Part shown: positions 1 through 64,000 of the stretch, in pieces | Layout of the letters: every line of letters begins with the position of its first letter | Numbering within the stretch: position 1 is the stretch's first letter | Assembly: GCA_905250025.1 (NCBI GenBank) | Contig: CAJNOJ010000009.1 | Span: forward strand, 186,001 to 250,000 | From: Adineta ricciae | Lineage: Eukaryota > Rotifera > Eurotatoria > Adinetida > Adinetidae | Length of the DNA: 64,000 nt | Reading direction: 5' to 3' | Notes under the pieces: generated by a model | What the model saw: only the letters and a program-made list of their open reading frames with translations | Told to the model about the DNA's origin: nothing | Database searches by the model: none | Program-made: the position numbers and the translations under genes

Positions 1-210
1 ACGACGTACTTGAAAGAAAATTACCGTTTTTTCATTGTTCTATAGATTTTTTCTATTTCATTCTGAAAAACAAAAGTTTCTTGGCGATGTTTTGTTGTTG
101 ACGTGAAAAAAGAGCGTCAGTCGTATTTCTCATCGTATATTCAAACAGTATGAAAGCAATAGATATGAAAGGAATCTGTTTCTCTCGAGAATGAAAACAA
201 ACACATACAA

Positions 211-1521
211 TTATTCAATAAATCCACAGTCCACACGTGGCGTTACATGGCTAAGATCCATTCTGTCATCACGAATTGCGACATCGCCACCCGCTGGTCT
301 ATAATCCATATTCATCATTGAGCCTACTTTCGATTCCGCATTCCATTGAACTCGTTCCGATCTTATAGCAACACGCGATGGATTTACAGTCCAGTTTGCG
401 TTCGACAAAGAGTCTACTTTAGATTGTGCATGCCAACGTAAGGGTTCATCGCGTATGGAGACTTGTCCACCACTTGGTCGATAATCAACATTGTCTAAAG
501 AGCCTACTTTTGACTGTGCTTGCCAAGCCACAGGCTCGTCACGTATCGAAATTTGTCCACCACTGGGCCGATAGTCAATATTGTCTAAAGATCGAATTTT
601 TGATTGTGATTGCCAGGTCACAGGTTCGTCACGTATGGAGACTTGTCCGCCGCTAGGTCGATAATCGATATTGTCAAAAGACCGAATCTTCGACTGAGCT
701 TGCCAAGTAACAGGTTCGTCACGTATGGAAACTTGTCCACCACTAGGTCGATACTCAATGTTCTCGAAAGATCGAATTTTCGATTGTGCTTGCCACTTGA
801 CGGGCTCATCTCGTATCGAGATTTGACCACCGGTCGATCGATAATCGAGATTGTCTAGTGATCCAACTTTCGATGAGGCATTGTAATAATGATCAACATC
901 TTCGGAACGAATCTCAATATGATTACGTTTAGGTGACCACCAGAGTCTGCGAGGCTAAACAAAATAGAGTATAAAAATACTTTTTTCGTACAAATATCGA
1001 ATTACTGAAGTGCTACCTGTCGATGACTTTCACGAGAAGTTTTCTTTTTGCGACGAGGAGTTCCTGCTTCATTCGGCAAGGTAGTTTCGCCATTTGCTGG
1101 CTTTTTAATTGTAGTTGTTGTATTCATTGTTTTCGGAACGTACTGGTTTTTGTTCGAAACTGGTGGAGAAGATATATCATTGTTTAACTGAAAACCATAC
1201 GTCGATGGTTGTCCTCGCTTTTGATAGTGTCGAAAAACTGCATTGGATGGATGTGTGAGAGGTGGTAAATGTTCGTATTCTAGTGAACTGGATGATTTAT
1301 CAGATAGAGGTGTTCCTCTTCGGTGTGTTTGATGTTTTAGAAAGGTCGGGCCTGTGGATGACGCAACAACAACAGCCGAATTTGGCTGCTCTTGAAGCGC
1401 TCTATTTATCAACTGACGTGTTTGCTGCGCCGTTTTGACGTTTAGTTGTACTGACGAATGGCGAAGAAAGACTTCTAATAGCAGACACCGTTGTCGAATT
1501 CGTGATGAACGATAATGCCAT
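211..1521 (-). CDS. Tau/MAP2/MAP4-type microtubule-binding repeat protein
   Basis: Predicted microtubule-associated protein of the MAP2/tau family, which binds along microtubules. Three exons join in frame: 1521-1456, 1412-1017 and 954-211, giving 401 residues with GT-AG introns of 43 and 62 nt. The ATG at 1521 was chosen because it closes the frame exactly. Residues about 22-155 are a basic, Ser/Thr/Pro-rich, low-complexity arm. From about residue 165 come seven tandem units of about 31 residues, each with a core such as SKVGSLDNVDYRPSGGQ, the same layout as tau repeats (K-x-GS then a PGGG-like turn). The chain ends with DLSHVTPRVDCGFIE, like the tail following tau repeats. Four central units are nearly identical; the sixth has lost the GG turn. 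Vertebrate tau/MAP4 usually have three to five units. Family assignment is strong; ligand and cell type are not visible. Confidence 0.88.
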
Positions 1522-2047
1522 CAAACAGAACGGTTGCTGTTGTTGCTGCTGCTGTTGTTGTTTACATAGGTGAAAAAGGCAGTCAACGCAATGTTGTTAT
1601 TGTTAAGTGTAAGTGAAACACGAAGAGAGAAAGTGCGAGAATGAAGCAGAAAAAAAAAGTGGAATCAAGCACGAACGATTGAAGAGGGGAAAAAAGTGAA
1701 GGAGAAACAGACTTCATTTCAATTAACTTCAAGAAAATTGTAATTCAACATGATCGCCGCTTTTAGAAGAGAAAAATCAACTATATAACCTTCTTCAATG
1801 TTGATCTTTCTGCGATTGATCATAATAGGTAAAGTCGACAAGCTCTAAATCACGTTTTCGTATTCTTTTATGTATCAAGATTGGAAATGTCATGGATGAA
1901 CAAGCGAATCGATGAATTCGCGTGAGCAACTATGATGATCGGCTGATTTTATTTTTAAAATATTGGATAATTGATAAATATCGTTCGATCCGATGAGAAC
2001 AGAAACATATGTGCATATGTATATGACATGAGAATCGTGATTATAAG
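1522..2047. other. Divergent intergenic region
   Basis: Spacer between two divergently transcribed genes, so it should hold both promoters. A CAA/CAG-type triplet run lies at about 1534-1563 on the minus strand just upstream of the tau-like start, probably in its 5' UTR. No coding potential was seen. Confidence 0.5.
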
Positions 2048-2671
2048 ATGAGAAAAAGAAACTGGCTCTTATTCTATGCTAACACAATGAGTCGAATTTA
2101 TCTCTTATTATTCTTGAATATCATTCTTCCCGCGGCAGCCATCACATTGCAAGATCAGATTGATCAACTATCCAAAATTGATCAGGAAAATATTGTTCAC
2201 GCCCTCCTGCCATTTTCGTCATCGAGAAATGCTATAGCAACAATTGATGTCAATTGGTGTTGTCGAATTGATCCTGGTGTTGAAGCAACATCGTATACGC
2301 GACAAACAACCTATTATGTATATTAAAAAAAAACAAGTTTAATGATTGAATCAGAATTGTTACTGTCGTTTTTTCTTTTACAGGTAGTCAAACACGGGCG
2401 TCATAAATGCGGCTATGACGGATGTGGTTTTCTCGGATGGAGCCGTTGTACACGTTGGTGCGAAGAAACATGGACAGAAGTGCAACATGGCGTCGAAACT
2501 TATTTAGTTTACAAGCAACGTGTTTGTCCTCAAGAACAATTAACATGTTGTGCACAGCATATCTATGTTCTTGGCCATTGTTTTTCCTATGAAGAAATCT
2601 ATAATAATCAGCAACTATTGGCACAATTAAACGAATTAGGAATTGTTATTCCCGGACCTTCTGTGGGTTAA
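2048..2671 (+). CDS. Small secreted cysteine-rich protein, unknown function
   Basis: Two exons, 2048-2317 and 2384-2671, join in phase 0 across a 66-nt GT-AG intron to give 185 residues. A second in-frame ATG at 2087 would leave a more typical signal peptide, MSRIYLLLFLNIILPAAA. The mature part has an acidic helix-like stretch, then a Cys-rich core with elements WCCRID, CGYDGCGFLGWSRCTRWC, CPQEQLTCC and a later single Cys. The even, paired cysteines and aromatic residues suggest a disulfide-bonded extracellular domain. I do not recognise a named family; the GW-x-x-C spacing is loosely like EMI-type domains, but that is not enough for an assignment. Confidence 0.75.
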
Positions 2672-2732
2672 CAAAGAAAAGGAGAATAAAACAACAAGGA
2701 AAGCAGGATTATGAACGCTTTGTGTATCTCAT

Positions 2733-4296
2733 TTATTTCATTGTACATAATGTTAAAGAGAGAAGGATTAATGTGTACGAGAGAGATAATGATTGTACAG
2801 AGTTTGTCGCAAACGCCGATAGAATTTGAATCGGTTGAAATGAATAAGGAGCATAGGCTACTTGAGGAATAATAATTGTTAAATTCAATGGAATCAATAT
2901 ATCTTGAATGACGATCGGTTGACGATGAACTTCATATCCACGAAAAAAGACCTGCAAGAGAAATGAAGTGTTATTCAATTCATGTTGATAGTGTTTTTAC
3001 TTTGAGTGTATATATTCCAGGTAATAAGATTCTCCAGAATTCTCCTAATGGTGTAACATTAATAACGGGTCGCCGATCATCAATCATAATTTGCGTAAAT
3101 GGAATGGGTTGAGAATATTCGTTAAGTATCAAGCCTTTCACTCCTGAGAAAAAGGAACGTTTTTCTTGGATTAGAAAAGTGTTATCTATGATCAACCTCG
3201 TTGTGCCTGAAACAGAAGTTCAATCATTGCATCGCGATTCACATTCCAATAAGGCATCAACAGATCTTCAGTCGGATATTTACAACACGAGATTTCCATA
3301 GTCATTTCGATTGTACCATAATTCAAATAACCGTAATCTTGCATACTACCGATAATTTCATACCAATCAGCACCATGGACAGCTGTACCAACTTCATCAT
3401 TTTTTATGTCACAAAATCGACTCATTTCACCAATTCGTGTCATGTAAGACTTTGCTAAGACTTGATATATATCGTCGTCCGAACTGATTGATTGTTTTCC
3501 GATGTCTAAACATGCGAGATAATGAAGTATTTTTATTTCTTTCAAAATAAAGCAATTGTTTCTTTACAGTAGCGATCGTAAGGTATATTGATCACGAATG
3601 CACCGCCATGAAAGTTAGCTGACAGAACGAATGGAACTGCGCCGATCCAAGACATAATTGCATCCGTTTCTAAAGCTCGAATAGGTGTTGCAAGTTGAGT
3701 ACCAAAATAATCCGGAAAATTTCGATTCAAATCAATATTATTCAGCGTATATCTGAAAGCATCAGATTTTTCTCGGCAAGAGATGCTTCTCGATCTAACT
3801 TACCTTCCATTTGTTGTTGAACAATCACCATACCGTGATAATTCTAAACCATCTGGATTCATTGTCGGCATGATCCATATTCGTGAACGATTAATCAGTT
3901 CAACGACTTGATTATCATTTGATGTCAACAAATATTCAATTAACGATAACAACAACTCTAAACCAACTACCTCATTCCCATGCATATTGCCGATATACTT
4001 CACTTCTGGACGTAATAACACGTGTTGATTAGGAGCATAAGCACTGATTGCTATGGCCCACAATGATCGTCCTTAGCAAAGCAAAACCATGAAATCTACG
4101 GCAAATCAAAGTAGAAGACTTTCTCACCTCCTTCTGTTTTTCCTATATCAAACACGGCTGCTTTCGCTGGATAAATAGCCGCGATGTTGTGAAGAAAATT
4201 AGTTATTTGTGAATAATTATGATATCGAAAATCGTACGCATCAGTATGGTCCAAGACGACATACAACATCCAAATTAATAAGAACTTAACTGTCAT
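2733..4296 (-). CDS. M14 metallocarboxypeptidase (CPE/CPM/CPD type), probably GPI-anchored
   Basis: Six exons (4296-4128, 4071-3804, 3752-3568, 3505-3197, 3143-3001, 2951-2733) give 430 residues. A zinc carboxypeptidase of the regulatory N/E subfamily, which trims C-terminal basic residues from peptides. Start ATG gives a signal peptide (MTVKFLLIWMLYVVLDHTDA). Zinc ligands are in GNMHGNE and NFHGGA; substrate-binding residues are in NPDGLE and DLNRNFPD; the catalytic Glu is in MTMEISCCKYP. After the catalytic domain comes the family's transthyretin-like domain (VKGLILNEYSQPIPFTQI). The last 20 or so residues are hydrophobic (LSYTLILLSLTLCTMK), as in GPI-anchored carboxypeptidase M. The protein is therefore likely to act on the cell surface or in the secretory pathway. 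All catalytic residues I checked are present. Confidence 0.92.
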
Positions 4297-5150
4297 CTTT
4301 TTTTCTATCAAGTGAAGTTGATGGAAGTGCTTTCGACGGTGACGAATTGATGTCGGCCTGTTACTGAACGTTCATAGGATGCAATGAATTCCCTTACGTT
4401 TGACCGATTCAGTGACAAGAAGATTGCATATCATCCTGTCATCATAGTTATCCCACAGAGAAGAGAGAGAGGGAAAGAAAGAAAGAAAAATATACATCGA
4501 TTAAGTCAATGTCAGAGGTTACATTCTTTATTGGTTCACTGGATTGCATGTCATTTTTTTCCTTCTATTTGCTTGAGATAGAGATGAAAAAAAAAGGACA
4601 AATATATTGTGCGAACTGATGTAATTGACAGAAGTGTGGAAAGAATGAGAGTGTATCAATCGTTTTAATGGTTGTTTATGGCTGTAGGAGCAGAAGTCGA
4701 GTTTTTTTCTTCTCGAAAAGAATGTGCAAAGCAAAATGTCGTTGGTCGGATCATTTCGAATGACAGATGTACTCGATCAAAAACAGATGTAAGATTGTTC
4801 TTGGAAGTATTATTCGTAACTTTGGTACAAGCACGACGCTACATGAGAATCAATTTTGTTTTGTGTCAAAAACTGACACATATTTCTAGACTTTTATGAT
4901 CTTCTCTTCTGTGTTACGAAATTTTGTTGACCAACAATAATCAGTCAAATTAGAACTAAATCTCTTATCTTCGATATACATGGACTGCACCCACTCAAAT
5001 AATATTTTGAGTTTTATCAGATAAAACGATATGGGTGTGCGAAAGGAATGCTCTTATCAGACTTCTCTACCGAGCGCTGCTTATAGCTTCTAAAATTAAA
5101 CGTCAACACGACATTCATTATTTATTAAAACATAAATAAAGTCTTCATTC
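4297..5150. other. Divergent intergenic region
   Basis: Spacer between the carboxypeptidase (-) and SIAE (+). It holds short GA-rich runs near 4456-4490, and short open frames without family signal or plausible splice partners. No gene was supported. Confidence 0.5.
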
Positions 5151-7041
5151 ATGGCTGTTCGAGAGATTTTTCTCCTATTAGCTTTGTGTATCAGTTCAAG
5201 TAAGTTAAAGTTTGTTTAACAGTAAAAAATCAATAGAGTGACCTTGACTATCGAAGGTTATGGAATACTTCGATTCGCTAATTATTTCCAGGACAATATG
5301 GTTCTACAGCGTGCACCACAACGTGCCGTTGTTTGGGGTTATGGTGACGCAAAAGCTCGTACGACATTAACATTAAATAAGAAAGTATATCATACAATAA
5401 GTCGTGATGAGCCAGCCGATAAACTTGGTGAGAGCATTTGGTCAGTAACACTCGATGCAGAAACTGATGAAGGACCGTTCGAAGTAATTGTGACACAGCC
5501 CGTCGCTAATGGTTCTTTAGCATCCATATCCTTGAATAATGTTCTCTATGGTGACGTTTGGCTATGTTCAGGACAGTCTAATATGCAAATGACTGTCATT
5601 GATATATTTAATGCTTCGACCGAAATTGCCAATGCAGCGAATTATCCGAAAATTCGTGTGTTTACAGCTGCATTACGAGAATCGTCGTCACCTGTGGAGG
5701 AACTTCTTGGTATAGTGCAACGATGGTCTGTGGCTTCGCCGAGTAGCATTGGTGGTCCATCGTATCAATATACATCTGCTGTTTGTTGGCTCTACGGACG
5801 TATGATACATGTTGCATTAAATAATAGGCCAATTGGTCTTATTGCCACATCGTGGGGAGGTACTCCTATCGAATTTTGGATGCCACCACCGGCCTTACAG
5901 GAATGCGGTATTAAAAAGTTTGTGTCTTGAGTAAAGAAATCAAAATTTAGCTTAATCTATCTTCGTATTCAATAGGAAGAAGAGAATTCCATTTGAATCC
6001 TATGGCCAACCAAATTTTCAACGACTAACTGCAACCAATTCTGAGTTGTACAATGCAATGATTTATCCATTCACAAGAATGGTTATTACTGGAGCTATTT
6101 GGTATCAAGGTAACATTTGACTAAAGTACTCTCCTGTCGTGAATTCAATTTTGAATAGGTGAATCAAATGCATACCAAAATCGTGATAAATACTCATGTA
6201 TGTTCTCGAAAATGATTCAATATTGGCGACAAGTATGGAATACACGTACAAATGGTATCACCGATCTGAACTTCCCCTTTGGATTCGTCCAAGTACGTTG
6301 CATAGAAAGCTTTTCGTTTTGAACATAAGAAAGCTAAGAAATCACTTTCAGCTATCGACCAATGAAAAAAGTGGTAGTGTTGTTGGCGGTTTTCCATGGA
6401 TTCGATGGTATCAAACATTCGGTGTTGGTCATGTACCAAATAACGTTATCCCAAACGTGTTCATGGCAGCAGCAATGGATCTTCGAGACGATGATGGAAA
6501 GTAAGCGTGTCGTAAAAAGACATCGCGATAAGATTGCATTGCACACATTTTAGTATTCATCCACGCACGAAAGAAGATATTGGCTATCGTTTATCACGTG
6601 CTGGTCTTGCTGTTTTTTATAAGCAAAATGTCGAATACTTGGGACCAATTATCTCGAATGCTGTTGTAACCAGTGGTAGTACGAATATCGATATCACTTA
6701 CACGAGTGTCACAGGCATTGAATTACGTAATGGAAATGGATTTGAAGTAAAGAGAACATGAAAATTTTGTTTTTGTCTTTTCAATATCGACTGTGAGTAT
6801 TTCTTAGGTGTGCTGCCGAGGAGCAGCAAATTGTGCCAATGATAATCAATGGTTTGCAGCACCAGCTTCTCTCAAGGGTGGTTTGACAATCACTTTAACA
6901 GTTCCCAATTCGTGTGTTTCGCAAACAATCTATGGTTTTCGTTATCTTTGGCGAGAAACGCCTTGTCTATTCAAACAAGCAGCGGTGTACAGTGCAACAG
7001 ATTCCAATCTTCCATCTCCGCCATATTTGAAAATATTTTAA
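5151..7041 (+). CDS. SIAE: Sialate O-acetylesterase
   Basis: Seven exons (5151-5199, 5239-5917, 5976-6109, 6159-6292, 6352-6500, 6554-6746, 6808-7041) give 523 residues, the usual SIAE length. The enzyme removes O-acetyl groups from sialic acids in lysosome or secreted compartments. The first exon codes a signal peptide (MAVREIFLLLALCISSS). The serine nucleophile lies in WLCSGQSNMQM, the SASA/SGNH signature. The oxyanion Gly/Asn region follows in IGLIATSWGGTPIEFW, and the catalytic Asp/His are expected around the NIHPRTKEDIGYRL segment. The body also carries GAIWYQGESN and GHVPNNVIPN, both typical. The first intron is only 39 nt. Some rotifer-like animals lack obvious sialic acid, so the substrate may be another acetylated sugar. 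Confidence 0.93.
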
Positions 7042-7299
7042 ATTCTTCGAACTTTTCCTTTATTATAAAACAAGAACAAAAATAGAATGATAACAAGATA
7101 GAGAAAATCAATGTGTAATATTCATTTATTGATAACATTTAAACCATTTTGTATCGCTCTTTGTAATGGAGAACTATTTTCGTATGGAGAAAATTCTAAA
7201 TCAGTTGCTGATGAACGTACAATCAATGATGATTTTTTCTCATTCGTACTACCCTAGATCGATGTATTATGCAAAGAGAATCGTGAATTACAAACTAGA

Positions 7300-7828
7300 T
7301 TAGTGTTGTCTTACACTATGAGTATCATCGAATTGGTTGCTAATGTCTAATACCGTAAAAGAAAGTATAGGAATAATCATGGGAAAAGGATGATCGATTT
7401 ACTTTTTAGTAATAAACTTTCATCAAATCCTTGTCCATAATCATCCTCGTCTTCTAAGCCTGAATTTTGATCCATTTCCTCATTTTGTTCATCTGAACAA
7501 ACACAAGTAAATACAAATTTTACGAATATACTTCACATACATGATGTGGCATTGAAATCAAGTGTATCAGGAACATTAAAGCAAGCTGGAGGTGGTAATT
7601 GTGCTTTTTGTTTATGTGCAATATTTTTCACAGGATCTAAAAATTCATATACGCACATTAATTCATTCGTTTCATAACAGCCATCATACCAGAAGGGACC
7701 GGTGCGATAGTACTTGACGCTGTAGAGTATGAATTAATGAACTGTTGTTGTCGACTCAAATAATACGTTAATGGATAACGTGTTTTAAGCAACTTATCCA
7801 AAACTGATTCTTCAGTGGATTGAGCCAT
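7300..7828 (-). CDS. Small acidic protein of unknown function
   Basis: Four exons (7828-7690, 7636-7541, 7492-7403, 7346-7300) sum to 372 nt and close in frame as 123 residues. The N-terminus is helical and polar (MAQSTEESVLDKLLKTRYPL), the middle is Pro-rich (KAQLPPPACFNVPDTLDF), and the C-terminal third is very acidic (LEDEDDYGQGFDESLL). No signal peptide or membrane segment is visible. I do not recognise the family. The start lies only about 235 bp from the start of the divergent filamin-anillin gene, so the two may share a promoter region. Confidence 0.65.
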
Positions 7829-8062
7829 CTTAGATTTTTGTGTGTTTGATGAAAAGGTATGTGTATATATATAACGAAACAGAAAGTATACATTGAAGAA
7901 TGGATGATGTCGCCACATACTTTTAACTGAAATGAACTATCGATTGGTCAAGATGATTTCTCACATTGTTTCGCGGGTTCTTTGTCTTTCCGTCTGCATC
8001 TTGAATTTAATTCTTTTCTTCGTTTTCATCTTTCTCTCTCGAGATCTGAATTGAATAGAATA

Positions 8063-11000
8063 ATGAGTATAAGTCTTCGTCAAAAACTAGTAAGTTGATC
8101 GTTTTTTTTGGCATGTTTTCTCGTTGAGCAAAAATTGGATATTTCAGAGAGATTTAAATAAACAAAAAGAAGAATTTGATCATCAGGATCAAAATGTTGA
8201 TTTGCACAAATCAACAACCACGGCGCCGGTTCAAACGAAAAAAACTCCTGTTAAACAACAAATATTGCACCCAAAATCATTGAATATCAATAATCCAAAC
8301 GCTACTTTAACCACGGAAGAATTTCATCGTCGCGAACAAGGTTTGATTCTCAAAACTTCTTCCGGTGTCGAAAAACAGTGTTAATTTTTTTCTTTAGAAT
8401 TCAATGATGACATGCAACGTGAGTGCGGACAAAATGCTGAATGGAAAAAGATTCAACAGAACACATTCACACGATGGGCGAACGAACGTTTGAAACTAGT
8501 TCATCGACACATCGACAATTTACAAACTGACCTCAGCGATGGACTGAATCTGATCGCTTTAATCGAGATTTTAGTCAAGAAAAAACTACCACGATATAAC
8601 CAACGTCCACAATTTCGTTCACAAAAATTAGAAAATGTCTCTGTTGTACTTGACTATCTTGAAAACGTGGAAAAACGACGTTTAGTTAACATCGATGCAT
8701 CAGATATCGTTGATGGAAAAATCAAGTTAATTCTCGGACTTCTGTGGACATTAATTTTACACTATTCAATTAGTTTACCTGCTTGGGAATTGCCGAATGA
8801 GAGAAGAGAAACAATTCAAAATGTCAAACCAAAACAAAAACTAATGACTTGGCTGCAAGCGAAACTATCATCACAACTCAATATTGTTAATTTCACTTCT
8901 GATTGGAATGATGGACGAGCAATTGGAGCTGTACTTAATTCATGTTATCCAGGTAAGAAAAGTTTCCTGCATTTTGATGAAAATAATGTTTCATTGATTA
9001 GGTTTGTTTCCTAATTGGGCGGATCGGGACCCAAAGAATGCCTTGGAAAATGCAAAAGAAGCAATGGATTTAGCTGAACAATGGCTTGGCATTCCACAGG
9101 TAACGAGAGAGAGCATTAAGTTCGAATGTAAATGAAGTTTATCATGACATTTCTAGTTAATTCAACCACATGAAATGATCAACCCACAAGTTGATGAACA
9201 ATCGATGATGACATATTTGTCCCAATATCCCAATGCTAAACTGAAACCTGGTGCACCTGTTAAGCCAAAAAACCACGCTAATCAAGTTCACTGTTACGGC
9301 CTAGGTAAGAAATTTCAGAAGTTCTTTTATCTCACATTGAAATGTATTTGACTCTATCTATTTAGGTCTTGAGCAAACGGGACATCTTGTTGATAAACCA
9401 GTTATTTTTCATATTGAGACTTGTGCAGCTGGTTTAGGTAAAGTTGATGTGATTGTTGTCAATCCAAATGGACAAACTGAAGAAGTAAGCAGTGCCTTTG
9501 ACAAACATAAAGAATTTGAAGTTTATCTCGATGATTATTTAGTGCACGATCGAATTTCGCGAAGATATAAATCGAACATACGATTGTGTTTTCTATCCGA
9601 GTTTTCAAGGAGAATATAAAGTAAATAGAAGAAAAGATTTTCTATTGAATTCTTATTTGTTGTTGATTTATCCACAGATTATCATCACATTTAATGACCA
9701 AGAAGTACCACATTCACCTTTTCTAATAAACGTTCATGGAACGGAAGCCGTTCCTGAAATTCGAATCGAACATGACGACGATGCTGATGAGGTTGATTCA
9801 CCAGGCAATGAAATCACAAGTAAGTGAATTTGCTCTTTTTTTCTCAACTGAAATTTCTTCTCTCCAGCTCCTGATAACGAACAACCAGTCTATGAAAATA
9901 TCATTCGTGAACAACGAGATTCCACTGAAATCAAGATTACAAATTTGGACGAAGAGAACGGAAATATTATTTTACGAGAAGACCATATTTACCATGCTTA
10001 TGTAAGATAAAATTCAGTTTTTTTTTGCAATAGTCATTCTTCGATATCGATTTAGCAAACAAATATTGCATCTATACAAGACCACCAACTTCGTCGACAG
10101 ATTTCTACACGTTCTATATCAGATCCAACATTGAATAAGCACACATTTTTCTCTCCCATAAAACCACCGCGAACTTATTGTCATGATGAAGATGAAGACG
10201 AATTGGAAAGTCAATCACCACTTGTTTATAGTTTAACCGACTATCGTCTGAAGCAAAAACGTCCTGATGGATGTGATCTTTCTTTACCCACTCAACCGAA
10301 TGCAATTGTAACAAGTTCGACAACACTAAATTCAACAAATTCCTTGTCAAATGATGACACTACACACGAAAATAAACGGCTAACATCAAAATGGTTGATT
10401 ATCGATGAAATCAATGTGAGAAAAGAGAAAAGTTTTGAACTTCTTGTATGTAAAATATCTTTTGTCTCTAGCGTTTGACTGATCTGTCGAAAAGAGAAAC
10501 ATCAACATTAACTCAAACGTCACATGCGCTAAAATGTTGCTCGAATGATCCACATGCCGCTCTTTCCGATAAGAAAATCGAATGTGAACGTGTCATTTTC
10601 ATGGCTCGTCAGAAATTAACATCATATAATAGTGAAATCAAACATTTGGAAAATCTCGATCCAGATAGTGAATACTATTCATCAGATATTTCGCATAGTA
10701 CATTGATTTTACAAGATATTCGTCTCGCAATTAAAGAAGATTATCTACGATCGTTGCGAAAAGGAAAAGGTTTGTTATCCATCAATGAAACGCTGAAGAG
10801 TGACATTTTCTTATTTAGAAACGAAGTTTTACTTTTTTATGTGCGCGGTTCATTATCGATCGCAAACACTTTTTTCGCACATGGTTTCATCATTTGATAC
10901 CTTACAAACCAATGGACAAGTGATCTTTTCCAATCGGATGATTATCCGAGAAGTGGAGAGCAACTTTGCAGCTACGATCGGTGTTTATTGCATGGTGAGT

Positions 11001-12019
11001 AAAGTTTTCTAATTTATACGTGTTTGTCATCTCATTTCAATTAAGGAAATCACAATGAAACATCCAATCACTGGACTTGACCATTCACCTGTTGTTTGCC
11101 CGCATCATCACGTTTCATCATCAGCGAACACCAGTCAATGTATGAAATGTGATAAACAACGATTGAATTCTACCGGTATGAAATGCAAAACTGTTTTCAA
11201 AGAACTTTGCGTTTACTAGAAAGTCTCGATAATCTCTAGTGTCAATACCTGGTCAACATTCGAAAACAAATACAATGATTCGTGTGAGCAATTTTTTTCA
11301 AGTTGATGCTATTACTATTCGTAAAGAAGATCTTAAAACACAGGAATTCCTTCTTTCGGTAAATATTGTGTTTCTCTTCATCAAAGATTGATCGTTTTAT
11401 CCTCATAGATTTCATCGGCATCAATTCCATTGAAACATAAATTACACGTAATATTACAACGTCTATCCGAATTGAAAATTCGTAAAGCTGGCTATCTAGT
11501 ACGTACTTCTATTTCATGCAAGTTTGTTCGATACATTTCCATTCCTCTATTTAGACAATCTATTGCGATATCAGTGGATCTGGCGTGTGGATTCGTCGAT
11601 GGTTCACTTTAACTAACGAGCAAAATCTTCGCTATTGGCCATCACCCGAAGACGAAGAGAACAATATAGTAAGTCATCAGTCAACGATTCAATTATTTGA
11701 CTTTTGTTTCGTTTTTCAGCCACCAGCAGGTGAAATTGATCTACACCATTGTATTGATCAAACTGTAAGTGTCTTACAACGAGAAACATGTGCACGACCA
11801 CATACATTTGAACTACGTATTGCTGTTCCATTGAAAAAATCGAACGAATACGGACAGAACGAAGATCATCCAAGTAGTTCAATCATCGCCCAACCATTTG
11901 GTAAACGTACTTTGTATCGGTATTGGTTAAGTGCTGATTCACGAGAAGACCGTAACGATTGGTGCAACATACTTAATCAAATCTTAGGCGATTTACGCGA
12001 ATGGGAAGTGAACATTTAA
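8063..12019 (+). CDS. Filamin-anillin fusion: CH-CH-IgFLN-linker-AHD-PH
   Basis: Seventeen exons (8063-8089, 8148-8364, 8398-8952, 9002-9099, 9157-9304, 9366-9484, 9543-9620, 9678-9819, 9868-10001, 10056-10415, 10472-10769, 10819-10994, 11046-11175, 11240-11358, 11409-11498, 11555-11668, 11720-12019) total 3105 nt and 1034 residues with all phases matching. Residues about 90-320 are a filamin-type actin-binding domain of two calponin-homology folds (WKKIQQNTFTRW, NLQTDLSDGLNLIALIE, LILGLLWTLILHYSI, WLGIPQ). About 350-430 is one filamin Ig repeat ending PHSPFLINVHG. A polar, acidic linker follows. About 640-800 is an anillin homology domain (LQDIRLAIKEDY, VESNFAATIGVYCM). The C-terminus is an anillin PH domain (GVWIRRWFTLT, GEIDLHHCID, DRNDWCNILNQ). 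Expected role: cortical actin to membrane/septin/Rho linkage in cytokinesis. The combination is unusual. Confidence 0.9.
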
Positions 12020-12426
12020 GAGAAACTGATCTGCATGTTCTTCTTTGTTGTAAATAGAAACATTCTTTTTTACGGATCAGTATTTCACTCATGGTTATTT
12101 TCTTTTTATCGTTATCTATATCTATTAACATATATACAAATCCAACGTTCGCGTGTGTTTTGTCATGTTTATCTACATCGATATATATATCTCGATCTGT
12201 ACAGCGACGACATGTGTTTTTTTTTCGTATCTTCTATTTGTGTTGTTATCTATATTATGAAACTGTTTATATGTTGTAGAGAAAAAACGGAAAACATTCG
12301 ACGATTTGATGAAATTTTGTAATTAAAATACATAGGTTTTTACATGTTTGAAAGTAACGAGAAAACCGTATTGAATCATAAAAGGAAATATTTGCTAAAC
12401 TGCAACTTTATTTACGAATGTTCTCA
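12020..12426. other. Convergent intergenic region
   Basis: A+T-rich spacer between the 3' ends of two converging genes. It contains T-rich tracts and A-rich ends (for example ATTAAAATACAT near 12320) that could serve as polyadenylation signals. No gene seen. Confidence 0.5.
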
Positions 12427-13761
12427 TCACAAAACAAAAATAGTGTAGGTTTTCTTATAATTTAATTTATGAAAATTCACGCCATCTTCTGTGGAAATAG
12501 CTAAGACATGTGTACCGAATAAAGTACTTCTGTATGGAATTGTATTATATGATATTATTGAATTAACGTTACCTGTTTTTGTTATATGTAATAAACGTCC
12601 TGATTCGAAGTCACTAATTAGCCAGTCCTCTGCGATGAATGGACAACAATGCAGTGGTTTAGTAGGACACCATGTGACATCGAGAATGAACGACCAAATG
12701 GGTCTTAATGTTTCTGCTGATCGTAAATCCATTCGTGTTGTATTCTCGGAGTGATTTTTGATTATCACGGCAAGGTTTTCTTTATCATATCGAAGAGTAT
12801 CGATGATTTCTTCTGATTTGCATATATTCGATTGCCATTGATGATCGAATTTCTTCGTTGATGCGAGAGTAACTTTCATAATGGACGAGTGCGATTCGTT
12901 CGTTGAGAGAAAAAGACATTTCTCCGAACATGTACATGATAACCATTTGCGTTTTTCAAGAGCTTTTATTTTTTCAATTGACATATCGTTTTCGCTGAGA
13001 AGAAAAACACTTTTCGCTGTAGTTAAAACAAAACATTTCAATGTTGTTGACCAGCATACATCGAAAACCTTTCCATTCCGCCACGGAACTTGTTTGAAGA
13101 TTAGTAAGTCTTCATTTACAAGGCATAGATTAGGTGTTTGATGCATCAAAAGTATGCGATCATTACTAGATAATATACGATAACTCCCTTCAGGTTGATG
13201 AATAGTCCGATAAGTTGGCGAAAGAATCGATAAGTTATAGACTTCTTCGTTTATCCCCCGGATATAAATCGAGTTCGCATCTACTACTAATGGTCGTATT
13301 TGAATATCAATAAAATTCTCATGCAGATTGTTCACTTGTCTTTCTAAATAATCGACCATCGTTGATAATTCGTGGAAATCAGTACGGTTCATCTGTTGGT
13401 CGTGAATTAGTTTATTAACTTTGTTGTGAACTTGATTGATTTCATCGCGTTCTTCATTGACTTTGTCTTTCAACAATCGTTCGACTTCTCGATATTTTTG
13501 TTCGACATAGTGATCGATCTTCTGATGAGAATCCGCTCGCCAGTGTTCAAGTTGCTGTCGATAAGCATCGGCGACAGTCGCAATATCAATCGATTTCAGA
13601 TGAGCATCTAATGATTGAATCGTGTCAACGAATGGATGTAGTCGACTGTTGAGATAGTTATTATGTTCATTCAAATGAACGACACAGATGTTTTGTTGAC
13701 AGCAATGACATAGAGCACATGCTGTACGATCACAAGCATGGATGGCGCATGGTTGAGACAT
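12427..13761 (-). CDS. B-box zinc finger/coiled-coil protein with propeller-like C-terminus
   Basis: Single-exon frame of 444 residues from the ATG at 13761; the frame is open further upstream but that part has no ATG. Residues about 5-35 carry a B-box-like zinc motif (CAIHACDRTACALCHCCQQN, then C and H ligands). A long charged coiled coil follows (about 60-190, for example YREVERLLKDKVNEERDEIN). The remaining 250 residues contain repeated hydrophobic strands with W/L-rich blocks, resembling a TRIM-NHL-like beta-propeller, but I cannot assign exact blades. TRIM-like proteins often act as ubiquitin ligases or scaffolds; no RING finger is present here, so ligase activity is not supported. It converges on the filamin-anillin gene. 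Confidence 0.75.
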   Translation of the reverse strand: MSQPCAIHACDRTACALCHCCQQNICVVHLNEHNNYLNSRLHPFVDTIQSLDAHLKSIDIATVADAYRQQLEHWRADSHQKIDHYVEQKYREVERLLKDKVNEERDEINQVHNKVNKLIHDQQMNRTDFHELSTMVDYLERQVNNLHENFIDIQIRPLVVDANSIYIRGINEEVYNLSILSPTYRTIHQPEGSYRILSSNDRILLMHQTPNLCLVNEDLLIFKQVPWRNGKVFDVCWSTTLKCFVLTTAKSVFLLSENDMSIEKIKALEKRKWLSCTCSEKCLFLSTNESHSSIMKVTLASTKKFDHQWQSNICKSEEIIDTLRYDKENLAVIIKNHSENTTRMDLRSAETLRPIWSFILDVTWCPTKPLHCCPFIAEDWLISDFESGRLLHITKTGNVNSIISYNTIPYRSTLFGTHVLAISTEDGVNFHKLNYKKTYTIFVL

Positions 13762-14581
13762 CGGCGAATAACGCCAAACAGAATTAGAGACAGAATTGAT
13801 GCAAACGAAAGAATTTGTCGTTTTATGATGGCAAATTTTGAAACAATCTCGTATTTTTGAAGGACACCAAAGATTACCTTGATATTTACTCGACAAAATC
13901 GGAGACTTTTCTTTTTAATTTATGATATAATGAAAGATAATCACAACTTTGTCAATATTGAGTTTGCCCGATGGGCTCGATATGCTTTAATTAGCTCATA
14001 AAACATCAAATACATCTCATTCCTTTACATACATTGATCAACATCTCTGGTAAGTTCATTGACAAACGAATTCCTACTCATTCGATAGTTCGCGACGAAA
14101 AACAGTATGAGTAATCTAGTGCGTTTTTATGTTTAGTCAAGTCTGTCAAGTTCGATGCGTAGGAACAGAATGATGTCGTTCGATCGATTGCTTATACATC
14201 GAGTGATTCATCTATCGAAAGGTTACGTCAAAGCATAAATGTATGGCAATCAAAAAGCGCCACGAGACCGTTCACGTTATTTAATTACAAGTACTTTTAT
14301 TTATTTACTTCGATTGTGCTGAAATAATCTATAGCGGACGACCACGCGCAAACAAATATTATTCATATAGAATAGGATGACATTCTCACGAATCAATACA
14401 TCAAAGTAGGCCCGAACATCTATGAGTAACAAAGCATCGTCGTCGTTTTGCTTATCTAGGTAACTTTATCACGTTTTTATTAACAAAAAATATTATTTAC
14501 ATGATTTTGATCATCATATTTCAAAACAACGAGACTACTTACTAATCTTTGCAACAGAGAATAACGAAATACGGAATAAAT
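13762..14581. other. Intergenic region
   Basis: Upstream region of the B-box gene and downstream of the 14.6 kb orphan. Nothing codes here by family or splice evidence; base composition is unremarkable. Confidence 0.45.
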
Positions 14582-15397
14582 TTAAAACCATTCATACTCA
14601 TCACTGATTGCATCGTGAAAAATTTCTTCTTCTTCTTCGTTATCGACATCAGCACACTTTCTTCTCCATCGTTGTCTTACCGTACGAACAATGTGACGTG
14701 TTCGTGCGTGTAAGGTATAACAAGCACCATTCGACGAGTAGTAATGAAATAAGAAACATGAAAATGATCGTACTGCATTTTTAAATTGACCATTTGAAAA
14801 TGGTTGAAATAACAAGGTTAATAACTGAAATAGTCGGTGAATACTGGAGATTAGAATCATTAGACGACTGACAATTAAGTGGATAGCTGATAGGATCGAT
14901 CTTAACATTTGAATCCACCCATAAATGACACGAATAATTTGAATAAGTTTTTCAATGAATAGAAAAATTTCCCGTGTGAATCGATCGATTTGAGCAAAGA
15001 GTCGAAAGATAAATGTGGCTGCTAGACATAGGGAATTATACGTTCGAGAAATATTCTTGACTAAATGCTGAGCACGAGATTTGCGCTTCAATGGTTCTTC
15101 ATATAAATATGCATTGGCTTTTAGACGATGTTTACTAAAAACAAAAAACAAGAAGATTAATGTACAGGAAAACAAAACTATCAAACAAAGTGCTTACGAA
15201 CTGAAACGAACAAGTAATGACGTACGGTGGAAGGGATCGTGCTGCTGTCGCTTTTTGGTCTTGGAGAAAATCATATGTTCTATACAGGTTAGTATTATGA
15301 TAGGAGTGTATGGATATGAATAGTTTTCAAGGCATATATGTATGGTGCGACATATTTGCAACAAACGATTAATAAAGGTAGAATAACCTGTAAACAT
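14582..15397 (-). CDS. Hydrophobic protein of unknown function
   Basis: Two exons, 15397-15198 and 15134-14582, join in frame (753 nt) across a 63-nt intron to give 250 residues. The central part has long amphipathic or membrane-associated helices rich in I/L/F and R (for example FTREIFLFIEKLIQIIRVIY and LMILISSIHRLFQLLTLLF). The C-terminus has a basic patch (RQRWRRK) followed by an acidic run (DNEEEEEIFHDAI). A further 5' exon is possible because a splice-acceptor-like sequence lies just inside the proposed start. I do not recognise the family. Confidence 0.5.
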
Positions 15398-16429
15398 CGA
15401 TATACGTCATTAGATTGCATCCTCCAACGTAGAGAAACGCGGGTGTATGCATAGAATATGTGATGTTTGATGGGTTATATTTGAGTAGAAGATTCCTGTT
15501 ATGTGTGTTGAAAACTACTGCAAGATTAAAATGTTTCTTCACTGATCGAATCAAATAACATGTGTGATCGAGTTCGGTTTTTTTCTTTCTTCTTCTTCTA
15601 ATCAAATATTTGAAATGGAGACCAATGACACGAATACGAAAAAAGGTTCGTTCTTGCGTCTTTTTTGATGATTTTTCTTTCGCGAGATGATTGTACTCAT
15701 AATGACAGAATGAAAGAAGAAAAAAAAAACGACATGTAGGATAACAGATAAACGAACGAGGTTAACATACAATTGAACTCATTATTAATCTATAAAATAT
15801 ATGACGACATAGAATAATACAAAAGTGAGTCTCCATGTTCTATTGAAGTATACTTGATTGATGAAGCATCTTTAGTGCGGTTCGTGTTGCATTGAAGGCA
15901 GACGATTGAATATGCTGATCAAAACAGCAGTTCAGCAACGTTCCTGTAGCACAACTGGAAACTTATTTAACATTGAAGTGATTGAAATGAGTTAGTATAG
16001 ACATTTGTGTGCAATTGATCTTTCGTTTGTTATACATAGTAAGAACTATTACGAATAACTATGAGTCTTGTTTCAAGAAAAACTAAACAATTTCAACACG
16101 AAGGAAAAAGGACAACAAAACCTATGAATATTTGCTACTATTGAATTTCTAATTACACCGCCTAGGGACACTTGGATTTCCAGAAGCTGTCTTTTGTGCA
16201 TAGAAAAAGTTAACATGAGAGTTACGATTGACTTCACATTCTGATGTGATCAATTTCTACGCGCTCATTCTTCATTGTAATAACACAATTTTTTTAATTT
16301 GATAATTGCACGAAATCTCATGATGTGTTGGTAAAATAACGAGATTCTTTAACACATGGCAAACAAAAAACGAAAGAATAGTATTTGTTCATGATATTAG
16401 TAATAATTATCCTATTGTCATTCTCTTAG
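15398..16429. other. Divergent region, possibly with the missing 5' exon of the next gene
   Basis: No conserved coding sequence recognised. The 5' end of the multi-exon gene downstream must lie here or at its edge, since its first recognisable exon begins with a splice acceptor at 16428-16429 and no ATG. Confidence 0.4.
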
Positions 16430-19400
16430 ATCGTAAGGTATCAGTGAAAACTGTGCGGCAAAGGAATTGGATGGATGATATTCAATTGCTACCAGATAGT
16501 ATTGACAAAAGTTAGAATAAAAACAATGAATGATCTTATAAATGATCCGTTTATTGTTTGTAGAACTACTAGATGAATGCTCTGAATTGATTCAGAATTT
16601 TAGTGAGTGCGACTCAGTCGAATTTGTTCCTTGCTATCCATTGAAATTTCGTATTAGTTGACAATAAAAGATCATCATCATCGAAACGTGTTAGGTCAAA
16701 ATCAAAATCGCCAAAATATTCTAGTGAGCCGCTCGCTCCTTCTCTAGATCTATGCTCGAACATTGAATAACACTTGACTTAGTCACGAAAAACAGAAAAG
16801 TTGCTAAAAAAGCTCCAAAACAAAAGTCATACCATCGACGATCAAAACCAACGAAATTAAAACACGCTTTACGAAAGAAAAATCTTTCCCCATCATTTCA
16901 GTACAGTTCAACGGCAAGTACAAATGCTTATCCTTACCATACACCGTTCGTTTTCCACGTTAACGATAAAAATTTCCAGAAACAATATCGAAACTTTCCT
17001 TAGATCACTTCCATGTTACCATTCATATGGTCCAATCCAATGTCCAAAAGATAAATTACCTATGCCAAGAGATCTTTGGTATCGTATTGTGTATTCTCAG
17101 CTACTAGAACAACAATTAAGTAAACAGATACGATTTACGATGAACCATTGGCAATGAGTTTAAATTCTTTTAGTGCCGTCTTCGAAAAGAAAACAAAAAG
17201 AAGGTAGTTTTGTGAATGAAGAAGATTGCAAAAAGCAATCTACAGAAAGTTCAGTTGAAAGCAATAGATCAATTGATGATTCATCAGTTTGGCATAGTAT
17301 GCGACGAGAATTTTGTTATTTACGTTGTCATTGGCAGGAAAATTTAGATGATAAATCTATCAGCAGTAGTCCACGACGACAGCAAACGATGAATGCGGCG
17401 TTTTCGTCACCAATCATAGCAACAAAAATGCTCAAATTAGATGGTACTATTGATGAAACATTTCATTGAACTTACAAATTTCGATTCGTACGAATTTCTT
17501 TTATGAAATAGACGTACCAACTCCTATCACAAAAGAAGAATCACTATTCATAGCACCATCTAAATCTCACAAATCATATCTGAGTAAAATAGTTCTTTGT
17601 GAAGCTATGAAATGATAGATTTTCATTTAGTCAATCATCTGGAGTATGTTCCTGAAACTTTACCATTGGAAAGCGAACATGATCCAGGCCAGTCAAGTAA
17701 AGCTTGTCAATAAACTACTAATCTATTTTTATTTAAAAAATCCAAGATGTTTTACAATCGAAAATCGAAACGCAGAGAGAATGTATAAAAAAAAGTCACA
17801 TCGTTACAGCATAGTCCATTCTTTTATAATCCATAGGTGAGAAAACTGTTCTATCAACTCAATCTGTACACACCGAATTACCCATCCATCCAAGTATATC
17901 CTTAGTTTTAAAACAACTGCTTAAATCATAGAATTTCATTCCTTTCTGCAAAGAGATTCTTCGTAGCTTGTCGACAGATGCTGCATTGGAACGTGAGATA
18001 TATCTCACATTTGCCATGCTCTAGAAAAATTTCTCTGCGTATAGTGATTCTGTCCAATTCCAATCCTTCTGTGCCCTCAATTATCCTTCTGCACAATCAA
18101 CCAATTATTGAAGAATCACTTCGTAAACTCTTTCTCTCTCTCCTCATTCTTTTGAATTCTAATCTGTTCGATATACAGTAACGACGGCATCACTACCATC
18201 TCAAGTACTACCAAAGATTGTATCTATTGAGGACGTTGTGGAGCCTCCTTCCGCTATATCCGATCATCCGATATACAATCAATTGGTTGAATGTATATAC
18301 AAAATTCTCAAACTAGACTGAATTTTTTCCTGTTTTTGATAAGATTATCAACTTCAAGATGTTCTTCGAGTTGAATTATTCAAACGACTAAATCGCCGAT
18401 TGATACACATACGTCAAGCATTGAAGCGCATGTCATCCAACGATATCGAAATAAAACTAAAATACAAACGTGATGGTATAGACTAGTATAAATAATACGT
18501 TACTCATCTCGAAATTCTAGCATTAGCCAAAAAAAGACAAACCCCAGTGGAATCCTTGACCACGGATGAACGACTGGCTATAGCTGAACGTTAGTAGAAC
18601 ATTCTCAATATTCGATTGAAGAAGAAACTTTTACTTATTATTTCCTTTTTTTAAAGTGGAATTAAATGTCTATGAATATGCTCAGGGTAAGTAAAGACTT
18701 CTCATCAAAAGAGTCACATCTCACCAGGAAATTTAGCAGTAGTCGATACTCCATCCACGCAATATATACCGATGGAAACGACAAACGAATCTGAAATACA
18801 CCGGATATCATCAGTATCTCAAATCTCGCCTGTGCGAAAGAGTGCTGTTTCAATACAATCGTTCACCTCAACATTCCAAATAAGTGAATAGTACTTTCTT
18901 GCATACCTCGGCACAAAATGATCATTTTAAAGTTCAACCATCCGTCATTAGTCAATCTGTAGCTCTTCTTTCGACGACAGCAACTCAATTCAGTGATAAA
19001 ACAGGTAAGTTAGACGAAATTAAATATTCACTCCGTCTATTTCACGTAGAAAAACTTCTTTCATGGACTCATCCACTTCTGTCTTACTTCATGAACAATC
19101 TATTTGAACATTCAATACCGTTACGTAAAATTCAAATACACAAACAACGTGAGTGCGCGTAGTCAACTCTGAACTCTTTGTATTGAGAATGAAACATAGT
19201 GGCTCGACGATACGAACATATTTGTGCGAAAGCGAAAGAATTCAATATTGAACAATTACAAACACGTAAGATTGATGTATGATTATTTTCGTCAATATAA
19301 ACTTTTTCTTAATAGAAATCCACGCCAAATCGAAGGGTTCGTATTCAATGTTAATAATCAAAAAACAGATATCATGTTCAATGATTTCAGCTTTAGTACA

Positions 19401-19624
19401 ACAAAAAGCTATTGCGAAACCAACTGAAGAACAATGTTTACGAATGGCCGAATGTAAGTAACAGATATGAATACTTCCGAAAGACAACCTAATTTGTTTT
19501 GTAGTGAAATTATGTCTGTTCGAGCTTGCACGAGGTACAGTTTTTTCTCTTCAATTGTATTTTGACCCTCTCATGTCGTTCTCTTCTAGAACAAACCGAA
19601 CGAAATCAATTAAACTTGGAATAA
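16430..19624 (+). CDS. Orphan gene of many small exons, charged helical protein (5' incomplete)
   Basis: A chain of short exons with GT-AG introns of about 40-80 nt; the first exon has not been found. Convincing segments include DRKVSVKTVRQRNWMDDIQL (from 16430), CPKDKLPMPRDLWYRIVYSQ (about 17038-17100), an exon from 17173 starting MPSSKRKQKE, LINHLEYVPETLPLESEHD (about 17635), DVLRVELFKRLNRRLIHIRQ (about 18360), RQTPVESLTTDERLAIAE (about 18540), LSWTHPLLSYFMNNLFEHSI (about 19058), YEHICAKAKEFNIEQLQ (about 19215) and FELAREQTERNQLNLE before TAA at 19622-19624. The downstream half joins in frame by hand; parts around 16.9 and 17.9 kb remain uncertain. The product looks soluble, charged and helix-rich with disordered Ser/Lys stretches. 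I do not recognise a family. Confidence 0.55.
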
Positions 19625-19760
19625 ACTTCGTATTTCTTGTTGCATGTTGTTTTCTTTTCTGTTTATTAATGATCTTTTCTTGTTCTTATTTCGGTTTTTT
19701 TTCTTGTTTACAAAAACAAGCGAAAGAAAAGTTCGAAAAACAAACAAAACAATCGATTTC

Positions 19761-20253
19761 TTATGCTGTAGCAATAGCTGTTGATTGTTCGCCCGGTACA
19801 GTTCTGATAATATCTGAATCACCTGGATCAGTTATAGCAAGAATTCCAACACGAAAGTATTTGCCGCAAGCTGTACCTAATTCAATGTTATTTCCACCAT
19901 AGTGATGTACACCAGTCTTGGCTAACATAGCATAGTATTCGATTTCACTCTTTCTATACACGAAAAAGTTGTCGAAAGATTTGATTATGGAGGAAGAAGG
20001 TCATCTATCGTCTCACCTGATTTGTGGTGTATTGCCTGAAACAAGGATCAATTTAGCTTGACCGTTGCGTAAAGCTTTCAATGTTTGACGATAACCGAGT
20101 ACGTATTTACCAGATTTCATCACAAGTTGAAGACGTTGATTGATCGTCTCAGCTTGCTTTTTCTATAGATGAAGGTAAACGAAAAAATGACAATAAATGA
20201 ATGAAATTTCTTCGTTCGTAACATACTCCAGCGACTTTTTTTGGTGGTGCCAT
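19761..20253 (-). CDS. RPL30: Large-subunit ribosomal protein eL30 (RPL30)
   Basis: Three exons (20253-20227, 20162-20017, 19953-19761) total 366 nt, 121 residues, close to the usual 115. eL30 is a 60S ribosomal protein with an L7Ae-like kink-turn RNA-binding fold. Diagnostic stretches are [58 protein letters not shown] and [14 protein letters not shown]. The first exon codes only nine residues (MAPPKKVAG). The C-terminal tail is slightly extended. It is head to head with the SR protein gene, with 299 bp between start codons. Confidence 0.97.
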
Positions 20254-20552
20254 AATCTGAAAAAGATGAAAGATATTAAATCATTGATTGTGAAAGTAAA
20301 AATGAGCTATAATAAACAAAAATCCATTGGAAATGGTATTATTCAGTCGCCATTATCGTTCGATTCATCATTCGAATAGGTTTGAGCCTCCATTTCAACC
20401 GATATTTCTCTCCGACAGTGAGAGCGCTACTGTCGCCGATGAGATTTCTCACTCGTTTACTTGTTCTTCTCTTTCTATGTTACAATCAATAACATCATGT
20501 GTAGATGTTTTCTTTTGTTTTCTAATTATTATTTTCAAATCGTTTTTTTCAG
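20254..20552. promoter_or_regulatory. Shared divergent promoter region of eL30 and the SR-protein gene
   Basis: 299 bp between two opposite start codons, so both core promoters and 5' UTRs must lie here unless a remote exon exists. The right edge is a pyrimidine tract plus CAG directly before the ATG at 20553, which is a splice acceptor; it implies a 5' UTR intron or spliced-leader addition. No TATA box is asserted. Confidence 0.45.
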
Positions 20553-22066
20553 ATGCGTTCGTCCAGTGGACCATTGAAGTTGTTCATTGGTAATATTGGT
20601 GATAACAATAAATCAGATTTGAGCCGAGTATTTAGTAAATATGGTGAAATTTCCACGATTTATGTCGATGAAAAGAAGAACTTTGCTTTCGTGGAATTTA
20701 CTTCTGTGAGTGACGGCGAACGTGCTTTACACGATATCAATCACAAAACAGTGAATGGCTCACGACTTCGTGTGGAATATGCCAAATCGGATAAAGTTTC
20801 CCGAGATGCTCGCCGACCAAATTCACGTGAACGTTCACCCACATCCACATTTTATAATCACTTACAGGTTTGATACATCAGCAATTCGAAATGTTTATTC
20901 AAATCTTTCGTTTCTTCATATCAAAGGTAACAGCAAATCGTCTGCCACCAATAGATTCAATTCGTCAGAACTATTATCAAAATCATCCACTTGCAATGAT
21001 GCCCGCTTCAGCTATGTCTCGTGGTCGATCGTTGACGCCGCCATCGTTTAAACAGAATGCTCGTATTTCATCCATGTCTCATTTGCGATCTCAAGAATTC
21101 TATCCACCTTACTATCCACATCATCCATCTGTCTACACCGATCCAGCGTATTATCGAGCATATGCAGACCCGTATTTGATACAACGTTTGCCACCGCCGC
21201 CACCAGGTGCTTTTTTGCGTTCGACATCACCATCATCGTCCCGTGCTCATCGACATATGTATCCGTCAGCGGTTTATGACCGTTATCCTTCAGTATCTTC
21301 GCATAAACGATTGTTACATCGAAGTCGGAGTCGTAGCAGACGCAGGTACATATTTCAAATCTTGCCCTCCTTGCCTTTTCTGTCATCGATGATAAACAAA
21401 ATCGATTGCTTCGCCGTCCTACTAATGTCATTTGATTTCCTCCTTCGTCGTCCGTTGCGTCCTTGCCAAAAAAGCATCTACTTCCAACGATCGACTAAAC
21501 TTTCTCTCTTTTTCCAAAGACAGACAGCTATTCGATGACTTATGGAAAAATAATCATTGAAAAGGTTGGTTTTTTCCAAGTGAAGTTTCTGTTTTAGAAA
21601 AAAAAAACTAACACAAAAATCGTTGTCGATCAGCAAGATAATTGATTATAATGTTGTGTATCTTTAGAAATTCGCCAACACGAAAAGGTCGATCCAGTCG
21701 TGAGAGAAAACGCAAGCGACGAACTTCCAGTTCATCTTCACCTAAACATCAACGCGATCGTGGCCCGCAAACACCACCATCTACACATCGAACTAAAAGA
21801 CGGTAAAGTCGAATTCGATTTTCAAATTTCTTAACCATTCATTCTTTTTTTTAATACAAAGGTCTCGTTCTGATTCTAACACAGTTGCTTCAACATCGGA
21901 AAAAAAATCACGCTCAACGTCTTCATCATCTTCTGAAGATGACAAGCAATCAGATTCTAGACGGTATGAATTCTCTCCGTACAAAACTCACCTCTATCTT
22001 CTTTCTCTTAGACCACAAAACAATAGTTCAGATCGCAAACATTCAAAAAGAAAGACACGAGAATAA
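20553..22066 (+). CDS. SR-type splicing factor with single RRM
   Basis: Five exons (20553-20867, 20927-21345, 21668-21802, 21862-21963, 22012-22066) total 1026 nt, 341 residues. Residues about 8-78 are an RRM with RNP2 LKLFIGNI and RNP1 KNFAFVEF. This is followed by a region rich in Tyr, Pro and Met with a six-Pro run, then arginine/serine stretches (RSRSRSRRR, RERKRKRR) and a Ser-rich, Lys/Arg tail ending KHSKRKTRE. That order is typical for SR and SR-like pre-mRNA splicing regulators, nuclear and phosphorylated on RS dipeptides. The intron between exons 2 and 3 is 322 nt, long for this window, and might contain regulatory sequence. Precise orthology (SRSF or RBM4-like) is unclear. Confidence 0.85.
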
Positions 22067-22648
22067 ATCAATTTTTAAAGTTAATAATATTACAATATTT
22101 GTTTACTTTGTTCGACTCTCTCTCTCTTCCCTTCTATACCTGTACGTGTGCTTTTTTTTTCTCACTAAACATTCGTTATGTGATGCGAACATTTCCTACT
22201 ATTGAGTTGGACTTTTTTTTTACTAATTCAGTTGTTTTTTGTTATATGTTGTGCGAGCACATATATCTCGTACTTTTCAACTATCTTTGATTGTGGTTAA
22301 TGTTGATGTTTTTGCTCAAGAGAAAATAAATCGAACGATGAACACATAAATATACGTGCGAAACAACTGTTCGAATTCACATTTTGTAAAAAAATACTTG
22401 AAGAGAAAATTTTCACATTAGTTAGCTCAGAGAAATGTAAAGGTATAACATTTCGTTTGTTTACTTACTTAAGTAAAATTAATCTCACTATTTTTTCTTA
22501 TGAAAATCATGCGTTCGACGAGTATTTTTCATTTAACAATTGTTTAGTTGATAATAGAAACGCCGCTGTGCTTCGGTGAGGATCACAAACTTTGTTTTGA
22601 ATACCGCTCAGATTAAATGCATTCGATTCTTTTTAGCGAAAGCGCGAT
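22067..22648. other. Intergenic region
   Basis: 3' UTR and spacer after the SR gene; T-rich with short C/T runs near 22115-22130. A splice-acceptor-like TTTTTAG at about 22630-22636 just precedes the next gene. Confidence 0.45.
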
Positions 22649-23074
22649 ATGGATGTTGATATAGGAGAAATCGTAACGAACTTCAAAAAAGCATATCCCA
22701 ATGATGACTTCTTGGTTCAGAAGCATAAACCATGTACAAGCGCCGGTCGGTATCATGGAGATACATTATTGGATGTTAAATTAGAAGTCGGCGAGTGTCT
22801 GACAATCTACAAATTGGAGAAGTCTTCTGGCTCTGCTAGTATCAATTCTGATGAATTGAAATCGAAAGCATTTCCATTTGTCTACGATACGAAAAGCGAA
22901 ACGGATATAGAAAAAAGACACGATCTCATTCGTACGAGCTTAAAGAATTTGCTCCCAAACTATCGTGTTCATACATTCATCTTTACAGAAAACTGCGTTC
23001 ATGCAGGTTACTACAAAGCATGTGCAAGTTTCAAGAAGGAATACGGATCAGACTTTATTGTTTTCTTAACTTAA
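22649..23074 (+). CDS. Intronless 141-residue protein of unknown function
   Basis: One uninterrupted frame from ATG to TAA. The protein is mixed alpha/beta in look, with no signal peptide and no membrane helix. Distinct blocks are IGEIVTNFKKAYPNDDFLVQ, LKVEVGECLTIY-like strands around residue 50, and VHTFIFTENCVHAGYYKACA near the C-terminus. Codon use resembles its neighbours, and the acceptor-like site 12 nt upstream suggests a spliced 5' leader. I do not recognise the family; it could be a lineage-specific gene. Confidence 0.6.
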   Translation: MDVDIGEIVTNFKKAYPNDDFLVQKHKPCTSAGRYHGDTLLDVKLEVGECLTIYKLEKSSGSASINSDELKSKAFPFVYDTKSETDIEKRHDLIRTSLKNLLPNYRVHTFIFTENCVHAGYYKACASFKKEYGSDFIVFLT

Positions 23075-23748
23075 ACAGTTTTTGCGCAAAATTCTACAAA
23101 TAACATCTTTATTTCAAGTAGATACCGCTCAATAAAATGCCCCTCTAACAATTCTGCTTGTTATTGTTAACTAGAGACATCTATGTAGACAATCGAGATT
23201 AGTCAATTGTCAATATTTCTTCTGGCATTCTGCTTTGAATGGAAACGATTGCAAAAATATTTTCCTTTATAAAATTTCTTGAATTGTAAAAAACAAATGT
23301 TATGGTCACGGATGATCGATTGGCTTTCCGTTGTGTATCTACCTACCGTCAAAATCGCCGGTAATAAAAAAAGTAACGAAGTAAAGTAAAGGACAGGCAA
23401 GACAAGTGAGCACAGTACAGCGAAACAGTGATTCATCATCTCCGCTACTCGAATAAATAGGTCGCAACTGAATCGAATTTCATAAACAAAAAGTCAACAG
23501 AGGAAAAAGTTGGAAGAAATTAAAGCAGAAAGAAATATTTTGTTACTTTTGCAGCTCGTGTCCATCGCATTGACTATCGATGTTATGATTTTTCTTCTAA
23601 TTTTCTAGATGAAATTTCTCCTGACCAAATAATGAACGAATAGTAAAAAGAGGAAAAATCTTGTCATCATTTTTCCTGAATATTCCTTATGATTGTTTGA
23701 TTTCATCAGCAGCAACAAACGACTTTTGAATCAAAGAAAATTGAAGCA
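23075..23748. other. Intergenic region
   Basis: Spacer between two same-strand genes. An AATAAA at about 23131 could end the upstream transcript. No other feature seen. Confidence 0.45.
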
Positions 23749-26700
23749 ATGCAGGGATGGTTTAAACTAATGCATGCAGTTCGCCAATCCGACCCGCCAA
23801 CAAATCAATCAGTCCGATATCTATCGAACAGTACAATCAATCGAACGTTTACCAATGGTGAATCTTTACAGGAACAGAACCCATCGACGCAATCATCGAT
23901 GGCCACAGCAAATGAAAGAAATCATTTACTACGTACATCGCAATCTGCCATTACACCTGTCACATTAGATTCGCCACCGAATATTTTCGATTCTCCGCCT
24001 CTTTTCAGTTCAGAATCAACGCCAATACATATAATAGATGATATACTTGCAATAGAAAGTGAATTACTTTCCGAACCAGGGCGTCGACAAAAGCGTATAC
24101 CTTCGATGGAAATCGAATCAACAACCGCATCGTGTTCGTCGATATCTACAGGTGAGTAAAACACGATCGTTCATATTTTTTTTCTAAGACAACGAATACC
24201 ATATTGAATCTTTCTTTTGTGAAATTAGATTCGAGACAATCAACGAAATCTGTGCAGAAAATTGCAAATAACAGAGCAAATAAATCGCATGGACCTTCAG
24301 TACCTAGCAGATTGAACAATATTTCAACACCAATCACTGAAGATATTTCTGATGACGATGACATGCCGATTGTAGACATACGAAAACAGAAGATACAATC
24401 AATAGATACTTTGTCAACACCATCGACGGCTGATTTAAGTATTCCGTTAGCCACGGATCTTCAATCATTGCCTGGTCACGTGCAAGACGAACAACGTGAT
24501 CATCGTTTTCTTATTTATAATGATATCGATACCTTATCCATGCATTTACATATGTGTCTCTACGTCGATAAACAGTCATTATCTTTGAGTCGACAAGGTA
24601 ACCTCGAATCTCAATACAACGTTTTAAATAAAATTTTCAAAATCTACTACATCAAAACGTTCCGAAAACTCTTTAACACAGACAATAAGGCAATATTTAT
24701 CAGTAAAGATAATGACAAAACTCAACCATTATCGGTCATCAGTTCTCCGACATCAACATCCTTCAAAACCGATTGGAACGTCAATCGAAGAAACTCGACA
24801 TCAACACAACGACAAATGCCACGAAACTTTTTCCATATCCTACAACTAAATCCGAAGAAAGATATTGACGCTCAACAGAATTCTTCATTAATCACTAGAC
24901 CAACTCCAAAAACGGCGATTGAAAAGTTTGAATCTATCAAAGATATTCTCGCACGAACATATTATCCACACCTATACACGGCAATTGAATGTGGTTACTA
25001 TTTTGGTGAAAAATCCAAGTTTCTAAGTACGCAACAGTTGATAACTACTCATGTTGATTTTGTCTCCGTCAAAGAAATGCCTCAGTCACCCGAAGAGTTC
25101 AATTATGATTCAACAACGATAACATTGAAATCACCACCTGCACGACGTGATTCAATTGTAAGCCAACCTTCGCCAGTCGTGATTAAGCCTCAGCCGAAGA
25201 AACCAATGGTTTTGAAACAGAAGAAAAACAAATCACCATCTGTAATACAAGCCAAAAATAATTCCAATGGCTTGCCCGAAGAATTATCACCGTGGATGAT
25301 CAAGGAATCAGTTGTAATTCTAACACCAACAAAAATCCCAGTAACAACCTCAAGCATTGAAGTAGCGAAACCATCGACAGCGAATCTAAAGCGGAAAGCG
25401 GCCAATACGAATGGCATGGAAATCAAAAAGAAACGAGTAGCACCATCGATACTACTCGAAACAGCAAATGCGATTGAAGATATATCCGAACCATCAAGGT
25501 AAAGTAAAACTTTATTAACGTTATCGTATAGAAGAAAAGTCAATTAAACCATATACTCATTACAATAGTCATTGAAAAGTCCGTGATTCAGAAGTTAACT
25601 TAGATCATTGAGAGATAAAACGACAATAGTGACTTTTACTTGTCGAATATTCCTTCAAGGGATATTGTTATTTTTCATGCTTATAATCACACTTTTTTTC
25701 GAATATTTATTTCGTCTCACATTCCACGGTGTTATCTTTAAATCTAATACTTATCATTTCTTACCTATGTCGTTCATCAACGCTAAATCTTTTGTCTGCT
25801 TACCTTTCTTTCTACTCTAATCGAACATACTAATCATATTTTAGCGATGAAGATGTCTTGCCCTCTGAATTGCCCAAGCAATGCTTTATCAAGAATGGTC
25901 TACGCTCGAATTATTACAAGACAAATTCAGATGATAAAACAAAACCTAAATCTGCAAGGTTTGAATGCAAATGACAAGAGAAATTGTTCTTTCCTAATGT
26001 TCTATCTTTCTCTAGCAATAAATCGCGTCTCGAACGACGGCGACAATCATCAGGTTCACTACCACCATTCTATACAGGAATCTACGAAGTCAGTGATGAC
26101 ATGAGCAAAGCTTCGCATATGGATTTTCGCCTTCCATATGATATCTTTTGGCATAGCCAGCAAAACGCGAAACAGCCATCTGTGATAAATTCGCCGATAT
26201 CTTCATCGACGATTACAACCATGTCCGATTCTCATCAAAGAAAGAAAAAGTCTAGCAAACCGAAACAAAAACTACCGTCTCCTTACAAGAAAATCACACG
26301 AAATGTCTACTCAGATCAACTAAAACAAAGTTTATTAGCGTCATACACTGCTGACAAAGTACCTGTCTGTGATTGTAAACCATCCGGTACATGTGAAGAT
26401 GGGGTATGTGTTAATAAATTGACTTTTACCGAATGTTCACCAAGCTGTGCTTGCGGTAAGAATATCATTGTTATCTATTTTCCTGCAAATCATTCTCTCC
26501 TTTCCCTTTCTAGGCGCGAAATGTACTAATCAAAAGATTCGCAAAGCTCAATGGTGCAAACATCTTGAAGTATTCGATACTGGAAAGTACGGTCAAGGTA
26601 TACGTGCAACTGCCTCGATTCCCAAAGGCACATTCATATGTGAATACGTTGGGGAAGTGGTCACCGATGACAAATTTCAAGACCGAATGATTAATCTCTA

Positions 26701-29350
26701 TTCGAAAGATGAACATCACTATGCAATGAAATTAACGCAAAACTTAGTCATTGATGCTTATCGCACGGGCAGCATCGCTCGTTTTGCCAATCATTCATGT
26801 TCGCCGAATTGTGAATTTGAGAAGTGGACGGTGGACGGTTTACACCGAATGTGCATGTTCTCGTTACGTCCAATTAAAGCTGGTGAGGAATTAACATATG
26901 ATTATAATTTCAAAAGCTTTAATTTGCAAGCGCAACAACCATGTTACTGTGATAGTTCGAAATGTCGAGGTAAAATTGGTGGAAAGCAACAAACGACTCC
27001 ATCATCATCGAACATAATTGACATTGATAATCATTCTCCTGCAATAACTCAACCGAAAATAAGTCAACGAGATCGACGAATGATCCTACAATCATCTCTT
27101 TTTCTTTTGCGCAATCTCAAAAAACAGAAAACAAAACGAACGAACTCGAAGTCAAAAACACAGAACCAAAAGCAATCGCCAGTATCACTTTTCCATCCAC
27201 AAAACTACTATCACCCTACTGGGCCAAGCAATCGATCGATGACATCAAATTTACGGAGAACTCCAAAGATGGAACACAAAGGTAACTCGATTCTGCAATT
27301 TTAACAAGTAATAACCTTCATCAATATTTCAGACATGTTCTCATTGTTCTACAACCACATTCGTCATTCCCATTTTGTTAAAACCGGCCGACACTATCAC
27401 GAGCTCATCGATGATACATGTTACTATGCACAATTAGCACAATTGACGCTTATTCTAACTGAAATATTCGATTTTATTTTATACTATAAATGTCTCGATG
27501 ATAATATAACACCAGCTGAAGCTTTGAAACAATGTCCGTCGAAACGTCTATATCCAGCTTATTATGAGATCATCACTAAACCAATTGATTTGAAGACAAT
27601 CAAAGTCAGACTTGATCATGGTGACTATTCAACATTTGAACGATTCGAACAAGATATTCTATTACTATTTCAAAATGCAATTGTAAGTCAGAGTTTATCG
27701 AACGGAGATGACGTGCATAAATTCCGCTCTTTTTTCTTTTGTAGACATACTGTGGTGCTAATTCCACTGAAGCGAATGCTGTGGTAGAATTACAGGAATA
27801 TTTTACTCAAACATTAAAAAACCAATACAAAAGAGTCTTTGGTTTATTTAACTTTATGCTACATGATGAACGAATGATAACACACTTCCATATGTTAGAA
27901 AGGTTCATAGAACGTTTGCATGAGAAAGAAGTGCGTGATGGACAAACTCGACAAGTTCTTTATGAAATTATTTACAATATAAGTGATCATTCAGATGATG
28001 ATTCACCTATTGCTTACAAGATCGTACTAGATGGCAAGCCGAATTCCCATCGACCACCGAAATCTAGAACGATCGAATGTATTATACACTGTCGATGTGG
28101 ATCTGTTTTTGATGAAAATTCAATCGTTCAATGTTATGCATGTCAGGTATGAGAGATAGATTCTTCTGAGCTCGAACATATGAAACGAAATCCATGTTTT
28201 TTTAATAAAACTAGCTCTGGCAACATGTTGCCTGTGTTTCCATTGGTGATTCAAGTCGGCCCTATTATTGTTTTGAATGCCAACCAATGTGTGAGAAGAA
28301 TCCATCGGCTTGTTTGAAAACGAATGTTCTAATCGCTGCGACTATCGCGCCTTGGCAAACCTACGATGATAACCATAGTTCGTATTCGACCTTGACACGT
28401 TCGGATGGTTTTGTTGTTCGTACAAACGAATGTTATTTTGTGCCGAAACAAGATGAAGCGAATATTGATCGATGTTTAATCTCTCCTGAATATGACATTC
28501 TATTCGTTGAACGTCTTTGGATAGATGACCATGGGGTTGGTCAAGTCGCGGGATTCTATTACATACGTCCAAATGAAACATTCCATGAGCCGAGTCGAAA
28601 ATTTTTTCCTAACGAAGTTTTTCGTTTTCCATCATCTAATGACCCTCTACCGATCAGTTCAATAGTTCGTCCTTGTTTTGTCATGGATATGGGAACTTAC
28701 TGTCGAGGTAAACCAATCAGTGATAATAGCAGTCGGGTTTCAGCAAATGATCTTTTCATATGCGAATTTCGCGTTGACAAAACGGCAAGAACGTTCACGC
28801 GTTTAGTCAAGTCCAGACATCTAATAACTAACACGAAATCTTACTGCTTCGATCGTTATGTAGAGAAGCTGACAATCAAACGCGATTACCAGGTATGTTC
28901 GAAGCTGATGATCTATTTTCTCTTGCAAATCTTTCATTCTAGCCTTATGAAAAAGAAGTTCGGCAACATCTTCAATCCCAACACGATCATCGTCGGCGGC
29001 CAATAACTAATTCGACGAGATCAATCAATAAAAAACTGGAAGAACGACGAACACGTATTCAAGGAATCATCGAGAAGATTTACTGTCGTTGCCATAATAT
29101 CACTACCATGCCCAATGAAGTGAAGTATACGATCCATCAACTCTTTCCTGATAAATTGAAGCAGAAAACTTCAACGAAAAACACAGCAGAGAGAATCAAT
29201 AGAAAACGTCGAACAATATCTGTCTCCTCGGATGATGAAATTGTTGAATTAGTACCTGAAATCGACTGCGAAACACCGACAAAACGACGTTCAGTACGAC
29301 AATCGACTGTTAGTCCGCAAAAACGTGATGAAACCTCTGATTTAATCTGA
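23749..29350 (+). CDS. ASH1L: ASH1-type histone H3K36 methyltransferase (AWS-SET-bromo-PHD-BAH)
   Basis: Nine exons (23749-24151, 24229-25498, 25845-25958, 26016-26455, 26514-27281, 27333-27682, 27745-28146, 28215-28892, 28943-29350) total 4833 nt, 1610 residues. A trithorax-group enzyme that dimethylates H3K36 at active genes. The first 700 residues are disordered (Ser/Thr/Lys-rich). AWS cysteines follow in CDCKPSGTCEDGVCVN and CSPSCACGAKC. SET spans about 743-880 with KYGQGIRA, ARFANHSCSPNCEFEKW and GEELTYDYNFKSF; post-SET is CYCDSSKCRGKIGG. A bromodomain (KRLYPAYYEIITKPIDLKTI), PHD finger (CRCGSVFDENSIVQCYACQ then LWQHVACV) and BAH domain (about 1290-1470) come in the ASH1L order. Shorter than vertebrate ASH1L, mainly in the N-terminus. 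All SET motifs look intact. Confidence 0.95.
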
Positions 29351-29568
29351 CTGCTAGTCAAGATGCTACGAGAAAACGATAAATATATTTCAATGTTGCT
29401 TGCTTGCTTTTTTATACGAATTTTAGTCCTATTTAATGACGCGAATATGTATCTATACTTTGTAAATGATGTGTGCTTGTTTTTTTACTGATGATATTGA
29501 TGTTTTTGTTGTTTCAATTAATTAACAGAATAAACTCGAAATTTACAATAGAGTGAGTTTATGTAAAC

Positions 29569-30702
29569 ATGGATAAACGAAACATTTCAGATTTACCATT
29601 CCGAATGCATGATCCAACAGATCGACATTTAATGTTAGCAAGTCCAAATCGTTTGTTGAATACCCATCAAAGCAAGTTGACTCGACCAGCACCATCACAG
29701 CAGAATCTCGCGAAAAAGTTAAAAGTTAATCACACGAATGGGATACGAACAACAGTACAAGAGAACATCCCTGCCAGTCGAAGTTTGTAGTCTCCTTCGG
29801 AATTTTGTTTTCCTGTTAATAAAGTTCTTCCATTCAGCTTCGAAAAGTGATACATCTCTACGTTGTCCATTGCGGCAAACTCTACCCATCTTCAAACAAC
29901 CTGTGACTCACTATCCGCCTCAACGAGATGAAGTCAAAACCCAAGCAATGATTTCCAGCAATCAGAACGCCACTAATAAATTGAACGAAAAAACCAAACC
30001 ACGACAACTCTTCTGGGAGAAACGTTTCCAAAACATGCGACCAACAGATATCGATGGGCAACCTTTCGAACACTTCAAACTACCCGAGCAAATCAAAGGT
30101 ATTGACACACTCAATTTGTCTAAGAATAGTCTCTTCGAAAGAGCATTTCTTGACACGTATGCTACATACCATTCGCTCTATTGCATTTCACTATCTCTTT
30201 TGCTCTTCGTTAAACAAAATCGTCTTTTATCAGTAATGTAATCAAACATTATTGACAGTAGGAAAGACAACAAATTTGATTAAATCAACAAACAATTTGC
30301 CCGTTCGACGTAGATAAATGACAACGGATGGAATCGTTTTTTCTTCACATTATTAGAAAAAGATAAAATTAACCTTATTCTTTTAGGTGTTAATCTTGAT
30401 ATGTCACCTGAAACGATTGTCATTAGTCTTGCAACATCTCTTCATCTCTACAGTAGTTCTCGTGCACTTTTTGGCCAAGATAAACAATTTCAAAAGAATC
30501 CAATTATTTACGTTCAACGTGATCAACCATTAATTGAAGTATGTGGATCTAACTGAATTATTTGATCCGCAAGAACTTGTATTTTGTTCTCTAGCATGTC
30601 ACCATCACAGATGAACATATTCGTGCACAAGAAGAAAAGGTGAACGAGTTGCGTCGACGTGTTCAACAAACAATGCGTACTAACATGAAAATGGAAGTAT
30701 AG
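29569..30702 (+). CDS. MBD2/3: MBD2/3-family protein lacking the methyl-CpG-binding domain
   Basis: Four exons (29569-29782, 29838-30098, 30387-30538, 30595-30702) total 735 nt, 244 residues. It keeps the regions that MBD2/3 use to join the NuRD complex: LRQTLPIFKQPVTHYPPQ and PRQLFWEKRFQNMRPTDI in the middle, then SPETIVISLATSLHLYSS, and the C-terminal coiled coil VTITDEHIRAQEEKVNELRR. The first 70 residues are low-complexity, polar sequence with no MBD fold. Only 218 bp separate this start from the ASH1 stop codon, so there is no room for an upstream MBD exon unless it is inside the neighbour. This is like mammalian MBD3L proteins. Same strand and close spacing to ASH1 could allow a shared pre-mRNA. 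Confidence 0.9.
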
Positions 30703-31501
30703 AAATGGACAAAGAATACCTCTGATGAATTCCAGTGATGTGAAATGTGTCATTTTTATTTCTTGTCGAAAAGATAACCAAAATTTCTTTTTCTTGCTCG
30801 CTCTCTCTCCCTCATGATTCACATGCGAATATTTGAATGAATGATTAGTATATTTCGAATATAAATTAAACGAATATCTCATTCTATTCTAAACATGTCT
30901 TTCCTATCTATTGCAGTGGGAAATTACACTTCGACAAATAAAAAAAACTTTGAACCACTGATAGTGACTACTCTTCATAAGAGCAAAGAAACATAAATGC
31001 GTCGTTTCTCTACCTATTGTTGTAAATGTGGAAGGATACTTGAAGGAAAACTTCTTTCGAGACAGTAAACAAATATAATCATTACTTTTTTGTATTCCAT
31101 TAGCTCTTTTTGGCTATGTCGTGGTTTCAACGAAGTACATCTATTAATCGATCTGAATATAGAAAACGATGTATTTTCTTGATGAAAGCAAATTACAGAG
31201 GGGAAAAGAAACGCTTCAATCTTGCTAATGTCTATTTTGATTCAATTATCACTATTGATGAGTAAACGTGGTAATGCACGAGTACATAATCAAAACTGGG
31301 TGAGAGAAAAAAAGAAGGAATCTATGCGACAATCGAAGCACTTAATGTTGATAAGTATAGTGATCTATTGAAGAAATTGCTAGATGTTTTCTTGGTGATC
31401 TCGAATAGAACCACTTGTCGTCTTACATGACAATGAGAGAACATGTGTTCGATCAGTGAATAAAGAAAGGAGAATATCAAATGAGTATGTTTTCTTTTTA
31501 T
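30703..31501. other. Convergent intergenic region
   Basis: Between MBD2/3 (+) and the GPCR (-). Short open frames here lack family signal. A TATTGGATAATT-like core was not found; no gene or repeat is called. Confidence 0.4.
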
Positions 31502-32844
31502 TTAGTTTTCTCTGTTGTATTCAACTGGCTCATTTCTATTTGTCAGTAAAATCAGTTCCGTCTGTCGATTACTTGGATTTAATGTGATTGATTGTTGTTG
31601 CTGATGGTGATGGTGATGTCCTCGTTTTTTAATAAAATTCAGACGAAATGGTCGTTTGAGTAGAAATAAATTATAGAAATCATTCCGAAAGTCAATTGAA
31701 CAGAAAAAATAAATAAAAAATCGGATCGTATGCGTGGTTGTCGATAAATTCGTGAAGAATAGGGAGACCGTACGTCGAAGATCTGATCGTGTAATATATT
31801 GACGAATAAATGAGAAGATTATCGTCGATGGAAATGTTAACATAAAGTACGAGATGGTGATAAATATTAACGACATGGTTAGTTTTCGACTATGTCGATT
31901 CAATAATCTCGACGGACTATTTCGGTTCGGACGTCTTAACGCCGCCGAGGAAGAATGTTGTAGGGCGAGAAAACTCTTCCGTCGATTTAGTGGAATTGTC
32001 GTTGTCGCCGTGGCAGCGATTAGAACTAAACGTTTATGATTATCCAAGCGTTTCTTACTCGCGAATATAATCCGCATTAACAACGTGTTGAATATCAATA
32101 GAATCGAACTCGGTAGAACTGAATACATAAAGAGATGATAACGTTGATACCACACCATATAACTAGGAGAGTTGACTTTGCTATAACAGATTATGTTTCC
32201 AGTCGATGAACGATAACCATTCATCCAGAGAATATGTGTATTTGACAAGAAAAATGAGCAGGTTAACAATAAACAGATAGCGATCGTGTAGGGTCGTTTA
32301 CAAATGAACTCGAAACGCGCTAATTTCTTCACTAGTAGATAACGATTAAACGAACCAAACGCTAATACCCATGATGATGTTTGAAGGATAGAAAATGCTA
32401 AAAGAACATGAAATTTAAAGAGAAGATTTTCACTATGATGAATCCATATGTCTTACCAATATAGGAGAGAAATCGACACATGAATAACGAGTATTCTTCG
32501 AGATTCTTTTTCGTAACAATGGCATGAACCTGATCTCCATGAGAAGTTTTATTACTATTCTGACTTTTCAATGAAGTAATTTTGAAATCAACACTAAATT
32601 CTCGAACAACGTAGTTTAAATTGAATGTATATAGTACAATTGTGTCGAGGAAAGCTAAGTAGCCGAAGATGATTTTGATCGAATTCGAACGGTTGATTTT
32701 TTGAAAATAAATAACGCAACAAAGAAGATTACATGGAGTACCGATGAGAATCAACAAAAGAGAATAGATGGCGAGTAAACGATCGGTTAATTGGGCATTA
32801 GGAGGACGAACTTGAGTGGCAGCTAAATTCGATGTGCCATTCAT
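31502..32844 (-). CDS. Rhodopsin-like G-protein-coupled receptor, probably peptide receptor
   Basis: Two exons, 32844-32457 and 32397-31502, total 1284 nt, 427 residues. Seven hydrophobic segments are visible: TM1 RLLAIYSLLLILIGTPCNLL, TM2 IIFGYLAFLDTIVLYTFNL, TM3 around the exon junction with LAFGSFNRYLLV (FNRY replaces DRY), TM4 TIAICLLLTCSFFL, TM5 FMYSVLPSSILLIFNTLLM, TM6 SLIFITISYFMLTFPSTII, TM7 IRFFIYFFCSIDFRNDFY (divergent NPxxY). N-glycosylation sites lie in the short N-terminus. The third loop is long and basic. The tail has a His run followed by a Gln run. This matches the large invertebrate families of FMRFamide-like peptide receptors; the ligand is unknown. Confidence 0.88.
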
Positions 32845-35800
32845 CGCGAATATTTAACTGATTGTTCGAGAAAATGAGAAGAAAATACGAATGAATCTCA
32901 TCGAGAAAATATTCTCTATTTCTTGCTTGCTTTTTCTTTCTCTCTCTCTCTCTCTCTCTCTCCTCGTCTTGTTTCTATATTCTTTTTCTTCTTTCTCTTT
33001 TCTGCTTTCCTATGATCATCTATTCCCTCTTATCTTCATGTTCTCTTTCTTTTCAGAATGATACTGGTTTTTTGCTTGAGTTTTTCTTGAAAATACAAAG
33101 ACGAGGTAACGATATTAGAAATTCTTAACAACAATTGTCTACGCACTAACATCGCACTGTTTTAGTTCATTTTATTTTTCTCTTCTAATGTCTTCTTTAA
33201 TATTGAATTACGCCGATCGCCACGTATGTCTCTCGTCGACTGACAACATTTTGACTCTTTTATAGTAGAAGATGAGAATTGTTATCAGTAATTTAAGCCA
33301 TGTGTCAATGCATGCGATGTACAGCGCGATCGATCTATCATTCATTTGATATGAGACGTGATGCAGTGAGACACCATTGGAAACTAATAATCGTTTTTAT
33401 TGTATGCACATTCGATGATGATGATGATGATGACAAAGACATTGATCTACACCCGTATGTATTGTCTACGAACAAAACAAACTTTTTTTTCAACATATCA
33501 ACAACAATAGCCAAATGTATATGATCATCTTCGGTATCATCATCATCATCTTGTCATATTTATCGAATGGATACATCAATTTCAGACGAGAAATAACAAT
33601 CGAGTCTGTCTTGTTCTATGTATCTAAATAGGTTATCTCTCGTTTCAGAAATCGAAATCGTTTCTTTTTTCTGTGATACTTTCATCATCAGTTGAATCCA
33701 TAGCAAATCCTCGTATTGTTTTCTTCGCCGAAATCATTTTTCGATCGAACATGACGTTGAGCTGTTATTTTTCTGTCTGCTGTTGGCGTCTTGCGTCCTT
33801 TGATCGTCGTAACTTGGGTATTTTTAGTCGAATGTTATTTTCAATCCAAGCATGAAATCGCTGATTTTCATTAGTTTTCTCTCTTTTTCATTATCAGCCG
33901 TATTTTTCTCAAATACGGTTATGTGCCTAGCCAGACTCTTTCTTCAATCATTCTAAATGCATTTTACATTAAATGCGGCTTCTAAAGCAAACTTTCAGTA
34001 TGCGAGTTTTGCTTTTTCTTGTGTTTTTATTCGATTTTCTCTCCTTGAGAACTGAAATGAACAAATAGATTTCGTAGGAGGCGAGAGAGGAATCAACAAC
34101 ATGTCTACGATTATCACATTTGAACAACGCAAAAAAGAAATTCAATCACTTACAGTCGTCAAACGTTCCGGATGTTGTCGATCGAAACAAACTAACATTC
34201 GACTTCCGCGATTCTACTTGTTTGTACTCCCAACACGTTTTCCTGATGCTATCAAATCAATAGACAGACGAACATTAACAAAAAAAATGAAGAAGAGGAA
34301 CTGCACCAATTTATTGATTCACTGATTTTCTTTTTGTTTCATATCAAAGTCAGGGTATGAACGTTGTGCTTCTACTCCGTTTAGTAGAGAGTATGACCTG
34401 TTCTTGTTCGGAGAAAAATGGCAACGGAAATAAAGTTAAGATTAACTTTCTATCCGCAGCTGATAAGAATATTCATCCAACAAGATGTGAAGCGAATATG
34501 ACAAATCGATTTCAAGTATTTTGTTGTTTTCGATAGAGAAGCATCGATTCGGATATGATGATGTAGAGTGAAAAAGAGTAAAGAGAAAGAAGAAGAAGAA
34601 GACGAAGTTATGTTAATGGCTTATCTTTTTATCAGTATATAACATTGATTAATGGCATGATCTATTGGTGTCTGGAAGCGACCAGCTTGGATAGCGCATA
34701 TACGTATGACTTGGCAATAAGTTCACTTGTTGTTTCTTGTATTGAGCTAGTCACAAGTGTATTAAAACATTAAATTTGATAAGTACTTTTTAAAATGTGC
34801 AGAACGATAAAATGACTGCCAACCGGAAATTGAAATCATTAACGCTTGTTCTAATGTTTTCAATGATTCTGGCGAAATGAATGTCGGCTGAGCAGTTGAC
34901 ATTTTCAATGTTAGAAATGCAGTATTGCAACAAGTTTCAAAGGTCCATATATTAAACGGGGTATTAACAAGTATAAGACGATTTTTCATTTAGTCTCTAA
35001 TTACTCTAGGTAATCAACTGACAGAATAGATTAAGAAAAATGACTGCAAGTATTCATGCCATCAAATGAGATTAGAATCACTTTCCATTAGACACGAGCA
35101 CAAATCTTTTTAACAAGTTTGCATCAAAATATGTATGACTTAGAAATATTGATTAAATTTTCATTCAAAATGGATTTCCATCGAGTTTTACCTCTAAGAA
35201 TAAATAGAAGAGTTCCTTCTGAAATTTAATGAACTATTCATCGAATAGAACAATGTCTTTAACAAAAGTTATCCTTAGACCGAAGTAGTCTCACAACTCG
35301 GTATAAAAACATCATCTGTCCGTATGAAATTGGATCCTTTCGACTGCCATGGACCTTTTGCACTCAATCGGATTTGTAAAAAAGTTTGTTGACAAGCACA
35401 TTGTCCAGAGGTTCTTATTGAATTATGTCGACGAGAGAATTTTTCTTTTTCGAATTTCTCCATTACTTACTCTCCACTTCTTTCGGATCTTTTCTTGTGT
35501 TGTACGTCTAATTGATCGAGACTTTTTCGCTTTCAACATCATGTGTTCGTGCTAGAACAAAGCGAATCATAGCTCTATTCCAGACTCTGCTGATGCTCGC
35601 TCGATCTAATCGAATGAGACGCTTTCCGGTTGACAAAAACTTTCTCTTGCCACTATAAAAAAACGAATAAAACCATTCACAGATTCAATTTGGTTTATGA
35701 AATTTTCACAATAGATCTCGTCTGCATCGACATTTTTTGAGCTAACACATTGCTCTCTCTCTATCCATTGCTTCTACTCAACAATTATAGAGTAGATAAC

Positions 35801-36677
35801 GGAGAAATATGAGATCTCTCAGTTGAAATCTAGAATTACAACCACAATTGGACAAATACCATCCTCCTGAATAGGATTCATTTCAATGATATTGCCATTT
35901 TCTTACAAACGTTTGTTGATGTGTCATCAATTCACATATCAGAACAGTTCGAAACGTCATTGTCAACTCGGATAAGAGTTTCAATCGGAATAAAACTGTT
36001 AAAATATACATTGTCATTTCTGACATGGCAATAAAAATGTCACTTTCTTTTGATGTGTTCTTCGCCAACAATCTACATTTACAAATCTTACATCGATCAC
36101 TAGTGAAATTTTCATCAACAAATTGTTTTATCGCATTTGCGTAGAAAAATCAAATCAACATTATGTTTAACAGATCTCTGACTCGCGAAGAAAACAACTG
36201 AGATAAATCCGATTAGATTCATTATATCAAATTACCTCCATGTTTTGCCAGTTTTTCTCTTCGGTGACATTTTTGACTTATCATTTCTCATGATAGCAAA
36301 ACGTTACTTCGTCGCTCTCTATTATCGTCTACTCTATAGAAGTCGATTGTTTTATTGAATATTTGACTTGCATGGATTGTGCGATTTCCAATCGGGAATA
36401 TCCGTTTTCCTGTGTTACTTTATTTTACATTCTATTTTTAATGCGAAGCGATCATTCGATCAGTCGAAAGTAGCCGAATACATATAAAATAGCACTACAA
36501 TATATGTAATAAAACGAGAAAAATCAGACAAACATGTGATTAATTGATATCCAAACGAAAATCTATCTACTGGAATGCAAAGAGAAATCAGTACAAGTCG
36601 AGATAGGAAATATTGAGTAATAAAAAAGGGAGAGAGAGAGAGAGACGGAATGTGTTTTGTTCGCAGAATGAGCAAAT
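32845..36677. other. Gene-poor region (3.8 kb)
   Basis: No gene supported. It holds a TC dinucleotide run (32939-32962), a GAT triplet run (about 33413-33432) and its complement (about 33535-33553), AG-rich tracts near 34565-34605 and an AG run at about 36627-36643. Two short frames with normal-looking codon use (a + frame at 34101-34325 and a - frame at 34762-34989) have no family signal, so I do not call them; they could be lineage-specific exons or decayed sequence. Confidence 0.45.
32939..32962. repeat. TC dinucleotide microsatellite
   Basis: About twelve consecutive TC units just upstream of the GPCR start, within its likely promoter/5' UTR on the minus strand. Confidence 0.9.
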
Positions 36678-37560
36678 TTACAATTCAGATTGAGGACGAC
36701 GATTTCGTCCTGAAGTTAATTGCATGTGAGATCCATTGGTTGGTGAGTGATGGAATTCATCGTTGAGATGTTTTTCACTAGCAGTACCTGTATACGGTGC
36801 ACGAAGAAAGTTCATATCAGCGCCAAATAAAGCACCTAAAAAAGTAGAAAAGATTCGAACTTGTGAGAAAACGAGAGCAAAACTTACAGGCAGTTAATGC
36901 GAGTACAAGTGCAGCGAATTCGAACCAATAACTGTAAGACAAATAGTTAAATTCTGGTCTTGGCATCCAAAGACGATCTTGACTGTAGATGCCATAGATA
37001 ATAATAGCAATCAATTCGAAAGCAACTAGAATGAAAGAATTTTACTAAGAAATTTCGACTGAATATTCAAGCTTACAAATTACAAATGAGACAATGCACC
37101 ATACCAGTTGATACTTCCATTGCCAGCGGAATGTTGAAAATACTGCTATAGCTAAACTTGATATGGTTGCGATTGTAAGAATGAATGCTAATGTCGCAAA
37201 TGCCTGTACCCATTTAAACCACGCTGAAAGAAAAGAACGATAAACAGTCACCACTGATTGAATTCAACCGGAACACGTACGTGGAATGATCCAATCACGA
37301 AAACGATACATTTCATTTGTCCAAAACCAAAAACAACCTGTATACGGAATTTGTAAATCATCTTTGTAATGACGATATTTGTATAGACATAATTCCCATA
37401 GGCCAATATTTTGAAAATCTATTGGCGTGTCGAGATAACGTTTTGTCCAGTAGGGTGAAGCAAATGCTGTTAAACAGCATAATGTACTTAGAAACATCAC
37501 AATTGAAGCAACGAAGAAATATGTGGAATATTCCGCTTTACCACACTGTATAAAACCCAT
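36678..37560 (-). CDS. Claudin/PMP22-like four-transmembrane protein
   Basis: Four exons (37560-37281, 37223-37077, 37025-36888, 36835-36678) total 723 nt, 240 residues. TM1 is YFFVASIVMFLSTLCCLTAF; the first extracellular loop carries the claudin-type signature W...GLWELC with a second Cys in TGCFWFW. TM2 is FATLAFILTIATISSLAIAV, TM3 LVWCIVSFVICVAFELIAII and TM4 YWFEFAALVLALTAC. The C-terminal tail is polar with basic residues (GRNRRPQSEL). Claudin-like proteins build paracellular barriers or modulate channels and adhesion. A splice acceptor (TTTCTAG) abuts the ATG, suggesting a spliced 5' leader. Which subfamily is not clear. Confidence 0.8.
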
Positions 37561-37710
37561 CTAGAAATAATCAAAATGATTTGATTACTATTGTCAACAT
37601 GTTGTATGATTTGAAAATATCATAAGCACAATGAAAACCACAAGAAAGTATGACTCATTTTCTCTTGGTAAAACTGTTCATTCAGTAATAAATGAACAAA
37701 ACAAAAACAA

Positions 37711-38259
37711 TTATTTCTTTCCTCCACTGCGTCTATGAACCGTTGTCCAGCCGTCTTCGTCGACATCCATTGACTGAGACTTTGATTCAGTAGTTGTTGA
37801 TTCTTCTCTCATATCGAAATCGTTATCATCATCGTCTTCGCCCTCCGATGACGAACTATCTTCAGGTTGATTTCGAACGGACATTCGCGCTGCTGGTGCT
37901 ACGGTTGCCTGCTGTAATTGTAGTTCTTGCTGAACATCAGCTAATCTGCCTTGTTGAATTAGTTGAATATAGCGAATGAACAATTGTGCTAATTCAGCAC
38001 TCGATCCATCATCTAAAACGGTATTGAATTCTTCATCTAGAACTTCATCGAGATATTCTTGTAGATCCTGCTCCATGGAAGACACAGATAGTGTTGGTCG
38101 AACATTTCGTACGAGATGTTGACCAAATGCGTCGATGAATGCTTCGTATTTGGCTTGACTGTTCGGACCACCCATTGAATGATCGACGGCTAGTTGCAAT
38201 GCTGTCCATCGAGAGAATACCGAACGGATAATCGGTAGTAATGTTGAATGTGATGACAT
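37711..38259 (-). CDS. TSR2: Pre-rRNA-processing protein TSR2
   Basis: A single-exon frame of 182 residues from the ATG at 38259. TSR2 is the chaperone that carries ribosomal protein eS26 into pre-40S particles. The conserved N-terminal part shows WTALQLAVDHSMGGPNSQAK (the WGG-type motif region) and the helical core EQDLQEYLDEVLDEEFNTV with LAQLFIRYIQLIQQG. The C-terminus is a long Ser/Asp/Glu acidic tail (SSSSEGEDDDDNDFD) and ends with DEDGWTTVHRRSGGKK. The gene is head to head with TMEM50 with 272 bp between starts; both are housekeeping genes and may share a promoter. The 'MGG' replaces the usual 'WGG' at one position. Confidence 0.9.
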   Translation of the reverse strand: MSSHSTLLPIIRSVFSRWTALQLAVDHSMGGPNSQAKYEAFIDAFGQHLVRNVRPTLSVSSMEQDLQEYLDEVLDEEFNTVLDDGSSAELAQLFIRYIQLIQQGRLADVQQELQLQQATVAPAARMSVRNQPEDSSSSEGEDDDDNDFDMREESTTTESKSQSMDVDEDGWTTVHRRSGGKK

Positions 38260-38531
38260 TGTCTTCAATTTTATGATTTCGTGTAATAAAAGATGTCAAA
38301 AAAAAAGAGAATTTATCCTTGACATTCACCATGTTTGAGCCAGTATTCTTTTACCTCTCAACAAGCAGCGCTACAAGACGTATGTTTTATGATAGACGTC
38401 TCATTTGATTGGCGAACGAAAAGAACCATCGATTGAATCAGTTTATCAAGAACGAACGTAGCAGCTGATGCTGGTGTTTTCTTTTCTTTTCTTCTCTTTG
38501 ATTCATTCTTTTAGGTACCGATTACCGAACA
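38260..38531. promoter_or_regulatory. Shared divergent promoter region of TSR2 and TMEM50
   Basis: 272 bp between opposite start codons. The right part ends with a pyrimidine-rich TTCTTTTAG at about 38506-38514, an acceptor for a 5' UTR intron or a spliced leader. An in-frame ATG at about 38332 starts a short frame that is unlikely to be used. Confidence 0.4.
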
Positions 38532-39235
<704 letters not shown>

Positions 39236-40935
39236 TTCAACAACAAAACAAAATCAAAGCATCATGAACATTCATTGTAATTAGTCGACGTGTTTTTTTT
39301 AAAGAATTTATTGAACGCTGCGCTTTTTTCAAGCAAACATATATATGTATTTATAAATAAATATCTATTTCTGTTGTGCAAACGCTGTTTGTTGTTTTTC
39401 CTCTTCGGGTCTTATCTATGTGTTTATCTTTGTACTTATACACATACCTCTTCTTTTTGTCCATCTATATTGTTCATGAAACAACTGTCGTTTTCTCTTG
39501 AAATACTAATTGATTAATAAAAACAACACGAAAGAACTCGCTAATAAATATTGATTAACGACGTGATTAGAAGATTGATTCAATAATTGATTTTGTTTAA
39601 GAGAAAGACACTTTATTCTTACGTGTCACTGAACTTTATTTTAATGTCATTGGGGAAATCAGAACTCACACGCAGGACTCGCATGGATACATCTCAATAT
39701 ACAAGAAAACAACTCATTTCTTTATTTGAGGCGGAGAAATTTCGTCTACTCTCATCGCGAATAGACATCATAGAATTGAAAATTAAATATATACATCAGT
39801 AATTTTCGAATAGTTGTTATATAGAATAACACATTCACTAATTTATCACAAGGGAATCCCAATGCTTTGTATCTATTTCATTCTATTCTTCGTAGATTTC
39901 TCTTCTTATTGTTCTTTATTGCTGATGCGAGGCTAGTATTGATATAGACACCCATGTGAGAGAGCCGAAGCTAAAATCGATTATTTGACGTATATACATA
40001 GACGTTTTTCCTATCGCCCATTCAGTCCACTTATGTTCTTTCTCTTCCACTCGTCTTAAACAAAATGAATCTCTTCAGTTGTAACCCAATGCATTCTACC
40101 CCCGTCACTCAATTAATGTGTTAACAAAAATGACGACGAAGGATGAGGGATTTTCTCGATAATATGTGTGTACACTTCAATCTAATCGATCGAATAACCA
40201 ACATCGCAGCATTAATAACATTTATTACTTCTACCATATCGCTCCGTAAATGTACACGGTAGTCATTGCTCAATTAGTATTCGATGAAAGTATGCAAGTC
40301 AAGTCGCCGATGGTAATTTATTTAATACTTTCTTCTTCTTCGTCTTTTCTTGCCTTCTCTACATATTATGTATGTATTCATTCATGAGAGAAAACAGACT
40401 TCAAGACGATGACAACATTCAAGCTTTGATTGATTGTTATTGTCATTGACATCGTATTTTGAGTGAATTTTTTTCGATGAACTATTAAGAAAGAAAGTAG
40501 TTGACAAATCAAGGCTGTATGTCCTCGCAGTTTTGTTAGCAGCTTTCAAGTAGTATAAAGATGAATGAATGAACATACTTGTGTTTCCTTCTATTCGTCG
40601 ATAATTATTAACATCATAGAAGAAAAAGAAAACACAGTGAGCGAAAGAAAAGTTTGGAGATCTTTTTCATTACATCGACATCGTATATATACATCTGCGG
40701 ATGAATAAAATAAATAAATGAATGAATGAGCGAACGAACGCTCGCTTAGCTCTCAGGAGGTTTCGTCGAGACGAAATAATATGATCATTGAAGGAGAAAA
40801 CTGAATATTCTTTTGACAATCAATATCAATCATCATTTTATTAATTTTGCTGAACAAAAGGACATGTTTGATGTTGATTCAGTCCTATTTTTACATGTTT
40901 CCGAAGGTGAATAGCTTAATACGATATTAAACAGG

Positions 40936-40936
40936 N
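40936..40936. other. Single N (assembly join)
   Basis: An isolated N directly at the outer edge of the left inverted-repeat arm. A second single N occurs at 61313 at a duplication junction, so these probably mark contig joins rather than unreadable bases. Confidence 0.8.
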
Positions 40937-41053
40937 GGATGATAGTGCAATAAACATGCAACTGTCTGTCGGTTTTGTCATTTTATATTATAAATTCAAA
41001 TTTAAATGAGATCGATGTCATACTCTGTTGAATTGTGATAGGAATGCAGATGT
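40937..41053 (+). repeat. Inverted repeat, left arm (about 117 bp)
   Basis: The reverse complement of this arm matches 42058-42174 with about six mismatches and one single-base indel. The shared segment includes ATGCAACTGTCTGTCGG and GAGATCGATGTCATACTC. The arms are separated by about 1.0 kb with no coding sequence. It could be the terminal inverted repeats of a non-autonomous element, or an artefact of the join at 40936. Confidence 0.9.
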
Positions 41054-41453
41054 AGATGAAATTTGCATGACTAAAATTTTATTGCGTTACAAACTCTGTG
41101 TGTTTTTCCTCTCTACTTTCTTTCAAGATTAGTGGAGTAAATATTTTCTTCTCTCTCTCTCTCTATCGTTAATTTAAACGGAAATATGTAACTAAACATA
41201 TTGATGAATTATGTGCTTGTATATGAAAATATTTGAATGAGAAGAATAATTCCGTTTTTCTTTCTTTTCTTTAGTTTTCCTTTTTTCTTTTTCCTGGCAT
41301 CGACACATTGATTTTCCATTCTACTCTCTGTTCTGTTAACATTGCTCTCGTCGTTCTTCCGGGCGTGAAAAACAGAAGAAAGAATAAACTTCTTTTCTCT
41401 CCTGCTTTTCTCTTTCCTAGCAGTTTTTTATGATGTCCTAACAGGCACGGCGC

Positions 41454-41550
41454 GAAAAGATCTTTTCCTCTGTCTCCCCTGCACGCTCTCTTTCTCCTCT
41501 CCTCTCCTCTCCTCCCTTCTCTTCTCTTCTCTTCCTCTCTATTCCATCGA
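41454..41550. repeat. C/T-rich low-complexity tract
   Basis: A run of TCTCC/TCTTC units on the + strand, inside the inverted-repeat interval. Simple sequence without coding sense. Confidence 0.75.
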
Positions 41551-41720
41551 CGCTCTCATCATCACCACTACTCAACTACTGACATTATTTTCAACCGCGG
41601 CAATGTGTAACCATCACTTATTTCTGAACAAGAAAAAGACGGGTGTAAAAATACTTGTATGTATCCTATTTATTAAATCTGTCCTTTCCTTTTATTAAGC
41701 GAACAAAAAGAAATAGTAGT

Positions 41721-41765
41721 AGAAGACGAAGACGAAGAAGAAGAAGAAGAAGAAGAAGAAGAAAG
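41721..41765. repeat. GAA triplet microsatellite
   Basis: Runs of GAC/GAA triplets ending in about nine GAA units. Located in the interval between the inverted-repeat arms. Confidence 0.85.
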
Positions 41766-42057
41766 AGACGCAAGAGAAGATTTTCTGAGATAAAGTTATT
41801 TCAATGACACAAAAGAGAAACAATACCAGTGTAACTAGAAGATCAGTAAGTTATCTGCTCGAACATACACGCCTCCTACACCTGACATATGCAGATCGAG
41901 ATCATTGATTGTTTATTGAAAATAAGTCTAGCGGACAAAAGCTAAACACCTTTTCTAATCACACATGCGGAAATTCACATCTGTATATCTCGACCCATAT
42001 GCAGACAATGAATATATAAATACATGTTTCCTCTTTCTCTCTTTCCCGTTTTAGTAC

Positions 42058-42174
42058 ACATCTGCATTCCCATCACAATCCAACTGAGTATGACATCGAT
42101 CTCATTTTAATTTGAATTTATAATATAAAATGACAAAACCCGACAGACAGTTGCATGTTTATTGCACTATCATC
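42058..42174 (-). repeat. Inverted repeat, right arm (about 117 bp)
   Basis: Partner of 40937-41053 in opposite orientation. Flanking sequence outside the arm does not match the left flank, so the homology is confined to the arm. A target-site duplication cannot be judged because the left flank is interrupted by the N. Confidence 0.9.
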
Positions 42175-43336
42175 ATCATACTCCTCATTTTCATCTTCAT
42201 CATCATTTCAGAAGATCATCAGTCAATTATTCTTGCTGTTTGCCCATGCACAGTAGGATGGAATCGCTTAGTATATACGAATATGTATGTATATATACAT
42301 ATGAAAACGCTTTCGGTCTATGTATAGGCAACGAGACAATCTAAATCAATTTCTATGTTGTGTTTATTTGTATATTTGCATAAACCAAGACATTAAAAGA
42401 GGGGAAGGGTAAGCTCGGTTTCTCCGATCATCTTTCATAATTGTCATTTTCCCTTTCGACCGACAAGAACATGATCAGTGAGAGAAACTGTTATCCTCAG
42501 TACAATAGAATAAATATCTGTATGCATACATATATTCCTCATTAGACAAGGAATGATTGTCTTGTCTGAAGTCGAACTCATAGCTCGTAATCAAAGCAAA
42601 TCATCAACTCATTACAAGAACTATTTTCAGAACGGGTTAGCGAAAAGGCGGGAGGAGCACATATATCTTCGTATGCGTATTATTAAGGGATAGCAAGTAA
42701 TAGCAACATCGATCTTTCAGTTATGTTATCATAATAAACGAGCAGAAACTGAGAGTATGTAGACAGAAAAGAAGATGAGAGATCTGTAAATGATTTTAGT
42801 ACAAGGACAAAGAACTAAGATGGACGCCTCGTTCTCACGCATACATATCCATAAATATCTTCTCATCATCGAGATATATAGAAAAACTAACGTTGATTGT
42901 ATGTACTGATAAGTCAAATGTATAGATATTTTGTTATTGATTGGAGAGTTTGATTATTATTCTTAACAAGAAATAGTATTCGCTTTGATTTTCCTTATAC
43001 ATGCAAGGAATTATCAACACGAGTCTGATTTTCGACGAAGATAATATACCATTTTCCCTCCCTGAATGTATACATATATGCACACCGAAAAGAATAAATA
43101 ACCATCATGGGTTCGATATATACTATTCGATGATCTAATCAATGTGTTAATATTAAGAAAAAGAACAAGTGTTTGTCATCATATTAGTATGGCTATTCTC
43201 AGTTATTGATGTTTTTCATTTATTTCAGATGTCAATTGTACAGTAGAAATTGTATCTGTTCTTCCCATTATGGCAACATTTAACGATCAAATCAAAGACA
43301 ACTAAATCTAAAACAGATTCCTACGGCCGATGTACG

Positions 43337-46167
43337 ATGGTCGTATGGCTTCGGCCTGAGTGTCTTCTGGTAATTTTCACCAGTCTGTACTATTGCTCAC
43401 AAATGGGTACGTATCATTTATTGACCTATAGATTCATTCTCAAAGTGAAAAGCGAGTATTCGGAATAATTGGATGCTGTTCTTCTTCCTCTTCTGAGAAA
43501 AAAAATGCCATGATGTCATATTTGTTATTAATTTATATTCGCTATAAGCCGATGTCTTAGATGTCATTTGAAATAGTTAGATGATGAGGAAGCAAATATT
43601 TATAAGATTAAGAAATCCTATCTTAACAGTCTTTTAGATGACATCCGATTAAAGCTGTATGAACTTTTAGAAATTAATAGAAATTGATCTCATCTTCACG
43701 AAAAGAAAAAAAGTTGTCTTGTGTGCATGAATGTAAATGTATTTCTCGATAAAAATTATTTATTTGTGATTCGAAGATAAGATCACGTTTTATCCCTCGA
43801 GGATAAATGCTTTCTTTTCTTTTTCAATCATGATAGATAGATAAAGCTAGATTGATTTTCATTCAAGGATTTTCTTCGCTTCTTTCCGAATAGTTTCTGC
43901 GAAAACATACGATAAATTTTGGTGTGCAACTGAAGAAGGACGCCATCAGCTTTCATGTCCAGATGAAACGGCTTTATTAACAGACGTATCGATACGGAAA
44001 GTTCATCGCCGTACACAAATGTGTGAGCCGGATGTGCATTCAGATTATTTGGTGCATTGTCAAGGATCTATCGATGGTTCATTATGTGAAGGAAATAAAA
44101 CCTGTTTCATTGAAGTTTCCAGTCGAAATTATATACAATGTAGTGGTGGAACCTATGCACCGACATACTTTTTTGTGAAATATACTTGTACACAAAGTAA
44201 ACTGAGAAAATCCATCGAAATACGTCTACTAGTTCTGTTTTTTTTCTCTGTTAGTTCATACGATGTGTGTGGACAATGAACCCATTCGAAATACACTCTA
44301 TGGTTTCATTGTTTCACCAGCTTATCCACATCCAATGGCTGATAATCTCAAATGTTCAATTAATATTGGTAAATGAAGATTATTTGTTCGCAACTGAATT
44401 TGTTTTCTTTGAACTTTGTGTAGAAGCCGATCCATCGATGTATATTGAATTATCTCCAGTTCATATAAGTTTGCTAGATACTTATAAATGTCGGTCTGAT
44501 TACTTGGAAATTTTTGGTTATTTAAATTCGATATCAACAAATTTACCATCAGATAAATCTAACGCCGAAAGAAACTCACTTCCAGTATGGAAATCCTATC
44601 ATACATGGTGTGGTGCTGATCGGTCACCATATAATCCAACACCGAATACGCGCTATCTAATCTCATCGAATTCTTTGTATATGTCATTGCAAACATCGGC
44701 ATCGAAACGACCACGATATTTCAAAATTCGATATAAAGGTAAGACGAATCGAATCTAGATCTTCTCTTGATTGGTTAATTGTAGTTGTGCCATCGATTGC
44801 ACGTGCACAATACGATGCTGATGGAATAGCAATGGATTCTTCCTCGGAACCATCGATATCTTCCGTGATGACAGGCACAACAGCGGCAACGATTCCGTTA
44901 ACAACTATTGTTGTTCCGACTGTTGAAGAGAATACTAATCGAACATCAAATGAAACAACTGCGAAACGCACATACAAGAGAGGTATAGAGATAATTAAAT
45001 ATTCTCTTATCCGATAGTCAATTACGGATTTGTTTCTTCTTGTAGAAATTATTATTGGCACTATTGCCGGTGTATTCGTGCTTGTAATTGCTATCCTTGT
45101 GGGTGTCGGTATATTTCTTTTTATTAAACGGTAATGTTTTCTGACAAGTAATTTCTATTAAGATTAGCATATCTTTGCATCTTTTCAGGCGACAAACCAG
45201 AGCACCAGGAACAAAATCGACGACGTCAGCGGCGGCAGCATCATCAGGAACAAACGCTGGAAAGAAAAATGCTTCATCACCATCGTCTCTCAACAGTACA
45301 GCGTTGAAGCCAGGTGCGAAATCATCGGATAAAGCTCCATTGCTTCAACAAACAGCAGCAACTACTACTACCAACATATCCAAACCTACGCCAGCGCCAG
45401 CAGCGAAACCGAAGTTAATACCGGAAAGAACAGTTAACCTCTCCGATGTGAATACATCGCGATTTAAATCTCATACGATGTCGACGACAACCGCACCAGC
45501 GGCGACAACAGCAGCCAGTGGCTTGTCGACGACTGTTAAAGATACTACTTCCGGACATACAGAAGCAGTGGCAACAGCATCAGCACCCGCTGTACTCAAA
45601 CCTGCATTGACAGTGGCTGACAGTGGTATTTACGGTGCTGATTTCAGTGATGATCCACCATCAGTAGTAACGAAACCAATAGAACCAACGAAAATCTACG
45701 GTATCGATTTGCCTGATAAATCTGAGAACAATCCGCCTGCATCATCATTACCTATTCCTCTAACTGTTGTTGTTAATCCACTCAGTGACGGTTCTTCATC
45801 CACTCCAGCGAATACAACGACGTCTCCTATTGTTATTCCAAATCATATTTCAATGAACTCTCTAGCTGAAGAAAGAGAAGGTCTGTTAACTCCCCTATTA
45901 CAAAACGAACATCTTGATGAAACAGTCAAAAGTGCCTATTTGAGCCTAATTGATGCAACTATGAGTGAAAACGAAGGCACAGTCTGTGGTGGATCATTAG
46001 TAAGTAGTGCATCTCAATCACGCCGAACTTCAAACGTTAAACAACCTCTACTATCCCATGAGCCAAATAATTTCGAAGGTATCTCGCGTAAAACGACACA
46101 ATTCAACCCGTTACATGTTATCTTAAAGAAAGACGCCAATAAATATTACACAACCGAGTATATTTAA
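43337..46167 (+). CDS. Type I receptor with lectin-like and CUB-like ectodomains
   Basis: Seven exons (43337-43406, 43894-44196, 44255-44368, 44424-44738, 44785-44982, 45046-45130, 45189-46167) total 2064 nt, 687 residues. Signal peptide (LLVIFTSLYYCSQ), then a Cys-rich domain of about 100 residues (KFWCATEEGRHQLSCPDE, DYLVHCQGSIDGSLCEGNK, APTYFFVKYTCTQ) resembling the SUEL/galactose-binding lectin fold. Next a CUB-like domain (YGFIVSPAYPHPMADNLKCS, DYLEIFG, PRYFKIRYK), a Thr/Ser stalk with N-glycosylation sites, one membrane helix (IIIGTIAGVFVLVIAILVG), and a 330-residue Ala/Ser/Thr/Pro-rich cytoplasmic tail with two short YG-x-D repeats (IYGADFSDD, IYGIDLPD). The tail has no kinase. Probably an adhesion or pattern-recognition receptor; no orthologue named. 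Confidence 0.8.
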
Positions 46168-46335
46168 TATTAGCGAACGAAATCTTGCTTTACTTTTCTT
46201 CATCATGTTTGACTGATACATTTGGATGAGTTCGTCTCGCTTTTTCTCTCTCTCTCTCCTTTTCTTTTGTTTGTCTTTTTACAAAATCAGATTAATAAAT
46301 AAAACATAGATGTTTTCTTTTCTTAAAATATTTCT

Positions 46336-48059
46336 TCATAGTTGTTCACTGTCTTTGTTTGATTTAACACCTTCGAAATATGTTTTAAAGTCTCCGAGTT
46401 CATCAATTGACACAAACCAAATCTCTTTGAATGCATACCGAATTGCGTTCTTACCATTCATCGACGAATCATCCGACTGAGAATTCATTAATGGGTTGTT
46501 CAAAATTTCCGAGAAGATCTTAGCAATCATGTCTATACTATTTGCAAATGCGCCTGTACCAATCGGTCCCAGTAGTAAATACGTCTTCGAACCATCACCA
46601 TCTGTATTAGCAACAGCCGATGCAATAATTGTTTGTAGTTTTTCATATGTATGACTATACAATTCGTCCTGATTTGCACGTGATGGTGGTTTGTATAAAC
46701 CTTCACCCATGCCGGAAAGATCGTAACCTAGACGAGACAAAACGTGGATGTGTGAACTAAGAAAGCATCTCAATTACTCATGTCGATATAACTTTATCAA
46801 TCATCACATTTTGTTGAAAGATAAGTTAGAATGTTAATTCTTGCATGTCATGAATATTAGTTCGATTGGGAATACATAATTTAGAAATGTTTTTGATCTC
46901 AGCGAGCAAAAAACAGAAAGATGTAAGGAAATCGATGATTTCCGTGAGTGATTCATTATAACTGACAATCCTAACAGTTTTTTCCCTCGAAGGATGAATT
47001 TCTAGGCACGATAGATAGTATGTTCTGATGGATTAACTTCGTAAACAAGATATACTTTACAAAATACTTACAAGCAGCGACAATGAGATCCGCTAAACGT
47101 CCTGTTGAAAGATTATCCTGGAAAAATCGAACATTTTTTATATAAGCGACACCAAACTCAGGTAGCATATATCCGCCATCCATGACCTGATATTTTAGAT
47201 CTAACAGTGCGCGATATCCATCAGAATTGTAGAGAATGACCTAGAAGAACCATACTCGATCTATGAAGTCAATTCGAATTGTTTGGCAAACCTCTTCCTG
47301 AGTACGAGCATTCTCAAGAAAATAGCCACCAGGCATGCGTTCATCGGCAAAATCAAGTACAATAACTTGATGATTATCAGGAACTCTAAAAACTGCATCT
47401 TCAATACCGGATCGAATGTATTCTACTTTGCCAGCATTTTGTCGCTTGTGAACAGGCAATGATACAAGACTATCATGAGACTCTTGATCTGTATCTGGAT
47501 TGAACTGATCGGGTTGATTTAACATTTTGATCTGATCATAATTCCAATATAATTTCAATTCTTTTGGAAGAAAACCATTTTGGCGATATTTCGATATATA
47601 TTCTTTTGATCGTCTCGCACCTTCACGATCAAAACTTCTTTTCAATTCCCAATACACACCAAGATGTTCGGCGTTGTTCTGTTTCTGATATGGTTCGATA
47701 GTCGTTTTTAAGCTGTTATAAGTTGCTTCAATCTCTGACCAATCTATATTCCGTCTGCAGTCGTTAATTAATTTCATCAGCTCTTCGTTATTTTCAGTTC
47801 CCTGCATTCCTAATAGATAATACAGCATTGTCCGACGACTGTGATGATGATCATAACGTCTTTCAGTGTATTTATCCAGTTGTGCTGGTAATGCAATACT
47901 AAGAATTGATTCCACGTCCATTTTACGGAATACTTTCACAGGAATGTACGGTTTTGTGCTCATCTTGTTTGGGCGAAGTATCTGACAAAATGTTAAAAGA
48001 ATCAATGAACAAGTTAAGAAACCAGTAGAACGGTATAGATGCGTTAGTAAATGTGTCAT
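46336..48059 (-). CDS. Bacterial-type poly(ADP-ribose) glycohydrolase-like macrodomain protein (DUF2263/TIGR02452)
   Basis: Three exons (48059-47292, 47240-47072, 46727-46336) total 1329 nt, 442 residues. The C-terminal 200 residues follow the microbial PARG/TIGR02452 pattern: VIVLDFADERMPGGYFLENA then RTQEE (family signature Gly-rich loop followed by QEE), VAYIKNVRFFQDN, LADLIVAACYDLSGMGEG and LLLGPIGTGAFANS. Such enzymes remove ADP-ribose polymers. The loop reads PGGY where most members have PGGG. The N-terminal 230 residues are helical and charged. An alternative start at 47963 would remove a hydrophobic leader (about residues 12-26) that could be a signal or membrane anchor. The intron between exons 2 and 3 is about 340 nt. 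The family is mainly bacterial and fungal, so transfer is possible. Confidence 0.8.
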
Positions 48060-49129
48060 TGTGATATGTGCAAACGCGCTAATGATTTCGGTGAATCATT
48101 TCTCATGAAGAAAAATAAGTAAGCGTCTATTTGTTTGGAGTCAAACAGACGGAAAAAATTTAATATTGAGTTAACCAATACAATTCACGTTGCTATGTAA
48201 AATAGCCAATGATGTTCTTTAATTCACTTTGAATTAGTCTATCTGTTTGGCCCCTTTGTCAACAGTACGCACTCGATTGTGTTTTTTAGCTAGCAAAAGA
48301 AAGAGAAATAAACATGCTGATGCAGTAAACTATCTTCTCTACTATTATCTTACAGACTGTCATGTTTTATCCGACAAAAAAATCTCATTTAGGTTAGTTA
48401 TGTCAATAATTAATAGTTGTGCGAAGGTGAGATGCTCGTATGTTAGTCTTGGGCCTTATGTAAGTAATACATCAAGGTGAAAATACGCTTTTCCTATTAC
48501 TTTCGATATCAACTTTTGGTAATAACAATAACAAATATATTCGCAATCATCATTCTATTGGTGTATTTTTTATCAATTCACAGCCTAGACTAATCAACAC
48601 ACATCCATCGTTTCATCGCTCTGCTGGTCTTATATATTAGTATGGATTCAAGCTGTGCGACATCTGCAGTCAGATTAGTATCTAGAACATTTGACAAGAA
48701 ATGAAATAATAAAGTTAATAAAAACTTGTAACAGTAGAAGCAAGAATGTAATATGAGCATGAACTTCAAAAACATGCTCACTGAATAAGAATAGGCAGAT
48801 TGAAAATTGATACAAAGTGACATCCGATGAAGTGCATTGATCAAGTCAACATTGAAGAGATATCCAATATACATAATTAACTATTTAGTTTATGAATAAA
48901 CGAGAACCAAATGATTTGTCTTTATCAAAATTGTACTGAATATACTTTCAAGATGAAGAAAACTCTATTTATTTCTATGGAAGTAGTCAATTTTTTATGG
49001 AATGATAAACATAACAAGAAAATGTTAAAAGTCGAGAATCAGTGCACTGATTTTGTATCGAAAGGAACTTTCGTAGGTAAAATATGAGTTCTTTTTCATT
49101 TGGTCAAAGCGTAGACCGCTGATAACCTA
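48060..49129. other. Intergenic region
   Basis: About 1.07 kb between two minus-strand genes. A minus frame of 94 codons at 48590-48874 is hydrophobic but has no recognisable partner exon, and a plus frame at 48247-48480 looks random. No gene called. Confidence 0.4.
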
Positions 49130-50123
49130 TCAGTTTGTGCAATTTTCCGAAGGATATTCGTCGAAGAGTTTCTCATATGCTTGCTGTAGCAGATTACATC
49201 CATGATTATATTCAATTCGACGTTCGTTTAACAATTGATCGAATTCATGCCGAGTGCTTGTTAGCTTTTGAGTTAAATTTGAATAAATCGTAGAACGGTC
49301 TTCATCGTTGGATAGCAAAATGTATTTTCCCATACCAGCAGTTTGATTGAGAATGTAATGGTTCAATACGTATGTGGAAATACTTGATAATTGATAGAGA
49401 AAATAAGTATTATGTTCAAGTTGGTTTAGAATTGGAAGAACACAGTTGATTTCGATTGGAACAGTAAGATTAAATTTTGCTTTTATATCAAGATTACCGA
49501 TTAGATCAGCTGTTTCTCTCAATTTTCTTCGAATATTGGCAAGTATAGTTTTTGACTCGACTTCATCATAGATAATTACATCAGTTTGATTGATAACCGG
49601 TTGAATATTCTCGAACAAATTGGAAATATCGGCCAATTGATCGACACGCTTACGAAAAAAATTCTCATTTTCTCTTGCAATTCGAGTAATACTATTCAAG
49701 ATCGTAGGGAACATCCGTTGAATCATATTTGCTGATCCTGACATGAGTAATTTTAATATAGTTTTAATCTGAGTAGGTACACGTTGAACACCAAGTTCAA
49801 GGCGATACATATCAGAATACATATTTGTAAAAGCCTTATCCAGAGCAAAACTTATCTGTAATTGACGTTGATCATTCGATGTATCTCGTTTATTTGCTGT
49901 AATCATTCGAACTGATTGAGAATAAACCATCAACATACTGGTCGAAAGCAAGTCTCTTGGTAGGGATAAACTACTAGATTCTATTGGAAATGAATGTACA
50001 ATAGGACAGATTGGATTTATCCAACTTACGTGAATGGTATTCCATTGCATATAGTTCATCTCCTAGAACCACTTGTTTGAAAATAATGCAGACGAAGAGA
50101 AAATAATCGAAACCTGTGTACAT
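49130..50123 (-). CDS. Secreted helical protein of unknown function
   Basis: Two exons, 50123-50030 and 49980-49130, total 945 nt, 314 residues, phase matched over a 49-nt intron. Signal peptide at the start (MYTGFDYFLFVCIIFKQVVLG). The rest is mostly helical and heptad-like (for example ILANIRRKLRETADLIGNLD, STRHEFDQLLNERRIEYNHG), with several N-glycosylation motifs (NQT, NLT, NCT) and few cysteines. No membrane helix follows, so it is probably secreted or lumenal. I do not recognise the family. Confidence 0.65.
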
Positions 50124-50265
50124 TGTCAGAGTATTGATAAAGGATTGTCTCTTCCTTTTATTCGCCGAAAAATCGCTGAGAAACAAAGCAGCTGATACAT
50201 ACGTGTTTTTCGAGAGAATATTTATTTTGGTATTTATTTCAAAAAAAAAGTTTTTCTTTTCGTTT

Positions 50266-51790
50266 TTATATGAAAGGAAGAGACGATTTAAAAAGATTCC
50301 GTTTTGAACTTTGCCGTTGTTCATTTATATTCAATAGTTGTGTGACTTCATCAGTAACTAACATCTTATAATCCCATTTCTCATGCGAACCTGTCGGTAG
50401 TGGTCCTGGCTTTCGTCGAAATCGACTGGTCAGAAGAGATTGACTTGCTTTCGGTAGAGAAACACTTGATTTAACTGGCTCAAATTTTGTTTGAACAGTT
50501 AGAAACAATAAACGATCATACATTTCCAATAAGCCTTGATGATATTTAAAATATGTTTCATTTAACAATCGTAAACCATCAGCAATCTAAAAGAGAACAT
50601 GAATGAACGTTGAAAACATCTTTCGGTTAATTTTCACTTGTTTTTGATTGCATAATGGTAACGGATAGAATGTTCGATGCATCAGTTCGTTGTACCAACT
50701 TAATTTTTGCATTGTAAATTTGATTGTTTCAACTTCCCATAAAAATTCTAAGTTCGGCCGTTTCTCACCGTGTAACTGTTCGATTATTCGTGAACTATGT
50801 TCATCCGTATTGTACCAAGTTTCAATTACTTCGACAGGTAATGGCAACGTATTAATATTCGGCTCGCGATGGACAATTACTAGTCTACCAGTTGGTATCA
50901 ATGCTTTGCGTAATAGATTTATGCATAGCATCAAAGGACTGATGATATTCGCGTGTAATTTAGGGATATTTTCGCTCATTGTCACATGATTGATATGATG
51001 AAGACAATTGAAGAGAATGATTCGATCGAATATATTTGATGCTAGTTGTTCTTTGATAGCGTCTAAACGATGAAACTCGTTCGAAATCATTCCGCTTGCA
51101 AATAGAAAACATTTGTATATAATTATTGACTAGACAAATCTGTTTTATTTTGAATCTGCTTTGTTGAGAGAAAAAAACTCTTTTTGTTTAACTTGTCAAC
51201 ATGATTGTAACAGTTGTTGTTACAGAAGAAAGAAATGTCGGTTGACAACATTCAATATTATATTAATAAATCATGTTCTGTGTGAAAAGAAAGATCAACA
51301 TAAGAAGACGAAAAGGTTTTTTTTATCGATTGCTGTAAATATATAGATAAATAGATTTATTTTAATAACTACCTAAAGTCCATTATATTCTTATCTTTTG
51401 ACAGTCTCGACTATTCTTCTTAATTAACCTTCGCTTTCATACTCAGATTTCGGTCGAGAAGAGAAAACAAGTGTTCAACTTACCATGATGTAATTTACAA
51501 TCAATAAATTGAATTGGTTTGTTGAGAAAGAGTCGTTCTTGAATGATCGTTGCCCATTCGGACTCTTCGCCAACAAGACATACTCGATCACTGCAATTCA
51601 CTTCAGCATGTTTGGCTAAATAAGTGCACAATTCTTTTTCATATTGTGCACCGAAACGGCATTTGCTCAGCGGATAAATTCGTTCGTTGTTGGCAACGGA
51701 TAGACCGGTAGCAAAGTTAAGTCTTTGAAAATATCGTTCAGCAGCGATAGAATACGGCCGTGGACTCTCCGGTGCTAAGTACGATGTCAT
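50266..51790 (-). CDS. Methyltransferase-like protein (class I SAM fold, divergent)
   Basis: Three exons are visible: 51790-51484, about 51094-50638 and 50586-50266. The first has SDRVCLVGEESEWATII, which sits where motif I of SAM-dependent methyltransferases would be but lacks the GxGxG run. The second has FDRIILFNCLHHINHV (motif post-II like) and LLRKALIPTGRLVIVHREPN (motif III like). The third is basic and ends in a helix. Exons 2 and 3 join in phase 0. Exons 1 and 2 do not join in frame by any simple GT-AG choice (the total is one base short of a multiple of three), so an undetected small exon or a one-base sequence error lies between 51094 and 51484. Function is inferred only. Confidence 0.55.
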
Positions 51791-52093
51791 GTTTGTATGA
51801 AACAATCGCACAAAGGAGAAAAATCAGAATGTTGTATGGTGGAAGAGAAAAAAAAATTGAATATTTTTGCTTCTTTACCTCTCGAAGAGAGTCTATTACT
51901 TTCCGTTTTTTTTCTCTCCCTTTCTTTTGCTCTCCTGCTTGCCGCTCTCCTTCACGATTATGATGATGATGATCAACAACTGCAATACAATGTAAATTTC
52001 AGATGTCATAATAAAAGAAGAAAAATAAAATATTTTCGGTCACTCGAAGGTCTATTGAAGTAAAATTCTTTCGTTTTTCTTTTCTTTTCGTTT
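51791..52093. other. Intergenic region
   Basis: Short spacer between two minus-strand genes. It includes a GAT triplet run near 51960 and T/C-rich stretches. Nothing else seen. Confidence 0.4.
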
Positions 52094-53813
52094 TCAATAG
52101 TGTAAATGAAGAAAATAAAACCAATACAAAATATTAAACAACGCGAAACTAAGCGGAAATACAACACGAGCAAAGACATCTAGTTCGCTAGGACTATTGA
52201 TACCATAACGTGAAGCATGTTTCCGAATTGTACGCTTGTAATCACCATTACCAGACAGACAAAACCAAAAGCGACATATATTCAATTGAACACGTGTTAG
52301 CCAGGGTTGTTTTTGTCCGGATGCATTTTGTTGAGTTCGATTCATGAAGCGCGAATAGATAATGGAAGTTCGCGTTTTCGATGTTCGCTTTATCCGCGCG
52401 CTGTTATTAGAAAATCGGAGACTATCAAGAGAACCTTGATAGCGAAGAAGTGGTTCACCATATCCGACCTAAATAGATTCGAACGACTCAGAAGAAAAGC
52501 GACATTTCCGATGGAGTGTTTTTACCTTCGTAAAATAATGAACAAAAGCAAATTGAAGTAACGATGCAAGCAAAAATGCATATGCCATGAAAATAAACCA
52601 ATCGAGTGCAGTGAGATAGGAAACAGCCGCTGTATAATTTCGTATATCGAAACTTAGGGTTGCTAAACTAAGAAAGGTCATTACACCGATATTGACCCGA
52701 TCAGCAGTAGCTTCACGATGAATGAAAAACGACACCCATGACAGCATGACTAACATCGAACTTGGAATATAAACTTGAAGAATATAATAACCCATGTGTC
52801 GTTTAAGAACAAAATCAACGCGAAGCACGGAAAAGTTACCTAAAAGATTAGTTCCAGCATAGTTTCGAAATCGGAAAGAAGAGTCTAGAACATACGTCCG
52901 TTAATTTCAGTAATTTCATCATATTGTGGAAACCGAATCAGATCAAATTGAGATAATAATACTTTCGTATCGAAGTTTACACTTCGATTGTTTCCTAAAC
53001 GCCAATCATATTGAACATCAGACGCTGAATTAGCAACTAAATACAGAAAAGTATGTCATCGCCATTAAATTCAAAATAAACATACAACTTCCAACAAAAA
53101 ATCTACAAATCTGCGTATCAACCGGAAAATGTCGTAGATTCATATTGCATCTAGCTTTAACGGTAATTCTAAATATCACCAAAACATCACTAATAGTCAC
53201 ACTAATCCATAATCTCTACCTGGATGAATACCATATAGAGCCATTCGGAAACAAGCGCCATAAACGATTACTGGTTGGTATCGTATGCAGATATGAATAC
53301 TTTGAATTGTAAAAAATCGTATCCGGTCTCCATAGTCGTTCGAGCATCCGTGTCGATAGTGGTAGAACACCGACTTCTTCGTCGAATTGAAGGCGTTCAT
53401 CGCGCCAACGTTGACGAAAGTAGCAATTCATTGTAAATGACTAGAAATAATTATCAAATAATGAATTTGTGCTTTTCAATTCGATGACAAACCATATCGA
53501 TATCTTGAATCGGTCCGAATGAACTAACTAAGATATCGAAATTAATTTTGGTTGGACTTTCTGAAAATGGTTAAGGAGAAAATCGTCAAATCCATGTCTT
53601 CACATTCTTTTTTTTCTCACCTCCATAATTCGGTCGAATATTTGCATCGTAGTTTTTCAAAAGACTATCGAGAATTGTTGTTATCTGATGCGTACGACGC
53701 GATGCAGCTGTCAAAGTCGTATTATGATCCACTATTTGCCCATTCACAACTACGAAAATCCATATGAACCATACTGTTCTAGTGAAAATCGTCCTATCTT
53801 CAACTGGAAACAT
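52094..53813 (-). CDS. Cys-loop ligand-gated ion channel subunit (GABA/glycine-receptor-like)
   Basis: Seven exons (53813-53621, 53560-53493, 53440-53220, 53168-53086, 53036-52896, 52839-52526, 52468-52094) total 1395 nt, 464 residues. Signal peptide VWFIWIFVVVNG. Ligand-binding domain with LWRPDTIFYNSK and LFPNGSIWYSSR; the Cys loop is CNMNLRHFPVDTQIC (13 residues between cysteines). TM1 is GYYILQVYIPSSMLVMLSW, TM2 TADRVNIGVMTFLSLATL, TM3 LDWFIFMAYAFLLASLLQF, a short basic cytoplasmic loop, then TM4 FPLSFALFNILYWFYF. The TM1-TM3 pattern is that of anion-channel subunits, but the pore-entry residue before the 0' Arg is Asp. A plausible alternative start is 53912, in frame. Confidence 0.92.
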
Positions 53814-54042
53814 GTCGACACATAAATGACGAGAGCATCGATCATCGTCGAGATCTGTTGCCTCGAGCATGAAATAAACGACAATCGTATCAATAAAAAT
53901 AATTACATGCATGGAATAATCTCGTTTTTTTCGCCATGTGATTGAATCTACTCTATCTTAGAATTATGATTTGAGTCAGATTGTATCATCCTAGTTTTAA
54001 ATTTATTTACAGAATATCTTAACAAGAGAATGTTTCAATATA

Positions 54043-54497
54043 TCACATAGGAAGTCTATCAAGTCGAGTCGGTGTTTTTCCTAACCAATACCATCGACCA
54101 TAATCAGCAAAGATTTCTTCCCCGCAAGCAATATCTCGTTTAGCAATAACATAAGCACATTGCTCATCAGGACGTTTGTCGAATAACACGTTATGAAGAA
54201 GACGATTTCTTGGATCATTGATATATCTCCCCAGCATGCTTTTATCATCATGAGGATTGACGTAGACTTGTGGACCAAGTCGCATTAAGTAAGTTTTATC
54301 TTCCAAGCGGATAGCATCAATCGTTCGCAGAACTTGGCCAGTGTAAACACACACACACGAATCCTTCGCAATCGGATTGCGAGTGTACAAGCCAGAGCCT
54401 GCGCCTAGTGACAGCGAACAAAATGAATTTGCACAAGAAAGACGACAAGGAGCAGTATACCTGGGATCTGGGATGGCTTAACTTCGAGTTCTATCAT
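54043..54497 (-). CDS. Short stand-alone SET-domain protein
   Basis: Two exons, 54497-54461 and 54404-54043, total 399 nt, 132 residues. Nearly the whole protein is one SET domain: GAGSGLYTRNPIAKDSC (start), LGRYINDP in place of the usual NHSxxPN motif, and GEEIFADYGRWYWL at the end (usual GEELxxDYG). No pre-SET or post-SET cysteine cluster is present, so it resembles stand-alone SET proteins of very small size. Asn of the cofactor-binding motif is kept (IND), while the His is absent. Protein lysine methyltransferase activity is plausible but not certain. Its first exon is preceded by TTTAG, an acceptor-like site. Confidence 0.75.
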
Positions 54498-54875
54498 TCA
54501 ATCTAAAATAGGAAATCTTTCGATTAGATGACTTCTCCACGCGAGAGATAATCATGGACTCTCTACTGTTTGAAAAGAAAATAAATGTTTGTTGTTCTTT
54601 GGATACACATTCATTTTATTTTGAAATAATATTTCTTCTTAAAACAAAAACAAGCATAGGACAATGACGACAACATCAACGAAAATATAGGGAATGATAT
54701 TACAAAAAAAAAACGATGATTTCATATGCAATACCAGACAAAACTAGGTGTTCACCGGTTGCCTACACTATAAAAAAAAGTATGGTACGAAGGATGATAT
54801 TGTATTTCCTATGGAAACAAAATTCTGATTAATTGGAAATTTTGAATTTGAATTTGATCTCGATTTGTTCGAAAT
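54498..54875. other. Intergenic region
   Basis: A-rich and T-rich spacer between the SET gene start and the 3' end of the elongase gene, probably including the elongase 3' UTR. Nothing else seen. Confidence 0.4.
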
Positions 54876-56028
54876 CTAATCGACTTTCTTTGGTTTAACT
54901 TTTTTCTTCTCCTGTTGCTTGTCGTCTTGCTTATTGTCTCGCTTTGTTTTGTATATATACGAACCAAGAAAGAAATGAGCAAACAATAGAAAATATGTGC
55001 CATACATTATTAACGAGACTTTCAAATTTTCATCAGTTACTTGACACATTTCACCATTCTTCTTATATTGCCATGCTTTTAAATTAATATAGCAACCAAT
55101 GATCATTTGACTTAGCTGAAGCAGCGTTATGATCATTGATACCCACCGTGGAATACGGAATTTCAATGCACGCAAAGCATAATACTACAAACAACGCAGA
55201 TTCGTTTTAGAGAAAGTCATCATGAAGAACTTACGGAATACATGATACCATGAACAACATAATTCAATCCACAAAACCATCTAGAACATGAGTGAAAACT
55301 TCTCATCGTCTTTTTTATTGTTGCTATTTACCTTCCAGTGGAACTGTAATCTTGGTAACTAAACCAACAGTAGATCAGAACCGATGCATGATGATACCAA
55401 TGAAGAAAAATCAGCGGTTGTTTGCGTAGAACGATGAATACCGTGTCAACCAATTCGGGTAATTTCGAAAAGCAGAATGCCCATGTCCTTCAAGAATCAA
55501 ATCAATCTCGAATTAGTTTTAATCAACTGTCCTACATACCAGAATCCAACAACACCGAATGCATTCGAATTGTTACAAATCGAGTACTTGATGCCATGTT
55601 TGTAGATGACATAGATCAATTCGGGTAGAACGCGCATAGCTCCGAAGATGGAGAAAACGGCTAATAGAGCACTCCATGCTGCTAACCATAAACGTAATTC
55701 GAAGCGTGGTTTGTTCTTCATATAAATCTGACCAGCTAAATATGAATTGCATCAGATGAACTTTTCTCGCAGATAAGAACATCGTCTTCTACTTACTATA
55801 TATTAAAAATAGATAGGCTATTGCATAGAAGAAACTATTATGCCAGCGTTGAATCATGTATGTACGCAAATCGCGTAGAGTTGCCATTTGATCACTGTAC
55901 CGTTCGAAGTCAAAGACATAGAATAAAGGTGACACATCGTTGGGTTGAGATGAGTGTTTGAATGTATCCGTTAACGAACTATTGAATTGCTCAAAATAAT
56001 CAGAGATGTGTGAAACAATGGTAACCAT
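54876..56028 (-). CDS. ELOVL6: Very-long-chain fatty-acid elongase (ELOVL6 type)
   Basis: Five exons (56028-55797, 55735-55540, 55487-55332, 55280-55235, 55184-54876) total 939 nt, 312 residues. The enzyme condenses malonyl-CoA with acyl-CoA in the ER membrane. The catalytic histidine box is [15 protein letters not shown]; the preceding motif is [20 protein letters not shown] and the later tyrosine box is [18 protein letters not shown]. Around seven hydrophobic segments are present and the C-terminus is very basic ([14 protein letters not shown]), a typical ER-retention-like tail. The subfamily is called from the short spacing around the His box and the RFKIPR-like [14 protein letters not shown]-proximal alternative start lies upstream (non-ATG) and is not used. 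Confidence 0.94.
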
Positions 56029-56841
56029 GTTTGATGTTATAGAAAGCACACACTCAAATTATCTGAAGAAAATCAACGAAAATGTCTTGCTTCAAAAACA
56101 TTGGTAAAACTAATATGACAAGAAGGTGTAAGACTACGAATGAGATTTTTTACAAAAAAAAACAGGCCGAATGGAAGATGCAGTCGTTATTATGAAGACC
56201 AAAAAGTAAAACGTATTCGGTATCACATATTTATTTAGTTACCTATTTTTCTCGTATACTACTCATCTCTACTCCATTTTGATAAATACTCATGTGTCAT
56301 GTAGATAACGCGACAGTGCCTGTTTTTCTTTCGATTTTTCATCCAAGAATGCGATGACTCGTGTTTTTCTTCATATGTGTTAGAGGACAAAGGCAGAAAA
56401 TTTATCTTCCTCCGAAAGAGGTCGTCAAAAGAGAACAAGAAGAGGAAAAAGAGCATTGCCATCATCATAGTATAGTATCGTATAAAAAATAACTACATCA
56501 TAAAATATACTTCGCACAAAGACGGAGAAAATAGGTGAAGCGAGAACGACGAATAAAAAGATGTATAATCTGCATTTATATCCATACTCTGCCCTTTGTG
56601 AGACTCGATGTCTATAGGAGTAGTACTTACACTTTTCCTTTCTCTCTGAGCAAAGTAACTTGGATACAAACAAACAAACCTCATTGTTTTTCTCTTTATA
56701 ACGTCTACAAGGTGAAAGAAATCAGCGAGTATGAAGGCCAATTTGATCATTTACCAGAACTTTTTAATTCTGGAATATTTTTAAACAGTTTACTGTAAAA
56801 AGATTTATTAAAGAAGAAGCACATTAACAGACAACACTTCA
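56029..56841. other. Intergenic region
   Basis: About 0.8 kb spacer between two minus-strand genes. Several open frames on both strands are short and biased by simple sequence; none has a family signal. Confidence 0.4.
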
Positions 56842-57561
<720 letters not shown>

Positions 57562-58780
57562 CTGATCTCTAAAAACTGAATTCGTTTCATATCGCAATTG
57601 TCGAATATTGACTATTAAAATGAATTCTATTTTCATATTGCTACGTTGGGCTTCCTTTTCCTATGGAGTTCAAAGATCATACATAATGTTCTTATCAGCA
57701 GAAAATAAATGCATTTATCTCGCATCCTATCAGACACAAGAAACGATGAAAATAAGCTACAGATCTTAAAAATGTTTCTGTTGATGTCTTTCTTGATAGT
57801 CATCATTCACGAGATCTAATTGAATAGTTCAAATTCAATTACCAGTCTCTACAACATTCATATCAAGCACGAGAAGAAGAAAAGTAGTGATATTGAACGT
57901 AGCAATGTTTGTTATCAATGTATCTGAGTCAACGAGAATGTCACTTTGCGACCAATTAGCCTAACAATGACCTTTCTACTCATAAATATCACTGTTTATG
58001 ATTTGATAATATTTAATGAAAAAGACAAAGATTGACGATTTTTTTCTCTCATCATGTCTCTCGCGAAAATGTATCCGTGTTTATCTCCGATAGCACAGAT
58101 ACCATCGAAGATTCACTCATCTGAAACGTCTAAAAGTGAAAAATACAAAAGTGGAATTTCTAGAAGGAATTATAACACAGTGTGCTGCGTCACACAAAAT
58201 TCCCATTAACGACCGCGTTGGATGTTTTTTCTTCCTTCTCGCCATGAGTCAAAGTCCATAAGGAAAATATACGTGTACTTTTTCTTCCTCGGTGTTTTTA
58301 TTCTTTTAGAGCGTGTGACGTACTTGTGTAAGAACCGATTCAGGTGAATTTTCGTTGAATTTGTTTAATCAGAAAAAAAAGAAGATAGTGAAGCAGACAA
58401 AGGCAATAAACACACAGAGACAGTGAGCAAAAAGAACAGCATGATGATCAAGTAGACAAGAAAGACACTAAGGAACATCGATTATTATCATCCAGAAAAA
58501 GAAACTCTAATCAATTTGAACTTTAGTTTCGTCTTCTGTCTTTCTCCATCTTTTTTTATTGTTACTTGAAGCTCATCTTTCTTCCAATACAAACAAACAT
58601 CGTACATACATAATAGTTACACTCGAATAAAGAAGGGAAAAGAGAGACAAGATGTTTCTATGTTTGTCCATTTCATTCAACACAAAGAAGAGAGAGAGAG
58701 AGAGACAGACAGACAGAAAGAAGAGCTTTAAAAAAAAAGAAGAAGAGAAATGTGCTGTTGGTAATTGAATATATTCATCA
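57562..58780. other. Intergenic region between the two E2 genes
   Basis: 1.2 kb spacer. Near its right end is an AG run (about 58690-58705) followed by AGAC repeats. No gene seen. Confidence 0.45.
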
Positions 58781-59530
<750 letters not shown>

Positions 59531-60585
59531 TCGAAAGAGATGAAATCAAACTGAGATACGTGTTACGGAATAAGATCAAAAATTTAAAATATTATTGTTT
59601 TGAAAGAATGATCTAGAAGAGAAGAAAAAATGTGCGTTTTCTTTTTTTTTTGACGCAAGGGGTAACAAGACAATAATAACGATGAAATGAGAAAAAAAAG
59701 AAGAAGAAGAAAACGGAGAAAGATTGCGACAAGCATTTGATGAAGGCGAAGACGAGTTCGCCCGTAACACGCTGTAATAGTAAAAGAAAAAGAAAAAAAT
59801 CGACAGCATAGACGACGATAATATAGGGGCAGTAAGGGTGATGATGAAGAAAGCGCGAATGAGAAAGAAGAGAGAAAAAAATCATTGAATTGTTCTTACG
59901 GGGCCAATGTACATGCGTATACGAAACGATTGGATATTGAACAAAAAGAAAAGTACAAACAAAGCAAAAAAGGAAATCAACAGAAGAAAGAAATACTCTC
60001 GAAGAACGATAAAATTTTGTTTTCTTATTGATAACTGAAAGTAGAGTGAGGATAAATAAAATAGATGTTTGAAAACGATCGTAAATTTATTTCGATTGTC
60101 TCATTTCTGAACTGTGATGCATGTCGAAAGTCATTCTGTCATGAAAACTGTCGTCGAAAGAAATACTGATTACCATCTAACACAGTTCTTTTCTTTTGTC
60201 TCCTCCTTCTGTTTCATCATTACATATTTATTGCATACATACAAACATAATCATCATCAGACGCCCAGTAAACACGTGATTCAAATGGAATGTGGCGATA
60301 TATATCACACGAGATGTTTACGTTCGAAAAATGTCTATTTCATTTCAACTAACTCGATTATTAATAAAAGTCAAAGTTTTATTTTGTAAACAATTTTCAT
60401 GAATCGTAGAGGATCGAAGGAAATAATAATGTAGGTTTACTAATGACGTCACACGGAAAACGATTGCAGCATTCGACCTTTCCATATGGTCTTGTTTTTT
60501 CGCGTCCAAAAGAAAGAAATAATGACAAAACTTCAAATTGAACCTTGTAGATTGTTTGTGCATTGTATTTTGTATTTCTTTGTAG
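59531..60585. other. Divergent region between UBE2D and OGDH
   Basis: Holds the promoters of both flanking genes. Two overlapping minus-strand open frames near 59576-59885 are driven by simple A/G-rich sequence. The right half, from 60079, is duplicated after the N at 61313. The start of OGDH follows a TTTGTAG acceptor directly, so a 5' leader exon or spliced leader probably exists. Confidence 0.45.
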
Positions 60586-61312
60586 ATGGAACGACTTGTT
60601 TCATCAGTCTCGCGACCATCAATCAGCTCGATTCGATGTTTACCGCAGTTGATGCTTGCGACTCGCGGTTTACATAAAGCTCATCGCGAATCATTTCTCA
60701 ATGCATCGTCTTCTAATTACATCGACGAGATGTACGAACAGTGGTCTAAAGATCCTCAATCCGTACACAAAGTAAATTTTTCGAGTACCCACTTGAAGTG
60801 CCGCACAGGATAACTGAATTTTTTTCTTCTAGTCATGGGATCTTTACTTTCGTAATCAAGTTTACCAACGACCGCCTACATTAGGTCTTACTCCGCCATC
60901 GCCAGCGTTGACACAATATTATCAAATGACAGGTTTTCTCCAACAGCAACCAGCTGCTATATCTCAACAACAACAGCAATCGCAATTACAAACAACTTCA
61001 AGTACTAGTGGTGTTCAAGAAATACCACTTGATATGAAGCTCGTACAGGATCATATGGCAGTTCAAGCTCTCGTACGATCATATCAGGTTTGTATATTTG
61101 TCATTTCATTGACTGATCAATGGCCAGAAAACAAAGAAATCAATCCACAAAATAACATATCATTCTATCTGTCTATCTATCCTCTTCCAGATGCGTGGTC
61201 ACAAGATAGCTCAACTTGATCCACTCGGTCTTTCACAAGCTGATCTCGATTCTGAAAGACCAAATGATTTAACATATAACTTTTATAATTTCAGTAAGAA
61301 TTCGCATTCTAT
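60079..61312. repeat. Direct repeat copy 1 (OGDH 5' segment)
   Basis: This 1.23-kb segment recurs at 61314-62549 on the same strand, covering upstream sequence, exons 1-3 and introns. Copies differ at scattered single positions and by one ATC insertion near 61492. It ends exactly at the N at 61313. The likely explanation is two allelic contig ends placed in series. Confidence 0.93.
60586..61293 (+). CDS. OGDH: 2-oxoglutarate dehydrogenase E1, 5' exons, first copy (partial)
   Basis: Exons 60586-60771, 60833-61087 and 61191-61293 encode the N-terminus: a mitochondrial presequence ([19 protein letters not shown], Arg/Ser-rich) followed by [20 protein letters not shown], a Gln-rich insert (QQQ runs), and [13 protein letters not shown]. 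The third exon is the first of the mutually exclusive pair. The copy stops at the N without the rest of the enzyme. Coding differences from the second copy include Ala/Thr and Leu/Ile near the presequence, and several changes in the Gln-rich loop, none breaking the frame. Either a second allele misplaced in the assembly or a truncated tandem duplicate. Confidence 0.85.
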
Positions 61313-61313
61313 N
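61313..61313. other. Single N (assembly join)
   Basis: Isolated N exactly between two 1.23-kb near-identical direct repeats. Probably marks contigs joined end to end without merging overlapping haplotypes. Confidence 0.85.
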
Positions 61314-62549
61314 TCGTAAATTTATTTCGATTGTCTCATTTCTGAACTGTGATGCATGTCGAAAGTCATTCTGTCATGAAAACTGTCGTCGAAAGAAATA
61401 CTGATTACCATCTAACACAGTTCTTTTCTTTTGTCTCCTCCTTCTGTTTCATCATTACATATTTATTGCATATATACAAACATAATCATCATCATCAGAC
61501 GCCCAGTAAACACGTGATTCAAATGGAATGTAGCGATATATATCAAACAAGATGTTTCCGTTCGAAAAATCTCTATTTCGTTTCAACTAACTTGGTTATT
61601 AATAAAAGTCAAAGTTTTATTTCGTAAACAATTTTCATGAATCGTAGAGGATCGAAGGAAATAATAATGTAGGTTTACCAATGACGTCACACGAAAAACG
61701 ATTGCAGCATTCGACCTTTCCATATGGTCTTGTTTTTTCGCGTCTAAAAGAAAGAAAGAATGACAACACTTCAAATTGAACGGTGTGGATCATTTTTGCA
61801 TTGTATTTTGTACTTCTTTGTAGATGGAACGGCTTGTTTCATCAGTTTCGCGACCATCAATCAGCTCGATTCGATGTTTACCGCAGTTGATGCTTACGAC
61901 TCGCGGTATACATAAAGCTCATCGCGAATCATTTCTCAATGCATCGTCTTCTAATTACATCGACGAGATGTACGAACAGTGGTCTAAAGATCCTCAATCA
62001 GTACACAAAGTAAATTTTTCGAGTACCCACTTGAAGTACCGCACAGGATAACTGAATATTTTCTTCTAGTCATGGGATCTTTATTTTCGTAATCAAGTTT
62101 ACCAACGACCGCCTACATTAGGTCTTACTCCGCCATCACCAGCGTTGACACAATATTATCAAATGACAGGTTTTCTCCAACAGCAACCAGCTGCTATATC
62201 CCAACAACAACACCAATCGATATTACAGACAGCTTCAAGTGCCAGTGTTGTTCAAGAAATACCACTTGATATGAAGGTTGTACAGGATCATATGGCAGTT
62301 CAAGCTCTCGTACGATCATATCAGGTTTGTATATTTGTCATTTCATTGACTGATCAATGGCCAGACAACAAAGAAATCAATCCACAAAATAACATATCAT
62401 TCTATCTGTCTATCTATCCTCTTCCAGATGCGTGGTCACAAGATAGCTCAACTTGATCCACTCGGTCTTTCACAAGCTGATCTCGATTCTGAAAGACCAA
62501 ATGATTTAACATATAACTTTTATAATTTCAGTAAGAATTCGCATTCTAT
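61314..62549. repeat. Direct repeat copy 2 (OGDH 5' segment)
   Basis: Second copy of 60079-61312. Unlike copy 1 it continues into the remaining exons of the gene, so it is the functional copy in this arrangement. Confidence 0.93.
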
Positions 62550-64000
62550 TATCGACATATCTCTAGTTGAACTTAATTCTTCCACGCCACATGCATGAGA
62601 ATGATTCTGAACATCAACATTATCACTATTTTAATTTCTAGCTTTATGGACATCATGAGGCTAAACTTGATCCACTTGGTATTCTCGAAGCTGATCTATC
62701 TGGTGAACGACCTGAAGGGATAAGATTGTCTTCGCATAAATTGAGTAAGACAAACCGAAGAGAAAGGAAACGACCATCCCCCGCTTGTGTCCGTATGATG
62801 TTGATAGTATTTTAGAATTAAATAATCAACTAGAGATATGTTTGTTGCATGGCTTCCATTTATTGTAATTCGAATTTGACAATACAAAATTTTTTGTTTG
62901 AAATTTCAGGCGAAGCGGATCTTGATCGAAAATTTGTCCTTCCACCAATTACATTCATTGGTGGACAAGAAAAAGAACTTTCGTTACGTGAAATCATCCG
63001 ACGATTAGAAGTATGCTTTTAGAATTTCATTGTCACTGTTTCCGATTACATATTTCTTGTATTTAGGATGTTTATTGTCAAACAATTGGCTTGGAATACA
63101 TGTATATAAATAGTTATGAGAAATGTAACTGGATCCGACAACGCTTCGAAGATCCACAACAGAAGAAATTAGATATTAAAGATATTGAACGTGCAGTTAA
63201 ACGACTCATTCGAGCATCGAAGTAAATGCAACATAATTCATCTTCCAAATTTCTTCTGACGATATTACTTGCCTTAGATTCGAAGATTATTTGAAAAAGA
63301 AATGGAGTTCAGAAAAACGTTTTGGTCTCGAAGGTTGCGAAGTTCTCATCCCAGCAATGAAGATGGTTATCGATACAGCTGCAGGCAAAGGTGTTGACAC
63401 TGTTATCATGGGCATGCCACATCGGTTTGTTCTCATCTTGTTGAGAAAAACTCAACAGGACTTGTTTTCAATCTTTTTCTAGTGGTCGTCTTAATGTTCT
63501 CGCCAATGTGACACGTAAACCATTGGAAGAATTGTTCTGCCAATTCGATCCGAAATTGGAACCATCCGATGTCTCGGTAAATAGACTATAGAGAAACTTT
63601 TGAGACATTTCGTTTTTGTTTAATATTATTTTCATCGTTCATATTGATAAGACAGAGGCACATAAATCTTACATTATCGTAAGTTTTCCATATCTTTTCC
63701 TTTCAATGTTGCAAGATAGTGGAACACGCGTCATTGATGACGATAGTCGGGTTTTTTTTTATTGAAGCCACCTAGTCCTAATTGTACCTTCGTAAATGTT
63801 TTGTCAAAGTTTATTTCCGATGTCAACAACAAACGTAACGTTTATCGTTAACCGAATAACCAATGTTTCTTTGTAGGGCACTGGTGACGTGAAATACCAT
63901 TTGGGTACATGCATTGAACGTTTGAATCGCGCCTCGAATACAATGGTTAAATTCGCCTTGGTTGCTAATCCATCTCATTTAGAAGGTGAAGCGAATTTCT
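61824..64000 (+). CDS. OGDH: 2-oxoglutarate dehydrogenase E1 component (N-terminal part, runs off window)
   Basis: Thiamine-diphosphate E1 subunit of the mitochondrial 2-oxoglutarate dehydrogenase complex (TCA cycle). Exons: 61824-62009, 62070-62324, then either 62428-62530 or 62642-62744, then 62910-63010, 63067-63221, 63278-63424, 63483-63576 and 63877-63985. Conserved segments are [84 protein letters not shown] and [10 protein letters not shown]. The two 103-nt exons encode alternative versions of the same segment ([20 protein letters not shown] or [20 protein letters not shown]), both starting in phase 0 and ending in phase 1. Inclusion of both would break the frame. The cofactor- and substrate-binding core is partly beyond the window. 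Confidence 0.95.

Follow-up and report, generated by a model that had tools for sequence, protein, structure and literature searches.

We found that a gene of the bdelloid rotifer Adineta ricciae is probably an anillin that carries an exon-shuffled filamin block (CH1-CH2-IgFLN1) in its middle and would still work as an anillin. The gene lies in a window of 64,000 nucleotides (contig CAJNOJ010000009.1, positions 186,001 to 250,000), which is the whole stretch of DNA analysed, and occupies positions 8063..12019 of its + strand, from the ATG at 8063 to the end of the stop codon at 12019. Its 17 exons have compatible phases and give a coding sequence of 3081 nt for 1026 amino acids with no internal stop codon, and all 16 introns are GT-AG introns of 48-64 nt each. 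A first-pass annotation had proposed the same coordinates and 17 exons with matching phases, all of which the gene model confirms, but its total of 3105 nt has to be corrected.

In Pfam searches, the fusion protein matched CH in two stretches (133.2 bits), the Filamin repeat in a single stretch (57.9 bits), Anillin (47.0 bits) and PH (44.6 bits), in each case above the curated cut-off, while NCBIfam gave no match. A PDB sequence search aligned residues 80-425 with the actin-binding domain (ABD) and repeat 1 of human filamin-B (4b7l, 1.9e-114), and residues 625-1023 with the anillin homology domain (AHD) and PH domain of human anillin (4xh3, 8.1e-40); the AHD part matched 4xh3 with an E-value of 2.7e-40 and the PH part matched 2y7b with an E-value of 1.9e-22. 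Both searches agree with the domain order that had been read earlier, filamin CH-CH-IgFLN1 followed by anillin AHD-PH, and the single Filamin stretch bears out the remark that the later Ig repeats of filamin are absent.

The features described below are all on the + strand. Exons 3-8 (8398-8952, 9002-9099, 9157-9304, 9366-9484, 9543-9620 and 9678-9819; 1140 nt within a span of 8398..9819) make up the filamin cassette, as recognized by Pfam, PDB and filamin-gene introns. CH1 (residues 92-197, Pfam CH) lies within exon 3 at 8451..8768, and CH2 covers about residues 218-315 in exons 3-5 (8829..9228), an extent taken from the spectrin CH domain 1bkr, since Pfam counted the second stretch without a position. 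IgFLN repeat 1 (residues 331-421, Pfam Filamin) is encoded by exons 5-8 at 9274..9722, and the 4b7l alignment reaches residue 425. The end of exon 8 (9723..9819) encodes the final repeat residues and an acidic linker, and the filamin gene continues into repeat 2 at the same point; the 3' edge of the cassette falls either in this exon end or in intron 8 (9820-9867). Exons 9-10 (9868-10001 and 10056-10415) encode the anillin linker, exons 11-15 (10472-10769, 10819-10994, 11046-11175, 11240-11358 and 11409-11498) the AHD with its Rho-binding helices and C2 domain (Pfam Anillin at residues 694-838; 4xh3/4xoi), and the stretch 11484..12019, which begins in the last bases of exon 15 and takes in exons 16-17 (11555-11668 and 11720-12019), the PH domain (residues 885-1015; Pfam and 2y7b) and the C-terminus.

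The fusion has the tandem CH ABD and the first Ig repeat of filamins (FLNA/B/C), but this repeat stands alone where filamins have a long chain, and its C-terminus is AHD-PH instead of the dimerisation repeat. With animal anillin (ANLN; we take Drosophila Scraps to be one) it shares the AHD and PH tail and the pre-AHD motif, and it differs in the folded CH-CH-IgFLN1 block in its middle. Among the matches listed, none of the 22 non-bdelloid proteins with Anillin and PH (20 from fishes and sharks, two unnamed) has a CH domain. An anillin whose actin-binding module has been exchanged appears to be new, judging from the sequences compared, and no report of a filamin-headed anillin was found in the open-licence PMC literature, judged by title.

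The placement of the block becomes clear from an unfused orthologue in Didymodactylos carnosus. Two proteins of this species, P0008 and the partial P0010, whose N-terminal end is absent, match the linker and tail of the fusion at 60-61% identity, AHD and PH included, and the domain search found no CH or Filamin domain in either. The N-terminus of P0008 is similar to fusion residues 1-73, encoded by exons 1-2 (8063-8089 and 8148-8340): none of 5000 shuffles reached the observed score in any of five comparisons, and the KLKELNKQKE of the Didymodactylos N-terminus is identical in P0002 of Adineta steineri. Since exons 1-2 match the N-terminus of an unfused anillin, the filamin block lies inside an anillin gene. 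The first-pass annotation had missed the anillin derivation of these two exons, and its picture of an anillin C-terminus fused onto the start of a filamin does not hold. Where the fusion carries its filamin block, P0008 contains some 340 residues of different sequence that do not resemble filamin (score 36, against a mean of 38 after shuffling). Relative to Didymodactylos, the middle region is replaced in the fusion. The linker stretch STRS[IM]SDPTLNK...YSLTDYR in exons 9-10, a region of low confidence in the predicted model, is conserved and common to P0008 and P0010; its S, Y and R columns, as well as AHD residues, are invariant in 16 anillin-type proteins, six of them bdelloid. PF16018, presumably the model of the anillin N-terminus, is not among the matches of the fusion or of the Didymodactylos proteins; this absence decides little, because only one of the 22 other anillin proteins (P0091) lists it. 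A short KFE motif was considered as a relic of the anillin N-terminus and rejected, as it is N-terminal in only 1 of 24 non-bdelloid anillins.

The intron positions indicate how the cassette arrived. Phase-1 introns flank it on both sides (phase 1-1), and five introns are common in position and phase to the cassette and a filamin gene of the same genome (L009, contig C15), namely TEE|E (phase 1), CAP|G (1), YGK|G (1), KEK|C (0) and QYK|V (0). The second filamin gene (L010, contig C30) breaks at four of these five places, YGK|G being missing, as read by eye, for position, from tblastn alignments. The two filamin genes are diverged and have many repeats, and this genome's filamin gene, once spliced, reproduces residues 1-440 of A. 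ricciae P0006 exactly. The five retained introns argue for exon shuffling and against the arrival of the block as a retrocopy or spliced cDNA. The cassette does lack one filamin intron (NI|D), as a retrocopy might, and has one extra intron (PQ|L), but five introns stand in filamin-gene position and phase, and unless all of them were regained there, a retrocopy is extremely improbable. In the favoured reading, filamin exons that form a block between two phase-1 introns would have been shuffled into the anillin gene. Since the filamin intron that follows repeat 1 likewise has phase 1, the block may equal filamin exons 2-7, and the end of the last filamin exon may have decayed into the acidic linker.

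CH matches at C9:1007, C23:452540 and C130:140473 were also considered as filamin and rejected, since their alignments with the fusion reach only 36-42% and they resemble beta-spectrin, which we assume them to be. The beta-spectrin-like loci are C9:1-9000 (L007), C23:449600-459500 (L006) and C130:133000-142900 (L008). Two of them are homologous copies with 96% identity that share their two contigs with the fusion copies; the third is more distant (about 82-88%) and perhaps an ohnologue.

For a tree of 22 heads, one partial Macrostomum sequence was set aside, and the boundaries of the R. socialis head, whose match was split, were redrawn by hand. This tree places the six fusion heads in one group (100/100) that lies with the bdelloid filamins (92/92) on a long stem of 0.43. 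Nowell et al. 2021 (PMC7943196) place D. carnosus as the sister of the remaining bdelloids in their sample. One insertion after the Didymodactylos split and an older insertion lost in Didymodactylos both fit. The second scenario, a fusion older than living bdelloids, is possible but rather doubtful. The tree speaks for it, as it sets the heads next to a group of all five bdelloid filamins, that of Didymodactylos among them (filamin group 80/70), and a topology that joins the heads to the filamins of Adineta and Rotaria (four sequences) scores slightly lower, though the AU test does not reject it (p 0.072). However, the heads may be pulled toward the base by their long branch, the Didymodactylos middle region carries no filamin trace, and, with that branching order of the species, one later gain is at least as simple.

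We found a second copy of the fusion gene on contig C23, with all 17 exons of equal length and AG and GT at all 16 introns. The two copies differ at 115 of 3081 coding nucleotides and 15 residues (dN 0.0062, dS 0.169, dN/dS about 0.037 overall) and at 83 of 876 intron positions plus 6 in gaps, and a 9.9-kb stretch of C23 aligns over its full length to window 4859-14715 at 93.8% identity. In the parts computed, which leave out residues 1-73, dN/dS is 0.027 for residues 74-430, 0.079 for residues 431-618 and lowest, at 0.012, for the AHD-PH part (residues 619-1026). The fusion gene appears, from these substitution patterns, to be kept by natural selection. The dS of 0.17 fits homologous copies of A. 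ricciae, for which PMC5916493 gives a mean KS of 0.14 (SD 0.036) and a genome GC of 35.6%.

The query is fully covered by four proteins (P0001-P0004) among the 114 listed from the best 7986 candidates scored: those of A. vaga (90% identity), A. steineri (84%), Rotaria sp. Silwood1 (83%) and R. socialis (78%), behind which stand 1, 9, 26 and 33 member sequences, respectively. In R. socialis P0004, part of the AHD is missing and a 20-residue insert is present. The bdelloid proteins among the matches listed in two further searches were these four fusions and the two Didymodactylos proteins, with no others. The same domain order, which had been suggested as something to look for in related rotifers, is therefore present across the whole query in four species, and the earlier proposal of a natural filamin-anillin chimera stands with these orthologues and the 17 exons on C23. 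As far as seen so far, the sequences place this chimera only in bdelloids. No anillins of monogononts, Seison or acanthocephalans were among the matches listed, which says little, as the searches require shared 5-residue words and two of them scored only the best candidates; any rhotekins with less than 0.55 of the query length could not become candidates in them.

These copies and orthologues bear on the idea that a truncated filamin and an anillin are two neighbouring genes wrongly joined by the reader or the assembly. One protein of Rotaria sp. Silwood2 (P0005) could be taken in its favour, since it contains exons 1-9 of the fusion and is annotated without the anillin half. Its departure from the fusion is probably a mis-annotation: the tail after exon 9 resembles the neighbour gene at window 17627-19536, which points to a conserved gene order downstream of the fusion in Adineta and Rotaria. 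Against a misjoin are the whole-query proteins in four further species, the anillin-like N-terminus that precedes the filamin block, and the linker at residues 431-618, which is open and constrained. The identical 17-exon layout on two homologous contigs that have diverged separately makes an assembly join very unlikely. Downstream of the fusion, a 495-aa open frame on the opposite strand (12427-13914, -) has its 3' end about 400 bases past the fusion stop; it has no Pfam family at its cut-off, and part of it looks like what we take to be a B-box.

We found no canonical (unfused) anillin in this 130-Mb assembly. With the Didymodactylos anillin as the query, all 13 matches at E <= 0.01 lie within the two fusion copies, and the loci of the Anillin family are three: the two fusions and one gene on the minus strand of contig C385 (G000:C385:79616-83026; L001, L004), which is rhotekin-like and presumably a rhotekin. 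The C385 gene matches the Pfam Anillin family with 72.3 bits, more than the 47.0 bits of the fusion, so the family name alone cannot separate them. It differs in its HR1-like start (19.9 bits, below the cut-off of 33.1), and tblastn detects no similarity between this locus and the fusion at E <= 0.01. A phmmer search of three anillin tails against the C385 frames gave nothing at E <= 10, but this is a weak test because a true anillin tail likewise gave nothing. The fusion is set apart from the rhotekin-like gene by the comparison with solved anillin structures, by the motif ahead of the AHD and by its orthologue in Didymodactylos. The fusion does not look like an additional protein beside anillin, and it is most likely, on these sequence grounds, the bdelloid anillin itself. 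The assembly may be incomplete, with genes missing, given that a published A. ricciae assembly is 174.5 Mb according to PMC5916493.

The structure predicted for the A. vaga orthologue is of low overall confidence (mean pLDDT 57.5) and weakest in the CH region. Its tail superposes on the anillin-RhoA crystal 4xoi with a TM-score by target of 0.82 and on the anillin PH domain 2y7b with 0.84, while its CH head fits filamin ABDs poorly (rmsd 12-14, TM-score by target < 0.5), and the case for the CH head thus rests on sequence. Across 338 aligned columns, the A. vaga head and human filamin B share 50% identity. Of the columns invariant in 14 filamins (those of R. magnacalcarata and Aceria were left out), all six fusions keep 45 of 49 in CH1, 29 of 33 in the linker and CH2, 3 of 5 before CH1 and 8 of 12 in the Ig repeat. 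The long branch of the fusion heads implies that the actin affinity may have changed.

According to a cytokinesis review (PMC7575755), the N-terminal half of anillin links to F-actin and myosin II, and the C-terminal half binds Rho, phospholipids and septins. For filamin A, PMC7714767 describes the actin-binding domain alone as sufficient for F-actin binding. The block would have entered at the place that the long middle region takes up in the unfused orthologue and at which other anillins contact actin and myosin. At the cleavage furrow and cortex, the AHD of the fusion is predicted to bind Rho-GTP and its PH domain to bind phospholipids or septins, and the CH-CH head may act as a folded single-site clamp on F-actin. 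The arrangement fits a coupling of F-actin binding to a putative Rho- and membrane-binding tail. Because the C-terminal dimerisation repeat of filamin is missing, a single molecule would tie membrane and Rho to actin and would not cross-link filaments by itself, and the contact with myosin that the former N-terminal region made has probably been weakened or lost. The fused protein might alternatively have left cytokinesis and become a specialised cortical or membrane-actin linker, to which the missing middle region of the unfused orthologue and the long branch of the head could be ascribed. We consider this unlikely, given that no other anillin was found in this assembly, that dN/dS is lowest in the AHD-PH part and that the predicted AHD and PH folds match human anillin.

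We therefore return to a working anillin with a filamin head, and lean slightly towards the view that the only anillin of Adineta and Rotaria swapped its disordered actin- and myosin-binding region for a folded single-site filamin clamp. If this is true, their cytokinetic ring would be tied to Rho and the membrane by an actin grip unlike the one described for other animals, and nature would have carried out a domain swap of which Didymodactylos still has the unswapped gene. The presence of both fused and unfused orthologues in a single class provides a ready-made test. The two cytoskeletal genes involved also give a clear example, from apparently asexual animals, of exon shuffling with matched phases. 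A filamin head at the actin- and myosin-binding place of anillin suggests that this contact can be re-engineered.
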